Shown one piece after another: positions 1-64,000 of a DNA stretch of 64,000 nt. This stretch comes from Jannaschia sp. CCS1 (GTDB lineage Bacteria; Pseudomonadota; Alphaproteobacteria; Rhodobacterales; Rhodobacteraceae): NCBI RefSeq assembly GCF_000013565.1, contig NC_007802.1, forward strand, positions 496,001-560,000, given 5' to 3'. The position numbers were made by a program, and so were the translations under genes. Within the stretch, counting starts at the first letter, position 1. Every line of letters begins with the position of its first letter. Below the pieces are notes generated by a model that made no database searches, was not told the origin of the DNA, and saw only the letters and a list, made by a program, of their open reading frames with translations.

Positions 1-578
1 TGGCGCTGAGTGACCGCTTCTCCACCGGATCCTCGATCATGCCGCAGAAGAAGAACCCCGATGCGGCCGAGCTGATCCGCGCCAAGATCGGGCGGATTTT
101 TGGGGCCAATGTGGCGCTGATGACGGTGATGAAGGGTCTTCCGCTGACCTATTCCAAGGACATGCAGGAAGATAAGGAACAGACGTTTGATGCCGCCGAT
201 AACCTGATGCTGGCGCTGGCCGCCATGGAAGGCATGGTGCGCGACATGCAGGCCAATGTGCCCTCGCTGGAGGCGGCAGCGTCGAGCGGGTTTTCCACTG
301 CCACGGACCTTGCCGACTGGTTGGTTCGGGAGTTGAACATGCCGTTCCGGGAGGCCCATCATGTCACGGGCAGTCTGGTAAAACTGGCGGAAGACAAGGG
401 CTGTGACCTGCCGGATCTGGCGCTGTCTGACATGCACTCCGTCCACGGCGATATCACCGACGGCGTTTTTGACGTGTTGGGCGTGCATAATTCTGTCGCG
501 TCGCGCACCTCCTATGGCGGCACATCGCCGGTGCAAGTGCGCGAGCAGGTGGCGCGGTGGCGCGACATCCTGGGATAA
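1..578 (+). CDS. argH: Argininosuccinate lyase, 3' part
   Basis: 3' portion of argininosuccinate lyase, which splits argininosuccinate into arginine and fumarate in the last step of arginine synthesis in the cytoplasm. About 191 residues are visible; the reading frame enters at base 3 and the gene runs off the left edge. The family signature loop [12 protein letters not shown], which carries the catalytic serine, lies at bases 27-62 and is followed by the C-terminal helical domain. The family is usually about 460 residues long, so roughly the first 270 are outside the window. A small lipoprotein gene follows 82 bases downstream in the same direction, a common neighbour of argH in this bacterial family. 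The assignment is firm. Confidence 0.97.
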
Positions 579-660
579 GCGCCTGCACGCCGATGTGCCG
601 GTTGTTGCTGGACAGCGGGCGCTGCCCGACCGACACTGCGCTGGATGAAGGAGTTTCCCG

Positions 661-804
661 ATGCGTTATCTTGTTGTCCTGTCCATCCTTGCGCTGACCG
701 CCTGTGGCGTCGACGGCGCACCCGAACGGCCTGAACGCGCCGCCACGACGCCCGGTCTGTCGATTTCCGGCACGGCTGAAATCGGCATCTCCGGCGCGCT
801 CTAG
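661..804 (+). CDS. Small lipoprotein downstream of argH
   Basis: A 47-residue predicted lipoprotein. A signal peptide of about 14 residues ends in the lipobox LTAC, with the lipidated cysteine at residue 15; the remaining 32 residues contain a Pro/Glu/Arg stretch and a short ISGTAEIGISG tail. A good ribosome site (AAGGAG, bases 648-653) precedes the ATG. Small lipoproteins of this kind usually sit between argH and lysA in related bacteria, and some resemble LptM/YifL, which helps assemble the outer-membrane LPS translocon; the similarity here is by size, lipobox and position only. lysA itself is not present downstream, where greA follows instead. Function is inferred and uncertain; existence as a gene is likely. 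Confidence 0.75.
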   Translation: MRYLVVLSILALTACGVDGAPERPERAATTPGLSISGTAEIGISGAL

Positions 805-873
805 GCGCCGCCCCAAACACCGGCCCGCAATCCCAGTTGATCCGGCGCGCGTTCGCGCCTAACCTCAAACGGT

Positions 874-904
874 CCCGGCATCGCACAGGCGTTAGCCGGG
901 TTTT
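874..904 (+). terminator. Putative terminator before greA
   Basis: Inverted repeat CCCGGC (874-879) and GCCGGG (895-900) with a 15-base loop, followed directly by TTTT. It would end the argH-lipoprotein transcript 33 bases before greA. The stem is short and the T-run is weak, so this is a moderate call. Confidence 0.45.
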
Positions 905-936
905 CATTTGCTCCTGTTCTTTAAAGGCACCGACCG

Positions 937-1407
937 ATGGAAAAGATCCCCATGACACCGAAAGGCCTGGAGGCCATGAACGGTGAACTCAAGCAGCTCA
1001 AGAGCGTTGAACGTCCCGCGATCATCAAGGCGATTGCCGAGGCGCGAGAGCATGGGGACCTGTCGGAGAACGCTGAGTATCACTCCGCCAAGGAAAAACA
1101 GTCCTTCATAGAGGGCCGGATCAAGGAGCTTGAGGGCTCTATTTCGCTGGCCCAGGTGATTGATCCCGCGACGCTGTCTGGCGCGATCAAGTTCGGCGCC
1201 ACCGTTGATCTTGTCGACGAAGAGACCGAAGAAGAAAAGACCTACATGATTGTTGGTGAGGCCGAGGCCGATATCGAAAAGGGTCTGCTCAACATCAAAT
1301 CCCCCCTCGCGCGCGCCTTGATCGGCAAGGAGGAGGGCGATAGCGTTGAGGTTCGCACGCCCGGCGGCGCCAAAGGTTTTGAGATCGTCAAGATTTCTTA
1401 TGTCTGA
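937..1407 (+). CDS. greA: Transcription elongation factor GreA
   Basis: GreA, 156 residues, the normal family length. It enters the secondary channel of RNA polymerase and stimulates cleavage of backtracked transcripts. The N-terminal coiled coil (about residues 1-75) shows the typical [17 protein letters not shown] block with the acidic tip residues D41 and E44, and the C-terminal FKBP-like domain (about 80-156) ends in [10 protein letters not shown]. The start ATG at 937 gives the usual [10 protein letters not shown] opening. The gene stands alone on the plus strand after a likely terminator; the next gene begins 43 bases downstream. A firm assignment. Confidence 0.97.
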
Positions 1408-1450
1408 GGCCTACGCCACGACCCTCTGTAACCTGGGGTGACACCAGACG

Positions 1451-2503
1451 ATGACGTCCTCCTCTGAGCCCACATCATCTGCCCCGGCGGCCCCCAAGGC
1501 CGCTCCGACCGCGCTGGACCTTGGCCTTTACGCGCGCTCGGAGGGTGGGCCGCGGATCACGGCGGTGGAGGTGGTGGCCTTTGCCGTCTCCGCCCTCTGG
1601 ATCGTCGCGGTGATCTTTCTCGGGTTCGGATCGACGGAGGAGGGCGGGGCAACGAGCGGTCTGTCGCAGATCCTGTCGATCCTTGCCGTGATCTTGCCCC
1701 TGGCGTTGATCTGGGTCGCGGCCATGGCGGCCCGGACCGCACGCGCCCTGCGGCAGGAGGCGGCGCGCCTGCAAGCCTCCATCGACGCGATGCGCGCGGC
1801 CTATGTGGAACAACAGCAGCGTCACTCGATGGAGATGAAGCCTGAGCTGGCGCAAAAGCTGGACGATCTGGTCGCCGCGCAGCAGGCCGCCGACACCAAA
1901 CTTGCGACATTCACGTCGCTGCGGGTGATGGACCCGGCGGAGTTGCGCGCCGCCGTACCGCCCACCCTGGCGGCGGTTGACATGTCGCAGCCGCAACCGG
2001 CGCTGGGTCTTGTGCAAGAGGTTGAAGCGGAGCCGATTTCCGTCGCCGACTTTATCCGCGCGCTGAATTTCCCCGAGAACGAGCATGACAAGGAAGGGTT
2101 TCGCACCCTGCGCCGTGCTTTGGAAGACCGTGCCACCGAACGCCTGATCCGCGCCAGTCAGGACGTGCTGACGCTGCTGTCCCAGGATGGCATCTACATG
2201 GATGATTTGCGGCCCGACCGGTCAAAATCCGAGGTGTGGCGGCGGTTTGCCAAGGGGGAGCGGGGCCGGGCGATTGCATCGCTGGGGGGCATACATGATC
2301 GGTCCTCCCTCGTGCTGGCGGCGGGGCGGATGCGCAAGGACCCGGTGTTCCGCGACGCGGTTCATCATTTCCTGCGCCATTTTGACTGGACGTTCATGGA
2401 GTTCGAAAAGAACGCCAGCGACGAAGAAATCGCGCACTTGGCCGATACCCGCACCGCGCGGGCCTTCATGCTTTTGGGCAGAGTCACGGGGACGTTTGAC
2501 TGA
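1451..2503 (+). CDS. Hypothetical membrane protein with coiled coil
   Basis: A 350-residue protein of unknown function. Visible features in order: a Pro/Ala/Ser-rich N-terminus (1-20), two hydrophobic segments likely to span the membrane (about 39-59 and 72-93), an alanine-rich, charged stretch likely to form a coiled coil (about 95-165), and a soluble, mostly helical C-terminal domain (about 195-345) rich in charged residues. There is no signal peptide. No catalytic motif is evident. It follows greA by 43 bases but has its own spacing, and it is convergent with the TRIC-like gene, the two stops lying 6 bases apart. I do not recognise a named family; it looks like a lineage-restricted inner-membrane protein. 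Confidence 0.8.
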   Translation: MTSSSEPTSSAPAAPKAAPTALDLGLYARSEGGPRITAVEVVAFAVSALWIVAVIFLGFGSTEEGGATSGLSQILSILAVILPLALIWVAAMAARTARALRQEAARLQASIDAMRAAYVEQQQRHSMEMKPELAQKLDDLVAAQQAADTKLATFTSLRVMDPAELRAAVPPTLAAVDMSQPQPALGLVQEVEAEPISVADFIRALNFPENEHDKEGFRTLRRALEDRATERLIRASQDVLTLLSQDGIYMDDLRPDRSKSEVWRRFAKGERGRAIASLGGIHDRSSLVLAAGRMRKDPVFRDAVHHFLRHFDWTFMEFEKNASDEEIAHLADTRTARAFMLLGRVTGTFD

Positions 2504-2509
2504 GGCCTG

Positions 2510-3136
2510 TCACGCCCGGGGTGGGCGAGCCTTGTAGACCGGCAAGCTCCAGCCAAATAGCAATGATCCGGCGCGCAGACCGAAAGTGACCGCCACGCAA
2601 AGGACGGTGGGCCAGATCGTGTCCTCAGGCAGAAAATGCGCGCCGATCAGCGCAGCGCTCGCACCCGCGACGGCCGCGGTGACGTACAGCTCCCCCTGCT
2701 TCAGAACGAGCGGCACTTCATTGGCCACGACATCGCGCATCAAGCCGCCAAACGTGCCCGTGGCCACGCCCATCACCAGAGCCACGCCGATGCTGGCCTC
2801 CATCTGCGTGGCAACGGCAACGCCCGCCGCAACCGCAATGGCCAACGCGGCGGCATCCAGCCAGATCAGCCATTTCAACCGCGATTCCACCAGATGCGCC
2901 GAGAAAAACACCACGATGGCCGCGACCATGGCGATGGCGATGGGCGTCGTATTGGCGATCCAGAAAACGGTGTCACGCCCCAGCAGCAGGTCCCGAATAG
3001 TACCACCACCAACGGCGGTGAGAGCGGCGAAAAAGATGAAACCCACGATATCGAGCTGCGCGCGGGAGGCCGCGAGCGCCCCGGTCAGAGCGAAGATCAG
3101 GACCGCGGCATAGTCGAGCGAGAGGGCAACGGTCAT
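2510..3136 (-). CDS. TRIC-type cation channel family membrane protein
   Basis: A 208-residue integral membrane protein of the trimeric intracellular cation channel (YadS/UPF0126) family. It contains about seven hydrophobic helices arranged as two internal repeats; each repeat carries the glycine-rich helix break typical of the family (AVGGGTIRDLLLG near residue 42 and GTFGGLMRDVVANE near residue 127). Members conduct monovalent cations when purified, but the bacterial role is unclear. It is the last gene of a five-gene minus-strand operon; its ATG overlaps the Nudix stop by 4 bases (ATGA at 3133-3136), implying coupled translation. The family assignment is strong, the physiological role unknown. 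Confidence 0.9.
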   Translation of the reverse strand: MTVALSLDYAAVLIFALTGALAASRAQLDIVGFIFFAALTAVGGGTIRDLLLGRDTVFWIANTTPIAIAMVAAIVVFFSAHLVESRLKWLIWLDAAALAIAVAAGVAVATQMEASIGVALVMGVATGTFGGLMRDVVANEVPLVLKQGELYVTAAVAGASAALIGAHFLPEDTIWPTVLCVAVTFGLRAGSLLFGWSLPVYKARPPRA

Positions 3137-3522
3137 GGGATGGTTGCGGCAATGTGATCAAGCGCACGGACAAAGGGCGGCGCGAAATCCGGGGGAGGAG
3201 GCTCACCGATAGGGTGCCAGAAGAAGGCAAAGCGATGCCCGCCATCGTCGTCTGTGTGATGGTCCCAGGCCTCGGGCAGGATGCTGTGAGCCATGAGCCA
3301 GAAATGCCAGGTGTCGCCACGCGCGATACGGGTGCTGTGGCCCAGGTCGCGCACCGGCCACAGGGACAGGCCAGCCTCTTCATACAGTTCCCGCGCAGCC
3401 GCTGCGGCGGGCGCTTCATTGGACTCGATGCCGCCCTTCACCAGTTGAAGTCCTGCCTGGGGATGCCTGAACGCCAGAACTCTCCGCCCCGGGCGCAGGA
3501 CCACCGGACAGACCTTATCCAT
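3133..3522 (-). CDS. NUDIX hydrolase
   Basis: A 129-residue Nudix hydrolase that would cleave a nucleoside diphosphate linked to another moiety, using Mg2+. The Nudix box runs from residue 30 to 52 and contains the expected GG...E, RE, EE and GL pattern (RELYEEAGL). The ATG at 3522 is chosen because it gives the compact domain opening [10 protein letters not shown] and overlaps the rnhA stop by 8 bases; an in-frame ATG further upstream would add 25 residues lying within rnhA. The substrate cannot be told from the sequence. It sits between rnhA and the TRIC-like gene in the same operon, suggesting housekeeping or nucleotide sanitising work. Confidence 0.9.
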
Positions 3523-3988
3523 CTTTGCCCCGCTTGCCCGTCTTGAAGGGCGCCATGCCTGCGCGGGCAAGTTCATCTGCCTTCTCATTGCCCTCATGGC
3601 CCGCGTGACCCTTGATCCATTCCCATGTCACAGTGTGACGGGACTGCGCCTCATCCAGCCGTTGCCACAGATCCACGTTCTTGACGGGCTTCCTGGTGGA
3701 GGTCTTCCAGCCGTTGCGCTTCCAGCCGTGCATCCAGCCGGTGATCCCGTTTTTGACATAGGCGCTGTCGGTAATGATCGTGAGCGTGGAGGGGCGATCG
3801 AGAGCTTCCAGCGCCGAGATCGCGGCCAGAAGCTCCATCCGGTTGTTGGTGGTGTCGGCCTCACCGCCCTTCAGCTCCCGCTCCTTCAGGATCGTATCGC
3901 CGTCCTTGGCGCGCATCAGCGCCCCCCAGCCACCGGGACCTGGATTGCCGGAACAGGCACCATCGGTATAGGCAACGAGATCAGGCAT
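3515..3988 (-). CDS. rnhA: Ribonuclease HI
   Basis: RNase HI, 157 residues, which degrades the RNA strand of RNA-DNA hybrids during replication and R-loop removal. The four metal-binding acidic residues are in place: D9 ([16 protein letters not shown]), E52 (NNRMELLAA), D74 (ITDSAYV) and D138 (NEKADELA). The start at 3988 gives the usual [10 protein letters not shown] opening; an upstream in-frame ATG would only add residues inside the methyltransferase gene. It overlaps the upstream methyltransferase stop by 8 bases and the downstream Nudix start by 8 bases. Firm assignment. Confidence 0.97.
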
Positions 3989-4574
3989 CGCGGACCGCGT
4001 GCACAAGGGCATAGGTATCGTCTGAGCCGGACAGGCCTTTGCCACGGCCGGTGACGGTTTGGGTCACACGCAGGCCCGCGTCTTCCAGCATCTGATGCAG
4101 TTCTTCGACGCTGAAATAGCTATAAAATCGGCCCAAACCGTCGCGCGCCTCCCCCGTGCCGGTTTTCATGCCAAGAAAGAATATGCCACCCGGGCTCAAA
4201 GCGCCGGCCAGCCGCGCCACATGGCCCGAGACCGTGTCGCGTCGTGCATGGAGCAGACTGAAACTGGCCCAGATGCCGTAATAGATTTCTGCGCCTGGCA
4301 GGTCCTCAAAGACGGCAATCCGCGCGTTGAGCCCGCGAGACTGGGCGGCCTCAACAAAGGCTGGGGTGGCGTCCACGGCATCGACGTCAAGCCCCGCGGC
4401 GACCAGTGTTTCAGCCTGGAGGCCAGGACCGCAGCCGAGATCCAGCACACGGCCGCCTGGGCGGACGCTGGCGGCGAAATGGTCCAGCGCGGCGATATGC
4501 TCGGGTTCCATCGGGGTCGCCGTGTAGCGGTCCACGGCATCGCCATAGACGGAGAGGGTCTGATCATCACTCAT
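3981..4574 (-). CDS. SAM-dependent class I methyltransferase
   Basis: A 197-residue class I methyltransferase. Motif [10 protein letters not shown], which binds S-adenosylmethionine, lies near residue 42, followed by an acidic motif (VDAVDATP) and an FSLLHARRD segment in place of motif IV. The Rossmann-like order fits methylases that act on small molecules, but the substrate is not evident. The start at 4574 ([11 protein letters not shown]) is favoured because it makes a 4-base ATGA overlap with the upstream DUF3429 gene. It is translationally linked to rnhA downstream. Class is firm, specific function unknown. Confidence 0.9.
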
Positions 4575-5026
4575 GGGATCAGTAGGAACCCGATGAGGAG
4601 GCAAAAGACAACCACTCCGGTCAGCAAAAGGCGCAGCGCCAACCACCAGCCGGGCGCGAGGCCCTTGCGAACACAGGCGACATCAAGGGCAAGAAGGCCG
4701 ATGAAACCAGCACCCAAGACGACGAGTTGCGTGCTATGTGGCTGACCAGTGAAGAAGAAGATCCAGAGCGCGGGGACGGTGGAGAGGGCAAGACCCAAGG
4801 GCATCCACGGTCCTCCGGCCTTGGCCGCGAACCCCCAGATGACGCCCGCCATGAAGCTGAGGATGATCGTGCCATAGGCGGTCAGGATCGACGCACCCGT
4901 AAAAGCGGCGGGGAGGGAGACGGGCATGTAATCCAACAGGAGGCTGGCCGACGACGAGGCGCCCCATAGGAACGGGATCAGGCCTGCAAGACCGAGGAGA
5001 AGAGCGGACGAGGGGATGCGGATCAT
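4571..5026 (-). CDS. DUF3429 family membrane protein
   Basis: A 151-residue inner-membrane protein with about five hydrophobic helices. The pattern, with a short N-terminal helix (LLLGLAGLIPFLWG), a central YGTIILSFMAGVIWG segment and a C-terminal LLTGVVVFCLL helix, matches the DUF3429 family. Function is unknown. It is the first gene of the five-gene minus-strand operon that continues through the methyltransferase, rnhA, Nudix and TRIC-like genes; its stop overlaps the methyltransferase start (ATGA). Its own promoter must lie in the 131 bases towards the LysE gene, a stretch that also holds a GC-rich palindrome. Confidence 0.85.
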   Translation of the reverse strand: MIRIPSSALLLGLAGLIPFLWGASSSASLLLDYMPVSLPAAFTGASILTAYGTIILSFMAGVIWGFAAKAGGPWMPLGLALSTVPALWIFFFTGQPHSTQLVVLGAGFIGLLALDVACVRKGLAPGWWLALRLLLTGVVVFCLLIGFLLIP

Positions 5027-5076
5027 GGGGGGCTATGTGGCGCGGTCAGATGTACTGGCAAGGGGGGTTTTTTTGG

Positions 5077-5104
5077 GGGGTGGGAGGGCCCGCCCTCCCA
5101 CCCC
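5077..5104. repeat. GC-rich palindromic element between operons
   Basis: A perfect inverted repeat with 12-base arms (GGGGTGGGAGGG and CCCTCCCACCCC) and a 4-base loop, lying between the 3' end of the LysE gene and the 5' end of the DUF3429 operon. It is flanked by a G-run and a 7-base T-run (5068-5074) on one side and by GGGGGCGCTGCCCC on the other. The T-run is on the wrong side for a plus-strand terminator and reads as A on the minus strand. I recall similar GC-rich intergenic palindromes in related genomes, so a dispersed REP-like element is possible, but only one copy is seen here. Confidence 0.6.
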
Positions 5105-5157
5105 AACGGGGGCGCTGCCCCTTGCCCCCCCGGAGGTGTTCTACCAAGGTGAAAGAG

Positions 5158-5772
5158 CTAGGCGCGTTCCAGGGCGAGGCGTCCGGCAAGGAGCGCGAAG
5201 ATGGCCGCGAAGGAGCGGTTCATCCACGCCATGATACGTGTGGAGCCAAGGATATAGGTGCGCGCGGTTGCTGCGAAGAGGCCGTAGAGGACAAAGACCG
5301 CGAACGTCATGGCCATGAAGATGCCGCCGAGCACGACGATTTCCTGGGTCACCGTTGCCGGGTTTCCGGACAGGAACGGTGTGAGGAGGGACAGGAAGAA
5401 GATTGAGAGTTTTGGATTGAGGATGTTGATCAGCGCGCCGCGTTTGGCGACGGTCAGGCCGGACTCAACGGTGGTGGCAGGTTCGATGCTTAACGCTCCG
5501 CCGGACCGAAGGGCCGACACCGCGAGATAAAGCAGGTAGGCTACCCCTAAGAATTTCACAATATTGAACAAAAGCGCGGAGGCGTGGAGGACTGCAGCCA
5601 AGCCAAGGGTGGCGGCCAAAAGATGCGGGACGATGCCGAACGTGCACCCGAGCGCCGCCCAGATCGCCGCTTTGCGTCCTCGTCCCAGACCCAGTGCGAG
5701 GGTGTAGACGACGCCGGTGCCGGGCGCGATGACAACGACGAGTGCAGTAAGCAAGAACTGGGTGGTGATCAT
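5158..5772 (-). CDS. LysE/RhtB family exporter
   Basis: A 204-residue inner-membrane exporter of the LysE/RhtB superfamily, whose members export amino acids or related small molecules. The N-terminal signature VVVIAPGTGVVYTLALGLGRG and the mid-protein NILNPKLSIFFLSLLTPF are typical; about six hydrophobic helices are seen. The start at 5772 (MITTQFLLTAL) fits the family; an in-frame ATG at 5790 would add six residues, and neither has a strong ribosome site. An 18-base palindrome at 5797-5814 just upstream closely matches the two sites at the TetR/DUF1772 promoter, so this gene is probably repressed by that TetR. Substrate unknown. Confidence 0.9.
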   Translation of the reverse strand: MITTQFLLTALVVVIAPGTGVVYTLALGLGRGRKAAIWAALGCTFGIVPHLLAATLGLAAVLHASALLFNIVKFLGVAYLLYLAVSALRSGGALSIEPATTVESGLTVAKRGALINILNPKLSIFFLSLLTPFLSGNPATVTQEIVVLGGIFMAMTFAVFVLYGLFAATARTYILGSTRIMAWMNRSFAAIFALLAGRLALERA

Positions 5773-5796
5773 AGCGTGCGGTCCGTTCATAGGGTG

Positions 5797-5814
5797 CCGT
5801 AATTTAGGTTACGG
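5797..5814. promoter_or_regulatory. Putative TetR operator upstream of LysE gene
   Basis: Palindrome CCGTAATTTAGGTTACGG with 6-base arms CCGTAA/TTACGG, 25 bases upstream of the chosen LysE start. It is the same length as, and nearly the same sequence as, the two palindromes at 9118-9135 and 9148-9165 in the TetR/DUF1772 intergenic region. The shared form is CCGTAA-N6-TTACGG. Regulation in trans by that TetR is an inference from this match. Confidence 0.7.
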
Positions 5815-5841
5815 ATAGCGTGCGCCTCGACGTTGCCCAAG

Positions 5842-6318
5842 TCAAGTGGATTGGCGCGCCGTCGCTGTCGCCAAGGCCGGGCCGGTTCGGAAGAAGCTGA
5901 CGTCGTTGGTGAATATGGAGGTCGGCTCCAGCCGAATGAGGCGGCCATTAGGGTCGTCGATGCGGGCGATATTCTCGATAAACCATTGATTTTGCGTATC
6001 CTCCGGCCCCAGATAGCGACGCAGCAGACGGCGGAAGAGGTCAGGGTTCATCGGCTCGACCGTGGCGTCCCCGCGCAGACCGAGGTGGCGCAGAATGCCT
6101 TCGGTATTGTCATAATCGACGATCTCAACGGCGACCTTGGGATTGCGCGCGATGCGGTGCGGGCTGCTGGAAGTCACATCGGACAACATCCAGAGCGCGT
6201 CGTCTTCCCAGGCGAACCAGACCGGCGCATTGCGCGGCTCGCCGTGATGCGTGATCGTCGAGAGATTGGCCATCAGCGGCCGGGACAGGACGAGGAGCGG
6301 GTCGAAGGGTGTTGGCAT
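5842..6318 (-). CDS. Pyridoxamine 5'-phosphate oxidase-like (FMN-binding) protein
   Basis: A 158-residue protein of the pyridoxamine 5'-phosphate oxidase-like split-barrel superfamily. The N-terminal half (RPLMANLSTITHHGEPRNAPVWF, then ALWMLSD and the KVAVEIVDYDN strand) shows the usual order of strands that bind FMN or F420. It is not PdxH itself, being shorter and lacking the PdxH C-terminal signature. Members often reduce or oxidise small molecules or merely bind flavin, so the reaction is unknown. The gene is transcribed away from a region with an 11-base tandem repeat (6335-6356), which may be its control site. It lies 28 bases upstream of the LysE operator but seems a separate unit. Confidence 0.85.
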   Translation of the reverse strand: MPTPFDPLLVLSRPLMANLSTITHHGEPRNAPVWFAWEDDALWMLSDVTSSSPHRIARNPKVAVEIVDYDNTEGILRHLGLRGDATVEPMNPDLFRRLLRRYLGPEDTQNQWFIENIARIDDPNGRLIRLEPTSIFTNDVSFFRTGPALATATARQST

Positions 6319-6334
6319 GATTTTGCTCCACTAG

Positions 6335-6356
6335 GGTATATCAATGGTATATCAAT
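6335..6356. repeat. Tandem 11-base repeat at a promoter
   Basis: Two exact head-to-tail copies of GGTATATCAAT (6335-6345 and 6346-6356), starting 17 bases upstream of the PNPOx-like start codon. At 11 bases per copy the repeats face the same side of the helix, as expected for a regulator that binds direct repeats. An AT-rich promoter element is the other possibility. Confidence 0.55.
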
Positions 6357-6571
6357 TTGTGGGCACCGACGAGGCGCATGCGTCAATGACGCGGTGCAAT
6401 CCGACGGTCTCGATGCGAGATGAGATCCCGTGCGCGAACATTTGTTTGTGAGAACTGCCGGGGATTTGCGTCTACACCAAGATCCTCAGCCATCCGCACG
6501 ACGAGCCTCAATCCATTACGTCATAGTTGTGCACACGTGTTCTTCCGGACGGCCCCTTGTCTTTGCCAAAA

Positions 6572-6586
6572 TTAACCGTTTGTTAA
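6572..6586. promoter_or_regulatory. CtrA-type box
   Basis: TTAACCGTTTGTTAA fits the alphaproteobacterial CtrA consensus TTAA-N7-TTAA, including the CC that commonly follows the first half. A further TTAA (6593-6596) follows after 6 bases. It lies 24 bases upstream of the proposed TTG start of the Excalibur-domain gene, in an AT-rich patch of an otherwise GC-rich region. CtrA control is an inference. Confidence 0.5.
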
Positions 6587-6609
6587 GGAATATTAACGGG
6601 AGAACGCAG

Positions 6610-6882
6610 TTGCGACGGATCATATTTGGTTTTGGAATTTTAGGTCTCGGGGCGCTGGGCCTTGGCGCTGGAGACCTGGGATTTGACATGGTTCGTCCTG
6701 CGAACGGGCAGGCCTGCCACAGCTCTTACGTGAACGTGTGCATCTCACCCACTGGCGGAGATGTGGATTGTGCCGGCGGGAACGGGAATGGACCGAGGTA
6801 TGTTCGTGGCCCGGTCCGCGTCGTTGGACCCGATACTTATCGTCTCGATCGCGACGGCGATGGGATCGCCTGCGAGAGATAG
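6610..6882 (+). CDS. Secreted Excalibur calcium-binding domain protein
   Basis: A 90-residue predicted exported protein with a C-terminal Excalibur domain. The hallmark DVDC...DRDGDGIACE, with paired cysteines and a DxDxDGxxCE calcium-binding loop, occupies about residues 52-89. The preceding stretch (RRIIFGFGILGLGALGLGAG) is a hydrophobic signal or anchor segment. I place the start at a TTG (6610) because a GGGAG ribosome site (6598-6602) stands 7 bases before it and the reading gives a clean signal peptide; an ATG at 6430 is in frame but would add 60 residues with no family resemblance and would read through the CtrA-like box. Convergent with ispH, whose stop is 2 bases away. Its role is unknown; Excalibur domains are often found in cell-surface proteins and nucleases. 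Confidence 0.75.
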   Translation: MRRIIFGFGILGLGALGLGAGDLGFDMVRPANGQACHSSYVNVCISPTGGDVDCAGGNGNGPRYVRGPVRVVGPDTYRLDRDGDGIACER

Positions 6883-6884
6883 AC

Positions 6885-7844
6885 CTAGGCCGTCTCGCGC
6901 AGGACGCGGGGCACCTTGAATTCGACGTTCTCCACGGCGGTTTCCACCAACTCGCGGGTGACGTCGAACCGATCTTCAAAGGCCTGGATCACCTCTTCGA
7001 TCAGAACCTCGGGGGCCGATGCGCCCGCGGTTATGCCGAGCGTTTTGATGTCACCTAACGCGCGCCAGTCGATGTCGGCGGCACGTTGGACCAGTTGCGA
7101 ATAGGCGCAGCCCGCGCGAGATCCGACCTCGACCAGACGTTTGGAATTGGAGGAATTGGGCGCGCCCACGACCAGCATCGCCTCAGCCTTGGGGGCCATG
7201 GCTTTGACCGCCTCTTGCCGGTTGGTGGTGGCGTAGCAGATGTCTTCCTTATGGGGTCCGACGATGGCGGGGAAGCGGGTGGTGAGGGCCTCCACAATCT
7301 CAATCGTGTCATCGACGGAGAGGGTGGTTTGCGTCACAAATGCCAGCCTGGACGGGTCGCGCACCTCAACCGTCGCCACATCCTCGACCGTTTCAACCAG
7401 CAACACTTCGCCATCGGGCAACTGACCCATGGTCCCAATGGTCTCCGGGTGGCCCTTATGGCCGATCATGACCATCTGGAGGCCGTTATCGGAGTGGCGC
7501 TGCGCCTCGATATGGACCTTGGAGACCAGTGGGCAGGTGGCATCGACATAGACCATCTGACGCGCGGCGGCGGCCTGGGGCACGGATTTGGGCACACCGT
7601 GGGCGGAGAAGATCACCGGGCGGTCATCGGGGCAATCCGACAGCTCCTCTACAAACACAGCGCCTTTGGCTTTCAGGTCATCGACCACGTATTTGTTATG
7701 GACAATCTCGTGCCGCACAAAGACCGGCGCGCCCCATTTCTCCAGAGCCATCTCCACGATCTTGATGGCGCGGTCGACACCGGCGCAGAACCCGCGCGGG
7801 GCGGCGAGATAGATGGTCAGTGGGGGCTTGGGCGTTTGGGTCAT
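6885..7844 (-). CDS. ispH: 4-hydroxy-3-methylbut-2-enyl diphosphate reductase
   Basis: IspH (LytB), 319 residues, the last enzyme of the MEP isoprenoid pathway; it reduces HMBPP to IPP and DMAPP with a [4Fe-4S] cluster. The three cluster cysteines are visible at C20 ([12 protein letters not shown]), C104 ([11 protein letters not shown]) and C203 ([13 protein letters not shown]), with the conserved histidines in [10 protein letters not shown] and AHGVP. The ATG at 7844 ([18 protein letters not shown]) is used; AGGAG stands upstream of it. A TTG at 7868 is in frame but would precede that ribosome site. In related genomes ispH and rnhA are near each other; here four genes separate it from the rnhA operon. 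Confidence 0.97.
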
Positions 7845-7986
7845 GGGGGCGGTCACTCCTGTCCGCAATTAGGTAGTCGCAAGGGGAGCGCGCGTAAAGT
7901 GGTGCATGAGCGCAGGGGGCTTTGTGCGTTGTGGCCTTGGAGGCGGCGTGATTGGGTGCCGTAAATGGACAAATGGAGACGCCCTG

Positions 7987-8523
7987 ATGCTGATGCCCCG
8001 CCAAACTGTGCCCGCCCTGAACGTTCCGCTACTGGGCGGTGAAACCTTCGATCTGGCGTCCGAGGATAGCCCGCGTGGCACGGTTGTGTGCTTCTATCGG
8101 GGGCTGCATTGCCCACTCTGCGCGACGTATTTGACGGAGTTTGAGAAGCTGGCCGGGGAGTTTGCTGAACGCGGTGTGGGCAGTGTGGCAATCTCATCGG
8201 ACGGAGAAGAGCGGGCGCAGGGCATGGCCGACAAGATCGGCGCGGATAAATTGCGGTTCGGTTATGACATGTCGCTGGCGAAGGCGCGGGAGTGGGGGCT
8301 CTATATCTCCACCTCTCGCGGCAAAACCTCCATCGGGATCGAGGAGCCTGCCCTGTTTGCGGAGCCCGGCCTGTTCCTGATCAACCCGGACAATACGCTG
8401 TATTACATGTCCGTGCAGACGATGCCCTTTGTCCGTCCCCATTTCCGGGAGCTTCTGGGTGCAGTCGATTTTGCCATTGAGAAGAGCTACCCGGCGCGCG
8501 GCGAATATACGGGCGCGGTTTAG
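7987..8523 (+). CDS. Peroxiredoxin-like (AhpC/TSA, redoxin) protein
   Basis: A 178-residue protein of the thioredoxin-fold AhpC/TSA-redoxin group. The active site is a CxxC, C42-P-L-C45, within YRGLHCPLCATYL, where true thioredoxins have CGPC; a peroxidase or a disulfide reductase activity on peroxides is plausible. The strand GTVVCFYRG, the segment VGSVAISSDGEERA and the late EEPALFAEPGLFLINPD fit the fold. The ATG at 7987 follows a GGAG at 7975-7978. The gene is divergent from ispH and its stop overlaps the TetR stop by 4 bases. It is a cytoplasmic protein without signal peptide. Confidence 0.88.
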   Translation: MLMPRQTVPALNVPLLGGETFDLASEDSPRGTVVCFYRGLHCPLCATYLTEFEKLAGEFAERGVGSVAISSDGEERAQGMADKIGADKLRFGYDMSLAKAREWGLYISTSRGKTSIGIEEPALFAEPGLFLINPDNTLYYMSVQTMPFVRPHFRELLGAVDFAIEKSYPARGEYTGAV

Positions 8524-9095
8524 GTCGCCAGCCGCTTGAGCATGTCCAGGGCTTCTGCGGCACGGGTGGTGCAGAATTCCTGCGTGGGCGGCTCCATGGC
8601 CCCCGTGGCGCGGCGGATCTGAAGATCTCCGATCAGAAGGGTCAGGTAGAGCTGTGTTAACCTGTCCGGCTGTCCCCTGAGGGGGCTGTCGGTCATAAGC
8701 GCCGTGACCATTGGCGCGACGGTTTCGCGGCCACCCCTTGCCAAAGCGCGGCCCAGATCGCCGGACGGGTCCGCCGCGGCCGCCCGGTTGAGTGCCACGG
8801 CGCGAGAGCCCAAAACCATAGCGAGAAGCGTTGGGCCGAGGTGGGCGAGCCGATCCAGCGGGTCGGCGTTGATGTGGGACGACAGGGTATCACGCACGGT
8901 ATCGGTGTTGCGGGCAATCAGCGCCGCCATCAGGCCTTTCTTGTCGCCATACCAATTGTAGAGCGTCTCGTTGGAGGCCTTCGCGGCCCGCGCGATGCCC
9001 TGCATCGAGGTGCCGGCATACCCCTTCTCCCCCAGCATCTTATAGGCCGCGTCTTCAATCTGGCGGCGCCGGGCCTCTTTGGACTTATCTTCCAT
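8520..9095 (-). CDS. TetR family transcriptional regulator
   Basis: A 191-residue TetR-type repressor. The N-terminal DNA-binding domain (about residues 8-55) contains the helix-turn-helix MLGEKGYAGTSMQGIARAAKASNETLYNWYGDKKGL; the C-terminal helical domain (about 70-190) would bind a small effector and form the dimer. The ATG at 9095 has AGAGG just upstream; an upstream in-frame ATG at 9143 would run through the operators. It is divergent from a DUF1772 membrane gene, and two 18-base palindromes lie between them. A near-identical palindrome in front of the LysE gene 3.3 kb away suggests a small regulon: itself, DUF1772 and LysE. Effector unknown. Confidence 0.93.
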   Translation of the reverse strand: MEDKSKEARRRQIEDAAYKMLGEKGYAGTSMQGIARAAKASNETLYNWYGDKKGLMAALIARNTDTVRDTLSSHINADPLDRLAHLGPTLLAMVLGSRAVALNRAAAADPSGDLGRALARGGRETVAPMVTALMTDSPLRGQPDRLTQLYLTLLIGDLQIRRATGAMEPPTQEFCTTRAAEALDMLKRLAT

Positions 9096-9117
9096 GGCAT
9101 CCTCTCTTGACGCATGA

Positions 9118-9135
9118 CCGTAATTAGTATTACGG
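9118..9135. promoter_or_regulatory. Putative TetR operator 1
   Basis: Palindrome CCGTAATTAGTATTACGG with 7-base arms CCGTAAT/ATTACGG and a 4-base centre, 22 bases upstream of the TetR start. Paired with operator 2 at a centre-to-centre distance of 30 bases, about three helical turns. A site for autoregulation by the adjacent TetR. Confidence 0.78.
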
Positions 9136-9147
9136 ATAAGCACAATG

Positions 9148-9165
9148 CCGTAATCAAGATTACGG
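9148..9165. promoter_or_regulatory. Putative TetR operator 2
   Basis: Palindrome CCGTAATCAAGATTACGG with 8-base arms CCGTAATC/GATTACGG, 33 bases upstream of the DUF1772 start. A further half-site, CGGTAATC, follows at 9169-9176. Together with operator 1 it would let one repressor control both divergent genes. Confidence 0.78.
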
Positions 9166-9198
9166 ATACGGTAATCAGACAGAATGAGGAGAGATGCT

Positions 9199-9714
9199 AT
9201 GCGCGGATTGGGTTTGAGCCTGGGGTTCGCCTCCGTCCTGTTTGCGGGGGCGATTTTCGGGTTTTTCTACGCTTGGGTTTGCTCAACCATGTGGGGGTTG
9301 GATGCAGCGGACCCGCGCATTGCGATTGCTGCGATGCAGGCGATGAACGCCAGTGTCCGCAACGCTGTCTTCTTTCCGACGTTCTTCCTGACACCCGTGA
9401 TCATGATTGCCGCCGCCGCCGTGATCCGAGGTCGCGCGGGGGGCTTTTTTGCGGTGGGAGGGGTCGTCTACCTGCTTGGCGGATTGATCCTGACCATGGC
9501 GGTCAACGTTCCGATGAACGAGGCGCTGGCCGTGGTCCAGGTGCCCGATGACATCGACTCGGCCCGCACGATCTGGGAGGCGTATTCCCCCCGCTGGCAG
9601 GTGTATAACGTCGCCCGGACGCTGGCATCCGGGGTCGCGATGATGCTTGCCGCCGCTGGCCTATGGACGCTCGGCCAAGCGACTCGCGCCGGGGACCATC
9701 CGTCAGGTCTTTAG
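9199..9714 (+). CDS. DUF1772 / anthrone-oxygenase-like membrane protein
   Basis: A 171-residue membrane protein of the DUF1772 (anthrone oxygenase-like) family, with four hydrophobic helices: about residues 5-27, 53-73, 80-103 and 143-162. The loop NVPMNEAL after helix three and the RTIWEAYSPRWQVYNVARTLAS segment before helix four carry the conserved N, W and R positions of the family. The ATG at 9199 follows a GAGGAG (9185-9190), preferable to an ATG at 9184. It is divergent from the TetR gene and almost certainly controlled by the two palindromes between them. Its stop overlaps that of the NYN gene. Biochemical role unproven. Confidence 0.85.
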   Translation: MRGLGLSLGFASVLFAGAIFGFFYAWVCSTMWGLDAADPRIAIAAMQAMNASVRNAVFFPTFFLTPVIMIAAAAVIRGRAGGFFAVGGVVYLLGGLILTMAVNVPMNEALAVVQVPDDIDSARTIWEAYSPRWQVYNVARTLASGVAMMLAAAGLWTLGQATRAGDHPSGL

Positions 9715-10286
9715 TCGGCAACCACTTCGATCTGGGCCGACGGCTCGGGCCGGGGTTCCCGTGGGGGACGGCCAATGGCCTCTTTGAGGTCCAGAAGTTC
9801 GATAAAATTATCGCATTGGCGGCGCAGGTCGTCGGCGATCATCGGCGGTTGGCTGCGGATCGTGGAGACGACGGATACCCGGCATCCCTTGCGTTGCAGC
9901 GATTCGACCAGCGGACGGAAGTCACCATCGCCGGAGAAGATCACGATGTGGTCGACATGGGGCGCGGTTTCCATCGCGTCGACGGCCAGTTCGATATCCA
10001 TGTTCCCCTTCACCTTGCGGCGACCCTGGCTGTCCACGAATTCCTTGGCGGGTTTCGTGACCATGTTGAAGCCGTTGTAATGCAGCCAATCGACCAGCGG
10101 CCGGATCGGGGAATAGTCATCATTTTCCAAAAGCGCGGTATAATAGTTCGCCCGCAGTAATTTGCCGCGCTGCATGAATTCTGACCGCAAAAGTTTGTAA
10201 TCGATGTCAAACCCCAGCGCCTTTGCCGCCGCATAGAGGTTGGAGCCGTCGATAAACAGCGCAAGACGTTCGTCTCGGTAAAACAT
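9711..10286 (-). CDS. NYN domain (LabA/DUF88) protein
   Basis: A 191-residue NYN-domain protein of the LabA/DUF88 group, related to PIN nucleases and probably acting on RNA. The conserved acidic residues are visible: D13 (LFIDGSNLY), the pair in NMDIELAVDAM near residue 95-103, and the SGDGDFRPLVESL loop near 118-130. The last 25 residues are Pro/Arg/Glu-rich and likely disordered. It is transcribed away from folK, separated by a 126-base divergent promoter region, and its stop is shared with that of the convergent DUF1772 gene. Family firm; substrate unknown. Confidence 0.92.
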   Translation of the reverse strand: MFYRDERLALFIDGSNLYAAAKALGFDIDYKLLRSEFMQRGKLLRANYYTALLENDDYSPIRPLVDWLHYNGFNMVTKPAKEFVDSQGRRKVKGNMDIELAVDAMETAPHVDHIVIFSGDGDFRPLVESLQRKGCRVSVVSTIRSQPPMIADDLRRQCDNFIELLDLKEAIGRPPREPRPEPSAQIEVVAD

Positions 10287-10412
10287 GTTGTATCCAATGC
10301 CCGTGAGTGAGTGTATTGCACCGTTGGCCTAAAAATTCCGGTCCCATCCGGCGGCCTCCAGTGCGAGCTGGCAAGTTTGTATGTAACGCTGATGTGACAG
10401 GTTCAAGCCAAG

Positions 10413-11000
10413 ATGTATACAAATGACGCGAGGGCAGGCCTAATTGCGCTGGGTGCAAACCTGCCTTCCGGCGGATTGCCGCCGGAAATCAGCGTACCGA
10501 AGGCAATGGCCCGGTTGGTGGAGCGAGTGGGCGGCCCCCACAGTCAAAGCCGCTTGTTTCACACGCCTGCCTTCCCGCCGGGGTCGGGGCCGCAATTCGT
10601 CAATGCGGCTGTAAAGATCGAGTGGCGCGGCCATGCCGGGGAACTTCTGGCCCTGCTCCACGAGATTGAAGAGGAATTTGGTCGGACCCGCGCCCATCGT
10701 TGGGAGGCGCGGGTGATGGATCTGGATCTGATCGGCCTGGGCGATGCGATCCTGCCGGATGCGGCCACGCGGGCCAATTGGGCGAATCTGCCGCCGGAGC
10801 GGGCGGCGCAGGTGGTGCCCGATCAGCTGATTCTCCCCCATCCGCGTTTGGCAGAGCGGGGATTCGTGCTGGTGCCCCTGGCCGATATCGCGCCCGAATG
10901 GGTGGATCCGGCCACCGGCCTGACCGTGGCCGAGATGCTGGCGGCGCGTCCCCATGCCGAGCTGGCGGGGATCCATCCGGTGCCTGTCGCAGCGGAATAA
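10413..11000 (+). CDS. folK: HPPK, folate synthesis pyrophosphokinase
   Basis: 2-amino-4-hydroxy-6-hydroxymethyldihydropteridine diphosphokinase, 195 residues, which transfers pyrophosphate from ATP to the pterin in folate synthesis. Motifs seen: IALGANLP near residue 10, the VNAAVKIEW strand with the pterin-binding region, FGRTRAHRWEARVMDLDLIGLGD with the paired Asp that bind Mg2+, and LPHPRLAERGFVLVPLADIAP. The protein is slightly longer than E. coli FolK because of an insertion between the DLDLIG motif and the LPHPRL motif. It precedes rpoZ by 104 bases, the order usual in this family of bacteria. Confidence 0.95.
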   Translation: MYTNDARAGLIALGANLPSGGLPPEISVPKAMARLVERVGGPHSQSRLFHTPAFPPGSGPQFVNAAVKIEWRGHAGELLALLHEIEEEFGRTRAHRWEARVMDLDLIGLGDAILPDAATRANWANLPPERAAQVVPDQLILPHPRLAERGFVLVPLADIAPEWVDPATGLTVAEMLAARPHAELAGIHPVPVAAE

Positions 11001-11104
11001 GGCCTGAAACTGCTGCAATGGCCGCGAATCCCATTGTCAATACGCCCATCGGCGCATATGTAGCGCCTTTAACCCCTTAAGGTTTCTAGAGTCTGGAGTG
11101 CCCC

Positions 11105-11458
11105 ATGGCCCGCGTCACGGTTGAAGATTGCGTTGATAAGGTCCCGAACCGGTTTGAGTTGGTGATGCTTGCGTCCCACCGCGCCCGTGAGATTGCCGCA
11201 GGCGATCCGCTGACGATCGACCGCGACAATGACAAGAACCCCGTCGTCTCTTTGCGTGAAATCGCCGATGAGACCCAGTCGGCAGACGATCTGCGCGAAC
11301 GCCTGATCGAAAGCCACCAGACGCAGATCGAAGTCGACGAGCCCGAGGAAGACGCCATGGCGCTTCTGCAAGGCGTGGAGCAGGATCGCCCTGCCCAGGA
11401 CGACATGAGCGAAGAGCAGATGCTGCGCGCGCTGATGGAAGCGCAGGGTCAGAAGTAA
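11105..11458 (+). CDS. rpoZ: RNA polymerase omega subunit
   Basis: Omega subunit of RNA polymerase, 117 residues, which wraps the C-terminal tail of beta-prime and supports assembly. The conserved N-terminal part [23 protein letters not shown] and [10 protein letters not shown] are plain; the C-terminal third is acidic and variable, as in other alphaproteobacteria. It is followed after 3 bases by the (p)ppGpp synthetase gene, a pairing seen widely (rpoZ-spoT) and functionally apt because omega contributes to the ppGpp-binding site of RNA polymerase. Firm assignment. Confidence 0.97.
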
Positions 11459-11461
11459 AGC

Positions 11462-13630
<2,169 letters not shown>

Positions 13631-13720
13631 GAGGTCCATATCTACGCAAGAGCGCCGGGATGGGACGACTGGCGCGAAGGGGCTGGCCCGCGACGGGCAG
13701 TCAGAGGAGGCTCAACGCGC

Positions 13721-14353
13721 GTGTTCAGACGCCGGGATTACAGACCGTGGTATCGCATCATTCTTGAGGTTCTCTGGCCTCGGGGGGGATGGCTGCGTGC
13801 GGCCCAATACGTCCAGCACCGGATGCGCCGCCTGCCTGGAACGCCGGAGCAGATCGCGCGCGGGGTCTTTGCCGGGGCCGTGACGGTCTTCACCCCCTAC
13901 TTCGGCCTGCACTTCGTGATCGCGGCCCTGTTGGCGCGGGCGATGCGCGGGTCGATCTTCGCCGCCCTGTTGGCGACGTTCATCGGCAACCCGTTGACCT
14001 ATGTGCCGATCGCGGCGCTGTCTTTGAACCTTGGCCACTTCATGCTGGGGTCCCGCCCGACCGTGGGCGTCAACGACAGCCTGTTCCGGCGATTTGGCGG
14101 GGCGTCCCGCGATTTGTGGCACAACATCAAGGCGCTGTTCACGCCCGAGCAGGCCCATTGGGGAGAGCTGCAGATCTTCTGGGACACGGTCATGTGGCCC
14201 TGGACGGTTGGCGGCATTCTGCCCGGCCTTCTGTGCGGTACGATCTGCTATTTTCTGACCGTGCCCGTGGTGCGGGCCTACCAGAAAAGCCGTGCAGCCC
14301 GATTGCGGAAGAAGATGGACAAGCTGCGCAAGCAAGCGGAAGCGGCGGAGTGA
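13721..14353 (+). CDS. DUF2062 membrane protein
   Basis: A 210-residue DUF2062 protein. After a basic N-terminus ([23 protein letters not shown]) come hydrophobic helices with the family motif [18 protein letters not shown] and the GNPLTY turn (about residues 45-95), a soluble middle part, and a last helix near 165-185 followed by a very basic tail ([16 protein letters not shown]). It starts at a GTG with an AGAGGAGG ribosome site 9 bases upstream. It sits between rsh and pdxJ, its usual place in Rhodobacteraceae. Function unknown. Confidence 0.9.
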
Positions 14354-14382
14354 ACCCGCCCGACGGTGAAAGGATGAGCGCC

Positions 14383-15120
14383 ATGGAGAAGCTGAGACTG
14401 GGTGTGAACATCGACCACGTCGCAACCCTGCGCAATGCGCGAGGCGGGGCACTGCCCGATCCGGTGCGCGCGGCCGTTCTGGCAGAACAGGCCGGGGCCG
14501 ACGGGATCACGGCGCATCTGCGGGAAGACCGACGCCATATCCGGGACGCCGACATTGCCGCGATCATGGAGGCGATCACCATCCCGCTGAATTTCGAAAT
14601 GGCCGCGACCGACGAGATGCAGGAGATCGCGTTGGGCCACCTGCCCCACGCCGCCTGCATCGTGCCCGAACGGCGGGAGGAGCGGACGACAGAGGGCGGG
14701 TTGGAAGTGGCGGGTGACGACAATCGCCTCGCGCAATACATCGCGCCGTTGAAGGATGCGGGCATACGTGTGTCGCTGTTCATCGCGGCGGAGCGGTCGC
14801 AGATTGAAGCCGCTGCGCGCATCGGTGCCCCGGTCATCGAACTGCACACCGGCGCCTATTGTGACTATGACGCCGAGGGTGATGTTGCAGCGCGGGATGC
14901 GGAGCTGGCGCGGTTGATCGCGGGTGCGAAGCTGGGGGTTGAGTTGGGGTTGGAGGTTCATATGGGCCACGGCCTGAACTACGACACGGTCGCCCCCATC
15001 GCAGCGCTTCCCGAAGTGGCCGAGCTGAACATTGGCCACTTTCTGATTGGCGAATCGATCTTTGTCGGGCTTGAGGCTGCCATGACCGAGATGCGTGCCC
15101 GTATGGATGCGGCGCGGTGA
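14383..15120 (+). CDS. pdxJ: Pyridoxine 5'-phosphate synthase
   Basis: PdxJ, 245 residues from the chosen start, which condenses 1-deoxyxylulose 5-phosphate with 3-amino-2-oxopropyl phosphate in the last ring-forming step of vitamin B6 synthesis. Motifs: [17 protein letters not shown] at the N-terminus, [14 protein letters not shown] with phosphate-binding residues, and near the C-terminus MGHGLNYD and [13 protein letters not shown]. The ATG at 14383 lies 8 bases after AAGGA; an ATG at 14374, three codons earlier, is also possible. The following gene starts in a TGATG overlap with the pdxJ stop. Confidence 0.96.
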
Positions 15121-15557
15121 TGGCCGTTAACCTCAAACGCTATGGGTTGGTGTATCTTGGTACGATCGTCGGGCTTGTGGGGCTGTCGAACGCGATGGTG
15201 TACTTTCTTGACATGTCATTGCCGACCGGCATTTCAACGATCCTGCCGGCATGGCTTGCGGCCATGACGGAGGGGCAGAAAGCGTCCGACGCGAAGGCCC
15301 CGCAATACACTGGTCCGCAGGCCTGGGCACAGGCGCGGCGCATGACCGTTGTGGTTGTCGTAATCAACTGCATCTTTGGCGCAATCATATTTATCTACTC
15401 TGACGTTGCCACACTTCTTGCACAGGCACCGGTTCTGATCACCGCTTTGCTTCTGATCGGGTTTGCTGTCACGTTCCTGGTCAACCGGTTTGCGTTGACC
15501 TGGGGCTACAAGGTTCAACACAGAGCAATCGTGCGGAAGGAGTCTCGGGTCGGATGA
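15120..15557 (+). CDS. ABZJ_00895-like small membrane protein
   Basis: A 145-residue inner-membrane protein resembling the ABZJ_00895 family. It shows four hydrophobic helices (about residues 8-30, 38-50 weak, 74-95 and 102-126) with the family-like stretch LPTGISTILPAWLAAMTEGQ between the first two. The start ATG overlaps the pdxJ stop (TGATG), and its own stop overlaps the next ATG (ATGA), so it is translated as part of the pdxJ-acpS operon. Function unknown; the family name is my recognition from pattern only. Confidence 0.75.
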   Translation: MAVNLKRYGLVYLGTIVGLVGLSNAMVYFLDMSLPTGISTILPAWLAAMTEGQKASDAKAPQYTGPQAWAQARRMTVVVVVINCIFGAIIFIYSDVATLLAQAPVLITALLLIGFAVTFLVNRFALTWGYKVQHRAIVRKESRVG

Positions 15558-16012
15558 CAGTCTCTTGGGTAGGACAGCAGGCGTTTGGCATGGCACTGGG
15601 CGCGACGCTTCTTTGCGCAAACCCCGTATCGGCCTTCGTGACCGCACCTTGTGGGCCGGAATTCAGCCCCCTGACGATCACCGAGCCGTGGGAGGAATCC
15701 TCCCGCACCTTTGCCGAGGGCGCGATCCGCATTTTTGAGATCTTCATTGATCCCAACGTCGCCTCGGGCGCGGCCCTGGGTATTCTGCACCCCAATGCCC
15801 CCGGCTCGGACAGTTACCGCACCTGCACGGCGATCTATGCAGGCGACCAGTTTCGGTATTTTGCTCAGGCCTTCGTGGCCGATGCGACGGCTGTCTATGA
15901 TGCCTCGGTTGGGTTGATCATCACGGTGCCGGTGGCCTTCGCGGATGGGAACGGCCCGGTGATGCTGCGGTTCGCGGTCAACCAGGCGACCGGTGTGGTG
16001 CGCCTCCTGTGA
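15554..16012 (+). CDS. Hypothetical exported protein
   Basis: A 152-residue protein with a likely signal peptide (hydrophobic stretch to about residue 27, FGMALGATLLCANPVSAFVTA). The mature part has two cysteines (CGPEF and RTCTAIY) that could form a disulfide in the periplasm and a mostly beta-rich pattern. I recognise no family. It is joined to its neighbours by a 4-base overlap on each side (ATGA with the upstream gene, GTGA with the downstream LysE gene), so it is co-translated with the pdxJ-acpS block. Confidence 0.75.
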   Translation: MTVSWVGQQAFGMALGATLLCANPVSAFVTAPCGPEFSPLTITEPWEESSRTFAEGAIRIFEIFIDPNVASGAALGILHPNAPGSDSYRTCTAIYAGDQFRYFAQAFVADATAVYDASVGLIITVPVAFADGNGPVMLRFAVNQATGVVRLL

Positions 16013-16614
16013 TTTCGATGTCTGCTCTCGCTGCCTTGGGCACTTTTCTGGTGGCGGCGGGCTCTCCGGGGCCAGCTACTTTGGCCGTGGCGGGCGCATC
16101 CATGGCCTCGGGCCGCCGCGCCGGTTTGGCACTGGGTGCGGGCCTTGCGGTTGGACTGGCCGTATGGGGCGTCGCCGTGGGGCTTGGCTTCGGCGCATTG
16201 GTGGCCCAAAGCCCGGTGTTTCTGACGATCTTCAAAGTCATCGGCGGCGGCTATTTGCTGTACCTGGCGTGGGTGAGCGCGCGCTCCGCCATGGCAAATC
16301 ACGCACCACCAGAGGCGATGAACAGCGGTCGCGCGTTTCGGCGCGGCTTGTTCCTGAACCTTGGCAATCCGAAAGCAGCCCTGGCCTGGATCGCCGCGCT
16401 GGCGCTTGGATCAGGGGACGGGGCCGTGGGTTGGGGCGTGGTGGCTGCCTGCGCGATCTTGGGCGCCGTGATCTACGGAGCCTACGCGCTGGCCTTCGCG
16501 TTGGGCCCGGTGCGGGGCCTTTACACGCGGGCACGACGGGGGATTGAAGCGGCGACGGCGGGCCTTTTCGCGCTTGCCGGGCTGCGCTTGCTGACATGGC
16601 GGGGCGCACCTTGA
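16009..16614 (+). CDS. LysE family exporter
   Basis: A 201-residue LysE/RhtB exporter with about six hydrophobic helices. The signature [27 protein letters not shown] near residue 12 and [17 protein letters not shown] near residue 115 are typical. It starts at a GTG overlapping the preceding stop (GTGA, 16009-16012). It is a second LysE-type gene in the window, clearly different from that at 5158-5772, and has no matching palindromic operator. It lies inside the pdxJ-acpS operon and overlaps acpS by 19 bases. Substrate unknown, probably an amino acid or derivative. Confidence 0.9.
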
Positions 16615-17063
16615 TTCTCGGCATCGGAACGGATCTCGCGAATATCGAACGGATCGAGGGGACGCTGGAGCGGTTCGGCGACCGCTTCCGCAACCGCGTC
16701 TTCACGGACCGCGAACAAGCCCGGGCGGAGCGGATGCCTGAACCTGCCGCCGTCTATGCCAAGCGATGGGCGGCGAAAGAGGCGTGTTCAAAGGCACTGG
16801 GCACCGGTTTGCGCATGGGGATCGCCTGGAAGGACATGTCGGTGCGCAACCTGCGGACGGGACAGCCGGTGATGGAGGTCACGGGATGGGCGCGGGAGCG
16901 GTTGGACCAGATGACGCCCGACGGCTACGGCGCGGTGATCCATGTGACCCTGACCGACGATCACCCCTGGGCCCAGGCCATGGTGGTGATCGAGGCGCTG
17001 ACGCCCGAGGAGGCAGAGTTACGCCCGGATCTGGGGCCTGCGGCGCGCCGGACAATGAGCTGA
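16596..17063 (+). CDS. acpS: Holo-[acyl-carrier-protein] synthase
   Basis: AcpS, 155 residues, which moves the 4'-phosphopantetheine group of CoA onto acyl carrier protein. Motifs: [14 protein letters not shown] with the Mg2+-binding Asp and [16 protein letters not shown] with the second acidic metal ligand. The ATG at 16596 gives [11 protein letters not shown]; a TTG at 16611 (TTGA overlap with the LysE stop) would give the shorter opening seen in many homologues, so the start is uncertain by five residues. It is followed by lepB, rnc and era, the usual order. Confidence 0.95.
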
Positions 17064-17214
17064 CGTGGATCAGCCTGCCAGTTCGCGTCAACGGTGTGTT
17101 TCCGCCAAGAAAATTGCGCAGCGACGCCCGGTTTGGGCCGTTTGCTTGACTTGGCCAATGGGTCGTGGGCAAGAACGCCTCTGAGGCAGTTGGATAACAA
17201 GGAAGGGCAGCCCA

Positions 17215-17994
17215 ATGGCAGATTCTGAGGGCGGCATCATGGAGACGGTCAAGACCGTTGCCTGGGCGCTGGTGATCGCGGGAATATTCCGCACCTTGTT
17301 CTTTCAACCGTTCTGGATTCCATCGGGTTCGATGAAGGATACGTTGCTGATTGGCGATTTCCTGTTCGTCAACAAGATGGCTTACGGCTATTCGCGCCAT
17401 TCCTGCCCGTTTTCCATGTGCCCGTTCGAGGGGCGGATCTTCGGCTCGGACCCTGAGCGGGGCGATGTGGTCGTCTTCCGGCATCCGACGAACGAGACCG
17501 ATTTCATCAAACGTGTGATTGGCCTTCCGGGGGACCGCGTGCAGGTCATCGACGGGGTGCTACACCTGAACGGTGAGCCGGTGCGCCTGACCCCGGAGGA
17601 GCCGTTTGAAGAGATCGCCGAGGCGCAGGGTCCGCAAGGTCATGTTCCGCGCTGCGCCAATGCGCCTGTGGGCGAGGGCGGTGTCTGCTCCAAAGAGCGG
17701 TTCACGGAAGAGCTTCCGGGCGGCGTCACCCATTCGATCCTGAATATCCAAGAGGGCACGCGGGGCGACAACACGCCGGAATTCGTGGTGCCCGAGGGGC
17801 ATTTCTTCGTGATGGGGGACAATCGCGACAATTCCATCGACTCGCGGTTCCCGCAATCCATCGGCGGCGTGGGCTTTGTGCCGGCGGAGAACCTGCTGGG
17901 TCGTGCGGACCGGGTGATTTTCTCGTCCGCGGGCCAGCGAATGATCTACTTCTGGACCTGGCGCTCGGACCGCTTCTTCCGGGCGATCGAGTAG
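17215..17994 (+). CDS. lepB: Signal peptidase I
   Basis: Signal peptidase I, 259 residues, which removes signal peptides of exported proteins at the outer face of the inner membrane. One N-terminal membrane helix (about 10-28) anchors it. The catalytic Ser39 sits in IPSGSMKDTL and the general base Lys99 in DFIKRVIGLPGD; the late motif GDNRDNSIDSR is intact. An AAGGAAG ribosome site precedes the ATG. The segment around C64-C69 and CANAPVGEGGVC adds extra cysteines that may form a periplasmic disulfide. rnc begins 6 bases after its stop. Confidence 0.97.
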   Translation: MADSEGGIMETVKTVAWALVIAGIFRTLFFQPFWIPSGSMKDTLLIGDFLFVNKMAYGYSRHSCPFSMCPFEGRIFGSDPERGDVVVFRHPTNETDFIKRVIGLPGDRVQVIDGVLHLNGEPVRLTPEEPFEEIAEAQGPQGHVPRCANAPVGEGGVCSKERFTEELPGGVTHSILNIQEGTRGDNTPEFVVPEGHFFVMGDNRDNSIDSRFPQSIGGVGFVPAENLLGRADRVIFSSAGQRMIYFWTWRSDRFFRAIE

Positions 17995-18000
17995 CCCGCG

Positions 18001-18684
18001 ATGAAACCCGCGCGGGAGCTGACGGCCTTCATGGACCGCCTGGGGTATGTCTTTGAGGACCCCGCATTGCTCGCGCGCGCGCTGACCCATTCGTCCCTGT
18101 CCTCGCCCACGCGGGGCGATAACCAGCGGCTGGAGTTCCTGGGCGACCGCGTTCTGGGTTTGGTGATGGCCGAGGCCGTCCTGGCCGCTGACACGGACGC
18201 GAAGGAAGGTACGCTTGCGCCGCGCTTCAACGCGCTGGTCCGCAAAGAGGCCTGCGCTGACGTGGCCCGCCAGATTGATCTGGGTGCGGCCATGCGTCTT
18301 GGCAAATCCGAGATGTCCGCAGGGGGCCGCCGCCGCATGGCGCTTTTGGGCGACGCGATGGAAGCGGTGATCGCCGCCGTCTATCTGGATGGGGGCTTTG
18401 CAAGCGCGCGCGATCTGGTCCTACGCCTCTGGTCCGAGCGGGTGCAAAGCGTCGAGGAAGATGCGCGCGACGCCAAAACGGCGCTTCAGGAATGGGCGCA
18501 GGCCCGTGGTATGGCGCCGCCGACATATACCGAAGTTGCCCGATCCGGCCCAGATCATGCGCCCGTTTTTCGAGTCCGCGTGACGCTGTCCTCCGGCGAA
18601 AACGCGGAGGCTCAGGCCAAAGCCAAACGTCAGGCCGAGCAGCAGGCGGCGAAAGACTTACTGGCGCAGCTGGCGGGCGAATGA
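18001..18684 (+). CDS. rnc: Ribonuclease III
   Basis: RNase III, 227 residues, a double-strand-specific endonuclease for rRNA and mRNA processing. The N-terminal nuclease domain carries the signature [18 protein letters not shown] (residues 41-58, with E45 and D49) and the second acidic pair in [18 protein letters not shown]. The C-terminal double-stranded-RNA-binding domain (about 155-225) ends in [19 protein letters not shown]. It lies 6 bases after lepB and precedes era after a convergent DUF2165 gene. Firm. Confidence 0.97.
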
Positions 18685-18691
18685 GGCGGCT

Positions 18692-19186
18692 CTAGCGGAC
18701 CTCTTCATCCGGTTGCATCACGAAGATCAGCACGACCAGTATCGACATGTAGAACCGGAACGCGGCTTGCTGGCCGTTCCAGATGTCGGATTGCCACATC
18801 AGGAACCATTCGCCGCCCACGGTCATGAAGCCCACGAACCACACGAGAAAACCGATGGTGCAGCCCACAACCGCAAGCGCCTTGCGATCCTGGAACACGA
18901 TGGCGGGATCATTGCGGGCTATGAAAAGGCTCGCGGCCCCAGCCAGGAGCAGCAGGGCGGTCAGCCCTTCTCCGGCGATGATCATCCAGTAGCCCGCGTG
19001 CCACATCCACGGCGTCTCGACCGCGCGGTACATGGCGGCGTTGTCGGGGAAGGTCGTGTCCATCGACAGGACGTGTTGCACAAACGCGAAGTTGGACTGG
19101 TAATCGGTGACGTTGTTGAACGTCACAAGAAAGGCAAATGAGGCGAGGCCGAGAAGCATTGCGATCTTGCACAGGCGGACAAGCAT
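18692..19186 (-). CDS. DUF2165 family membrane protein
   Basis: A 164-residue inner-membrane protein of the DUF2165 family. Four hydrophobic helices are visible, and the family hallmark NNVTDYQSNFAFVQHVLSMDTTFP follows the first helix; a second motif, WMWHAGYWMIIAGEGLTALLLLAG, holds the conserved H and E. The start at 19186 is preferred to an ATG 10 codons upstream because it opens straight into the first helix. It interrupts the usual rnc-era run on the opposite strand, its stop lying 7 bases from that of rnc. Function unknown. Confidence 0.88.
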   Translation of the reverse strand: MLVRLCKIAMLLGLASFAFLVTFNNVTDYQSNFAFVQHVLSMDTTFPDNAAMYRAVETPWMWHAGYWMIIAGEGLTALLLLAGAASLFIARNDPAIVFQDRKALAVVGCTIGFLVWFVGFMTVGGEWFLMWQSDIWNGQQAAFRFYMSILVVLIFVMQPDEEVR

Positions 19187-19470
19187 GAAAAAATCTCCGA
19201 ACAAATGAGTGCGCACGTTGAACTAATGAGTTTCGCCTTGGAAAAGTTCCAGCAGGTCAGCGAGGATTCGGGACAAGTCGGCAGTTGGGCCGTTACGCGC
19301 AGGTCCGTGATCATGTGATGACGCGAAAGGTCCGGCTTGACGTTCTCAGGCGCAAGCGGGGCACGGGCGGCCTAGTTCCGACACCTGATTGACCCGCGCG
19401 TTAACGCCTTTGCACGCGACATTATTGGCGATAGAGAAGCGATCTGGACATGATGCAAAGGCCGCTTCCC

Positions 19471-20388
19471 ATGACTGACCCCACCACCCGCGCCGGGTTC
19501 ATCGCCCTGATAGGGGAGCCCAATGCAGGCAAATCCACGCTGCTCAACCGGATGGTGGGTGCGAAGGTCTCGATCGTGACGCACAAGGTGCAGACCACGC
19601 GGGCGCGGATCCGGGGGGTGGCGATGGAGGGTGACAGCCAGCTGGTGTTTGTGGACACGCCGGGCCTCTTCCGTCCGCGCCGTCGGTTGGACCGGGCGAT
19701 GGTCAAAGCCGCCTGGACGGGAGCGGCGGACGCCGATGTCGTGGTGCTTCTGATCGAGGCGCACCGGGGCCTGACCGATGGGGTCCAGGCTATCCTGGAT
19801 GGTCTGAAAGAGCGGACCGGGGACCGCAAGGTCGCGCTGGCCATCAACAAGATTGACCGGGTCGATGCGCCGGTTCTGCTGAAGCTGACCGAAGACCTAA
19901 ACGCCGCCTACCCGTTTGATGAAACTTACATGATCTCTGCGGAGAAGGGCCATGGGGTGAAAGAGCTTCGCACCTGGCTCGCCGCTGAAGTTCCCGAAGG
20001 TCCCTGGCTTTATCCCGAAGACCAGATTGCTGATTTGCCGCTGCGGATGATCGCGGCAGAAATGACGCGTGAGAAGCTGACCCTGCGCCTGCATCAGGAA
20101 TTGCCCTATCAGCTGACCGTGGAGACGGAGGCGTGGGAAAACCGCAGGGACGGCTCTGCCAAGATCGACCAGATCATCTATGTGGCACGCGATGGCCATA
20201 AGGGGATCCTGCTGGGCAAGGGCGGCGAGACGATCAAATCCGTTTCCAAAGCCGCGCGGGAGGAGATCGCGGAATTTGTGGGCCACCCGGTGCACCTGTT
20301 TCTGCAGGTGAAGGTCCGGCCCGGTTGGTTGGAGGAATCTGAGCGCTACTCGGAAATGGGCCTCAACTTCAAAGACGGAAATGCATGA
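19471..20388 (+). CDS. era: GTPase Era
   Basis: Era, 305 residues, a GTPase that binds the 3' end of 16S rRNA and assists small-subunit assembly. G motifs: GEPNAGKST (G1, near residue 15), DTPGLF (G3) and NKID (G4, near 130). The C-terminal KH domain contains DGHKGILLGKGGETIK near residue 250. The ATG at 19471 is chosen because it follows AAAGG by 9 bases and gives MTDPTTRAGFIALIG; ATGs at 19450 and 19453 are in frame. Its stop overlaps the next start (ATGA). Confidence 0.96.
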   Translation: MTDPTTRAGFIALIGEPNAGKSTLLNRMVGAKVSIVTHKVQTTRARIRGVAMEGDSQLVFVDTPGLFRPRRRLDRAMVKAAWTGAADADVVVLLIEAHRGLTDGVQAILDGLKERTGDRKVALAINKIDRVDAPVLLKLTEDLNAAYPFDETYMISAEKGHGVKELRTWLAAEVPEGPWLYPEDQIADLPLRMIAAEMTREKLTLRLHQELPYQLTVETEAWENRRDGSAKIDQIIYVARDGHKGILLGKGGETIKSVSKAAREEIAEFVGHPVHLFLQVKVRPGWLEESERYSEMGLNFKDGNA

Positions 20389-20717
20389 GTGCGCGGCTGA
20401 CCGCAGACTTCTGGGTTGCGGCCTATCTTGCGCGGCTGCGGGTGGAGGACATTCCGGCCTTCATCGTCTCGCGCGGTGATGGCACCGCAGGCGCGGTTCT
20501 GGTCAAGCAAAGCCCGCTGGATGGGACGGCCACGCTTCATCAGCGCAGTTTTGATCCGATGACCGGTACGCGGGACTGGATGGTGCTGACGCAAGGTCCA
20601 GAGACCGATGTTGACGCTGCCATTGCGCGGCAACAAAGTTTTGACCCGGACCTTTGGGTGATTGAGGTGGAGGACCGCGCCGGTCGGCATCTGCTGGACG
20701 CGCCGGGCCTCGACTAG
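20385..20717 (+). CDS. DUF1491 family protein
   Basis: A 110-residue soluble protein of the DUF1491 family, restricted to alphaproteobacteria. The typical segments are RLTADFWVAAYLARL at the start, GTAGAVLVKQ in the middle and DPDLWVIEVEDRAGRHLL at the end. The ATG overlaps the era stop (ATGA), so it is translated with era, the arrangement generally seen. Function unknown. Confidence 0.93.
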   Translation: MSARLTADFWVAAYLARLRVEDIPAFIVSRGDGTAGAVLVKQSPLDGTATLHQRSFDPMTGTRDWMVLTQGPETDVDAAIARQQSFDPDLWVIEVEDRAGRHLLDAPGLD

Positions 20718-20726
20718 CTATGCAGG

Positions 20727-21344
20727 CTATCTGTCTGCGAAGCGGGCGGCCATCACAAAGATCACACCGCCGATCAGCAGCACCGTGAGGAGAGCGGCCA
20801 GGTTTGTGGCGACGACCAGTGGCGGCTTCTCGGCCAGATCCATGAACGGGTAGGGGTAGACCCCATCCTGGGCCCCCCGTGCCAGAGCGTAGGCCACATA
20901 GACACAGGGCCAGACGATGAACATTGGCAGATCGCGAAACTGCAGTCTGTTTTTGGGCGCAAAGGCGATCCACCACAACAGGCAGGCCGTCGGCACGAAT
21001 GTATGCAAGCCATGGTTCGCCCATGCGCCCCAGCCCACGTAGGTGGTGATCCCCGACAAGAGCGTGTGGTAGACTGCACCGACAAGGACCATCGCCAAGG
21101 TCAAGGCCGCGGTCCAGGCGGGCCTGACCCCGTCACGTCGGAGCGCTGCGTTCAGAAACGTCCAGGCCACGGCAATGTTCGTGAGTATGGTGAAGAAGCG
21201 CGCCATGGCCCAGGCCGTCGTGACCTCATCTCCATACCGGTCGGTTGCAAGATTGTAGAAAAACATGACCAGCACAGAACCACCCGCGACGAGCGCGATC
21301 ACCATGGCCGTCCAGCGGGCACGAAGGGGGAGAGCCGGGAACAT
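20727..21344 (-). CDS. Pr6Pr family membrane protein
   Basis: A 205-residue membrane protein with about six hydrophobic helices, matching the Pr6Pr family (FAR-17a/AIG1-like pattern). Recognisable segments are [21 protein letters not shown], the [20 protein letters not shown] turn with a conserved histidine, and [18 protein letters not shown]. The conserved polar residues lie within the membrane, compatible with an enzyme acting on lipids, but no activity is known. It is divergent from recO, and convergent with DUF1491, interrupting the era-recO run. Confidence 0.85.
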
Positions 21345-21437
21345 GCTCTGCTCATTGCCACGGCTGTGTGCGCATTTCTAGCGCGGCCTCTGCGTTTTTC
21401 CCGTGCGCTGTGGGTTACAAGTCGCGATACATGTCCC

Positions 21438-22172
21438 ATGGACTGGCGCGCAGATGGGATCCTTTTGGCCGTGCGGCGGCATGGCGAGGCCTCGGCCATT
21501 ATCGAGCTGTTCACAGCCGATCAGGGCTGCCATTTGGGCGTCGTGCGGGGTGGGGCATCGCGCAAAATGGCTCCGCTGTTGCAGGTTGGTGCGCAGCTTG
21601 ATGCGACGTGGCGGGCGCGGTTGTCGGATCACATCGGCAGCTACACCGTTGAATTGGTTAAGGGCCGCGCCGCAGAGGTGATGGAGGACCGGGTGGCTTT
21701 GGCGGGCCTGTCATCGGTCTGCGCCTTGCTGTCGTTCAGCCTGCCCGAGCGTGCCGCTTACCCCGGCCTTTTTGCGCGGACCCTCGCGGTTCTTGACGGT
21801 CTGGGGGCGGAGCGGTGGGCAGAGGCCTATCTGGGGTGGGAGATGGCCCTGTTGACCGAGATGGGGTTTGGGTTGGACCTCAGCCAATGCGCGGCCACGG
21901 GGGTCACGCAGGATCTGGCGTTCATCTCGCCGCGCACGGGCCGCGCCGTGTCACGGGCGGCGGCGGGGGAGTGGGCGGATCGGTTGTTGCCGCTGTCGCC
22001 CGCGTTGGAGGGGATGGCGCGTGGGCCAGAGGACATCCTGGCCGGGCTGGCTGTGACGGGTCATTTCCTTGCGACGCATCTCGCCCCAAGCCTCGGCGAC
22101 AAGCCGTTGCCCGCAGCGCGGCAGCGATTGATCGACGCGTTGGAGCGGCAGGTTATCCGAGGGGGTAGCTAG
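21438..22172 (+). CDS. recO: DNA repair protein RecO
   Basis: RecO, 244 residues, which loads RecA onto single-stranded DNA together with RecR. The N-terminal OB fold begins [21 protein letters not shown], followed by VELFT-like [10 protein letters not shown]; the C-terminal helical part contains [25 protein letters not shown], with the single cysteine of the degenerate zinc site. The ATG at 21438 matches the family opening. Its last 20 bases overlap the 3' end of the convergent thpR gene. Confidence 0.95.
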
Positions 22173-22689
22173 CCAGAACCTCATGTCGCGCGCCCGATGG
22201 CGTCAGGGTGGATTCGTAGAGGTTTGCGGTACGGGCGGTGAAGCCTGGCACCTTGATCGGCGTGCCGATGGCGCTGGCCAAACGGTCCCGGGTCGGGCCT
22301 TTGGGTTGCCTGTTGGCACGGGTCAGGGTGACATGGGGCCGGAACCTGCGGCGGGGAAGCAGCACCCCCGCCTGCCGCGCGAGTTGGGCGACCTTGGTCT
22401 GGAGCGCTGTGAGGGCGTCACTGGGGGCGACAGCGCCAAATGTCAGCCCGCGCTCCATCTCCGCAAAGGTGCCAAGGCCCTCAAATGCGATATCGGCGGA
22501 CGGAAGCCGCGCCGCGCTCAACATATCATGCAAGGTCTCCAGAACGTCCTCGGATACCTCACCCAGATAGGCGAGGGTCAGATGCAAGTTCTCCTCCGGC
22601 ACTGGCTTGCCCGTGGGAAGCGTGGATTGCACTCGCGTCAAAGCGTCGATGGCCGGATCGGTGAGAGGCAGAGCAACAAAGGCCCGCAT
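22153..22689 (-). CDS. thpR: RNA 2',3'-cyclic phosphodiesterase (2'-5' RNA ligase)
   Basis: A 178-residue 2H phosphoesterase of the ThpR/LigT family, which opens RNA 2',3'-cyclic phosphates and can join 2'-5' ends. The two catalytic HxTx motifs are HLTLAYLG (near residue 36) and HVTLTRAN (near residue 118). Its ATG directly follows the stop of the upstream SDR gene with no gap, so the two are likely co-transcribed. The 3' end overlaps recO by 20 bases in convergent orientation. Confidence 0.94.
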
Positions 22690-23688
22690 TCAGGTGACGG
22701 CGTCCGCGGCGCGCTTCAGGGCCGTGGTGGCGGGGGTGAACGTGATCCCCAGATCACGGATGCTGACCGAGGTGTCGAACTCCGGCATATGGCCCAGTTG
22801 TGGCAAAATCGTACGGATCGACGGGTCAAAGAGTGCCAGCACCCTCAGCAGCCATCCCGGTGCCTGCCGCGTGGCGATCTTGCGATCCGGATAAATGCCT
22901 TTCAGATGTGCGCCGATGGCGGGCATCATCATCGACCCGGCCGAGGCGATGTAGCGGTTTCCGGCGCTTTCAGGCCGCGCCATGGCGGCGATATGCATGG
23001 CTGAAACATCCTCAACATCCACCAGCCCAAACCCAAGTGGCGGCAAAGCCGGATCCTTTCCGGCCATCATCCGCTCAATCAGCGACAGCGACGTACCGTA
23101 ATTGTCGTCCAGCGGGGCGCCGAGAACGAGGGACGGGTTGATGGTTGTCAGCTGCATCTCCGGATGTTCGGCCACGAAATCCCAGGCCGCGCGTTCTGCC
23201 AACGTCTTGGATGTATAGTAGGGCGTCGCGCGGGGGTGGTTGACGTCGGTCCAATTGGCAGGCGTCTGCGGGTTGGGCCTGTCATTGGCCTCAATCGCCA
23301 CGACAGACGACGTCAGGATCACCCGGGTCACACCTGCGTCTTTCGCCGCATTCAGCGCCCGCAGCGTGCCATCCACAGCGGGACGGATCAGGTCATTCTC
23401 ATCCTTGGGAGAGGACAGGGGGAAGGGGGAGGCGGTGTGCATCAGCGTGTCGCAGCCCGCCATGGCGTCCGTCCAGCCCTCATCACGGGTCAGGTCGAGC
23501 GTCGCGAATGTCAGGTGTTCGAGCGACCCGGGGTCTGTCAGATGTGGATGCAGGGCATCGCGCACCTCATCGGCGCGTGCCGGGTTTCGCAAAGAGCCGG
23601 TGACTGTATGCCCCCCATTCAGGAGGTCCAGCGCGATGCGTTTGGCGATGAAGCCGGTGACACCGGTCAGAAAGACGTGGTTTGGCAT
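22690..23688 (-). CDS. Extended SDR, NAD(P)-dependent reductase/epimerase
   Basis: A 332-residue extended short-chain dehydrogenase like dihydroflavonol 4-reductase or aldehyde reductase. The nucleotide site GVTGFIAKRIA lies at residues 9-19, with an Asn/Ala change in the usual GxxGxxG (G-x-x-G-x-I); the catalytic YxxxK is YYTSK near residue 158 with the upstream Ser in LTSSVVAIE. Its stop abuts the thpR start. The promoter holds three copies of a TGTCAGAA half-site (23728-23765), a likely operator for a repressor that is not encoded next to the gene. Physiological substrate unknown; members often reduce reactive aldehydes or ketones. Confidence 0.92.
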   Translation of the reverse strand: MPNHVFLTGVTGFIAKRIALDLLNGGHTVTGSLRNPARADEVRDALHPHLTDPGSLEHLTFATLDLTRDEGWTDAMAGCDTLMHTASPFPLSSPKDENDLIRPAVDGTLRALNAAKDAGVTRVILTSSVVAIEANDRPNPQTPANWTDVNHPRATPYYTSKTLAERAAWDFVAEHPEMQLTTINPSLVLGAPLDDNYGTSLSLIERMMAGKDPALPPLGFGLVDVEDVSAMHIAAMARPESAGNRYIASAGSMMMPAIGAHLKGIYPDRKIATRQAPGWLLRVLALFDPSIRTILPQLGHMPEFDTSVSIRDLGITFTPATTALKRAADAVT

Positions 23689-23727
23689 GGGGAGGCTCCG
23701 CTATCAGACACCCCATAGGTAAGCTTC

Positions 23728-23765
23728 TTCTGACAAATTCAAGTCAAATTGTCAGAATGTCAGAA
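23728..23765. promoter_or_regulatory. Putative operator of the SDR gene
   Basis: Inverted repeat TTCTGACAA (23728-23736) and TTGTCAGAA (23749-23757), with a 12-base spacer, immediately followed by a third half-site TGTCAGAA (23758-23765). The pattern lies 40-77 bases upstream of the SDR start, in an AT-rich patch. The half-site spacing of 21 bases between arm starts is two helical turns, as for MarR- or TetR-type dimers. Confidence 0.65.
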
Positions 23766-23782
23766 ATCGATTGGTAACGGGC

Positions 23783-25465
23783 CTATGCCAACAATCGCCG
23801 GGCGATGACCTGCGCCTGAATTTCAGCGGCGCCCTCAAAGATGTTCAGGATCCGCGCATCGCATAGGATGCGGCTAATACCATATTCCAGTGCGAAGCCG
23901 TTGCCGCCGTGGATTTGCAGGGCGTTATCGGCAGCAGCCCAGGCGACACGAGCCCCCAGAAGTTTCGCCATGCCAGCTTCCAGGTCACAGCGGCGGTCAT
24001 TGTCCTTCTCGCGTGCCGAGAAATACGTCAGTTGCCGGGCGACCATGATCTCCACGGCCATCATCGCCAGCTTGCCGGAGACGCGGGGGAAGTTGATCAG
24101 GCCTTTGCCGAATTGCTTGCGGTCCTGCGCATACTGCATCCCGGCATCAAGGGCGGATTGGGCGACACCGATGGCGCGGGCGGCGGTTTGGATGCGCGCG
24201 CTCTCAAACGTTTGCATGAGCTGCTTGAAGCCCTGGCCTTCCTGACCGCCCAAAAGGTTTTCACCCTTCACTTTGAAATCGTCAAAGTTGACGGTGTATT
24301 CCTTCATGCCGCGGTAACCCAGAACCTCGATCTCACCGCCCGAGATGCCAGCGTCCTGCCAGGGTGCCTCGTCGGTGCCGGGGGTCTTTTCGGCCAGAAA
24401 CATCGACAGGCCCTTGTAATCGTTCGTGTCGGGGATGGTTCGTGCCAGCACGGTCATCACATGGGTTCGCGCGGCATGGGTGATCCAGGTTTTATTGCCA
24501 TTGATGACCCAATCATCGCCGTCTTTGGTGGCTTTCGTGCGCAGGGAGCCGAGGTCTGATCCGGTGTTGGGTTCAGTGAAGACGGCGGTGGGCAGGATCT
24601 CTCCGGACGACAGACCCGGCAGCCACTTGGCCTTCTGGTCGTCCGTGCCGCCGGCCAGAATCAACTCGGCCGCGATCTCTGACCGAGTCGCGAGGGACCC
24701 CACGCCGATGTAGCCGCGCGACAGCTCCTCGGAGACGACGCACATGGACGCTTTGGACATGCCCAGACCACCATGCTCTTCCGGGATCGTCAGGCCGAAG
24801 ACGCCCATCTCGGACAGGTCTTCGATGATGTCCATCGGGATCAGCTCATCGTTCAGGTGCCAGTCGTGGGCGTTGGGAATGACGCGGTCGACGGCGTAGC
24901 GGCGGAATTGCTCGCGGATCATGTCGAGTTCTTCATCCAGACCACAGGCGCCTACGGTGACTTCGGCGGCGCGGTCCTGCATCAACTCGACCAGGCGCGT
25001 GCGGGCGGCTTGCGTGTTGCCGCTGGCCGTAAGGGTCATCACCGCGTCGTCCATCAGCGCGCGTTGATCGTCCTGGCTCAACCCGATGTCCTGAAGGCGC
25101 AGGATTTCGCCCTGGCTCATCGGAATGCCGCCGTAGATCTGCCAAAGGTATTCGCCGAAGGTGATTTGCAGGATCAGTTGCTCGATCTCGCCAAACTTGC
25201 CGTCAGCATCCAGACGCTCGGCCCATCCCTGCATCTGCCGCAGGGATTCGACATATGTTGCCAGCCAGGCAAGGCCGTGAGCGGCGGTCTGGTTTCGCTC
25301 GATCAGCGGGGCAGAAATCCGGCCACCCTCGGACAGCACATAGCGCAGGTGGGATTTGGCCTTGTTCAGAAGCGCCTCGGCGGGGGCGACGGCGGAACTG
25401 GTCAGGGCAAGAAGATCAGAGAGAATCACGGCGGTCTCGGGTTGCTGTTGGGCGTCGCGGGGCAT
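23783..25465 (-). CDS. mcd: (2S)-methylsuccinyl-CoA dehydrogenase
   Basis: A 560-residue FAD-dependent acyl-CoA dehydrogenase. Its length and its roughly 170-residue N-terminal extension (absent from ordinary 380-residue acyl-CoA dehydrogenases) match methylsuccinyl-CoA dehydrogenase, which oxidises methylsuccinyl-CoA to mesaconyl-CoA in the ethylmalonyl-CoA pathway for acetate assimilation. The dehydrogenase core shows TAVFTEPNTGSDLGSLRTKA, NGNKTWITHAARTH, RKQFGKGLINF and the C-terminal LQIHGGNGFALEYGISRILCDARILNIFEGAAEIQ. Other genes in view fit this metabolism (hbdA, etfAB, cobalamin adenosyltransferase, pckA). Gene name is from family knowledge and is likely but not proved. Confidence 0.88.
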   Translation of the reverse strand: MPRDAQQQPETAVILSDLLALTSSAVAPAEALLNKAKSHLRYVLSEGGRISAPLIERNQTAAHGLAWLATYVESLRQMQGWAERLDADGKFGEIEQLILQITFGEYLWQIYGGIPMSQGEILRLQDIGLSQDDQRALMDDAVMTLTASGNTQAARTRLVELMQDRAAEVTVGACGLDEELDMIREQFRRYAVDRVIPNAHDWHLNDELIPMDIIEDLSEMGVFGLTIPEEHGGLGMSKASMCVVSEELSRGYIGVGSLATRSEIAAELILAGGTDDQKAKWLPGLSSGEILPTAVFTEPNTGSDLGSLRTKATKDGDDWVINGNKTWITHAARTHVMTVLARTIPDTNDYKGLSMFLAEKTPGTDEAPWQDAGISGGEIEVLGYRGMKEYTVNFDDFKVKGENLLGGQEGQGFKQLMQTFESARIQTAARAIGVAQSALDAGMQYAQDRKQFGKGLINFPRVSGKLAMMAVEIMVARQLTYFSAREKDNDRRCDLEAGMAKLLGARVAWAAADNALQIHGGNGFALEYGISRILCDARILNIFEGAAEIQAQVIARRLLA

Positions 25466-25538
25466 GGTAGCATTCTCCTGAACTCGGGTCGCTCATTTCG
25501 GACTGGGGGAGAGGTAGGGCGTTTGCAGGTGCAGCGCA

Positions 25539-25577
25539 ACAAAAATGCTGCAATGCGACGTGGTGCGCACAAAAATG
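25539..25577. repeat. Direct repeat in mcd/TauE promoter region
   Basis: Two copies of ACAAAAATG (25539-25547 and 25569-25577), each preceded by GCGC within 4 bases, set exactly 30 bases (about three helical turns) apart. They lie 74-112 bases upstream of mcd and 52-90 bases upstream of the divergent TauE/SafE gene. A possible binding site for a regulator of acetate or ethylmalonyl-CoA metabolism; no regulator gene is nearby. Confidence 0.4.
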
Positions 25578-25628
25578 TCGCGCCCGATTGCGGATGCGGT
25601 TGTGCGGCAAGGCGCGTAGAACGACCTT

Positions 25629-26402
25629 ATGTTGGGCGATTTGATGCAGTTGATGCCCCTGTGGGCCTTCGCAGCGGCCTTTGCGGTCACCTTGTTTGCG
25701 GGCATCGTGAAAGGGGCCATCGGCTTTGGCGTGCCGTTGATCATCACCTCGGGCCTGACGCTGTTTCTGGACCCGTTGATTGCCATTTCTGGCGTGGTTC
25801 TTCCGGCTTTGATCTCAAACCTTGTGCAAGTCGCCCGGCACCCGAAGGCGGACGTTCTGGATGCCGTCGCAGAGCACCGGCGCTACATCGTCATGGTCTG
25901 CGTCTTGATCCTGATCGTCTCACAATTCGTCGTGTTCGTGCCGGAGCGGGTGTTCTACCTGATCCTTGGGGTGCCCGTCGTAGTCCTATCGGTGATTCAG
26001 CTTGCGGGGGTAAGTTTCGAGATCCCCCAAGGGCGTCGCCGCGGTGCAGAATGGACGATTGGCGGATTGACCGGCATTCTGGGTGGGTTCACCGGGTCCT
26101 GGGGGCCGCTGACGGTGCTCTACCTCATCGCATTGGATACGCCGAAGATGCGGCAGCTTCTGGTGCAGGGTGTCGTCTACAGCCTTGGCGCGCTGTGCCT
26201 GTTGCTGGGGCATATCCAATCGGGCGTCATGAACGCCGCGACGATCCCGTTTTCCGCATTTTTGCTGGTGCCGATCTTCCTTGGCATGCAGATCGGGTTT
26301 CGTATCGGAGACAAGCTGGACGCGGATCTGTTTCGCAAACTCACGCTATTGCTTCTTGTGGTGGCTGGGGCCAATCTTGTGCGGCGTGGTCTGCTTGGCT
26401 GA
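25629..26402 (+). CDS. TauE/SafE family permease
   Basis: A 257-residue membrane protein of the sulfite exporter TauE/SafE family with about eight hydrophobic helices. The first half has the motif GIVKGAIGFGVPLI near residue 25 and the second half its repeat GLTGILGGFTGSWGPLTVLYLI near residue 143, as is normal for the duplicated family fold. Members move sulfonates, sulfite or organic anions out of or into the cell; the substrate here is unknown. It is divergent from mcd, and its last 62 bases overlap, antisense, the 3' end of the sulfotransferase-like gene. Confidence 0.92.
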   Translation: MLGDLMQLMPLWAFAAAFAVTLFAGIVKGAIGFGVPLIITSGLTLFLDPLIAISGVVLPALISNLVQVARHPKADVLDAVAEHRRYIVMVCVLILIVSQFVVFVPERVFYLILGVPVVVLSVIQLAGVSFEIPQGRRRGAEWTIGGLTGILGGFTGSWGPLTVLYLIALDTPKMRQLLVQGVVYSLGALCLLLGHIQSGVMNAATIPFSAFLLVPIFLGMQIGFRIGDKLDADLFRKLTLLLLVVAGANLVRRGLLG

Positions 26403-27333
26403 CGGCAAATAGCGCATCGGCGGCCCATTCAATCTCTTGCCAATGGGACGGGGCATCCTCGATCTCTTGGAGCGGATAACAGGTTCCGAATTGCCGGAAG
26501 AGCCAGTCCTGTTCCGGCCGCGATTGGCGCTGCACCCGCCGGGCAACCTCCCGGGGCAGGGTAAAGGGCTGACCCTCTATCGAAAACAGCTCCTCCGCAT
26601 GACGGCGGAACATCGGACGTTCGCGTCCCAATGTGGTGTCTTCGCCATTGATCGCATCCAGCAGATACACGGCGTCATGGCAGAGCCGCGCCTCATCCCT
26701 GTGGTCATTCAGCGTGCCGGCTTCCGGGATAAGGCCTGCCACGCTGAGCGCGTCGACGGTTAGCCCGCCCTCCTCCGCATCTTCGATCCGGCGCACATGG
26801 ACCCGTTCGCGGCCAAGGGACCGCAACGCAGCCTCACAATGATCACGGGCAAGGGGGGGATAGGGCCGATCCATCATTTGCGCGATCCGTGCCGAGCCCA
26901 ATCGCACCCCCTGCTCGATGCGGCAGGCCGTATGGCTGAGCGGCGCGCGAATGTAGCAGAGCGTTTCCAATTGGTAGCCCAAGGCTGCGATCTGATCATC
27001 AAGGCGGGAGAATTGCGGCGCGCGCAGGGCCTGAAAGAACTCACTCGACAGGAAAATGATGGATGCGTCGGTGGCGGCTGCCGCGCGGATTGCGGACATC
27101 TGCCGATCTGCCAGACACTGCGCAGCCTCCGGCGAGATGCTTTGCTGCTTGTACCAGACGTGGCGGGGACCACGCGGGTGGACAAGCGCCAGAAGATCGT
27201 GGTGCGCGTCCGCATCGCCCGGGTAGACGGCGCCAAGCCGTTTCAGGAGCGGACGGTTCTTGGCGAGAGTGGTCTGGATCGTTCGGGTCCCGGTCTGGCC
27301 CAAACCCACATGCATTACCACCCGTTTCACCAT
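26341..27333 (-). CDS. Sulfotransferase-like P-loop protein, hypothetical
   Basis: A 330-residue protein resembling the sulfotransferase-type hypothetical proteins common in Rhodobacteraceae. The N-terminus VKRVVMHVGLGQTGTRTIQTTLAKNRPLL has the shape of the PAPS-binding loop (K/G-T-G-[ST]-[ST]) but with GQTGTRT; the segment ASIIFLSSEFFQAL and CYIRAPLSHTACRIEQGV resemble the later strand and the 3'-phosphate-binding arginine/serine region. Enzymatic activity is not certain. The ATG at 27333 is preferred to one 16 codons upstream because it opens at the loop strand. It overlaps the TauE/SafE gene by 62 bases, tail to tail. Confidence 0.7.
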   Translation of the reverse strand: MVKRVVMHVGLGQTGTRTIQTTLAKNRPLLKRLGAVYPGDADAHHDLLALVHPRGPRHVWYKQQSISPEAAQCLADRQMSAIRAAAATDASIIFLSSEFFQALRAPQFSRLDDQIAALGYQLETLCYIRAPLSHTACRIEQGVRLGSARIAQMMDRPYPPLARDHCEAALRSLGRERVHVRRIEDAEEGGLTVDALSVAGLIPEAGTLNDHRDEARLCHDAVYLLDAINGEDTTLGRERPMFRRHAEELFSIEGQPFTLPREVARRVQRQSRPEQDWLFRQFGTCYPLQEIEDAPSHWQEIEWAADALFAVSQADHAAQDWPQPPQEAIA

Positions 27334-27413
27334 GGCGAGACTCACTCTGTTATCCTTCTGAACAGGACCGAGTGTGCGCAAAGAACGTTACGAAAAGGTT
27401 GGCGTGCGCCGAT

Positions 27414-27986
27414 TTAGGACAGGAACGACCCGAAACACGCGCTGATGACCTGGGGCATCAGCTCAGGCGCGATGACCTCGAACGAGATGTGAAACACCTC
27501 TTCGCCGTCCAGCGTCACGGCGGAAAAAGTCCACTCACCCAGTACGAGCTCATAGGGGTGATCGAAGGTGAATCCCATCAGGTTGGGTCCGGCATCAACG
27601 TCCGTCACCCATTGCTCCGTCTCGATACCGCTGTCGGCGTAGGGCGGATGGGTCACCGTCACGGTCACCGGATCAAGGATGACACCCAGCGGGGCGGAGA
27701 CGATCACACCGAAGCCGATGCCAATCTCGGCCGGGACAAGCTTTTGGCGGAATCGCAATTCAGGGATGACCGGCACGATATTGATCACGCCCGAGGCGGT
27801 TTCAGGCGCGGGGTCACGACGCTCGGGCTCCTGGGCGCAGTAGAGGCCATAGGCCAGATCATCCAGCAAAGGGCTAACGCGGGGATTGGCGTCCTGGGCC
27901 ATCGCGGTTGACGCCAAAGCGATCGCGCCCACCGCGAAGGTAAGGGAGACAAGCGTCACACGGATGGTCAACAGGGCAGCGCGCAT
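27414..27986 (-). CDS. DUF3859 exported protein, copy 1
   Basis: A 190-residue secreted protein with a signal peptide (basic start, hydrophobic to about residue 28, cleavage likely after STAMA-Q). The mature part matches DUF3859: YGLYCAQE near residue 48, an IGIGFGVIVSAPLG strand, and FSAVTLDGEEVFHISFEVIAPE towards the end, with one cysteine in each of the first and last motifs that could pair. The start at 27986 gives a normal signal peptide; an ATG 11 codons upstream is also in frame. It is the second gene of a tandem pair with a related gene 63 bases upstream. Function unknown. Confidence 0.82.
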   Translation of the reverse strand: MRAALLTIRVTLVSLTFAVGAIALASTAMAQDANPRVSPLLDDLAYGLYCAQEPERRDPAPETASGVINIVPVIPELRFRQKLVPAEIGIGFGVIVSAPLGVILDPVTVTVTHPPYADSGIETEQWVTDVDAGPNLMGFTFDHPYELVLGEWTFSAVTLDGEEVFHISFEVIAPELMPQVISACFGSFLS

Positions 27987-28049
27987 AGGCGGATCCAAGG
28001 TTTGGGACGTGGGAGGCAACCCGCAGGCGAAGGTGCCCGAGAGGATGCG

Positions 28050-28589
28050 TCAGGGCAGGGTCACACAGGGCGGCAGATCGCCCGCAAATTCCTCGGGTGC
28101 GACCACTTCAAAGGACAAGTCATAAATGATCTCACCGTCCCGGAACGTCTGAAAGCGGTAGGTGCCCAGGTTTTCGGGCCCGTGGCTCTGGAAGGTCCAG
28201 CCGTCGATCTCCAGCACATCATCAAACACAAGGGGGACGGTATCTTCGATCGCCACGCCGTCGCGGTTGATATGGGTGATCGTGGAGGTCACGTCATAGG
28301 TGACGCCTTCGGGATAATTCGACAGCACACCAAAGGTGACGCCAGCGGCAGATGGGATCTTGGTGGAGCCATCGGTGCGCACATCGTCAAAAAAGGCGGT
28401 CGTGGCGTTGATCTCGTCAATCTGCGCGCGGGTCAGGGGAACGTTGGGGTTATCGTTGTCGTAATAGCACAGGATGCCATAGCTGAAGCTGTTGAGTTCG
28501 GGCGAGGAGTAGATCGTGGCGCTTTGGGCGTGCAGTGGCGAGGCCAGGACTGCGAGGGGAACCACAAGAGAGCAGGGAATGACGCGCAT
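28050..28589 (-). CDS. DUF3859 exported protein, copy 2
   Basis: A 179-residue secreted protein, paralogous to the next gene downstream. Signal peptide MRVIPCSLVVPLAVLASPLHAQ, cleaved probably at HA-Q. The mature part repeats the landmarks of copy 1: YGILCYYD (compare YGLYCAQE), GVTFGVLSNYPEG, and RDGEIIYDLSFEVVAPEEF with a late cysteine. Overall identity between the two is low, so the duplication is old or one was acquired separately. Promoter probably in the 137 bases towards pckA. Function unknown. Confidence 0.82.
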   Translation of the reverse strand: MRVIPCSLVVPLAVLASPLHAQSATIYSSPELNSFSYGILCYYDNDNPNVPLTRAQIDEINATTAFFDDVRTDGSTKIPSAAGVTFGVLSNYPEGVTYDVTSTITHINRDGVAIEDTVPLVFDDVLEIDGWTFQSHGPENLGTYRFQTFRDGEIIYDLSFEVVAPEEFAGDLPPCVTLP

Positions 28590-28726
28590 GGACGGTCTCC
28601 GATAGAAGGGGCTTTGACCGACGTTAACGCGCGAGACTGCCTCTGCCTACATCTGGATTTCCCGCAGTTACGCGAACGGCCACCCCGTGGGATGGCCGCG
28701 TAAGTCGTGGGCGATATGCACAGGGT

Positions 28727-30334
28727 TTAGATGGCAGCCGCTTTCACATCGTCGTCGATGTGGTCGACATATTGGGCAAAGTTATCGGAGAACATGTCGA
28801 CCAGGCGTTGAGCCTGACGGTCATAGCTGTCGGGGCGGTCCCAGGTGCGGCGGGGGTCCAACAGCAGATCTGCCACGCCGTGACAATGGACTGGTACATC
28901 AAAGCCGAAGTTTGGATCGCGGCGGAAATCTCCGGCGTTCAACGTCCCGTTGAGGGCTGCCGTCAGCAACGCCCTTGTGGCCCGGATCGGCATGCGGGAG
29001 CCGGTCCCGAACGCGCCGCCGGTCCAGCCCGTGTTCACCAGCCAACAGGTGGCGCCATGGGCGGCAATCTTCTGGCGCAACAGATCGCCATAGACCTCGG
29101 GTCGACGCGGCATGAAGGGCGCGCCGAAACAGGTGGAGAAGGTGGGCGTCGGCTCGGTCACGCCACGCTCTGTCCCGGCGACCTTTGCGGTAAAGCCAGA
29201 CAGGAAGTGGTACATCGCCTGGGCGGGCGACAGCCGAGCAATCGGGGGCAGAACGCCAAAGGCATCGCAGGTCAGCATCACGATGTTCTTGGGCGAGCCG
29301 CCAAGCCCGGTGGCGGACGCGTTGGAGATCATCTCGATCGGGTAGGCACAGCGCATATTGGCCGTCAGGCTGTCGTCGTCAAAGTCCAGCTCCAGCGTAT
29401 CTTCGTCATAGACCATGTTCTCGATCACGGTGGAAAACTTGGCCGTCGTTGCAAAGATTTCAGGCTCCGCGTCTTCGCGCAGGTTGATGGTCTTGGCATA
29501 GCAGCCCCCTTCAAAATTGAAGATGCCGCTATCGGACCAACCATGTTCATCATCGCCGATCAGCGTCCGACCGGGATCGGCGGACAGGGTCGTCTTGCCG
29601 GTGCCCGAGAGGCCGAAGAACACCGCGCTGTCATCCGGATTGCCGATGGCGTGGTTGGCCGAGCAATGCATGGCCATCACACCTTTGCCGGGCAGAATGT
29701 AGTTCAGCAGCGTGAACACGGATTTCTTGTTCTCGCCCGCATATTCGGTATTGCCGATCAGGATCAGTTTCCGCTCGAAATTCAGCGCGATCACAGTCTC
29801 GGAATTTGTACCGTGACGCGCTGGGTCCGCCTTGAAGCTCGGGCAGTTGATGATGGTGAATTCCGGCACGAAGGACGCAAGCTCCTCCGCATCGGGACGG
29901 CGCAGCAGATGCCGGATGAAGAGGTTGTGCCAGGCGAGTTCAGACACGACGCGCACGTCAAGCCGATGCTCCGCATCTGCGCCGCCGAACAGATCCTGCA
30001 CGTAATAGTCGCCGCCCTTCATGTGCTCCAGCATATCGCTGTAGAGCGCATCAAATGCGTCGGGGGTCATGGGCGCGTTGTTGTCCCACCAGATATGATC
30101 TTCAACCTCGGGCGTGCGGACGACGAACTTGTCGTTGGGGGAGCGGCCGGTGAACTGACCGGTGGAGACCAGGAACGTGCCCCCCTTGCCGATGCGCCCT
30201 TCGCCGCGTTCGACGGCGGCCTGCATCAGGGCGGGTTCCAGCAGGTTGTAATAGACCGAGCCGAGCCCTGTGATACCTTGCTGGTCAAGCGTATGTGCGG
30301 GGTTCACGCGTCCCCCTGAAAGGGCATGGGTCAT
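28727..30334 (-). CDS. pckA: Phosphoenolpyruvate carboxykinase (ATP)
   Basis: ATP-dependent PEP carboxykinase, 535 residues, which converts oxaloacetate to PEP to begin gluconeogenesis. The P-loop [16 protein letters not shown] starts at residue 241; other landmarks are [14 protein letters not shown] (57-70), the metal/substrate segment [12 protein letters not shown] (220-231) and [19 protein letters not shown]. It is divergent from chvI-chvG across a 359-base regulatory region; in Rhizobiales pckA is known to be a target of ChvG/ChvI, and the same arrangement here suggests shared control. Firm assignment. Confidence 0.98.
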
Positions 30335-30693
30335 GGCTCTGAAGCTCCTGTCGGGCGGCCTGACGCCCTGGTTTCGGTGACGAGACAGCGCAATTGCTGC
30401 GTCGTGAGACCGCTATAACATGACGTTTTTGCGACTGAACAGGACGCGACCGCACAGTTAGCGCAACCATACACGAAATAATCTTGCGCGGGGCATCTAT
30501 CCGCCGATTGACGTGAAATAAGGAGAGTTTGCCCAATTCTCGCCATATTTCTTCACGGGGCATTAACGCAAATTGGCCACAGTAAACCGAGGCTGGAAAG
30601 GCAATGACATGATTTTCATTGATTCTCTGGCATGAACACTGGAAGCTGCCGGAAAATATAAAAGAACCGAGCAGTAATCTGAGGACATAACCG
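30335..30693. promoter_or_regulatory. pckA-chvI divergent intergenic region
   Basis: 359 bases without a gene. It must hold the divergent promoters of pckA and chvI-chvG. It is clearly AT-richer than its flanks, above all at 30450-30690 (for example GAAATAATC, ATATTTC, GATTTTCATTGATTC and AAAATATAAAAGAA). A GAGGACATAACCG segment just before the chvI ATG contains its ribosome site. I see no ChvI-box that I can call with confidence, and no small ORF with a credible ribosome site. Confidence 0.6.
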
Positions 30694-31395
30694 ATGGCGC
30701 GTATCGCACTTGTCGATGACGACAGGAATATCCTGACGTCCGTATCGATGACCCTTGAGGCAGAGGGTTTCGATGTTGAAACATATAATGATGGTCAGTC
30801 CGCCCTGGACGCCTTCAACCGCAAACTCCCGGATCTGGGTGTCTTTGACATCAAGATGCCGCGGATGGATGGAATGGATCTTTTGCAGCGTTTGCGCACC
30901 AAGTCGCAGATGCCAGTGATCTTCCTCACCTCCAAAGACGATGAGATTGATGAGCTGATGGGCCTGCGGATGGGCGCGGACGATTACGTGCGCAAGCCGT
31001 TTTCGCAGCGTCTGTTGGTGGAGCGTATCCGCTCGATCCTCCGTCGCCAGGACGCGATTGCATCTGACGCCGCAGGCGCACCCGAGGAAAGCACGGTGCT
31101 GGACCGGGGTGATCTGCAAATGGATCCCCTGCGCCATGCAGTGACGTGGAAGGGGCGCGATGTAACCCTGACGGTCACGGAATTTCTGTTGTTGCAGGCG
31201 CTTGCACAGCGTCCGGGCTTCGTCAAATCGCGCGATCAGCTGATGGACGTCGCCTATGATGAACAGGTCTATGTCGACGACCGCACCATCGATAGCCACA
31301 TCAAGCGGCTGCGCAAGAAGATGCGGTCCGTCGACAATGATTTCTCAGCGATTGAGACACTCTACGGCATTGGCTACCGCTACAACGAAGAATAG
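30694..31395 (+). CDS. chvI: Response regulator ChvI
   Basis: OmpR-type response regulator, 233 residues. The receiver domain (2-118) has D8, D9, the phosphorylation site D52 ([10 protein letters not shown]), T79 region FLTSKDD and K103 (YVRKPFS); the C-terminal winged helix (about 135-230) ends in [14 protein letters not shown]. The partner kinase gene chvG follows after 9 bases. In related bacteria ChvI answers acid and envelope signals and controls carbon metabolism, including the neighbouring pckA. Firm by domain and context. Confidence 0.95.
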
Positions 31396-31404
31396 GGGCG
31401 GACT

Positions 31405-33129
31405 GTGCCAGCTGACGTCTCTATGACCAACCGCCGCGCTGCTGAGCGGGCGGATATCGTATTGGGCGAGGATTGGGATCGCCCCCAATCCGGCGTAGAA
31501 TCCGAGCTGCGCGCCGCAAGGTCGCGTCGCTCCTGGATCTCTCTCAACTCCTCCCCGCTGGCACGCAAGATCATCCTGTTCAACCTGATCGCGATCATGG
31601 TTCTGGGCATGGTCTTTCTGTGGCTCAATCCTGTGCGCGACAGCCTCGTCATCCAACGTGAGCGGGCGCTGGCCAGCGAGGCGCAGCTGATGTCGGATAT
31701 TTTCGAGGCGCATTTGCCCGCCTCGGCCCCTGCCAATCTCGTTACCGGCGACGGGATCGATGCCGAGGGCGTCCTGTCGCGCATTGGCGTGCCGGATGGC
31801 ATGGAAGTATTTGTCTTCTCTACCGAGGGCGTGCCTGTGACGTCGACCCAGGACATTGCCCGCAGCGGTGTGCGCCCGGTGCGGGGGTTGGAACACCAGG
31901 CGCAAGAGACGCTTCTGATCACGGATTTCCTCGTGTCGATCTACGATGGCCTCTCTGGCTTTCTGGGCAACGGTCCCCGGCCCGACGCCACGCAAAACGG
32001 GCCCGAGGCCCATGCCGATCTGGTTGCCGCCGCCATGGGCGGTGCCACCATTCTGCAACGCGGCACCAACCTGAGCGGTACCGTTCATGCCGCGTCCTCC
32101 CCCATTGAGGGAGCGGGTGGAATTGTAGGCGTTATCGTCGTGACCACCGCCGCGGGAGAGATTGACCAACTGGTCCGCGTGGAACAGGAACAACTGTTGC
32201 AGATGTTCGTCGTGGCCCTTCTGGTCTCCATCGTGCTGTCCCTCGTGCTGGCGTCGACGATCGCCAACCCGCTTGCCGATCTGTCTGCCGCCGCTGAGTT
32301 GGGGCGAGACAAGAACGCCCGCAAAATGTCTCCGACCCGCGTCCGCATCCCTGACTTGACCGGCAGGCCGGATGAGATCGGTCGCCTGTCCGGTGCGCTA
32401 CGGGGCATGGTCGCGGCGCTGTATGACCGGATCGATTCCAACGAGCAGTTCGCGGCTGACGTCAGCCATGAAATCAAGAACCCCCTCGCGTCGCTCCGCT
32501 CGGCCGTGGGCACGCTGGAATTCGCCAAGACCGATGATCAGCGCAAGCGGCTAATTGATGTGATCGAGCATGACGTCCATCGGCTCGACCGTCTGGTCAG
32601 CGATATTTCCAACGCTTCCCGCCTCGACAGTGAGCTGGTGAAGGAGGAGGAGGAAGAGTTCAACCTTGTCCAGACGCTCGAAAACCTCTCGCAGTACCAT
32701 TCGGAAGAAGCCGGAAAGCAGGGGATCGAATTCATCACGGACCTGCCCACGGAACGCATTGATATCGCAGGCCTCGAAGGGCGCCTGGCCCAGGTCTTTG
32801 TGAACCTGTTGAGCAACGCCATTTCCTTCTGCGAAGATGGCGACGCGGTGCGGCTCTGGACCCGGCGGCGTGAAAATCGCGTGTTGATCGTGGTAGAAGA
32901 CACCGGTCCAGGTATCCCTGAGGAGGCTTTGACCAAAGTGTTCAACCGCTTTTACTCGGAACGGCCCGCCAATCAGTTTGGCAACAATTCCGGTCTGGGC
33001 CTGGCGATCTCCAAACAGATCGTGGAGGCCCATGGTGGTGTCATCTGGGCAGAGAACATTCGCCCGACGGAGGCCGACGTGACGTCGGAGCCTCTGGGCG
33101 CTAGGTTTGTCGTTGGCCTGCCGATCTGA
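31405..33129 (+). CDS. chvG: Sensor histidine kinase ChvG
   Basis: Membrane sensor kinase, 574 residues, starting at a GTG. Order: cytoplasmic N-terminus (1-53), membrane helix 1 (about 54-73), periplasmic sensor domain (about 75-263), membrane helix 2 (about 264-288), HAMP (about 288-340), H-box with phospho-acceptor H355 (FAADVSHEIKNPLASLRSA), and ATPase domain with N-box (FVNLLSNAISF), G1 (VEDTGPGIPEE), F-box (VFNRFYSER) and G2 (NSGLGLAISKQI). It pairs with ChvI upstream and is followed after 3 bases by hprK, linking envelope sensing with PTS-type regulation. Confidence 0.95.
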   Translation: MPADVSMTNRRAAERADIVLGEDWDRPQSGVESELRAARSRRSWISLNSSPLARKIILFNLIAIMVLGMVFLWLNPVRDSLVIQRERALASEAQLMSDIFEAHLPASAPANLVTGDGIDAEGVLSRIGVPDGMEVFVFSTEGVPVTSTQDIARSGVRPVRGLEHQAQETLLITDFLVSIYDGLSGFLGNGPRPDATQNGPEAHADLVAAAMGGATILQRGTNLSGTVHAASSPIEGAGGIVGVIVVTTAAGEIDQLVRVEQEQLLQMFVVALLVSIVLSLVLASTIANPLADLSAAAELGRDKNARKMSPTRVRIPDLTGRPDEIGRLSGALRGMVAALYDRIDSNEQFAADVSHEIKNPLASLRSAVGTLEFAKTDDQRKRLIDVIEHDVHRLDRLVSDISNASRLDSELVKEEEEEFNLVQTLENLSQYHSEEAGKQGIEFITDLPTERIDIAGLEGRLAQVFVNLLSNAISFCEDGDAVRLWTRRRENRVLIVVEDTGPGIPEEALTKVFNRFYSERPANQFGNNSGLGLAISKQIVEAHGGVIWAENIRPTEADVTSEPLGARFVVGLPI

Positions 33130-33132
33130 GCC

Positions 33133-33597
33133 ATGACGCCTCCGGCTGAGCCGCTGGCCGAGCGGGCAAGCGCGCGCGACGGCACAAGGCTTTTCTTCCA
33201 CGCATCCGCAATCGTTGTTGCGGGCAAAGGCGCCCTGATCCTTGGCCCTTCGGGCAGTGGAAAGTCTTCGCTGGCGTTGTCTCTCATAGCCCTGGGGGCA
33301 GAGCTGATCTCGGATGACGGGGTTTGGGTCGATCCTGATCGTGCGCAGTTGCAGCGTCCGGAGACGCCACCCCCTTTGATCGAGGCGCGGGGCGTCGGGT
33401 TGTTGCGGGCCGGGCCGATTTGCAAAAGCGCGCCACTCTCGCTCGTTATTGACCTGTCGCGCGAAGAATCGCAGCGTCTCCCACCGCGACGCATGGCCGC
33501 CCTACCTGACCAAAAAGTCGAGTTGATCCTTGCGCGTGGACATAAGACCCTCGCCCCAATCGTCTTTCACCTGTTGCGCTTTGGCAGGGCCGACTGA
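33133..33597 (+). CDS. hprK: HPr kinase/phosphorylase, short form
   Basis: A 154-residue HPr kinase/phosphorylase consisting of the C-terminal catalytic domain only, as is usual in alphaproteobacteria (Gram-positive HprK is about 310 residues). Walker A is GPSGSGKSS at residues 38-46; ELISDD follows as the Walker B-like acidic motif, and EARGVGLL matches the HprK signature with its conserved Glu-Arg-Gly. It should phosphorylate HPr on a serine; the HPr encoded 1.9 kb downstream keeps that serine (S50). Cytoplasmic. Operon with chvG, rapZ, EIIA and ptsH. Confidence 0.94.
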   Translation: MTPPAEPLAERASARDGTRLFFHASAIVVAGKGALILGPSGSGKSSLALSLIALGAELISDDGVWVDPDRAQLQRPETPPPLIEARGVGLLRAGPICKSAPLSLVIDLSREESQRLPPRRMAALPDQKVELILARGHKTLAPIVFHLLRFGRAD

Positions 33598-33624
33598 CTG
33601 TTCCAGTAAACGGACCGCACGCTG

Positions 33625-34581
33625 ATGCCGCCACCTAACTCCGCGCCCCCTGCCCAAGTGGTCTTCGTCACCGGCCCGTCCGGTGCGGGACGCAGCACCG
33701 TGATCAATGCGCTCGAAGATCTCGGGTTTGAAGCGATCGATAATCTGCCTCTCAGCCTCCTACCCCGGCTTCTTGAAGGGGCCCCGCCGGACCGCCCTTT
33801 GGCACTGTGCATTGATCCGCGAACCAGGGATTTTGACGCCCGCGACCTCATCCACGCCTATGAGAAGTTGGAGCAGGACCCGGCCTACACCGCAGATCTT
33901 GTCTTTATTGACTGTGAACCGGCCACCTTGCAGCGCCGATACTCCGAGACGCGCCGCCGCCACCCGCTTGCGCCTGACGCGGACCCCGCCGATGGCATCG
34001 CGATAGAACGGGAAATGCTGGCCCCGCTGCGGACGCGCGCGGATGTGTTGATCGACACCACGCCCCTCACGGTCCACCGCACCCGAGATGAGGTCATCCG
34101 GTTATTCGCACTGGACCGCGCGCCTGCGATGTCGATCCAGATCATGTCGTTTTCCTACAGGCGGGCGCTGCCGATCAGTGCCGATCTCGTGTTTGATTGC
34201 CGTTTTCTGCGCAATCCCCATTGGGCTCCGGAGTTGCGTGCCAAGGATGGTCGCCAGTCTGACGTGCAGGCGTATGTTGCCCAGGACGCGCGGTTTGAGG
34301 CGTTCCGAACGCAGATCAACGCCATGCTTGATCTGTTGCTTCCGGCCTTCAAGGAAGAGGGGAAGAGCCATCTGACGGTTGCGTTTGGGTGTACCGGTGG
34401 TCGCCACCGCTCTGTCACCCTGGCCGAGTTGACCGCGCGCCGCCTTGCAGAGGAGGGGTGGCAGGTGTCAAAACGACATAGGGACGTGGACAAGGACGCG
34501 TCTGAGAACAGCGACCGAGATCGCGGTGCCAGCGCTAGGACCGCCGCCTCGACTGACGATGGAGAGGCAGAACAACCGTGA
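33625..34581 (+). CDS. rapZ: RNase adapter / nucleotide-binding protein RapZ
   Basis: RapZ (YvcJ) family protein, 318 residues. The P-loop GPSGAGRST is at residues 17-25, followed by LEDLGFEAIDNLPLSLL; the C-terminal domain has the markers MSFSYRRALPISADLVFDCRFLRNPHW and FGCTGGRHRSVTLAE. The last 30 residues are Asp/Arg/Ala-rich and likely disordered. In E. coli RapZ guides RNase E to a small RNA; in alphaproteobacteria it is encoded with PTS components, as here, where its role is less clear. Its stop overlaps the EIIA start (GTGA). Confidence 0.95.
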   Translation: MPPPNSAPPAQVVFVTGPSGAGRSTVINALEDLGFEAIDNLPLSLLPRLLEGAPPDRPLALCIDPRTRDFDARDLIHAYEKLEQDPAYTADLVFIDCEPATLQRRYSETRRRHPLAPDADPADGIAIEREMLAPLRTRADVLIDTTPLTVHRTRDEVIRLFALDRAPAMSIQIMSFSYRRALPISADLVFDCRFLRNPHWAPELRAKDGRQSDVQAYVAQDARFEAFRTQINAMLDLLLPAFKEEGKSHLTVAFGCTGGRHRSVTLAELTARRLAEEGWQVSKRHRDVDKDASENSDRDRGASARTAASTDDGEAEQP

Positions 34582-34970
34582 TCGGCATCGTGATCGTCGC
34601 CCATGGCGGCCTGGCGAAAGAGCTGAAGCGCGCGACGGAACATGTCGTGGGCGCGCAGCCATCGATGGTGGCGATTGCCATCGGGCCGGAAGATGATCGA
34701 TCCATGCGGACCCGGGAAATCTGCGATGCGGCTGACGCCGTTGATGCGGGCGGCGGCGTTGTGGTCGTCACTGACATGTACGGTGGATCGCCGTCGAACC
34801 TGTCACTGCGGGCCTGCCGTCCTTCCAACCGCAAGATCCTGACGGGTGTAAATCTGCCAATGCTGGTCAAGCTGGCCAAATCCCGTCATCTGACCGTGGA
34901 AGAGGCCGTATCGCGCGCGGCAGAAGCCGGGCGCAGGTACATCAACAGCTTCGACGGCGCCCCGGAATAA
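34578..34970 (+). CDS. PTS EIIA component, mannose family
   Basis: A 130-residue EIIA-Man type protein. The phosphorylation site is H9 in IGIVIVAHGGLA; GGVVVVTDMYGGSPSNLSL holds the conserved DMYGGSP loop. It starts at a GTG overlapping the rapZ stop. No EIIB, EIIC or EIID sugar-transport genes lie nearby, so it is more likely a regulatory phosphocarrier that accepts phosphate from HPr than part of a sugar transporter. This permease-less arrangement is typical of alphaproteobacteria. Confidence 0.94.
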   Translation: MIGIVIVAHGGLAKELKRATEHVVGAQPSMVAIAIGPEDDRSMRTREICDAADAVDAGGGVVVVTDMYGGSPSNLSLRACRPSNRKILTGVNLPMLVKLAKSRHLTVEEAVSRAAEAGRRYINSFDGAPE

Positions 34971-34985
34971 CAGGAAGATCCTCAG

Positions 34986-35267
34986 ATGACGGACGCAAGT
35001 ATCACACGAAATATGAAGATCGTGAATGTCAAAGGGCTGCACGCCCGCGCCTCAGCCCGATTTGTCGAGGTTGTGGAGGAGTTTGACGCCTCTGCCACCG
35101 TCCGCCGCGATGGGCTGAGTGCTGCCGGCGACAGTATCATGGGCCTTTTAATGTTGGCAGCTTCCATGGGAACCTCTATTGAGGTTGAAACCAACGGACC
35201 GGAGGCCGAACGCTTGGCCGATGCGTTGGACGCTCTGGTCGCCGACCGGTTCGGCGAGGAAACCTGA
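34986..35267 (+). CDS. ptsH: Phosphocarrier protein HPr
   Basis: HPr, 93 residues, slightly longer than E. coli HPr (85). The histidine that takes phosphate from enzyme I is H19 in VKGLHARASARFVE; the regulatory serine for HprK is S50 in GDSIMGLLMLAASMG. Both sites are intact, so HPr could be phosphorylated by enzyme I and by the upstream HprK. Enzyme I is not in the window. Last member of the chvI-chvG-hprK-rapZ-EIIA-HPr run, followed after about 18 bases by an acyltransferase. Confidence 0.96.
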   Translation: MTDASITRNMKIVNVKGLHARASARFVEVVEEFDASATVRRDGLSAAGDSIMGLLMLAASMGTSIEVETNGPEAERLADALDALVADRFGEET

Positions 35268-35285
35268 GGGGCTAGGACAATGGCC

Positions 35286-36209
35286 ATGAGGGACGAAGGA
35301 AGACGAGGGCAAGTGACCGATCTGAGTACCCGAAATATTTCGGCGCCCGCGCCGACCCGAGGGGCTGGACCAGACGGCACCTATGATCGCCGGTCGCTGA
35401 CCTATGCCAATTCCTTCCCCAGCCCCTTTGTGCGCGCCACGATCAAGACAATTGAATGGATGACGGGCAAGCTCACGATCATTCGGCGCATTCGCCAGTT
35501 TGAGAGTTTGGGCGAGTTCAAAGGGCAGGCTTTTTGGCCCGCCACGATGCGGGTCATGGGAATTGATCTGCAAACACCCGACAGCCAGCTCGACCGCATC
35601 CCGTCCGATGGGCCGGTCGTATTTGTGGCCAATCACCCCCACGGGTTGGTCGACGGCATGATCCTGGCCGACCTGATCGGGCGTCGGCGCGATGACTACC
35701 GCATTCTGACCCGCGCGTTGTTGACGGGTATTGATGAAGCGGCGGCGGGGTACATGATTTCCGTGCCGTTCCCCCATGAGCCGGATTCTCAGCAGAAAAT
35801 GCTGGATATGCGGGCGGCGGCGATGGAGCATTTGAAGGCCGGTGGCCTGATCTCTCTGTTCCCATCCGGCGCCGTTGCGGTTGCGGATCGGATGATGGGC
35901 AAGCCCATTGAGGGTGAGTGGAACGTGTTCACCGCCAAGATGATCCGCAATTCCGGCGCGACCATTGTGCCGTGTTTCTTCACGGGGCAGAACAGCCGTG
36001 CCTATCAGATCGCCAACCGCATCAGCCCGGTGATCCGCCAGGGTCTGTTGATCCACGAGGTCGTCAAAAGTTTCGACAAGCCGCAAGCGCCGGTCATCGG
36101 TAAGCCGATCACCCCGGATGAATGGGCTGACCGGATCGGCAAGCCCCGCGAATTCATGGCGTGGCTGCGGGAGCGGACGTTGTCGCTTGGGGACAATCCC
36201 GACCAGTAG
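35286..36209 (+). CDS. Lysophospholipid acyltransferase family protein
   Basis: A 307-residue PlsC-like acyltransferase. The active-site block is VANHPHGLVDGMILAD, in which the catalytic His and Asp are five residues apart (H-x5-D), a form seen in OlsA/putative-hemolysin-type members rather than the classic H-x4-D. The second block is SLFPSGAVAVADRMMG (usual EGTR-like acyl-acceptor region replaced by PSG) and the third is TIVPCFFTG. The first 45 residues are polar and variable. I use the ATG at 35286, 8 bases after AGGA; 35280 is also possible. It probably acylates a membrane lipid or lipid precursor at the inner membrane. It follows ptsH closely and may be co-transcribed. Confidence 0.85.
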   Translation: MRDEGRRGQVTDLSTRNISAPAPTRGAGPDGTYDRRSLTYANSFPSPFVRATIKTIEWMTGKLTIIRRIRQFESLGEFKGQAFWPATMRVMGIDLQTPDSQLDRIPSDGPVVFVANHPHGLVDGMILADLIGRRRDDYRILTRALLTGIDEAAAGYMISVPFPHEPDSQQKMLDMRAAAMEHLKAGGLISLFPSGAVAVADRMMGKPIEGEWNVFTAKMIRNSGATIVPCFFTGQNSRAYQIANRISPVIRQGLLIHEVVKSFDKPQAPVIGKPITPDEWADRIGKPREFMAWLRERTLSLGDNPDQ

Positions 36210-36302
36210 AACGCCCATTGCCCATCCGGGCATGCGTTGTGCTGCGGGAATTGCGTCATATTTGCCAGGATGACGGGACGGCGTCCCACCTTGCGTGCTG
36301 GG

Positions 36303-37181
36303 TTAGCGCGTTGGCACGGGGTCACCTTCACCGCGATAATCATAGAACCCGCGCTGGGATTTTCGGCCAAGCCACCCGGCCTCCACGTATTTTGTGAGCA
36401 GCGGACAGGGGCGGTACTTGGTATCGGCCAGGCCGTCATGCAGCACGTTCATGATCGCAAGACAGGTGTCGAGGCCGATGAAATCCGCAAGCTCCAGCGG
36501 GCCCATCGGGTGGTTGGTTCCCAGCTTCATGGCCATGTCGATGGAGGTCACATTCCCGACGCCTTCATAGAGCGTATAGACGGCCTCGTTGATCATCGGC
36601 ATCAGAATGCGGTTGACGATGAATGCGGGGAAATCCTCGGCCGTGGCGGCGGTCTTGCCGAGCCGGTCCACGACGGATTTGCAGGCCTTGAAGGTTGGCT
36701 CGTCGGTGGCAATCCCCCGGATCAGTTCCACAAGTTGCATGACAGGGACGGGATTCATGAAGTGAAACCCCATGAATTTCTCAGGCCGGTCGGTGCGCGA
36801 GGCAAGCCGTGTGATCGAGATCGACGAGGTGTTTGAAGTCAGGATGGTGTTCGGTTTGATATGCGGCAAAAGATCCTCGAAAATTGCCTGCTTTACCGTC
36901 TCACGTTCGGTCGCAGCTTCGATGATCAGGTCCGTGGGGCCGATATCGGACAAGGTCAGGGTCGTGCTGATCCGTGCCATGGCTTCGGATTTGACGGTTT
37001 GCGAAATCTTTTCCCGGCTGACCTGACGGTCGAGATTTCGGTCAATGAGGGCGACCGCATTGTCCAGCGCATCCTGACTAACGTCCGACAGGATCACCTC
37101 ATACCCCGCGAGCGCGCAAACATGGGCGATGCCATTTCCCATCTGGCCCGCGCCGACAATTCCGATGCTCTCGATGTCCAT
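36303..37181 (-). CDS. hbdA: 3-hydroxybutyryl-CoA dehydrogenase
   Basis: 3-hydroxyacyl-CoA dehydrogenase of the short type, 292 residues, interconverting acetoacetyl-CoA and 3-hydroxybutyryl-CoA with NAD(P). The N-terminal Rossmann loop is IGIVGAGQMGNGIAH; the catalytic His lies in GFHFMNPVPVMQLVE, the signature of the family, followed by DFPAFIVNRILMPMINEA. The ATG at 37181 follows GGAGG by 7 bases. In related genomes hbdA lies directly after etfA; here an oppositely oriented DUF6473 gene and a terminator separate them. Confidence 0.95.
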   Translation of the reverse strand: MDIESIGIVGAGQMGNGIAHVCALAGYEVILSDVSQDALDNAVALIDRNLDRQVSREKISQTVKSEAMARISTTLTLSDIGPTDLIIEAATERETVKQAIFEDLLPHIKPNTILTSNTSSISITRLASRTDRPEKFMGFHFMNPVPVMQLVELIRGIATDEPTFKACKSVVDRLGKTAATAEDFPAFIVNRILMPMINEAVYTLYEGVGNVTSIDMAMKLGTNHPMGPLELADFIGLDTCLAIMNVLHDGLADTKYRPCPLLTKYVEAGWLGRKSQRGFYDYRGEGDPVPTR

Positions 37182-37264
37182 GCGGGTCCCTCCGGCGCGG
37201 TTGATTGCGCGTAGAATAGGCTCGGCTGACGGGTGGGCACAAGCCAAAGCAGGTTCGCACAAGA

Positions 37265-37292
37265 TTGCGAAGAATTGTACATAAAATATAAT
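37265..37292 (+). promoter_or_regulatory. Sigma-70-type promoter for the DUF6473 gene
   Basis: A -35 like TTGCGA (37265-37270) and a perfect -10 TATAAT (37287-37292) with a 16-base spacer, in an unusually AT-rich patch (37271-37310). Start of transcription would be near 37299, giving an untranslated leader of about 75 bases before the ATG at 37374. It is the clearest consensus promoter I found in the window. Confidence 0.6.
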
Positions 37293-37373
37293 ATAAACAA
37301 TAGGTTATAGATGGATTAAGACTCTGATGCGCATAGTGGCCGTGGGTGGGTCTCTTTTACCGGAGCGAGGATC

Positions 37374-38192
37374 ATGAGTTTTGAGCAACGCGGGCGTATG
37401 CCCTTGGATTATCAACCATCGGTATTGCCCGGATCTGCTTTGCGGTTCCGGGGGCCTCTGAGCGCGGACAACGGACCATCGCTGGTCTGTATCGGATCGT
37501 CTGAGACATTTGGTCGTTTCATCGACTCGCCGTTTGCAACGCAGTTGGATCAGGCGCTGGATATGCCTGTGCTAAATCTGGGTGTCATGAACGCGGGTCT
37601 AGACGTCATGATGAACGATCCGGCCATCGCGGCGGCCGTGGCCGATGCAGACGCCGTGGTGATGCAGATCACAAGTGCCCACAATATGACGAACCGCTTT
37701 TATTCGGTTCATCCACGCCGCAATGATCGGTTCCTGTCCGCCAGTGCCATGCTCCGCACGATCTACCCGCAGGTTGACTTCACGGAGTTTCATTTCACCC
37801 GCCATTTGCTCAGCCATCTGCGCGAGGCCTCCGAGGACCGGTTCGAGATTCTGCGGACGGAGCTTGAATCGGCCTGGGTCGCGCGGATGCGGCGCTACCT
37901 CAACAGCCTGGCTGTGCCAGTGCATCTGTTGTGGCTGTCCAACCGTAAGCCCGACATGCCGGAAGATGCGGATCTGGCCCGGCATCCGCTGTTTGTCACG
38001 TCCAAGATGTTGGAAGAGGTTCGCGAGGATGCGGCGTCGCTGACGATCGCCGCCTGCGATGGATCAGACGAGGCGGATGCCGTGAAGGGCAAGTTCTACG
38101 GCCCGAAAGAGGAAGCCGCGGCCCGTTTGCTGCCGGGGCCGGACCTGCATGCAATGGCGACGGACGGTCTTTTGAAACACCTGCGGAACTGA
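37374..38192 (+). CDS. DUF6473 family protein
   Basis: A 272-residue protein that fits DUF6473, a family of Rhodobacterales. Landmarks: an N-terminal LDYQPS and LRFRGPLS, then VCIGSSETFGRFIDSPF, VLNLGVMNAGLDV and DAVVMQITSAHNMTNRFYSVHPRRNDRF. The GSSETFG and GVMNAG blocks recall the SGNH/GDSL hydrolase fold, but a catalytic triad cannot be assigned by eye. No signal peptide. It is transcribed against its neighbours, between etfA and hbdA, and has its own strong promoter. Function unknown. Confidence 0.82.
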   Translation: MSFEQRGRMPLDYQPSVLPGSALRFRGPLSADNGPSLVCIGSSETFGRFIDSPFATQLDQALDMPVLNLGVMNAGLDVMMNDPAIAAAVADADAVVMQITSAHNMTNRFYSVHPRRNDRFLSASAMLRTIYPQVDFTEFHFTRHLLSHLREASEDRFEILRTELESAWVARMRRYLNSLAVPVHLLWLSNRKPDMPEDADLARHPLFVTSKMLEEVREDAASLTIAACDGSDEADAVKGKFYGPKEEAAARLLPGPDLHAMATDGLLKHLRN

Positions 38193-38234
38193 AGCCGTAC
38201 TCCTCACCCAACTGGCTCAAGCTCCTGATCCCAT

Positions 38235-38268
38235 GAAAAAAGCCCCGCCGGATTGCTCCGGTGGGGCT
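38235..38268 (-). terminator. Rho-independent terminator of etfBA
   Basis: Read on the minus strand, a GC-rich stem with arms AGCCCCACCGG and CCGGCGGGGCT (one G-T pair) and a 6-base loop is followed by TTTTTT. It lies 24 bases after the etfA stop. On the plus strand the stem is not followed by T, so it serves etfBA rather than the DUF6473 gene. Confidence 0.85.
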
Positions 38269-38291
38269 GGATTGATTGGCTGTCGCAAGGT

Positions 38292-39218
38292 TCAGAGCTT
38301 GCTGGTCAATTCCGGGACGGCGTCGAAGAGGTCGGCCACCAGGCCGTAATCCGCGACCTGGAAAATCGGTGCCTCCTCGTCTTTGTTGATTGCGACAATG
38401 ACCTTGGAATCCTTCATGCCGGCGAGGTGCTGGATCGCTCCCGAAATTCCGACAGCGACGTAAAGGTCCGGGGCCACGACTTTGCCAGTCTGACCGACCT
38501 GCCAGTCGTTGGGCGCGTAGCCGGAGTCGACAGCAGCGCGGGATGCACCGACGGCGGCACCCAGCTTGTCCGCCAGCCCCTCGATCAGCGCGAATTGCTC
38601 TTCCGAGCCGACGCCACGGCCACCAGACACAACGATGCCCGCCGAGGTCAGTTCCGGCCGGTCGCTGGCTGCAAACTTGTCTTCGATCCAGGATGACAGG
38701 CCCGGGTTGCCCGCGGCGTCGATCATCTCCACGCTCGCCGAACCGCCCGTGGGAGCCGCATCGAAGGTGGAGGTGCGGAAGGTGACGACCTTGGTGGCAT
38801 CCGCAGATTTGACAGTTTGGATCGCATTGCCCGCATAGATCGGACGCTCGAACGTGTCGGCGTCCACCACGCCAGAGGCGTCGGAGATGACCATCACATC
38901 CAGCAGAGCCGCCACGCGGGGCATGACATTTTTCGCATCCGTCGTGGCCGGGGCCACGATGTGCGAATAGTCTCCGGCAAGGCTTACGATCAACGCGGCG
39001 GTGGCCTCCGCCAGACGGTGGCCCAGAGCCTCGTCTTCGGCGCAAAGCACGCGTGCAACACCTGCAATCGTTGCGGCCTCATCGGCGGCAGCTTTGGCGG
39101 ACGCACCGGCGCAGAGCACCGTGACATCCCCCAGCTGCGCGGCGGCGGTCACCGCCTTCGCGGTCGCATCCATCGCCAGTTCACCGGCATTCACTTCGGC
39201 AAGGAGAAGAACAGCCAT
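38292..39218 (-). CDS. etfA: Electron transfer flavoprotein alpha subunit
   Basis: EtfA, 308 residues, which with EtfB carries electrons from acyl-CoA dehydrogenases (such as the Mcd encoded here) to ETF-ubiquinone oxidoreductase. The C-terminal FAD-binding domain is clear: [42 protein letters not shown] and [38 protein letters not shown]. The ATG at 39218 stands 1 base after the etfB stop. Firm. Confidence 0.97.
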
Positions 39219-39219
39219 T

Positions 39220-39981
39220 TCAAAGGACCCCCGCTTCATCTTTGAGTTTCGTCAGAAGTTCATCGACCGAGGCCACCTTGACGCCAGCGGCACGGGCTTC
39301 GGGCTCGGACGTTGTCACGATTTCCAGGCGCGGCGTGACGTCGACGCCGTAATCGGCGGCGGTTTTCTCGTCCAACGGTTTCTTCTTGGCCTTCATGATG
39401 TTGGGCAAGCTTGCGTAGCGCGGTTCATTCAGGCGCAGGTCAACGGTGACGATGGCGGGCATCTTCACCTCGATGGTCTGCAGACCCCCGTCCACTTCGC
39501 GCGTGATCTTCGCAGTGTCACCGTCGATATCGACCTCAGATGCGAATGTGCCCTGGGACCAGCCCAAAAGTGCGGCCAGCATCTGACCGGTCGCGTTCAT
39601 GTCGTTGTCGATGGCCTGCTTGCCCGCCAGCACAAGGCCGGGCTTCTCTTCATCGACGACGGCTTTGAGGATCTTGGCGACCGCGAGCGGCTCGATATCC
39701 TGGTGGACGTCCTCGGCGGCGATCACCAGGATCGCGCGGTCGGCCCCCATGGCAAGCGCCGTGCGCAGGGTTTCCTGGTTCTGCTTCACGCCGATGGAGA
39801 CAGCGATCACCTCTTCGGCCTTGCCGGCCTCTTTCAGGCGGATTGCCTCTTCGACAGCAATCTCATCGAAAGGGTTCATCGACATCTTCACGTTGGCAAG
39901 ATCGACGCCGCTCCCGTCCGCCTTCACGCGGACCTTCACGTTATAGTCGATCACGCGTTTTACGGGCACTAGGACCTTCAT
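39220..39981 (-). CDS. etfB: Electron transfer flavoprotein beta subunit
   Basis: EtfB, 253 residues, partner of EtfA and binder of AMP. Starts [20 protein letters not shown] with a GAGGAG ribosome site; landmarks are [45 protein letters not shown] and the C-terminal [27 protein letters not shown] recognition loop that contacts dehydrogenases. Heads the etfBA operon. Firm. Confidence 0.97.
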
Positions 39982-40099
39982 GGCGTTCTCCTCTGTCAAA
40001 TTTGGGCGGACCCAAGCAAGCATTCTTGGCAAAGGGATAGCCCCAACTGGCATCGGAACATAGGTCAAAATCGACGCGGCAGGTCCTAACGACGCCGCG

Positions 40100-40759
40100 T
40101 TACACGTGGGGGGCGTTGTGCAGCAATTCTGCAATGATTGCGGCGTAGCACACGGATGTCCCGGCCAGTACGCAGATATGCCAGATCGTGTTGTGGAAGG
40201 GCAGCTTGCTCCACATCAGGAAAATGATCCCAAACGAGTAGGTCAGCCCCCCTACGATCAAAAGGGACATGGCCAGCGGCGTGATACCTGACAAAAGTGG
40301 CCCACCAGCGACCGTGCCTGCCCATCCAAGGCCAAGATAGAGGGCAATCGCCAGCCAGATGTAGGAGCGTTTGGAAAACAGGATGACCGATGCCCCCGCC
40401 AGCGCAACGGTCCAGATGCCTGCGAAAAACCCCATTGATCCCGAGGCCAGCGCGATAAAGGGCGTGTAGGTGCCGGCTATCTTGAAATAGATCGCCGATT
40501 GGTCAAAGCGCCGGAAGCGAGGGGTGAGATCCTCGCTTTGGACAAGGTTGTAGAGGGCGGAACACACCCACATCGCCAGCAGCGTGATCGTGTAGATCGC
40601 CAGCGCGCCGATGAGGGTCGGGTCGCCGACCCAGACGGCTGCGAGGGTGATCAAAACGGGCCCGGCGATCAACGCACCCCCGATGCCAAGCCCGTGCACG
40701 ACCGCGTCCGAGAGATACTCGGCCCGACTGTACGCTCGATTGGATCGAAGATGTGCCAT
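40100..40759 (-). CDS. Hemolysin III family (PAQR/YqfA) membrane protein
   Basis: A 219-residue membrane protein with seven hydrophobic helices of the hemolysin III/PAQR family. Conserved points: [17 protein letters not shown] at the first helix (with the family His), [23 protein letters not shown] and, near the end, [23 protein letters not shown] with two histidines of the metal site. The ATG at 40759 is favoured; an upstream in-frame ATG adds 18 residues. It is a stand-alone gene between etfB and a divergent unknown gene. PAQR enzymes are metal-dependent hydrolases of membrane lipids; the bacterial role is uncertain. Confidence 0.9.
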
Positions 40760-40887
40760 GATACTGAGTGTAGGCGCAAAAAGGTTAACAAACCCAGAAA
40801 TTATAGAAAACAAACTGTTATCACTTCGTGATCTGTTGCGTTTGCGTCTTGTGAGGGCGCTGGGGCAGATGCAGACTGGCGCTCGGG

Positions 40888-41757
40888 ATGGCAGTAAGAA
40901 CCGGATATAAGACCGCCGAATTGGCCGCGCAGGCTGAGCGGATTAAGTTGCAGGCGGCTGCCCTCGTGGCCGATTTGCCGCGTCAGCCGCTTCAGGTTCT
41001 GGAGCTTGTCTGTGCCTGCGACCGCTGCATTGATCCGCCCGCCTATGACCAATTGATCCGAACGCCACCGCCGCAGCTGACCACTTACATGGTTGGGCAG
41101 TACTTCGGCGGAGCCGGTGCCGTCAAAGTGGAGACGGGCATGGCCGAGCAGCGTGAGGCTCGCATCATTCTGACCCATGTTCTGGCCCATCTGGGAGAGG
41201 CCGTGTGCCGGTCGCGAGAGGAGGAGCGCAAATATTACCGCCAGGCCTATTTCATCGAGCCCGCCTACTGGATCGAGGGGCTGTTCAGGACCGGTGTCAT
41301 CGATACACTCTCCCACGAGGTGGCGACCCAGATCCGTGTCTACCTGATGGAGGTCGTGACCCACGCATCCGCGAAAGGCTCGGCGCGTTTGAATGATGCG
41401 TTGACCTATCTGGCTTTGGCGACGACAGCGTTGCCGGATGTGTTGGAGCGGTATCGCACGGGCCCGTCCAGGCGGCATCTGAGGTTCTGGACGTCCGTTG
41501 CGGGTGGGCTCGTGCAGCGCGGCCCCGATGGGCAAAACCCGCGCGGTGTCGACCTGTACAAATGGTTTGACGCCATGCCCGAACCGGCGGTCGAGACGTT
41601 GGTTCTGGCCCTTGATCATCCGGACACCGAGCGGATGATGGAACGCTATGCCCTGGCCGCTCAGGACCGCGACTGGCTGACCTACCTGTCGCGCTTGATG
41701 CAGTGGCGCGAGGCGACGCTGGCGCAGAGCTTCTTTTCAGACCGGGTTGGGCGGTAG
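40888..41757 (+). CDS. Hypothetical protein
   Basis: A 289-residue soluble protein that I do not recognise. It looks mainly helical, without signal peptide or membrane helix. There is a CACDRC pair of cysteines near residue 42-47, a run LTHVLAHLGEAVCRSREEERKYYRQAYFIEPAYWIEGLF in the middle, and a helical end (RLMQWREATLAQSFFSDRVG). The middle part, rich in His, Glu and Tyr, could bind a metal, but that is only a guess. It is divergent from the HlyIII gene and convergent with the cobalamin adenosyltransferase gene, and so stands as its own transcription unit inside what is elsewhere a compact adenosyltransferase-etf cluster. Confidence 0.72.
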   Translation: MAVRTGYKTAELAAQAERIKLQAAALVADLPRQPLQVLELVCACDRCIDPPAYDQLIRTPPPQLTTYMVGQYFGGAGAVKVETGMAEQREARIILTHVLAHLGEAVCRSREEERKYYRQAYFIEPAYWIEGLFRTGVIDTLSHEVATQIRVYLMEVVTHASAKGSARLNDALTYLALATTALPDVLERYRTGPSRRHLRFWTSVAGGLVQRGPDGQNPRGVDLYKWFDAMPEPAVETLVLALDHPDTERMMERYALAAQDRDWLTYLSRLMQWREATLAQSFFSDRVGR

Positions 41758-41857
41758 GTCCATCACCGGTTCGCGCGTTGCCTATCTGGTTGCCATGACG
41801 TTCACCAACTTTAGAGGTTCGCTCTTCCCGTCGCCACACGCGGTGCGTCCGCCGCTT

Positions 41858-42430
41858 TCAGCGGTTCGCTCCGGGAACCCACAAGATGTCGTCTTTGCCG
41901 TTGTTGTTGGCGATCCGGCCTGCGACGAAAAACCAGTCGGAGAGGCGGTTGAGATATTTGACGCCTGCTGGATTGACGGACTCGACGCCGCCCAATTCTA
42001 CCGACAACCGCTCTGCCCGCCGGCAGACCGTCCGGCAAATGTGCAGATGGCTGGCCAGGGGCGAGCCGCCGGGGAGGATGAAAGATCTCAACGGCTCCAG
42101 ATTTGGGTTCATCTCGTCGATTTCGGCTTCCAGACGCGCCACCTGGGCGTCGGCCATCCGGAGCGGCGGGTACTCGCGATCGGCGTCCATCTCCATGTTG
42201 GGCGTACACAGATCCGCGCCCAGATCGAACAGATCATTTTGGATCATCGCGATGCGCTCGGCCATCAGACCATCGGCATGGAGACGTGCGACCCCCAGGG
42301 TTGCGTTCAACTCATCCACTGTGCCGTAAGCAGTCACGCGCTGTGAAAATTTGGCCACGCGGCTGCCATCACCCAACGCCGTTTCACCGGCGTCGCCCGT
42401 GCGCGTGTAGATTTTGTTCAGAACAACCAT
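41858..42430 (-). CDS. Cob(I)alamin adenosyltransferase, PduO type
   Basis: A 190-residue PduO-type corrinoid adenosyltransferase that makes adenosylcobalamin. The ATP-binding N-terminus TRTGDAGETALGDGSRVAK is typical, with SFILPGGSPLASHLHICRTVCRRAERLSV and LNRLSDWFFVAGR later on holding the conserved Arg and Asp. Adenosylcobalamin is needed by the mutases of the ethylmalonyl-CoA pathway, in keeping with mcd here. It overlaps nothing but follows a small membrane gene after 4 bases. Confidence 0.94.
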   Translation of the reverse strand: MVVLNKIYTRTGDAGETALGDGSRVAKFSQRVTAYGTVDELNATLGVARLHADGLMAERIAMIQNDLFDLGADLCTPNMEMDADREYPPLRMADAQVARLEAEIDEMNPNLEPLRSFILPGGSPLASHLHICRTVCRRAERLSVELGGVESVNPAGVKYLNRLSDWFFVAGRIANNNGKDDILWVPGANR

Positions 42431-42434
42431 GTGC

Positions 42435-42644
42435 TCAGCCCCCGGATTGTCGACGGAAATAGACGAAGGCCAGCAACAAGAGGATGGCCAGAAATTGCGC
42501 GCCCAAGCGCCATTGCATCAGTTTGTTGGACGTCTTTGCACCATCAGCGCCGCCTTTGCGGAACGAGTTGATGCCCAGAAGCAAGATCACCAGAACGGCG
42601 ACACAGGCCACAAGTCCGGCGATAAGAAGGGGGTCGTCTGTCAT
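42435..42644 (-). CDS. Twin transmembrane helix small protein
   Basis: A 69-residue protein with two hydrophobic helices (about 6-27 and 46-63) separated by a basic/polar loop (NSFRKGGADGAKTSNKLMQWRLGAQ). This is the HIG1-like 'twin transmembrane helix small protein' usually found next to the PduO-type adenosyltransferase in Rhodobacteraceae. The pair probably forms one transcript. HIG1 proteins associate with respiratory complexes in mitochondria; the bacterial role is unproven. Confidence 0.88.
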   Translation of the reverse strand: MTDDPLLIAGLVACVAVLVILLLGINSFRKGGADGAKTSNKLMQWRLGAQFLAILLLLAFVYFRRQSGG

Positions 42645-42706
42645 GTCGTCTCCAAAGTGTTTGGCAGGAGGTAGCAGGCGTGGCGCGGATTGCTAGAGGC
42701 TGCGGT

Positions 42707-43534
42707 TCAAAGTCTGACCGCAATCGCGTCCAGCAGCCGCTGAGGCAAGGTGCGGCGCAGAGCCTCGGCGAAGTGGACGGCGGGTGTGATGTGATAGCGT
42801 GGGCGCGGGGCGTCGGCCTCAATCGCGTGGATCAGGCGTTTGACGACAGCATCGGGCTCGCGCTGGAACGGAGCAGGGCCGGTATCCTCGTAGAGGTGAC
42901 GGAACAACTCTCTCTTGTAGCGATCCGGATCGGCGGATGCCTCCCACTCGATCCAGCGCTCGAACTGCGGAATGGAATTCAGGCGGAATTTTGAGGTGAC
43001 GGGCCCGGTATTGAGGGTCGAGATATGGATGCCGGTTCCGCGCATCTCCAGCCGCAATGTATCCGTCAGCCCCTCCACCGCGTGTTTGGAGGCATTGTAG
43101 GCGCCCCGCCATTTCATCACATGGCGCCCAAAGCCCGACGAATGCTGGACAATTCGTCCGTGGCCCTGTCGGCGCATCGTGGGGATCACCGCGCGGGTCA
43201 GATGGTGCAGGCCGAAGACATTGGTCTCAAACGTCGCGCGCAGGGCATCGGTGGGCAGATCTTCCACCAGACCAGGCAGCCCGAAGCCCGCATTGTTGAA
43301 GAGCGCGTCAAGCGTGCCGCCGGTCCGGTCCAGCACGTCGGCGAGCCCGGCCTCAATGCTGTCGGCATCGCTGACATCCAGAAGGCCGCTTTCCAGCCCC
43401 TCGGTCTCCAGCCGCGCGAGATCTTCATCGCGACGAACGCAGGCAAAGACGCGCCAGCCCCGGGCGTGCAGGGTGTGTGCGGCCACGTGGCCAATGCCGG
43501 AGGAGCTGCCGGTGATCAGGATGGATCGTGTCAC
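42707..43534 (-). CDS. Classical short-chain dehydrogenase/reductase
   Basis: A 275-residue classical SDR. The nucleotide loop is ITGSSSGIGHVAA (residues 6-18), then NNAGFGLPG (near 80) and the catalytic Ser in VQHSSGFGRH with Y and K in YNASKHAVEG (near 147). The C-terminal part has PVTSKFR. Substrate unknown; the loop is of the NAD(P)-binding type in which Ser after TGS is common. Same strand as the twin-helix gene, 62 bases apart, so possibly co-transcribed. Confidence 0.9.
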   Translation of the reverse strand: MTRSILITGSSSGIGHVAAHTLHARGWRVFACVRRDEDLARLETEGLESGLLDVSDADSIEAGLADVLDRTGGTLDALFNNAGFGLPGLVEDLPTDALRATFETNVFGLHHLTRAVIPTMRRQGHGRIVQHSSGFGRHVMKWRGAYNASKHAVEGLTDTLRLEMRGTGIHISTLNTGPVTSKFRLNSIPQFERWIEWEASADPDRYKRELFRHLYEDTGPAPFQREPDAVVKRLIHAIEADAPRPRYHITPAVHFAEALRRTLPQRLLDAIAVRL

Positions 43535-43605
43535 GAAAACCCCTTCGCGTGCTGTGTCTGCATCACTAGGACAGGGACGCCGACCCGCGCAAGCCCGCCA
43601 AGGGG

Positions 43606-44226
43606 TCAGTTGGTAGGTTCAAGAAACTGGGCCGCCATATAACCTTCCAGCCCGCTGCTGACGACACGCAGGCGCGCCCAATTATCCGGCGCCTCCGATA
43701 GGAACTCCACTTCTTCCCCCCGCGACAACGACGCCAGGATAGCGGTATTGGTGGAGGGGCCTTCGCGAAAATTGACGGCCGTGGCCGCCACCCGCCAGAT
43801 TGGCGCCGCAGCCGCGACGGGCGCAGAGGCCAGGGTCGCATCCGGCGCGTCGGCCGCGGGCAGCTCAGGCACGACTGCGAACGAGACGCTGGCCACAGAG
43901 ACGTCTGTTCTTGCATTGTCAGGCAGCAGGTCAACAGGGTTGATGACGGCGGCGATGTCCAACCGCTCTCCATCGGATGTTTCCAATGCAAAGCCATCGG
44001 CGGTCTCGATCAATTCGTCGGTGAGCGACGCGCGCAGCGCCCGTACGGAGGGGGTGCGATCAGTTGGCGGGCGCTGAGCACCGGCTTCGGCATCCGTGAT
44101 CATGGCGACCAGCCAGTTCTGCCCGTCATTCCGGGTGACAGTAACATGCTCGCCGTGGTCCGCATCGGGGACGACAATCAGGACAACGTATATGGCCACG
44201 ATCAACGTGACAGTCAGGCGGATCAT
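43606..44226 (-). CDS. SH3-domain exported protein
   Basis: A 206-residue protein with an N-terminal signal or anchor helix (MIRLTVTLIVAIYVVLIVV), a charged middle part (about 20-130), an Ala/Pro linker and a C-terminal bacterial SH3 domain (about 145-203: VNFREGPSTNTAILASLSRGEEVEFLSE and WARLRVVSSGLEGYMAAQFLEP). Such domains bind cell-wall or protein ligands in the periplasm. The start at 44226 places the helix at the very N-terminus; an upstream ATG would add 19 residues. Divergent from parC. Confidence 0.85.
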   Translation of the reverse strand: MIRLTVTLIVAIYVVLIVVPDADHGEHVTVTRNDGQNWLVAMITDAEAGAQRPPTDRTPSVRALRASLTDELIETADGFALETSDGERLDIAAVINPVDLLPDNARTDVSVASVSFAVVPELPAADAPDATLASAPVAAAAPIWRVAATAVNFREGPSTNTAILASLSRGEEVEFLSEAPDNWARLRVVSSGLEGYMAAQFLEPTN

Positions 44227-44377
44227 CCAGCCCTCCCCCGTATTACAATGCCCCCAGAGAGTCCGGGGCATACGCATTTCCACGATTCGAAAATACCCGA
44301 TTCTCCCAAAACAACTGGTTAATTGCCGTTATTGTTCCTTGTTCGGCAGCAGTGCGCCGGGTAAGCACATGATCTAG

Positions 44378-46705
44378 ATGAGCAGTGATGATGACACACA
44401 AGATGACCGCCCCGATCCCGGGCCTGGGTCCGCATCCATTTCGGAGCCGTTGAGCCGTGCCATCGGCTCGCGGTATCTTCAGTATGCATTGTCCACGATC
44501 ATGCACCGCGCTCTGCCTGACGCGCGCGACGGGTTGAAGCCGGTTCACCGCCGTATTCTTTATGCGATGCGAGAGCTGCGGCTCGCCTCCAACGGGGGCT
44601 TTCGGAAGTCCGCCAAGATTTCTGGCGATGTGATGGGCAATTACCACCCCCACGGCGATGCCGCGATTTACGATGCGATGGCGCGCCTGGCGCAGGATTT
44701 CGTCATTCGCTACCCGCTGGTCGATGGGCAAGGCAACTTCGGCAATATCGACGGCGATAACCCCGCCGCCGCTCGCTACACGGAAGCGCGCATGACCGCC
44801 GTGGCCGAGGCGCTGCTGGAGGGCCTGTCAGAGGACGCGGTCAATTTCCGCGACAATTACGACGGCACCCTGCAAGAGCCCGAAGTCCTGCCCGCACAGG
44901 TCCCAAACCTTCTGGCCAACGGCTCCAGCGGGATCGCTGTGGGCATGGCAACGAACATCCCGCCCCACAATCTGGACGAGTTGATCGCCGCCTGTCTGCA
45001 CCTGATCAAAACCCCCGATGCCCGCGATGAGACGTTGCTGAACTACGTCCAGGGCCCAGATTTCCCGACCGGCGGCGTCATCGTCGAGCCGCGCGAGAGC
45101 ATGGCCGAGACCTACCGCACCGGCAAAGGCGGCTTCCGCGTGCGGGCGACGCATGAGATCGAGGATCTGGGTCGCGGCCAATGGCAGATCGTTGTCACGG
45201 AAATCCCCTATCAGGTCCAGAAATCCAAGCTGATCGAGAAACTGGCCGAGCTGATCCAGCTGAAGAAGATGCCGATCCTCGCCGATGTGCGCGATGAGAG
45301 TGCCGATGATATTCGCATCGTGCTGGAACCGCGCTCCAAAACCGTGGACCCCGATGTGCTGATGGCCGCGCTCTACCGGCAGTCCGATCTTGAGAACCGT
45401 TTTTCATTGAACATGAACGTGCTGATCGATGGCCGCACGCCCAAAGTCTGCTCTCTTAAAGAGGTGCTGCGCGCGTTCCTCGACCACCGCCAGGACGTGC
45501 TGATGCGCCGGTCCCGTCATCGGATGGCGCAGATCGACCACCGTCTTGAAGTGTTGGAAGGGTTCCTGATTGCGTTCCTGAACCTCGACCGTGTGATCGA
45601 TATCATCCGTTACGACGACAGCCCCAAAGCCGCGTTGATGCGCGAGGATTGGGGCCAGGATTTCGTCCGTGCGATGTCCGAGGCCGACTACGTGTCCCCC
45701 AAACCTGGCGAAGGGGAGCTGACGGAAGTTCAGGTCGAAGCGATCCTCAACATGCGCCTGCGCAGCTTGCGTCGTCTGGAAGAGATGGAGTTGCAGGCCG
45801 AGCGTGATCGGTTGATGGAAGAACGCGCGGGGCTGGAAGATTTGCTGGCCGAAGAAAGCCTCCAATGGGGCCGTATTGCCGAGGAACTGCGCGAGGTGCG
45901 CAAGAAGTTCGGCTCCCGCGCGGATGGCGGCGCGCGGCGCACGCAATTTGCCGAGGCGGGCAACATCGAAGAAGTCTCCCTTGAGGCGATGATCGAGCGC
46001 GAGCCTGTCACAATCGTCTGCTCTCAGATGGGCTGGATCCGCGCCATGAAGGGCCATGTGGACCTCAGCCAAGAGATGAAGTTCCGCGACGGCGACGGCC
46101 CGCGTTTTGCGATCCATGCAGAGACGACGGATAAGCTGCTGATCCTCGGCTCCCAGGGTCGCGTCTACACGCTCGGGGCCAATGGTCTGCCCGGCGGGCG
46201 GGGTTTGGGAGAGCCTTTGCGCCTGATGGTGGACCTGCCAAACGAGGTGCAGATCGTCGATCTGTTCGTGCACCATCCGGGCGCAAAGCGTCTGATGGCG
46301 TCCAGTGCGGGCGATGGGTTCCTCGTGGCAGAGGAAGATATCCTCGCCCAGACCCGCTCCGGCAAGCAGGTGCTGAACGTGAAGGACGGTGTCACGGCCA
46401 GCGTTTGCCGCGCCGTCGCCCCGGAGGATGACCACGTGGCCGTCGTCGGAGAGAACCGTAAACTGTTGGTCTTCCCCCTGACGGAACTGCCCGAGATGGG
46501 GCGTGGCAAGGGCGTGCGATTGCAAAAATACAAAGACGGTGGCCTTTCGGATGCGCGTACCTTCCGGCTGGAGGACGGTCTTGTGTGGCTGGATCCCGCG
46601 GGCCGGACCCGCACCGAGGTTGAGCTTGGGGAATGGGCGGCCAAGCGCGCAGGGGCAGGTCGCATGGCGCCCCGTGGGTTCCCCCGCGACAACCAATTTA
46701 ACTAG
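44378..46705 (+). CDS. parC: DNA topoisomerase IV subunit A
   Basis: ParC, 775 residues, which with ParE separates linked daughter chromosomes. The breakage-reunion domain contains [17 protein letters not shown], the quinolone-pocket segment [15 protein letters not shown], and active-site Tyr134 in [10 protein letters not shown]; the C-terminal part holds the beta-pinwheel repeats ([28 protein letters not shown]). At 775 residues it fits ParC rather than GyrA (about 900), and it lacks the GyrA-box. Divergent from the SH3 gene. Confidence 0.96.
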
Positions 46706-46846
46706 GCGTCGCGCCATGTGGGAAGGCGGAAAACCGCCGTGCGGGCCTTTTGGTAACACTTCGTCTCACCTGGCATGCAACGCCTTTACCCCAGACCGCC
46801 GCGACCGTAACTTCTGCCGAAACCCAGACCTTCAGGAGACCGACCG

Positions 46847-47524
46847 ATGTTTCGCCTGGCCCGTTTTGCCCCCTTGGCATTGATCACGACCCTTGTCGCT
46901 TGTGCTGCCGGGGACCCCTTGGAAGAAGAGTTGCCGCCCATGGGTGACTTCCGCCTGGCCCACAACATCGTGGTTGCCGAGAATATGCAGCAGGTTCCGC
47001 CCTCGCGGAATGCCACGCCCGAGGAGTGGCAGGAGATCCTGGAATCCGAGATTGATCGCCGGTTCCGCGGTTATGAGGGAGATCGCCTTTACCACATCGG
47101 TGTCGCCGTTGACGGCTATGCGCTGGCCCCTCCCGGCATTCCGATCGTGCTGAGCCCACGCTCCATTTTGGTCCTGTCGGTGAATATCTGGGACGATGAA
47201 TTGGGTCGGAAGCTCCATGAGGAAGCCGAGCAGATCATCGTGTTTGAGGGCTCCAGCCCCGAGACGTTGCTGGTGGGCTCGGGCATCGCCCGCAACCGCA
47301 ACGAGCAGATGCAAATCCTGGCCCGCAACGCCGCGCGCCGCATTCAACTCTTCATGCTGGAAAACCCGGAGTGGTTTAACATCTCGGAAGAAGAGGCAGC
47401 GGCTGCCGTCAGCGGTGTCGAGGCGTTGGCCGAAGCCGCAGAGGCCGAGGCTGCGATTGAAGCGGCCGCCGCCGAATGCGAACCGACAGCCACCGCCCCC
47501 TGTCCGGAGCTGCCAAACAACTGA
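46847..47524 (+). CDS. Lipoprotein, hypothetical
   Basis: A 225-residue predicted lipoprotein. Signal peptide with lipobox LVAC (Cys at residue 19) and no Asp at +2 (CAAG), so outer-membrane sorting is likely. The mature part has a mixed alpha/beta middle (DFRLAHNIVVAENMQ, YHIGVAVDGYALAPPGIPIVLSPRSILVLSVNIWDDE), and the tail is Glu/Ala-rich, probably a coiled helix (EEEAAAAVSGVEALAEAAEAEAA), ending with a cysteine pair (CEPTATAPC). A GGAG ribosome site is present. It lies between parC and tuf. I do not recognise a named family. Confidence 0.82.
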   Translation: MFRLARFAPLALITTLVACAAGDPLEEELPPMGDFRLAHNIVVAENMQQVPPSRNATPEEWQEILESEIDRRFRGYEGDRLYHIGVAVDGYALAPPGIPIVLSPRSILVLSVNIWDDELGRKLHEEAEQIIVFEGSSPETLLVGSGIARNRNEQMQILARNAARRIQLFMLENPEWFNISEEEAAAAVSGVEALAEAAEAEAAIEAAAAECEPTATAPCPELPNN

Positions 47525-47639
47525 GCCGATGACATTGACGGCTTGATTTCTCTGGCCATCCCGAATACTTCGCCCGCGATGATGAACCGGTTGGTGCCTC
47601 GCAGCGAGGCGCAGACCCTCAAGGATGAGGTGCCAGGGC

Positions 47640-48815
<1,176 letters not shown>

Positions 48816-48907
48816 TTTTTGTCGACCGTGCGTGCCCTGTGGCAGGGTTATTTGGCGCGGCCAAATGATCCCGAGAGCAGGGCGCGACACCCCCTGAAGA
48901 TCACCGG

Positions 48908-48936
48908 AAAGGCCGCCCCCACCCGGGCGGCCTTTT
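48908..48936 (+). terminator. Terminator 1 downstream of tuf
   Basis: Stem GGCCGCCC (48911-48918) and GGGCGGCC (48925-48932) with a 6-base loop, then TTTT. Ninety-three bases after the tuf stop. First of three consecutive hairpins. Confidence 0.85.
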
Positions 48937-48940
48937 GCTT

Positions 48941-48968
48941 GCCCGGCCCCGCCCCGGGCGCTTTTTTC
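48941..48968 (+). terminator. Terminator 2 downstream of tuf
   Basis: Stem GCCCGG (48941-48946) and CCGGGC (48954-48959), 7-base loop, followed by GCTTTTTTCT. A second intrinsic terminator only 8 bases after the first. Confidence 0.8.
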
Positions 48969-48999
48969 TGCCGCTCAGTGGACTCAAGACACTCAGATG

Positions 49000-49025
49000 A
49001 AAACCCGGCCCGCGGGGCGGGTTTT
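49000..49025. terminator. Third hairpin downstream of tuf, bidirectional
   Basis: Stem AAAACCCGGCCC / GGGGCGGGTTTT with one mismatch, with A-run and T-run at the two ends so that it could stop transcription from either side. Third in a row after tuf. Confidence 0.65.
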
Positions 49026-49429
49026 GGGCCTGAGCCATGAGAGGTCTCAAGGGAAACGGGGGGTGCTCAAGGTTGAGCAGGCAGGCTAAACCTCTGACAC
49101 GTAACATTAATCCTAATCCTGTTAACGATCTGTAAACCATTTAAAACCGCAAAATGACCCTGCACACTGCCCTTGCAACGGTTCCAACAGCCGCCCCCCT
49201 GACCCACCCAACAGGAGGCCGAACATCGGCTCTGCCATGACGGGAGAAACTACGATCAACGACCGCTCTTTCGCAGATGGGATCGAACCGGAAGAGGCGC
49301 ATGTGACCCATCTGGATCGCCATTCGCAGGTCGAACGCCACGAACGCGGGAAATTGCGCCCCTTTCCCGCGTTCGCGGCGTTCGACTTCAATGGATTTTC
49401 ACAGCTGAAACTGTCGTCTTGCGGGTGAA
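49026..49429. other. Intergenic region tuf to VOC gene, no clear gene
   Basis: About 400 bases with no confident gene. The first part (49080-49150) is AT-rich (CATTAATCCTAATCCTG, GTTAACGATC, CATTTAAAACC) and may be a promoter. Two small plus-strand frames follow: 28 codons from ATG 49154 to a TGA at 49238-49240, and 63 codons from the overlapping ATG 49237 to 49428. Neither has a well-placed ribosome site (an AGGAGG at 49213-49218 is 18 bases before the second ATG). I see no recognisable protein and do not call a gene. Confidence 0.4.
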
Positions 49430-49903
49430 ATGTGGTATCGTGAACGGATGGACGACACTACAGATGACGATGGGTTCTGGGCCCAACTTGTGCCCGAACT
49501 TTCGGTGCGGGACCTGGATCAGAGTTTGCGGTTCTACCGCGACGTGCTGGGTTTTTCGGAAAAGATCCGACGGCCCGAAGATCGGTTTTCCTATCTGGAA
49601 CTGGGGCAGGCGCAAATCATGATCGAGGAAGTGCCGGAAAACACTGCGGCGACGTGGCAAACCGGGCCGCTTGAAGCACCGTTCGGGCGCGGTCTGAACC
49701 TGCAAATCGAAGTGGAGCACGCGCGTGCCCTGCACGACAGGATTGTCGCCGCCGGATACAAGGTTTTTGCGCCGCTGAAGGTCGCCTGGTATCGCGACGG
49801 CACCCTTGAACATGGGCAGGAGCAATTCCTGGTCCAGGACCCCGACGGATATCTGCTTCGGTTTATGAAACATCTGGGAACGCGGGTCGCATCGGACCCC
49901 TGA
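49430..49903 (+). CDS. VOC / glyoxalase-bleomycin resistance family protein
   Basis: A 157-residue protein of the vicinal oxygen chelate superfamily, annotated elsewhere as bleomycin-resistance-like. The N-terminal half shows LVPELSVRDLDQSLRFYRDVLGFSEKIRRPEDRFSYLELGQAQIMIEE and the C-terminal half LNLQIEVEHARALHDRI ... QEQFLVQDPDGYLLRFMKHLG, the usual tandem beta-alpha-beta pattern. Metal ligands: the second-half Glu/Gln and ILR-type end look plausible. The start may be 49430 or the ATG at 49448 (MDDTTDDD); neither has a strong ribosome site. No function beyond small-molecule binding or modification can be claimed. Confidence 0.85.
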   Translation: MWYRERMDDTTDDDGFWAQLVPELSVRDLDQSLRFYRDVLGFSEKIRRPEDRFSYLELGQAQIMIEEVPENTAATWQTGPLEAPFGRGLNLQIEVEHARALHDRIVAAGYKVFAPLKVAWYRDGTLEHGQEQFLVQDPDGYLLRFMKHLGTRVASDP

Positions 49904-49942
49904 TCCCGGGTTTGCCCAAAGTTTCTCCCATGTTTGCCCATG

Positions 49943-49972
49943 AAAAAGACCGCTCCCTGCGCCGGAGCGGCC
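49943..49972 (-). terminator. Terminator of the small exported-protein gene
   Basis: Read on the minus strand: stem GCCGCTCC and GGAGCGGT with a 7-base loop, followed by CTTTTT, 23 bases after the stop of the gene at 49995-50264. Read on the plus strand it is preceded by AAAAAG and not followed by T, so it serves the minus strand. Confidence 0.8.
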
Positions 49973-49994
49973 CTGTCATGGCGACTGGCGGCGT

Positions 49995-50264
49995 CTAGCG
50001 GATCAGGCCTTCGCGGCGGAAGACCGCCTCGATGCGCTGGGTCAGATAGCTGTTGGAGTAGGAGTTGGCGCGGTTCAGCAGCAGGTGCAGCTCGCTGATG
50101 GCCGAGCATCGCAGCGCGGCATAGGGCAGGTTGCGGGCATTGGTCGGGGCGCGGTTGACGACGCCCTGGCGCAACTGGTTGCAGCTATGGGCGTCGGCGG
50201 AGGCCATCGTGGGCACCATCGGCAGGGCGAGCGCGAGGGACAGAATCAAAATAAGGGATCGCAT
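49995..50264 (-). CDS. Small exported protein, hypothetical
   Basis: An 89-residue protein with a clear signal peptide (MRSLILILSLALALPMVP, cleavage likely at ASA-DA). The mature part of about 64 residues has two cysteines (HSCNQL and LRCSAIS) and a helix ending in LTQRIEAVFRREGLIR. The latter recalls the end of YARHG-type domains, a weak likeness. The ATG at 50264 is chosen because the signal peptide begins there. It is oriented against tuf and the tRNA, and has its own terminator. Function unknown. Confidence 0.75.
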   Translation of the reverse strand: MRSLILILSLALALPMVPTMASADAHSCNQLRQGVVNRAPTNARNLPYAALRCSAISELHLLLNRANSYSNSYLTQRIEAVFRREGLIR

Positions 50265-50393
50265 AAGGGGTTTCTCCAGAAGGGGTGTCTTGGAAAAAAT
50301 CATATCATGGGATTTTTCAGATGCACGAGTATGGAAATCCGTAAGCCATATCTGGACATGGGCGAAAATCCGGCCTACTGCGTGCTCTGGTCT

Positions 50394-50469
50394 AGGGGCG
50401 TAGCTCAGTTGGTAGAGCACCGGATTCCAAATCCGACGGTCGGGAGTTCGAGTCTCTCCGCCCCTGCCA
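50394..50469 (+). tRNA. tRNA-Trp (CCA anticodon)
   Basis: A 76-base tRNA with encoded 3' CCA. Acceptor stem AGGGGCG pairs with CGCCCCT; D arm GCTC-AGTTGGTA-GAGC; anticodon loop TTCCAAA with anticodon CCA; T arm GGGAG-TTCGAGT-CTCTC; discriminator G73. Position 27-43 of the anticodon stem reads C-A, a mismatch. It lies upstream of secE-nusG, the usual alphaproteobacterial place. Confidence 0.97.
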
Positions 50470-50505
50470 GACCACCCTCTCCGATAATACGGCGACGATA
50501 AGCGG

Positions 50506-50967
50506 CTACCTGATCCGCAAAAGGACCGCGATCAGACCGGGGATCTCGCGCAGCCAGCCTTTCGCCTGCGGCCAGACACGCGCCCCGGTCAGTGGCGGTG
50601 CGCTCACGGAAACCTCCAGCCCCTCGCGCCGGGCGATGAGGCGGGCCCGGGGCAGGTGGTAGGCATCCGAGACGATCAGGACGCAACGCTCCCCAGCCAG
50701 CAATGGCAGGGCGTGGCGAATGTTCTCCACCGTGTTGGTTGAGGTCCGCTCCAGCCTGATACGATCCTCCGGCACGCCGGCATCGCGCAGCAGTGCAGCC
50801 ATGGCCTCAGCTTCCGTGGGAGGGAAACGCCCAAGTCCGCCACAGGGGATCACCACATCCCCGCGCCCCCCATGAAACAGGGCAGCCCCGTGCAGGGTGC
50901 GCCGCCTGAGGGTGGGGGAGGGGCCGTCCGGCCAGACTGCAGCACCCAGGATCAGGATCGCTGTCAC
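50506..50967 (-). CDS. YdcF/DUF218 family protein
   Basis: A 153-residue YdcF-like (DUF218) protein. Conserved blocks: ILILGAAVWPDGPSPTLRRRTLHGA at the N-terminus, VIPCGGLGRFPPTEAEAM, and RTSTNTVENIRHALPLLAGERCVLIVSDAYHLPRARLIARREGL. The GTG at 50967 is selected since AAGGAGG stands 9 bases before it; ATGs further upstream would place the opening inside the secE promoter region. Members act in cell-envelope biogenesis in a few cases. It lies between tRNA-Trp and secE on the opposite strand, an accessory insertion. Confidence 0.85.
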   Translation of the reverse strand: MTAILILGAAVWPDGPSPTLRRRTLHGAALFHGGRGDVVIPCGGLGRFPPTEAEAMAALLRDAGVPEDRIRLERTSTNTVENIRHALPLLAGERCVLIVSDAYHLPRARLIARREGLEVSVSAPPLTGARVWPQAKGWLREIPGLIAVLLRIR

Positions 50968-51081
50968 GTCCGCAACCCTCCTTGCATGCGCGCGCGGCCA
51001 TGCGTATATGCCAGTCTGACCCAAAGAAGTGCCAGATTGCGCAAATGAAGCGCAAGTCTAAGCAATAGAAGTGACTGTGCC

Positions 51082-51273
51082 ATGACCAATCCGTTCCAGT
51101 TTCTGCAGCAGACCCGCGCTGAAGTGGCGAAGGTTGTCTGGCCGACGCGCAAAGAGGTGATCACCACCACGGCGATGGTGTTCCTGCTGGCGCTTGTGGC
51201 CGCGATCTTCTTTTTCGGCGTTGACTGGCTGATCCGCAATGCGCTTGAGCTGTTGCTGACCTCTTTCGGATAA
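51082..51273 (+). CDS. secE: Protein translocase subunit SecE
   Basis: SecE, 63 residues, the single-helix form. An amphipathic part (FLQQTRAEVAKVVWPTRKEV) precedes one membrane helix (about 29-50). It clamps SecY in the inner membrane. nusG follows after 181 bases. Firm by sequence and by context. Confidence 0.96.
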   Translation: MTNPFQFLQQTRAEVAKVVWPTRKEVITTTAMVFLLALVAAIFFFGVDWLIRNALELLLTSFG

Positions 51274-51454
51274 GCGTTTCGCTTCTGGGCTTGATTTCCG
51301 TCGGCCCGGGGGGTACTTCGCCTCCATCCCCAAAACCTGAAGCATCCGACAGCGCGCACCGCTGGGATGTGGTAATGGGGAGAGGGGCGATTCTGGTCCC
51401 TGGTGAAACATTCGGCTCGCATGAACGGGCCTGCTTAGGAAACGGAACTCTCTC

Positions 51455-51988
51455 ATGGCGAAGCGCTGGTATTCTGTCTCGGTCCTGTCGAATTTCGAGA
51501 AGCGCATCGCGGAGCAGATTCGCACAGCCGTGGCCGAGAAGGGCCTGGAAGATGTGATCGAGGAGGTTCTGGTCCCCGAAGAGGACGTGATCGAGATCCG
51601 TCGCGGTAAGAAGGTCACCGTGCCCCGCCGCTTTATGCCCGGCTATGTGCTGGTGCGCATGGAGATGACCGATGTGGGCTACCACGTGATTTCCAGCATT
51701 CAGCGGGTGACGGGGTTTCTCGGCCCCCAAGGTCGCCCGATGCCGATGCGCGACGAAGAGGTGAATTCCATCCTCAACCGTGTAGAAGAGGGTGAGGCCT
51801 CGCCACGCTCCACCATCACGTTCGACGTGGGCGAGAAGGTCAAGGTCAACGACGGCCCGTTCGAGGATTTCGACGGCATGGTCGAGGAAGTGGACGAAGA
51901 CAACCAGCGCCTGAAGGTCACGGTATCCATCTTTGGCCGCGCGACTCCGGTGGAGCTGGAATACACACAAGTGTCCAAACAGATGTAG
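51455..51988 (+). CDS. nusG: Transcription termination/antitermination factor NusG
   Basis: NusG, 177 residues. The N-terminal NGN domain opens KRWYSVSVLSNFEKRIAEQI and contains RRFMPGYVLVRMEMTD and VTGFLGPQGRPMPMRDEEV; the C-terminal KOW domain is FDVGEKVKVNDGPFEDFDGMVEEVD. It binds RNA polymerase and links it with Rho or with the ribosome. A 181-base gap without a gene separates it from secE. Next gene of the ancestral array, rplK, comes only after two inserted genes on the other strand. Confidence 0.97.
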   Translation: MAKRWYSVSVLSNFEKRIAEQIRTAVAEKGLEDVIEEVLVPEEDVIEIRRGKKVTVPRRFMPGYVLVRMEMTDVGYHVISSIQRVTGFLGPQGRPMPMRDEEVNSILNRVEEGEASPRSTITFDVGEKVKVNDGPFEDFDGMVEEVDEDNQRLKVTVSIFGRATPVELEYTQVSKQM

Positions 51989-52052
51989 GCGCAGGGCGCG
52001 GCCGTAGACGTGATCGCACGGCCGTGCCTGTCGAGACTGACGATACCGTCGC

Positions 52053-52508
52053 TTATGCGACGCGCAACTCTCCGTCAAAGAACCTGGCAAGACGCTCGAA
52101 CGAGGCGGTCCACCCGGCCAGGACCATCTGATTGAACGCCTCCGGCAAGGGTGCATGGGTCAGCGTGACCTCTGTGCCGCCATCGACCTCCTTGAACCTG
52201 ACGTCGACGCGCATCGGGGACTGGCCCGGCATCCCCGACATCGTATAGGTCAGCCGGTTCGGCGGGTCAAAGGTCTGGATCGTCCCGTCGATCAGGTGGT
52301 CGCCGACGCCATCAATGCTCATCAGGTGATGGTAGGTGCCGCCGACGCGGGCATCGATGGTGGAGACCACCTTGCTGGTGTCCTTGCAGCCCCACCAATG
52401 GGTCGTCTTTGACGCGTCGATCCAGGCGTTGAAGACGTCTTCTTTGGCCGAGGCATAGGTTCGGCGAAGTGTCAGGGTGTCTCCGGTAATGTCATGGTCC
52501 GTTGTCAT
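52053..52508 (-). CDS. SRPBCC/AHSA1 domain protein
   Basis: A 151-residue AHSA1-type SRPBCC (START-like) protein. Typical pieces: LTLRRTYASAKEDVFNAWIDASKTTHWWGCKD near the N-terminus, VGGTYHHLMS, VDVRFKEVDGGTEVTLTHAPLPE, and a long last helix GWTASFERLARFFDG. The ATG at 52508 (MTTDHDITGDTLTL) overlaps the end of the ArsR gene by 17 bases, so it is translated with its regulator. ArsR-SRPBCC pairs are common; the ligand is unknown. Inserted between nusG and rplK. Confidence 0.9.
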   Translation of the reverse strand: MTTDHDITGDTLTLRRTYASAKEDVFNAWIDASKTTHWWGCKDTSKVVSTIDARVGGTYHHLMSIDGVGDHLIDGTIQTFDPPNRLTYTMSGMPGQSPMRVDVRFKEVDGGTEVTLTHAPLPEAFNQMVLAGWTASFERLARFFDGELRVA

Positions 52509-52839
52509 CTTCCGTATCCTTTCGGGTTTGGGCCAGGATGTCCTCGACCTGATCGAAATGGTGTTTCCAGAACCGCGTGTAGTGGCCGACCCACGCGGCG
52601 GCCTCTTCTGCCGGGTCGGCATTGACCCTGATGAACTGCTCGCGCCCGCGCTTGTCCTTGCGGATCAACCCGGCCTTTCCCAGCGTTCTGAGGTGGCGGG
52701 AAATGGCCGGTTGCGACACGTCGAAGGCGGCGGTGATCTGCCGCACGTTTTGCTCGCCATCCGACAGCTTCACAAGAATGCCGCGCCGGATGGGATCCGC
52801 GAGGGCGGAGAAGACCAGATCAAGGTCATGCGAATCCAT
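52492..52839 (-). CDS. ArsR family transcriptional regulator
   Basis: A 115-residue ArsR/SmtB-type repressor with a winged helix: LVFSALADPIRRGILVKLSDGEQNVRQITAAFDVSQPAISRHLRTLGKAGLIRKDKRGREQFI. The classic metal-binding ELCVCDL cysteines are missing from helix 3 (EQNVRQI instead), so it is not a metal sensor of that type. A perfect 18-base palindrome (52837-52854) covers its start codon, a likely site for autoregulation. Pairs with the SRPBCC gene. Confidence 0.93.
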   Translation of the reverse strand: MDSHDLDLVFSALADPIRRGILVKLSDGEQNVRQITAAFDVSQPAISRHLRTLGKAGLIRKDKRGREQFIRVNADPAEEAAAWVGHYTRFWKHHFDQVEDILAQTRKDTEDDNGP

Positions 52840-52854
52840 AACAAGATGGTTATG
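52837..52854. promoter_or_regulatory. Putative ArsR operator
   Basis: Palindrome CATAACAAGATGGTTATG with arms CATAAC/GTTATG and a 6-base centre, overlapping the start codon of the ArsR gene (its ATG is the complement of bases 52837-52839). Position and symmetry fit autorepression. Confidence 0.6.
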
Positions 52855-53044
52855 TTTTTTGAGGTGTCTGTAAAGCCCCTTTGGTGTGGTTCCCTAGCGG
52901 TGCGGGCGAGGCGCGGCCACAATCCACTTGCACCTGTGATGGTTTCGCTCTACGCGGGCAGCCGTTGTTGGTCAGCGACGATCAACGATCAAATCCGTGG
53001 GAGGCGCGCGCCACGCGAGGCGCAACCCAGACCACGGCCACATA

Positions 53045-53095
53045 GGCCCCCGCACGATCAACGGGGCCGCAGAGGCCCCCGACGCGTCGCGGGGC
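53045..53095 (+). promoter_or_regulatory. rplK leader hairpins
   Basis: Two GC-rich hairpins between the ArsR gene and rplK: GGCCCC (53045-53050) with GGGGCC (53063-53068), and a second around 53075-53095 with arms GCCCC/GGGGC and an inner GACGCGTC. No T-run follows. They lie in the probable untranslated leader of the rplKA transcript, where ribosomal protein L1 binds in other bacteria to repress its own operon. That function is inferred. Confidence 0.45.
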
Positions 53096-53118
53096 TGTTG
53101 GTATAAAGGAGAGGCCCC

Positions 53119-53571
53119 ATGGCCAAGAAACTCGTCGGCTCGATGAAGCTGCAGATCCCTGCAGGTCAAGCCAACCCCTCACCGCCCGTCGGCCCCGCAT
53201 TGGGTCAGCGCGGCATCAACATCATGGAATTCTGCAAGGCGTTCAACGCCAAAACGCAGGAGATGGAGCAAGGCGCGCCCTGTCCCACGGTAATCACGTA
53301 TTACCAGGACAAGTCCTTCACCATGGACATCAAGACGCCGCCCGCGTCGTACTATCTGAAGAAAGCCGCTGGCCTGAAGCCCGTGGGCAAGCGCAACCGT
53401 CCCCGTGGTGCAGAAACGCCGGGCCGCGAGACTGTTGCCTCGATCACCTCCAAGCAACTGCGCGAGATTGCAGAAGCAAAGATGGTCGATCTGAGCGCGA
53501 ACGACGTTGAAGCCGCAATGAAAATCATCCTTGGCTCGGCCAAGTCGATGGGTATCGAGGTGAAGGGGTAA
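53119..53571 (+). CDS. rplK: 50S ribosomal protein L11
   Basis: L11, 150 residues. N-terminal domain [39 protein letters not shown] and the rRNA-binding C-terminal domain (about 75-150) are intact, closing with [12 protein letters not shown]. It forms the GTPase-associated centre base, to which RSH and elongation factors respond. AAAGGAGAG ribosome site upstream. rplA follows after 6 bases. Confidence 0.98.
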
Positions 53572-53577
53572 CTTACC

Positions 53578-54276
53578 ATGGGTAAAATGGGAAAACGCTT
53601 CGCCGCTGCAAAAGCAGCCGTTGAAGGCAAAGAGAACATCACTGTTGAAGAGGCCGTCGCGCTGCTGAAAGGCAATTCGAAAACCAAATTCGACGAGACG
53701 ATCGAGATTGCGATGAAGCTGGGTGTTGACCCCCGCCACGCCGACCAGATGGTCCGCGGCACGGTCAACCTGCCCAACGGCACCGGCAAGACGGTCCGTG
53801 TGGCCGTGTTTGCCCGCGGCCCCAAGGCGGAAGAAGCCACAGCCGCTGGCGCGGATATCGTCGGCGCAGAGGATCTGATGGAAACCGTCCAGGGCGGCAC
53901 CATCGAGTTTGATCGCTGCATCGCGACGCCCGACATGATGCCCATCGTGGGTCGTCTGGGTAAGGTGCTTGGTCCCCGCAACCTGATGCCGAACCCGAAG
54001 ATCGGCACGGTGACGATGGACGTGAAAGAGGCCGTTGAAGCCGCCAAGGGCGGTCAGGTCCAGTTCAAGGCCGAAAAGGCTGGCGTGGTTCACGCGGGCG
54101 TCGGCAAAGCCTCCTTCACCGAAGCGCAGCTGGTCGAGAATGTCCGTGCGTTCGTGGATGCCGTCTCCAAGGCGAAGCCGTCGGGGTCCAAAGGCACTTA
54201 CATGCAGAAGATCAACCTGACCTCCACCATGGGTCCGGGCGTGTCCCTGAGCGTCGAGAACGCAACGGGCAATTGA
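53578..54276 (+). CDS. rplA: 50S ribosomal protein L1
   Basis: L1, 232 residues, ribosomal protein of the L1 stalk and usual autorepressor of the rplKA transcript. Landmarks: [35 protein letters not shown] near the N-terminus, [26 protein letters not shown] in the middle and [17 protein letters not shown] at the end. Followed by a strong intrinsic terminator. Confidence 0.98.
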
Positions 54277-54302
54277 ACCACCAAGTTCGATAGGATTGTT
54301 TC

Positions 54303-54335
54303 ATGGGGCACTGTAACGGGTGCCCCATTTTTTTG
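54303..54335 (+). terminator. Terminator after rplKA
   Basis: Perfect 8-base stem ATGGGGCA (54303-54310) and TGCCCCAT (54321-54328) with a 10-base loop, ending in a run of seven T (54328-54334). It separates rplKA from the lipoprotein and rplJL transcripts. Confidence 0.9.
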
Positions 54336-54371
54336 CCTATGCCTTGGCCCAACGAATGGAGTTTTTGTGAT

Positions 54372-54629
54372 ATGCCTCAAAGTTCGCCTCTTTTCATCGG
54401 ATTGATTGTTGCGCTTGCTGGGTGTGTCCCCGCGTCCAACATTGATCTGGTAAACCGCTGCATTCTTTCACAGGGGATCGAACCCGCCAGAGCGGTGGGT
54501 GGATTTTATTCGCCAAGTGGCACGTCGATTGAGGATGCTATCGTATTCAATGAACAGATCTTCGACTTAACGCCATCACAACGGGCCACTGCCCGGGCCT
54601 GCGCGGAATCGCGTCGCGGGGTGAACTAA
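54372..54629 (+). CDS. Small lipoprotein between rplA and rplJ
   Basis: An 85-residue predicted lipoprotein of unknown function. Signal peptide MPQSSPLFIGLIVALAGC with lipobox LAGC (Cys at residue 18) and Val at +2. The mature part has two more cysteines (VNRCILSQ and ARACAES). The ATG at 54372 follows GGAG by 10 bases; an ATG at 54303 is in frame but lies in the terminator stem. It starts 37 bases after the terminator, so it needs its own promoter or read-through. GC content is about 55% in the stretch I counted, below that of its flanks. No family recognised. Confidence 0.7.
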   Translation: MPQSSPLFIGLIVALAGCVPASNIDLVNRCILSQGIEPARAVGGFYSPSGTSIEDAIVFNEQIFDLTPSQRATARACAESRRGVN

Positions 54630-54932
54630 GAGGGCAGATTTCACCGCCGCCCCCTTGGCAAATCAGACCAATCGGTTTAGTGACCGCCTTGCAACAGAGC
54701 GTGCGATTCGTCGGACGCTCTTTTGTGTTTCGTCCGAGACGGTGGGTTGGGGCCACAACGCCCTGCTAATTCCTGCCTGAGATGGGATCAGACAGATGTT
54801 GAACGCTCCACAATCGTAGAGCGCTTGGCGGTGTTCGGTTCCGTTGCCAATACGGACCAAAAACCGCCGGAGCGATCCGGTTAATAGAGCGGCGGTTCCC
54901 AAACCCTTGGGCCGCCAAATTGGAGAAAACCT
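54630..54932 (+). promoter_or_regulatory. Leader/intergenic region before rplJ
   Basis: 303 bases without a gene, upstream of rplJ-rplL. Near its start a hairpin GAGCGT (54697-54702) / ACGCTC (54715-54720) is followed by TTTTGTGTTT, which could be the terminator of the lipoprotein gene. The remainder (about 54780-54925) is likely the rplJ leader, the usual place for control by the L10-(L12) complex; a repeated TTGCCAATACGG- and CGGTTCCCAAACCC-like set of pairs is compatible with folding, but I cannot assign the L10 site. Confidence 0.5.
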
Positions 54933-55445
54933 GTGGATAGAGCCCAGAAAGAGAAAGTGGTCGAGGAACTCGGCCAGATCTTTGAAAGCTCTGGCGTCGT
55001 GGTAGTTGCACATTACCAGGGCCTCACGGTTGCTAACATGCAGGATCTGCGCGGTCGCGTTCGCGATGCAGGCGGGGCCGTGCGTGTTGCCAAGAACAAG
55101 CTCGCCAAGATTGCCCTTGATGGAACGGATGTCGCTGGCATTTCGGACCTGATGACGGGCATGACCGTTCTTGCCTACTCAGATGACCCGGTCGCGGCTG
55201 CCAAAGCTGCGGACGAGTTTGCCAAAGAGAATGACAACTACGTCATCCTCGGCGGTGCGATGGGCGAAAACATTCTGGATGCCGATGGTGTGAAAGCCGT
55301 GGCCAAGATGCCGTCCCGCGAGGAGCTTATCAGCTCGATCGCAGGCTGCATCGGCGCCCCTGCCGCCAACATCGCCGGTGCCATTGGCGCGCCTGCCTCG
55401 AATATCGCCTCCGTCCTTTCGACCATCGAAGAGAAGGCGGCGTAA
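54933..55445 (+). CDS. rplJ: 50S ribosomal protein L10
   Basis: L10, 170 residues, the stalk base that carries L7/L12 dimers. Starts at a GTG with GGAG upstream ([21 protein letters not shown]). [27 protein letters not shown] and [12 protein letters not shown] are the rRNA-binding part; the C-terminal helix is [40 protein letters not shown], with a duplicated GAPAxNIA segment. rplL follows after 62 bases. Confidence 0.97.
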
Positions 55446-55507
55446 GCACCCGTTGAGAACCCGCCCCTTGTGGCGTTGGAACACATACTTACATACGGAA
55501 AAAGCAA

Positions 55508-55882
55508 ATGGCTGATCTGAAGAAACTCGCAGAAGAGATCGTTGGTCTGACCCTCCTGGAAGCCCAGGAACTGAAGACCATCCTGAAAGACGAATATGGC
55601 ATCGAGCCCGCCGCTGGCGGCGCTGTCATGATGGCTGGCCCCGCAGACGGTGCCGGTGGTGCTGCTGAAGAGCAGACCGAATTTGACGTCGTTCTGAAGA
55701 ACGCCGGCGCCTCCAAGATCAACGTGATCAAGGAAGTTCGCGGCATCACGGGCCTCGGCCTGAAAGAAGCCAAGGACCTCGTCGAGGCTGGCGGCAAGAT
55801 CAAAGAAGGCGTCGACAAAGCCGAAGCCGAAGAGATCAAAGGCAAGCTGGAAGCAGCTGGCGCCGAGGTCGAGCTGGCCTAA
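55508..55882 (+). CDS. rplL: 50S ribosomal protein L7/L12
   Basis: L7/L12, 124 residues. N-terminal dimerisation helices ([32 protein letters not shown]), an Ala/Gly-rich hinge (about 36-53) and the factor-binding C-terminal domain ([39 protein letters not shown]). It is followed by a long structured gap before rpoB. Confidence 0.98.
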
Positions 55883-55917
55883 TTGGTTAAGCGCCCCAGT
55901 TAATGGGGACGAGATAT

Positions 55918-56009
55918 GGCTGGATCCGGGAGAAATCCGGGGTCCAGCCGTCGCCGTCTAATAGGACGGCGTCTTGGAAAGGGCCTGTGGGTCAGGCGTT
56001 TTCCAAGAC
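55918..56009 (+). promoter_or_regulatory. Three-hairpin region between rplL and rpoB
   Basis: Three successive inverted repeats: GGCTGGA (55918-55924) / TCCAGCC (55943-55949); GCCGTC (55953-55958) / GACGGC (55965-55970); and a long one with outer arms GTCTTGGAAA (55971-55980) / TTTCCAAGAC (56000-56009) and inner arms GCCTG/CAGGC. None is followed by a T-run, so plain termination is unlikely. Position and the 10-plus-5 base-pair stem recall the rplL-rpoB processing/attenuation segment of E. coli, which RNase III cuts. That role is inferred. Confidence 0.65.
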
Positions 56010-56140
56010 GATGACATAGGGGTCGTGCTTTGCCGGTGGGACGGCAGACAGATGGACCCGTCACGTCTGTATTCTTGCGAGCGCTCCGCCGAGGTCCCGG
56101 CGGCGAGGGTGCCGCGCGAGAGAGAAAGGTGCGAACGCAC

Positions 56141-60294
<4,154 letters not shown>

Positions 60295-60298
<4 letters not shown>

Positions 60299-60600
60299 TT
60301 GCGGTGCAGCGGTCAATTCCAGTTCTAGTTGCAGTCCCGTTAGCAGCGGGCTGCACCATAGTTGGCGGTGCCGACTATGTGGACATGCGCAATGACGGCA
60401 TCGTCTACGCAGAATGGAATGAAGATGGCACGGCGTACTTCACCGAATGCCCTGCACCGCGCACCGAAATGCGTCCAATTCCCGCCCCCCCACGTGACGC
60501 CTTGATAAGTACGTCTACTTCCGGCGTCGCGATATCCGAAAGAAATTATCGGCGAGCAGACTTTTTCGTCTGTCCCGAAGAGGGAGAGGTTTCCCAATGA
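60295..60600 (+). CDS. Predicted lipoprotein between rpoB and rpoC
   Basis: A 101-residue predicted lipoprotein set exactly between rpoB and rpoC. Hydrophobic signal peptide (about residues 8-19) with lipobox LAAGC (Cys at residue 20). The mature part is short and polar with two further cysteines (TECPAP and FFVCPEE), a proline-rich linker ([10 protein letters not shown]) and two Tyr/Trp patches. The ATG overlaps the rpoB stop (ATGA, 60295-60298) and its stop overlaps the rpoC ATG (ATGA, 60597-60600), so all three must be read from one message with coupled translation. GC is about 56% by my count, against about 62-65% in rpoB nearby, and it uses TTA, CTA and GTA codons that are scarce in rpoB. 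No known family. Usually rpoB and rpoC are separated by a short non-coding gap. Confidence 0.8.
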
Positions 60601-63600
60601 ACCAGGAACTGACAAACAACCCGTTCAACCCGCTGACGCCGCCCAAGGCATTTGACGAGATCAAGGTCTCGCTCGCTTCGCCCGAGCGGATCCTCAGCTG
60701 GTCCTACGGGGAGATCAAGAAGCCCGAGACGATCAACTACCGCACGTTCAAGCCCGAGCGCGACGGCCTGTTCTGTGCCCGTATCTTCGGGCCGATCAAG
60801 GACTACGAATGCCTTTGCGGCAAGTATAAGCGGATGAAGTATCGCGGCGTTGTCTGCGAGAAATGTGGTGTGGAAGTCACGCTGCAAAAGGTCCGCCGCG
60901 AGCGGATGGGGCACATCGAGCTGGCTGCCCCTGTGGCCCACATCTGGTTCCTCAAGTCGTTGCCGTCGCGCATCGGCCTGATGCTGGACATGACCCTGCG
61001 CGATCTTGAGCGGATCCTGTATTTCGAGAACTATGTGGTGATCGAGCCCGGCCTGACGGACCTGACATATGGTCAGTTGATGGGCGAAGAGGAGTTTATG
61101 GACGCGCAGGACGCCTACGGCGCCGATGCGTTCCAGGCCAACATCGGGGCTGAGGCCATCCGTGAGATGTTGTCCCAGATTGATCTGGAATCCGAGGCCA
61201 ACCAGCTGCGCGAGGACCTCAAAGAGGCCACCGGAGAGCTGAAGCCGAAGAAGATCATCAAGCGTCTCAAGATCGTTGAATCGTTCCTCGAGTCCGGTAA
61301 CCGGCCCGAGTGGATGGTGATGACCGTTGTTCCGGTCATCCCGCCAGAACTGCGCCCGCTGGTGCCGCTGGATGGGGGCCGGTTCGCGACGTCTGACCTC
61401 AACGATCTGTACCGCCGCGTGATCAACCGGAACAACCGACTGAAGCGCCTGATTGAACTCCGCGCGCCGGACATCATCATCCGCAACGAAAAGCGGATGT
61501 TGCAGGAATCCGTGGATGCTCTGTTCGACAATGGCCGTCGGGGCCGCGTGATCACGGGGGCCAACAAGCGCCCGCTGAAATCGCTGTCGGACATGCTGAA
61601 GGGTAAGCAGGGTCGTTTCCGTCAGAACCTTCTGGGGAAACGCGTCGACTTCTCGGGCCGGTCCGTGATTGTGACGGGGCCGGAGCTGAAGCTGCATCAG
61701 TGCGGCTTGCCGAAGAAGATGGCGTTGGAGCTGTTCAAGCCATTCATCTATTCGCGACTTGAGGCCAAAGGTCTGTCGTCCACCGTGAAGCAGGCGAAGA
61801 AGCTGGTCGAAAAGGAACGTCCCGAAGTGTGGGATATCCTTGACGAGGTGATCCGGGAACATCCAGTTCTGCTGAACCGCGCGCCCACGCTGCACCGTCT
61901 TGGTATTCAGGCATTCGAGCCTGTGCTGATCGAAGGCAAGGCGATCCAGCTTCACCCGCTGGTCTGTTCTGCGTTCAACGCCGATTTCGATGGCGATCAG
62001 ATGGCCGTTCACGTGCCGCTGAGCCTTGAGGCACAGTTGGAAGCCCGCGTCTTGATGATGTCGACGAACAACGTTCTGTCGCCTGCAAACGGCGCGCCGA
62101 TCATCGTTCCGTCGCAGGATATGATCCTGGGTCTCTACTACGTCACGCTGGCCCGCGAGGGCATGAAAGGCGAAGGCATGATCTTTGCCGACGTGGACGA
62201 AGTGCGCCACGCGCTGGACGCCGGTGAGATCCACCTGCACTCCAAGATCACGGCGCGCCTGCCGCAGATCGACGAAGAGGGCAACGAGATCATGGTGCGG
62301 TTCGACACCACGCCCGGTCGTGTGATGTTGGGCGCGCTTCTGCCGCTTAACGCCAAGGCGCCGTTTGATCTGGTGAACCGTCTGCTGCGCAAGAAAGAGG
62401 TGCAGCAGGTCATCGACACCGTCTACCGCTATTGCGGCCAGAAAGAGTCGGTCATCTTCTGCGACCAGATCATGTCCATGGGCTTCAAGGAGGCGTTCAA
62501 AGCGGGCATCTCCTTCGGCAAGGACGACATGGTCATTCCCGATACCAAATGGACGCTGGTGGAAGATGCCCGCGATCAGGTGGAGGAATTTGAGCAGCAG
62601 TACATGGACGGCCTGATCACCCAGGGCGAAAAGTACAACAAGGTCATCGACGCGTGGTCGAAGGTGAACGACAAGGTCACCGACGCCATGATGGGCACGA
62701 TCTCGGCCTCCAAGCGGGACGAGAACGATGCCGAGATGGAGCCAAACTCGGTCTACATGATGGCCCACTCCGGGGCCCGTGGATCTGTTACGCAGATGAA
62801 GCAGTTGGGCGGCATGCGCGGCCTGATGGCCAAGCCGAACGGTGAAATCATCGAAACGCCGATCATCTCGAACTTCAAGGAGGGTCTGACCGTTCTTGAA
62901 TACTTCAACTCCACCCACGGCGCCCGGAAGGGTCTGTCGGACACGGCGTTGAAGACGGCGAACTCCGGCTATCTGACGCGACGTCTGGTGGACGTGGCCC
63001 AGGACTGCATCGTGCGTATGGACGATTGCGGGACCGAGAACACGATCAAGGCAGAGGCGGCCGTGAACGACGGTGAAGTCGTGGCATCCCTGGCTGAGCG
63101 TATTCTGGGCCGGACGGCTGGCGAAGACGTGTTCATTCCGGGCACCGATGAGATCATCGTCGCCAAGGGCGAGCTGATCGACGAACGCAAGGCCGACGCG
63201 GTGGAAGCCGCTGGTGTCACGACGATGCAGATGCGGTCCCCGCTGACCTGTGAGGCGGAAGAGGGCGTCTGCGCGACCTGCTACGGTCGGGATCTGGCAC
63301 GCGGCACGAAGGTGAACACCGGCGAAGCCGTGGGCATCATCGCGGCGCAGTCGATTGGTGAGCCGGGCACACAGCTGACGATGCGGACGTTCCACATCGG
63401 CGGCGTGGCCCAGGGTGGTCAGCAGTCCTTTCAGGAGGTCAACGTCGACGGCAAAGTGGAATTCCGCAACGCCAACCTGCTGAAGAACGCCAATGGCGAA
63501 AGCGTTGTCATGGGCCGGAACATGGTCCTTGCGATCATGGACGATCAGGGCAGCGAACGCGCGTCGTTCAAGCTGGGTTACGGCACCAACGTTCTTGTCG

Positions 63601-64000
63601 AAGACGGCAAGAAAGTTGTCCGTGGCGACCGTCTGTTCGAATGGGATCCCTATACCCTGCCGATCATCGCGGAAGCGGCGGGAACGGCGAAGTTCGTGGA
63701 TCTTGTCTCGGGCATTTCGATCCGCGATGAAACCGACGATGCGACGGGCATGACCCAAAAGATCGTCTCGGATTGGCGCACGGCCCCCAAGGGCAATGAG
63801 CTGAAGCCCGAGATCATCATCGCGGGCGAAGATGGCGAGCCGATGCGCAACGATCAGGGCAACCCGGTCACCTACACGATGTCGGTGGATGCGATCCTGT
63901 CGATCGAAGAAGGCCAAACGGTCAAAGCCGGTGACGTGATTGCGCGTATCCCGCGGGAAGGTGCGAAGACGAAGGACATCACCGGTGGTCTGCCGCGTGT
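60597..64000 (+). CDS. rpoC: RNA polymerase beta-prime subunit, 5' part
   Basis: RpoC, of which about 1134 residues are in view before the right edge; the gene is incomplete. N-terminal zinc-binding region [21 protein letters not shown], the active-site NADFDGDQM (N461 to M469, with D463, D465 and D467 holding Mg2+), [14 protein letters not shown] and the bridge/trigger-loop region with [31 protein letters not shown]. The ATG at 60597 overlaps the stop of the inserted lipoprotein gene. Family length is about 1400 residues, so roughly 270 are missing. Confidence 0.97.

Follow-up and report, generated by a model that had tools for sequence, protein, structure and literature searches.

The adjacent genes rpoB and rpoC are treated as among the most rigid gene pairs in bacteria. 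The window analyzed here, a 64,000-nucleotide stretch of the Jannaschia sp. CCS1 genome, departs from this arrangement in that an open reading frame (ORF) for a small protein stands between the two. This raises the question of whether the ORF is a gene, how general such an occupant is at this junction, and how it could have entered a polymerase operon while leaving rpoC translated.

The slot gene of the window and its homologues

The initial annotation described, between rpoB and rpoC, a 101-residue frame with a signal sequence and a LAAGC lipobox that overlaps each neighbor by the four bases ATGA. The sequence, the ORF list and a shuffle test bear out this frame, and the overlap is present on each side (Table 1). 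The gene lies where it had been placed, at 60292..60602, while the exact ORF is a few bases narrower at each end. As had also been noted, its GC content is below that of rpoB (55.8% vs 60.7%), and GC3 is 54% vs 81%. At the left joint, rpoB ends in GAA-TGA and the slot gene's ATG at 60295 overlaps the rpoB stop (TGA, 60296-60298); at the right joint, the slot gene's own stop (TGA, 60598-60600) overlaps the rpoC ATG at 60597, with the likely Shine-Dalgarno (SD) sequence of rpoC lying within the slot gene's last codons. The genes overlap yet keep separate stops, and the word 'fused', applied to them initially, overstates this. A pattern scan of the window's slot found neither promoter nor terminator. 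Because a Rhodo-rpoB cis-regulatory RNA sits upstream of rpoB, presumably acting on the whole message, the slot gene is presumably under the same control.

Table 1. Positions in the window of the slot gene, its joints and its flanks.
Feature	Position	Strand	Basis or remark
Rhodo-rpoB cis-regulatory RNA (RF03074), 5' of rpoB	56020..56111	+	48.9 bits vs cut-off 33.6
rpoB, left flank	56141..60298	+	ORF list
Family A slot gene, predicted lipoprotein, 101 aa	60295..60600	+	ATG start, TGA stop; ORF list and homologues in L029, L091 and L041 slots
ATGA overlap, slot-gene start / rpoB stop	60295..60298	+	RTGA start likewise in 16/19 occupied slots
Codon of predicted lipidated Cys20 (LAAGC)	60352..60354	+	Pattern match only
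GGAGAGG, likely rpoC ribosome-binding site, within slot gene's last codons	60583..60589	+	Sequence
ATGA overlap, rpoC start / slot-gene stop	60597..60600	+	Sequence
rpoC, right flank, 5' part inside window	60597..63998	+	ORF list

Bacterial lipoproteins are marked by an N-terminal signal sequence and a lipobox with Cys at position +1. The 101-residue protein has a hydrophobic N-terminus, a lipobox running up to Cys20 (LAAGC) and further cysteines at positions 52 and 93; a lipobox combined with equal hydrophobicity occurs in only 0.065% of residue shuffles. The open frame alone is weak evidence for a gene, because a 98-codon frame stays open by chance with a probability of ∼0.026 at the composition of the slot, and the opposite strand has an open frame of 91 codons as well. 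Comparison is more informative. Reading the junctions of other genomes reveals homologues at the identical place in three other genera, namely L029 (genus g246, 43% identity to the window protein), L091 (g176, 46%) and L041 (g88, 31%); together with the window they form family A. All four genes start on RTGA and end on ATGA. Codon-position identity between the window gene and L029 is 0.59/0.66/0.40, and synonymous change exceeds non-synonymous change in each of the three pairs compared (Fisher p = 1e-5 for window/L029, 2e-9 for window/L091 and 8e-4 for L029/L091), pairs with L041 being saturated and left aside. Since homologues occupy the same junction in three other genera and show a coding substitution pattern, comparison supports the slot ORF as a genuine coding gene. 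Cys52 and Cys93 are invariant in the four-member alignment; the lipobox pattern is present in the window, L029 and L091, and in L041 Phe replaces the lipobox Cys. The product is probably a small exported protein, a predicted lipoprotein with a disulphide between the two conserved cysteines.

Family A appears confined to the slot within the genomes searched. A first search with the 101-residue protein gave no match in any of the genus's 12 other species. When 394 family genomes were searched with a profile, scoring at most 12 candidates in each, the four slot copies were recovered and none outside the slot; three of these matches are sequences that built the profile, and the fourth, in G099, is independent and was already known from junction reading. 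Across the class, 231 genomes yielded the window copy alone, and tblastn against 72,556 plasmids and 50,697 phages gave no match. The window protein belongs to none of the families in Pfam, NCBIfam, PHROGs or PADLOC, its three homologues match no Pfam family, and a structure model of family A (mean pLDDT 57.7) retrieves no useful PDB match. Three further candidates were rejected: the Phreatobacter homologue (L005) has no rpoB or rpoC beside it, and its match lies where frames overlap at the margin of two longer ORFs, and the weak whole-genome matches L003 and L004 likewise lack rpoB or rpoC.

The rpoB-rpoC junction across Rhodobacteraceae

The junction was read in 142 cases, 13 of them from species of the genus and 129 from other genera represented by one genome each, the latter picked down the ranking of rpoC similarity to the window (129 out of 218 matching, among 248 searched). 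Outside these counts stand L001, L002 and L020 (repeats), L150-L157 (later additions), L018 (no rpoB end) and G196 (contig starts too near), and a slot is said to hold a gene if it contains a frame of 60 aa or more. The spacer measures 46-116 bp in 122 junctions and 175-1740 bp in the other 20, and 19 of these long junctions carry a gene, the exception (L113) being 175 bp long. Within the genus, 4/13 species are occupied, by three different families; among the other genera, a long slot is found in 16/129 and a gene in 15/129. Slots contain 1-3 genes on the coding strand, which also bears the longest frame in 18/19 slots; in the L093 slot, an antisense frame of 329 codons exceeds the forward gene of 294 aa, for which a homologue exists in L017. 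The junction is therefore best read as a recurrent accessory-gene slot used by many different genes. What characterizes a hotspot, many unrelated accessory genes between the same core genes, is found here in 19/142 junctions with at least nine kinds of protein, the sampling being between species and genera. As a separate observation on the empty spacers, 64/122 fold more stably than their shuffles (z below -2, mononucleotide shuffles), so an RNA hairpin may have disappeared where slots are occupied.

The long slot appears specific to the family. In the rest of the class, none of 67 junctions exceeds 171 bp, against a long slot in 16/129 other genera of the family (p = 0.0015); the corresponding comparison for gene-bearing slots (15/129) gives p = 0.003, small genes having been sought in class gaps from 200 bp upward. 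The class set consists of the 27 best-scoring outside genomes and 40 hand-picked ones, of 136 matching among 144 (three in the family). An RTGA at the end of rpoB follows the same division, with 4/67 in the rest of the class vs 56/142 in the family (p 2e-7).

At least nine kinds of protein without detectable mutual similarity use the slot. Besides family A (four genomes), family B, whose members have an N-terminal helix and are membrane-anchored, occurs in L013, L016 and L057, with L119 weakly a fourth. Three further families recur in two slots each; L017 and L093 share a protein that is glycosyltransferase-like by eye (no Pfam match above cut-off), L032 and L060 carry hexapeptide acyltransferases (L060 just below the Pfam cut-off), and L062 and L093 share a coiled-coil-like protein. 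Single occupants are a sulfotransferase (L079), the exported proteins of L027, L035 and L145, and others in L090, L093_107 and L100. The L027 protein has no other match in 248 family genomes; that of L145 has two weak ones (27-28% identity), one broken by stops. No integrase or transposase domain was found by Pfam in 20/21 slot proteins (L016 lay outside the scan).

Family B is under constraint in the pair L013/L016 (dN/dS 0.26, p = 5e-4), and its profile search found no copy outside the slot, the matches being the sequences that built the profile. In L057, the last third runs in another frame than in L013/L016 and thereby ends on the rpoC ATGA, reflecting either a frame change or a sequence error. 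The structure model of family B (pLDDT 80.5) comprises an N-terminal helix and a small alpha/beta domain. Two apparent relationships were discarded: the best PDB hits of this model, RNA polymerase K chains (which we take to be Rpb11-type), were attributed to chance (E 0.14, TM 0.34), and a profile comparison gave no reason to join families A and B in one superfamily (probability 0.4 on the HH-suite percent scale, E 0.15).

An N-terminus counted as strongly hydrophobic (1.9 or more on the scale used) is present in 11/21 slot proteins, corresponding to 11/19 slots, and five of these proteins have a lipobox. In all 11 of these small exported-type proteins, the last Cys lies at most 12 residues from the C-terminus. 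Some larger occupants resemble surface-glycan-modifying enzymes, such as the hexapeptide acyltransferase of L032. The kinds of genes present suggest that the slot is often used for envelope traits, with steady expression at the level of RNA polymerase, a description that does not extend to all occupants, since the remaining 10/21 proteins have an N-terminal hydrophobicity of at most 1.7.

Most slot genes share a common entry. Only three of the 19 occupied slots (L062, L090 and L100) lack a gene starting on the rpoB-terminal RTGA. Of the 16 that have one, nine also run to the rpoC ATGA, one of them (L057) only by way of its frame change; other slot genes stop on ATGA or some bases upstream. Gene-bearing junctions end rpoB in RTGA more often than the others (17/19 vs 39/123, p = 2e-6; p 4e-5 with the own genus removed), an association that is partly built in, as a gene starting there needs the RTGA; moreover, the 16 slots come down to about nine protein families. 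Where an RTGA junction is empty (39 cases), the coupled frame spans just 2-37 codons. An SD-like motif precedes rpoC in 19/19 occupied and 121/123 other junctions, by a lenient pattern. Coupling of translation at such stop-start overlaps (ATGA or TGATG) has been tested in Escherichia coli and Haloferax volcanii (PMC6728339, PMC10666635), and by analogy termination-reinitiation would couple the translation of rpoB and the slot gene. The flanks themselves provide most of what the overlaps need, since rpoB ends in RTGA in 56/142 junctions and rpoC starts on ATGA. The earlier suggestion that the window gene is a recent arrival that kept rpoC translated by chance overlap is thus partly right: the gene is lineage-specific, but its family is old and selected, and the overlaps come largely from the flanks.

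Turnover, route of gain and competing explanations

We consider it likely that the window contains a small exported-protein gene in a recurrent, fast-turnover accessory slot of the rpoBC message, entered by termination-reinitiation. In outline, rpoB often ends in a Glu codon followed by TGA (GARTGA), giving a stop that contains a ready overlapping ATG or GTG. Ribosomes finishing rpoB would reinitiate at this RTGA and translate any frame behind it; the anatomy is observed, and the coupling is what the anatomy suggests. A slot gene that carries the rpoC SD in its last codons and ends on ATGA, as in the window, would leave rpoC translated. Gain would most likely proceed by recombination in the extended conserved sequences of rpoB and rpoC on either side, and selection would retain many genes whose exported or envelope-modifying products benefit from steady expression at RNA-polymerase level.

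The fast turnover itself is directly visible. A quick maximum-likelihood tree built from the 3' DNA of rpoB and the 5' DNA of rpoC (rows L019 and L024 being short) requires 19 changes to explain its 19 occupied tips, and well-supported branches force at least 15 of these changes. Occupied tips scatter singly, with clustering no greater than for shuffled labels. In the genera of G257 and G187, the slot is empty and family A is absent in the one other species examined each, the second assembly being 62% complete. Slot genes are thus gained and lost fast, and related species differ. The G187 assembly additionally contains, on contig C56 (L157), another partial rpoC (85% identity across 500 bases) that comes with an empty rpoB-rpoC spacer; this is either a contaminant or a second copy.

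Exchange through the long polymerase arms is the presumed route, favored because the same families recur in the same slot and families A and B have no copy found elsewhere. A PHI-type test on 11 of the 13 species of the genus, covering these two genes, gave a mosaic signal in rpoC (0/500 permutations as low) and none in the 3' part of rpoB (p 0.40), and no import was seen beside the slots. A more far-reaching version is possible and is put forward tentatively: the end of rpoB would act as a translational landing pad, and a pool of slot-only genes would circulate between genera via the polymerase arms, perhaps by gene transfer agents, giving exchangeable envelope traits. If so, a dropped-in gene would need neither its own promoter nor its own ribosome-binding site to reach RNA-polymerase-level expression.

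The strongest competitor dispenses with transfer, placing families A and B in the slot of an early ancestor, followed by very many losses. Several measurements accord with such vertical descent. The synonymous distances of family A (1.5-4.5, saturated and alignment-dependent) equal or exceed those of the flanking polymerase genes (0.7-1.4). For L013/L016, the cassette dS of 0.32 does not differ significantly from that of the flanks (0.44 and 0.56; p 0.15). No imported tract was detected in the slot flanks, where the species closest in sequence beside the slot mostly remain the closest at a distance from it (11 of 13 species of the genus), and none was seen around the window's slot. This leaves two possibilities, donors that are missing from the sample or long-standing residents of the slot with a history of many losses. 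Vertical descent is nevertheless unlikely, as it must accommodate occupied tips that are all single, with one change per tip, the presence of family A in 1/13 species of the genus and its absence from the congeners of G257 and G187, which would require many losses, and at least nine dissimilar protein kinds in one slot.

Alternatively, the inserts might be neutral and transient, entering permissive gaps, with survivors that merely leave rpoC translated and products useless to the host. The surrounding region lends this some credit. Across 60 genomes with long contigs plus the window, the rplA-rplJ gap reaches 500 bp or more in 34/54 (window included), making it the largest insertion place of the region; rplL-rpoB exceeds 400 bp in 12/59 and nusG-rplK does so in 9/45 (window included). 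In this control set, rpoB-rpoC exceeds 200 bp in 7/61, and rplK-rplA (0/52) and rplJ-rplL (0/59) are never interrupted. Some joints of the region thus accept inserts and others exclude them, and rpoB-rpoC is not the main hot spot. What sets this joint apart is that its insert separates the genes of two partner subunits, usually with stop-start coupling; inserts at the other joints carry long frames on both strands. Fast turnover and the altered last third of L057 would also suit neutrality. Purifying selection in families A and B, the return of the same families to the slot in distant genera, and the conserved cysteines and signal sequences weigh against it, leaving neutral insertion quite improbable.

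Two of these joints are themselves filled in the window. Between rplA and rplJ lies a second small predicted lipoprotein of 85 aa with an LAGC motif (54372-54629), its ORF preceded by a hairpin with a T run, recognized by eye at ∼54303-54337. Between nusG and rplK, the interval 52053-52839 contains two minus-strand ORFs, which we take, by eye, to be SRPBCC-like and ArsR-like.

A regulatory device in which the lipoprotein frame ties rpoC synthesis to the state of the envelope or of secretion, and which the initial annotation had envisaged as conserved, could draw on the overlaps at both sides and on the rpoC ribosome-binding site inside the ORF. It is very hard to credit, given that the protein occurs in 0/12 other species of the genus and 122/142 junctions have a short spacer only, that occupants are wholly different between species and most species have none, and that almost half of the slot proteins lack a comparably hydrophobic N-terminus while the SD-like motif precedes rpoC in every occupied slot. 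A chance open frame or a sequence error, for which the frame statistics, the open opposite strand and the 12 congeners without the protein might have spoken, can be practically dismissed in view of the homologues at the same junction in three other genera and their coding substitution pattern.

Significance and relation to known systems

An extra, changeable gene in 15/129 other genera would show that the polymerase message is usable as a docking place for accessory genes, and the stop-start overlaps would permit such docking without breaking rpoC expression. In this sense, the slot amounts to an experiment that nature has repeated, on termination-reinitiation and on how essential operons gain genes. 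Small exported protein families that lack known function are a further yield; for two of them, A and B, no copy outside the slot was found in the genomes searched. No published account of this rpoB-rpoC arrangement was found among the matches listed in the open-licence literature, which does not imply its absence from print.

Short overlaps of the same kind underlie ATGA coupling as described by Huber et al. (2019, PMC6728339; 2023, PMC10666635). Whereas the pairs of the latter study are stressed as subunits of one complex, here an optional, unrelated gene stands between two subunits. That the rpoBC region is exchangeable between species is illustrated by Mycobacterium yongonense, in which an interspecies replacement of rpoBC by homologous recombination has been reported (PMC5742357); there, the polymerase genes themselves moved, and the abstract mentions no accessory gene. 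A possible vehicle, and only that, is the gene transfer agent RcGTA, whose 4-4.5 kb packets are described as a good fit for exchanging genes in Rhodobacteraceae, homologous recombination being a possible means of insertion (PMC7296036); a packet centered on the slot would hold ∼2 kb of each polymerase gene as arms.

The closest parallel is offered by hotspots of horizontal transfer, many of which lack recognizable mobile elements and for which double recombination in flanking core genes has been proposed (Oliveira et al. 2017, PMC5635113). In both, unrelated accessory genes come and go quickly while the core genes on either side stay the same. Unlike those hotspots, the slot separates two genes for polymerase subunits, its 1-3 genes are on the coding strand, and entry is usually through a stop-start overlap; moreover, the present survey compares species and genera, and recombination in the flanks was not detected beside the slot. 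The slot is thus best described as a variation on the known core-gene-flanked hotspot, set apart by its place within the rpoBC message and by its usual stop-start overlaps.
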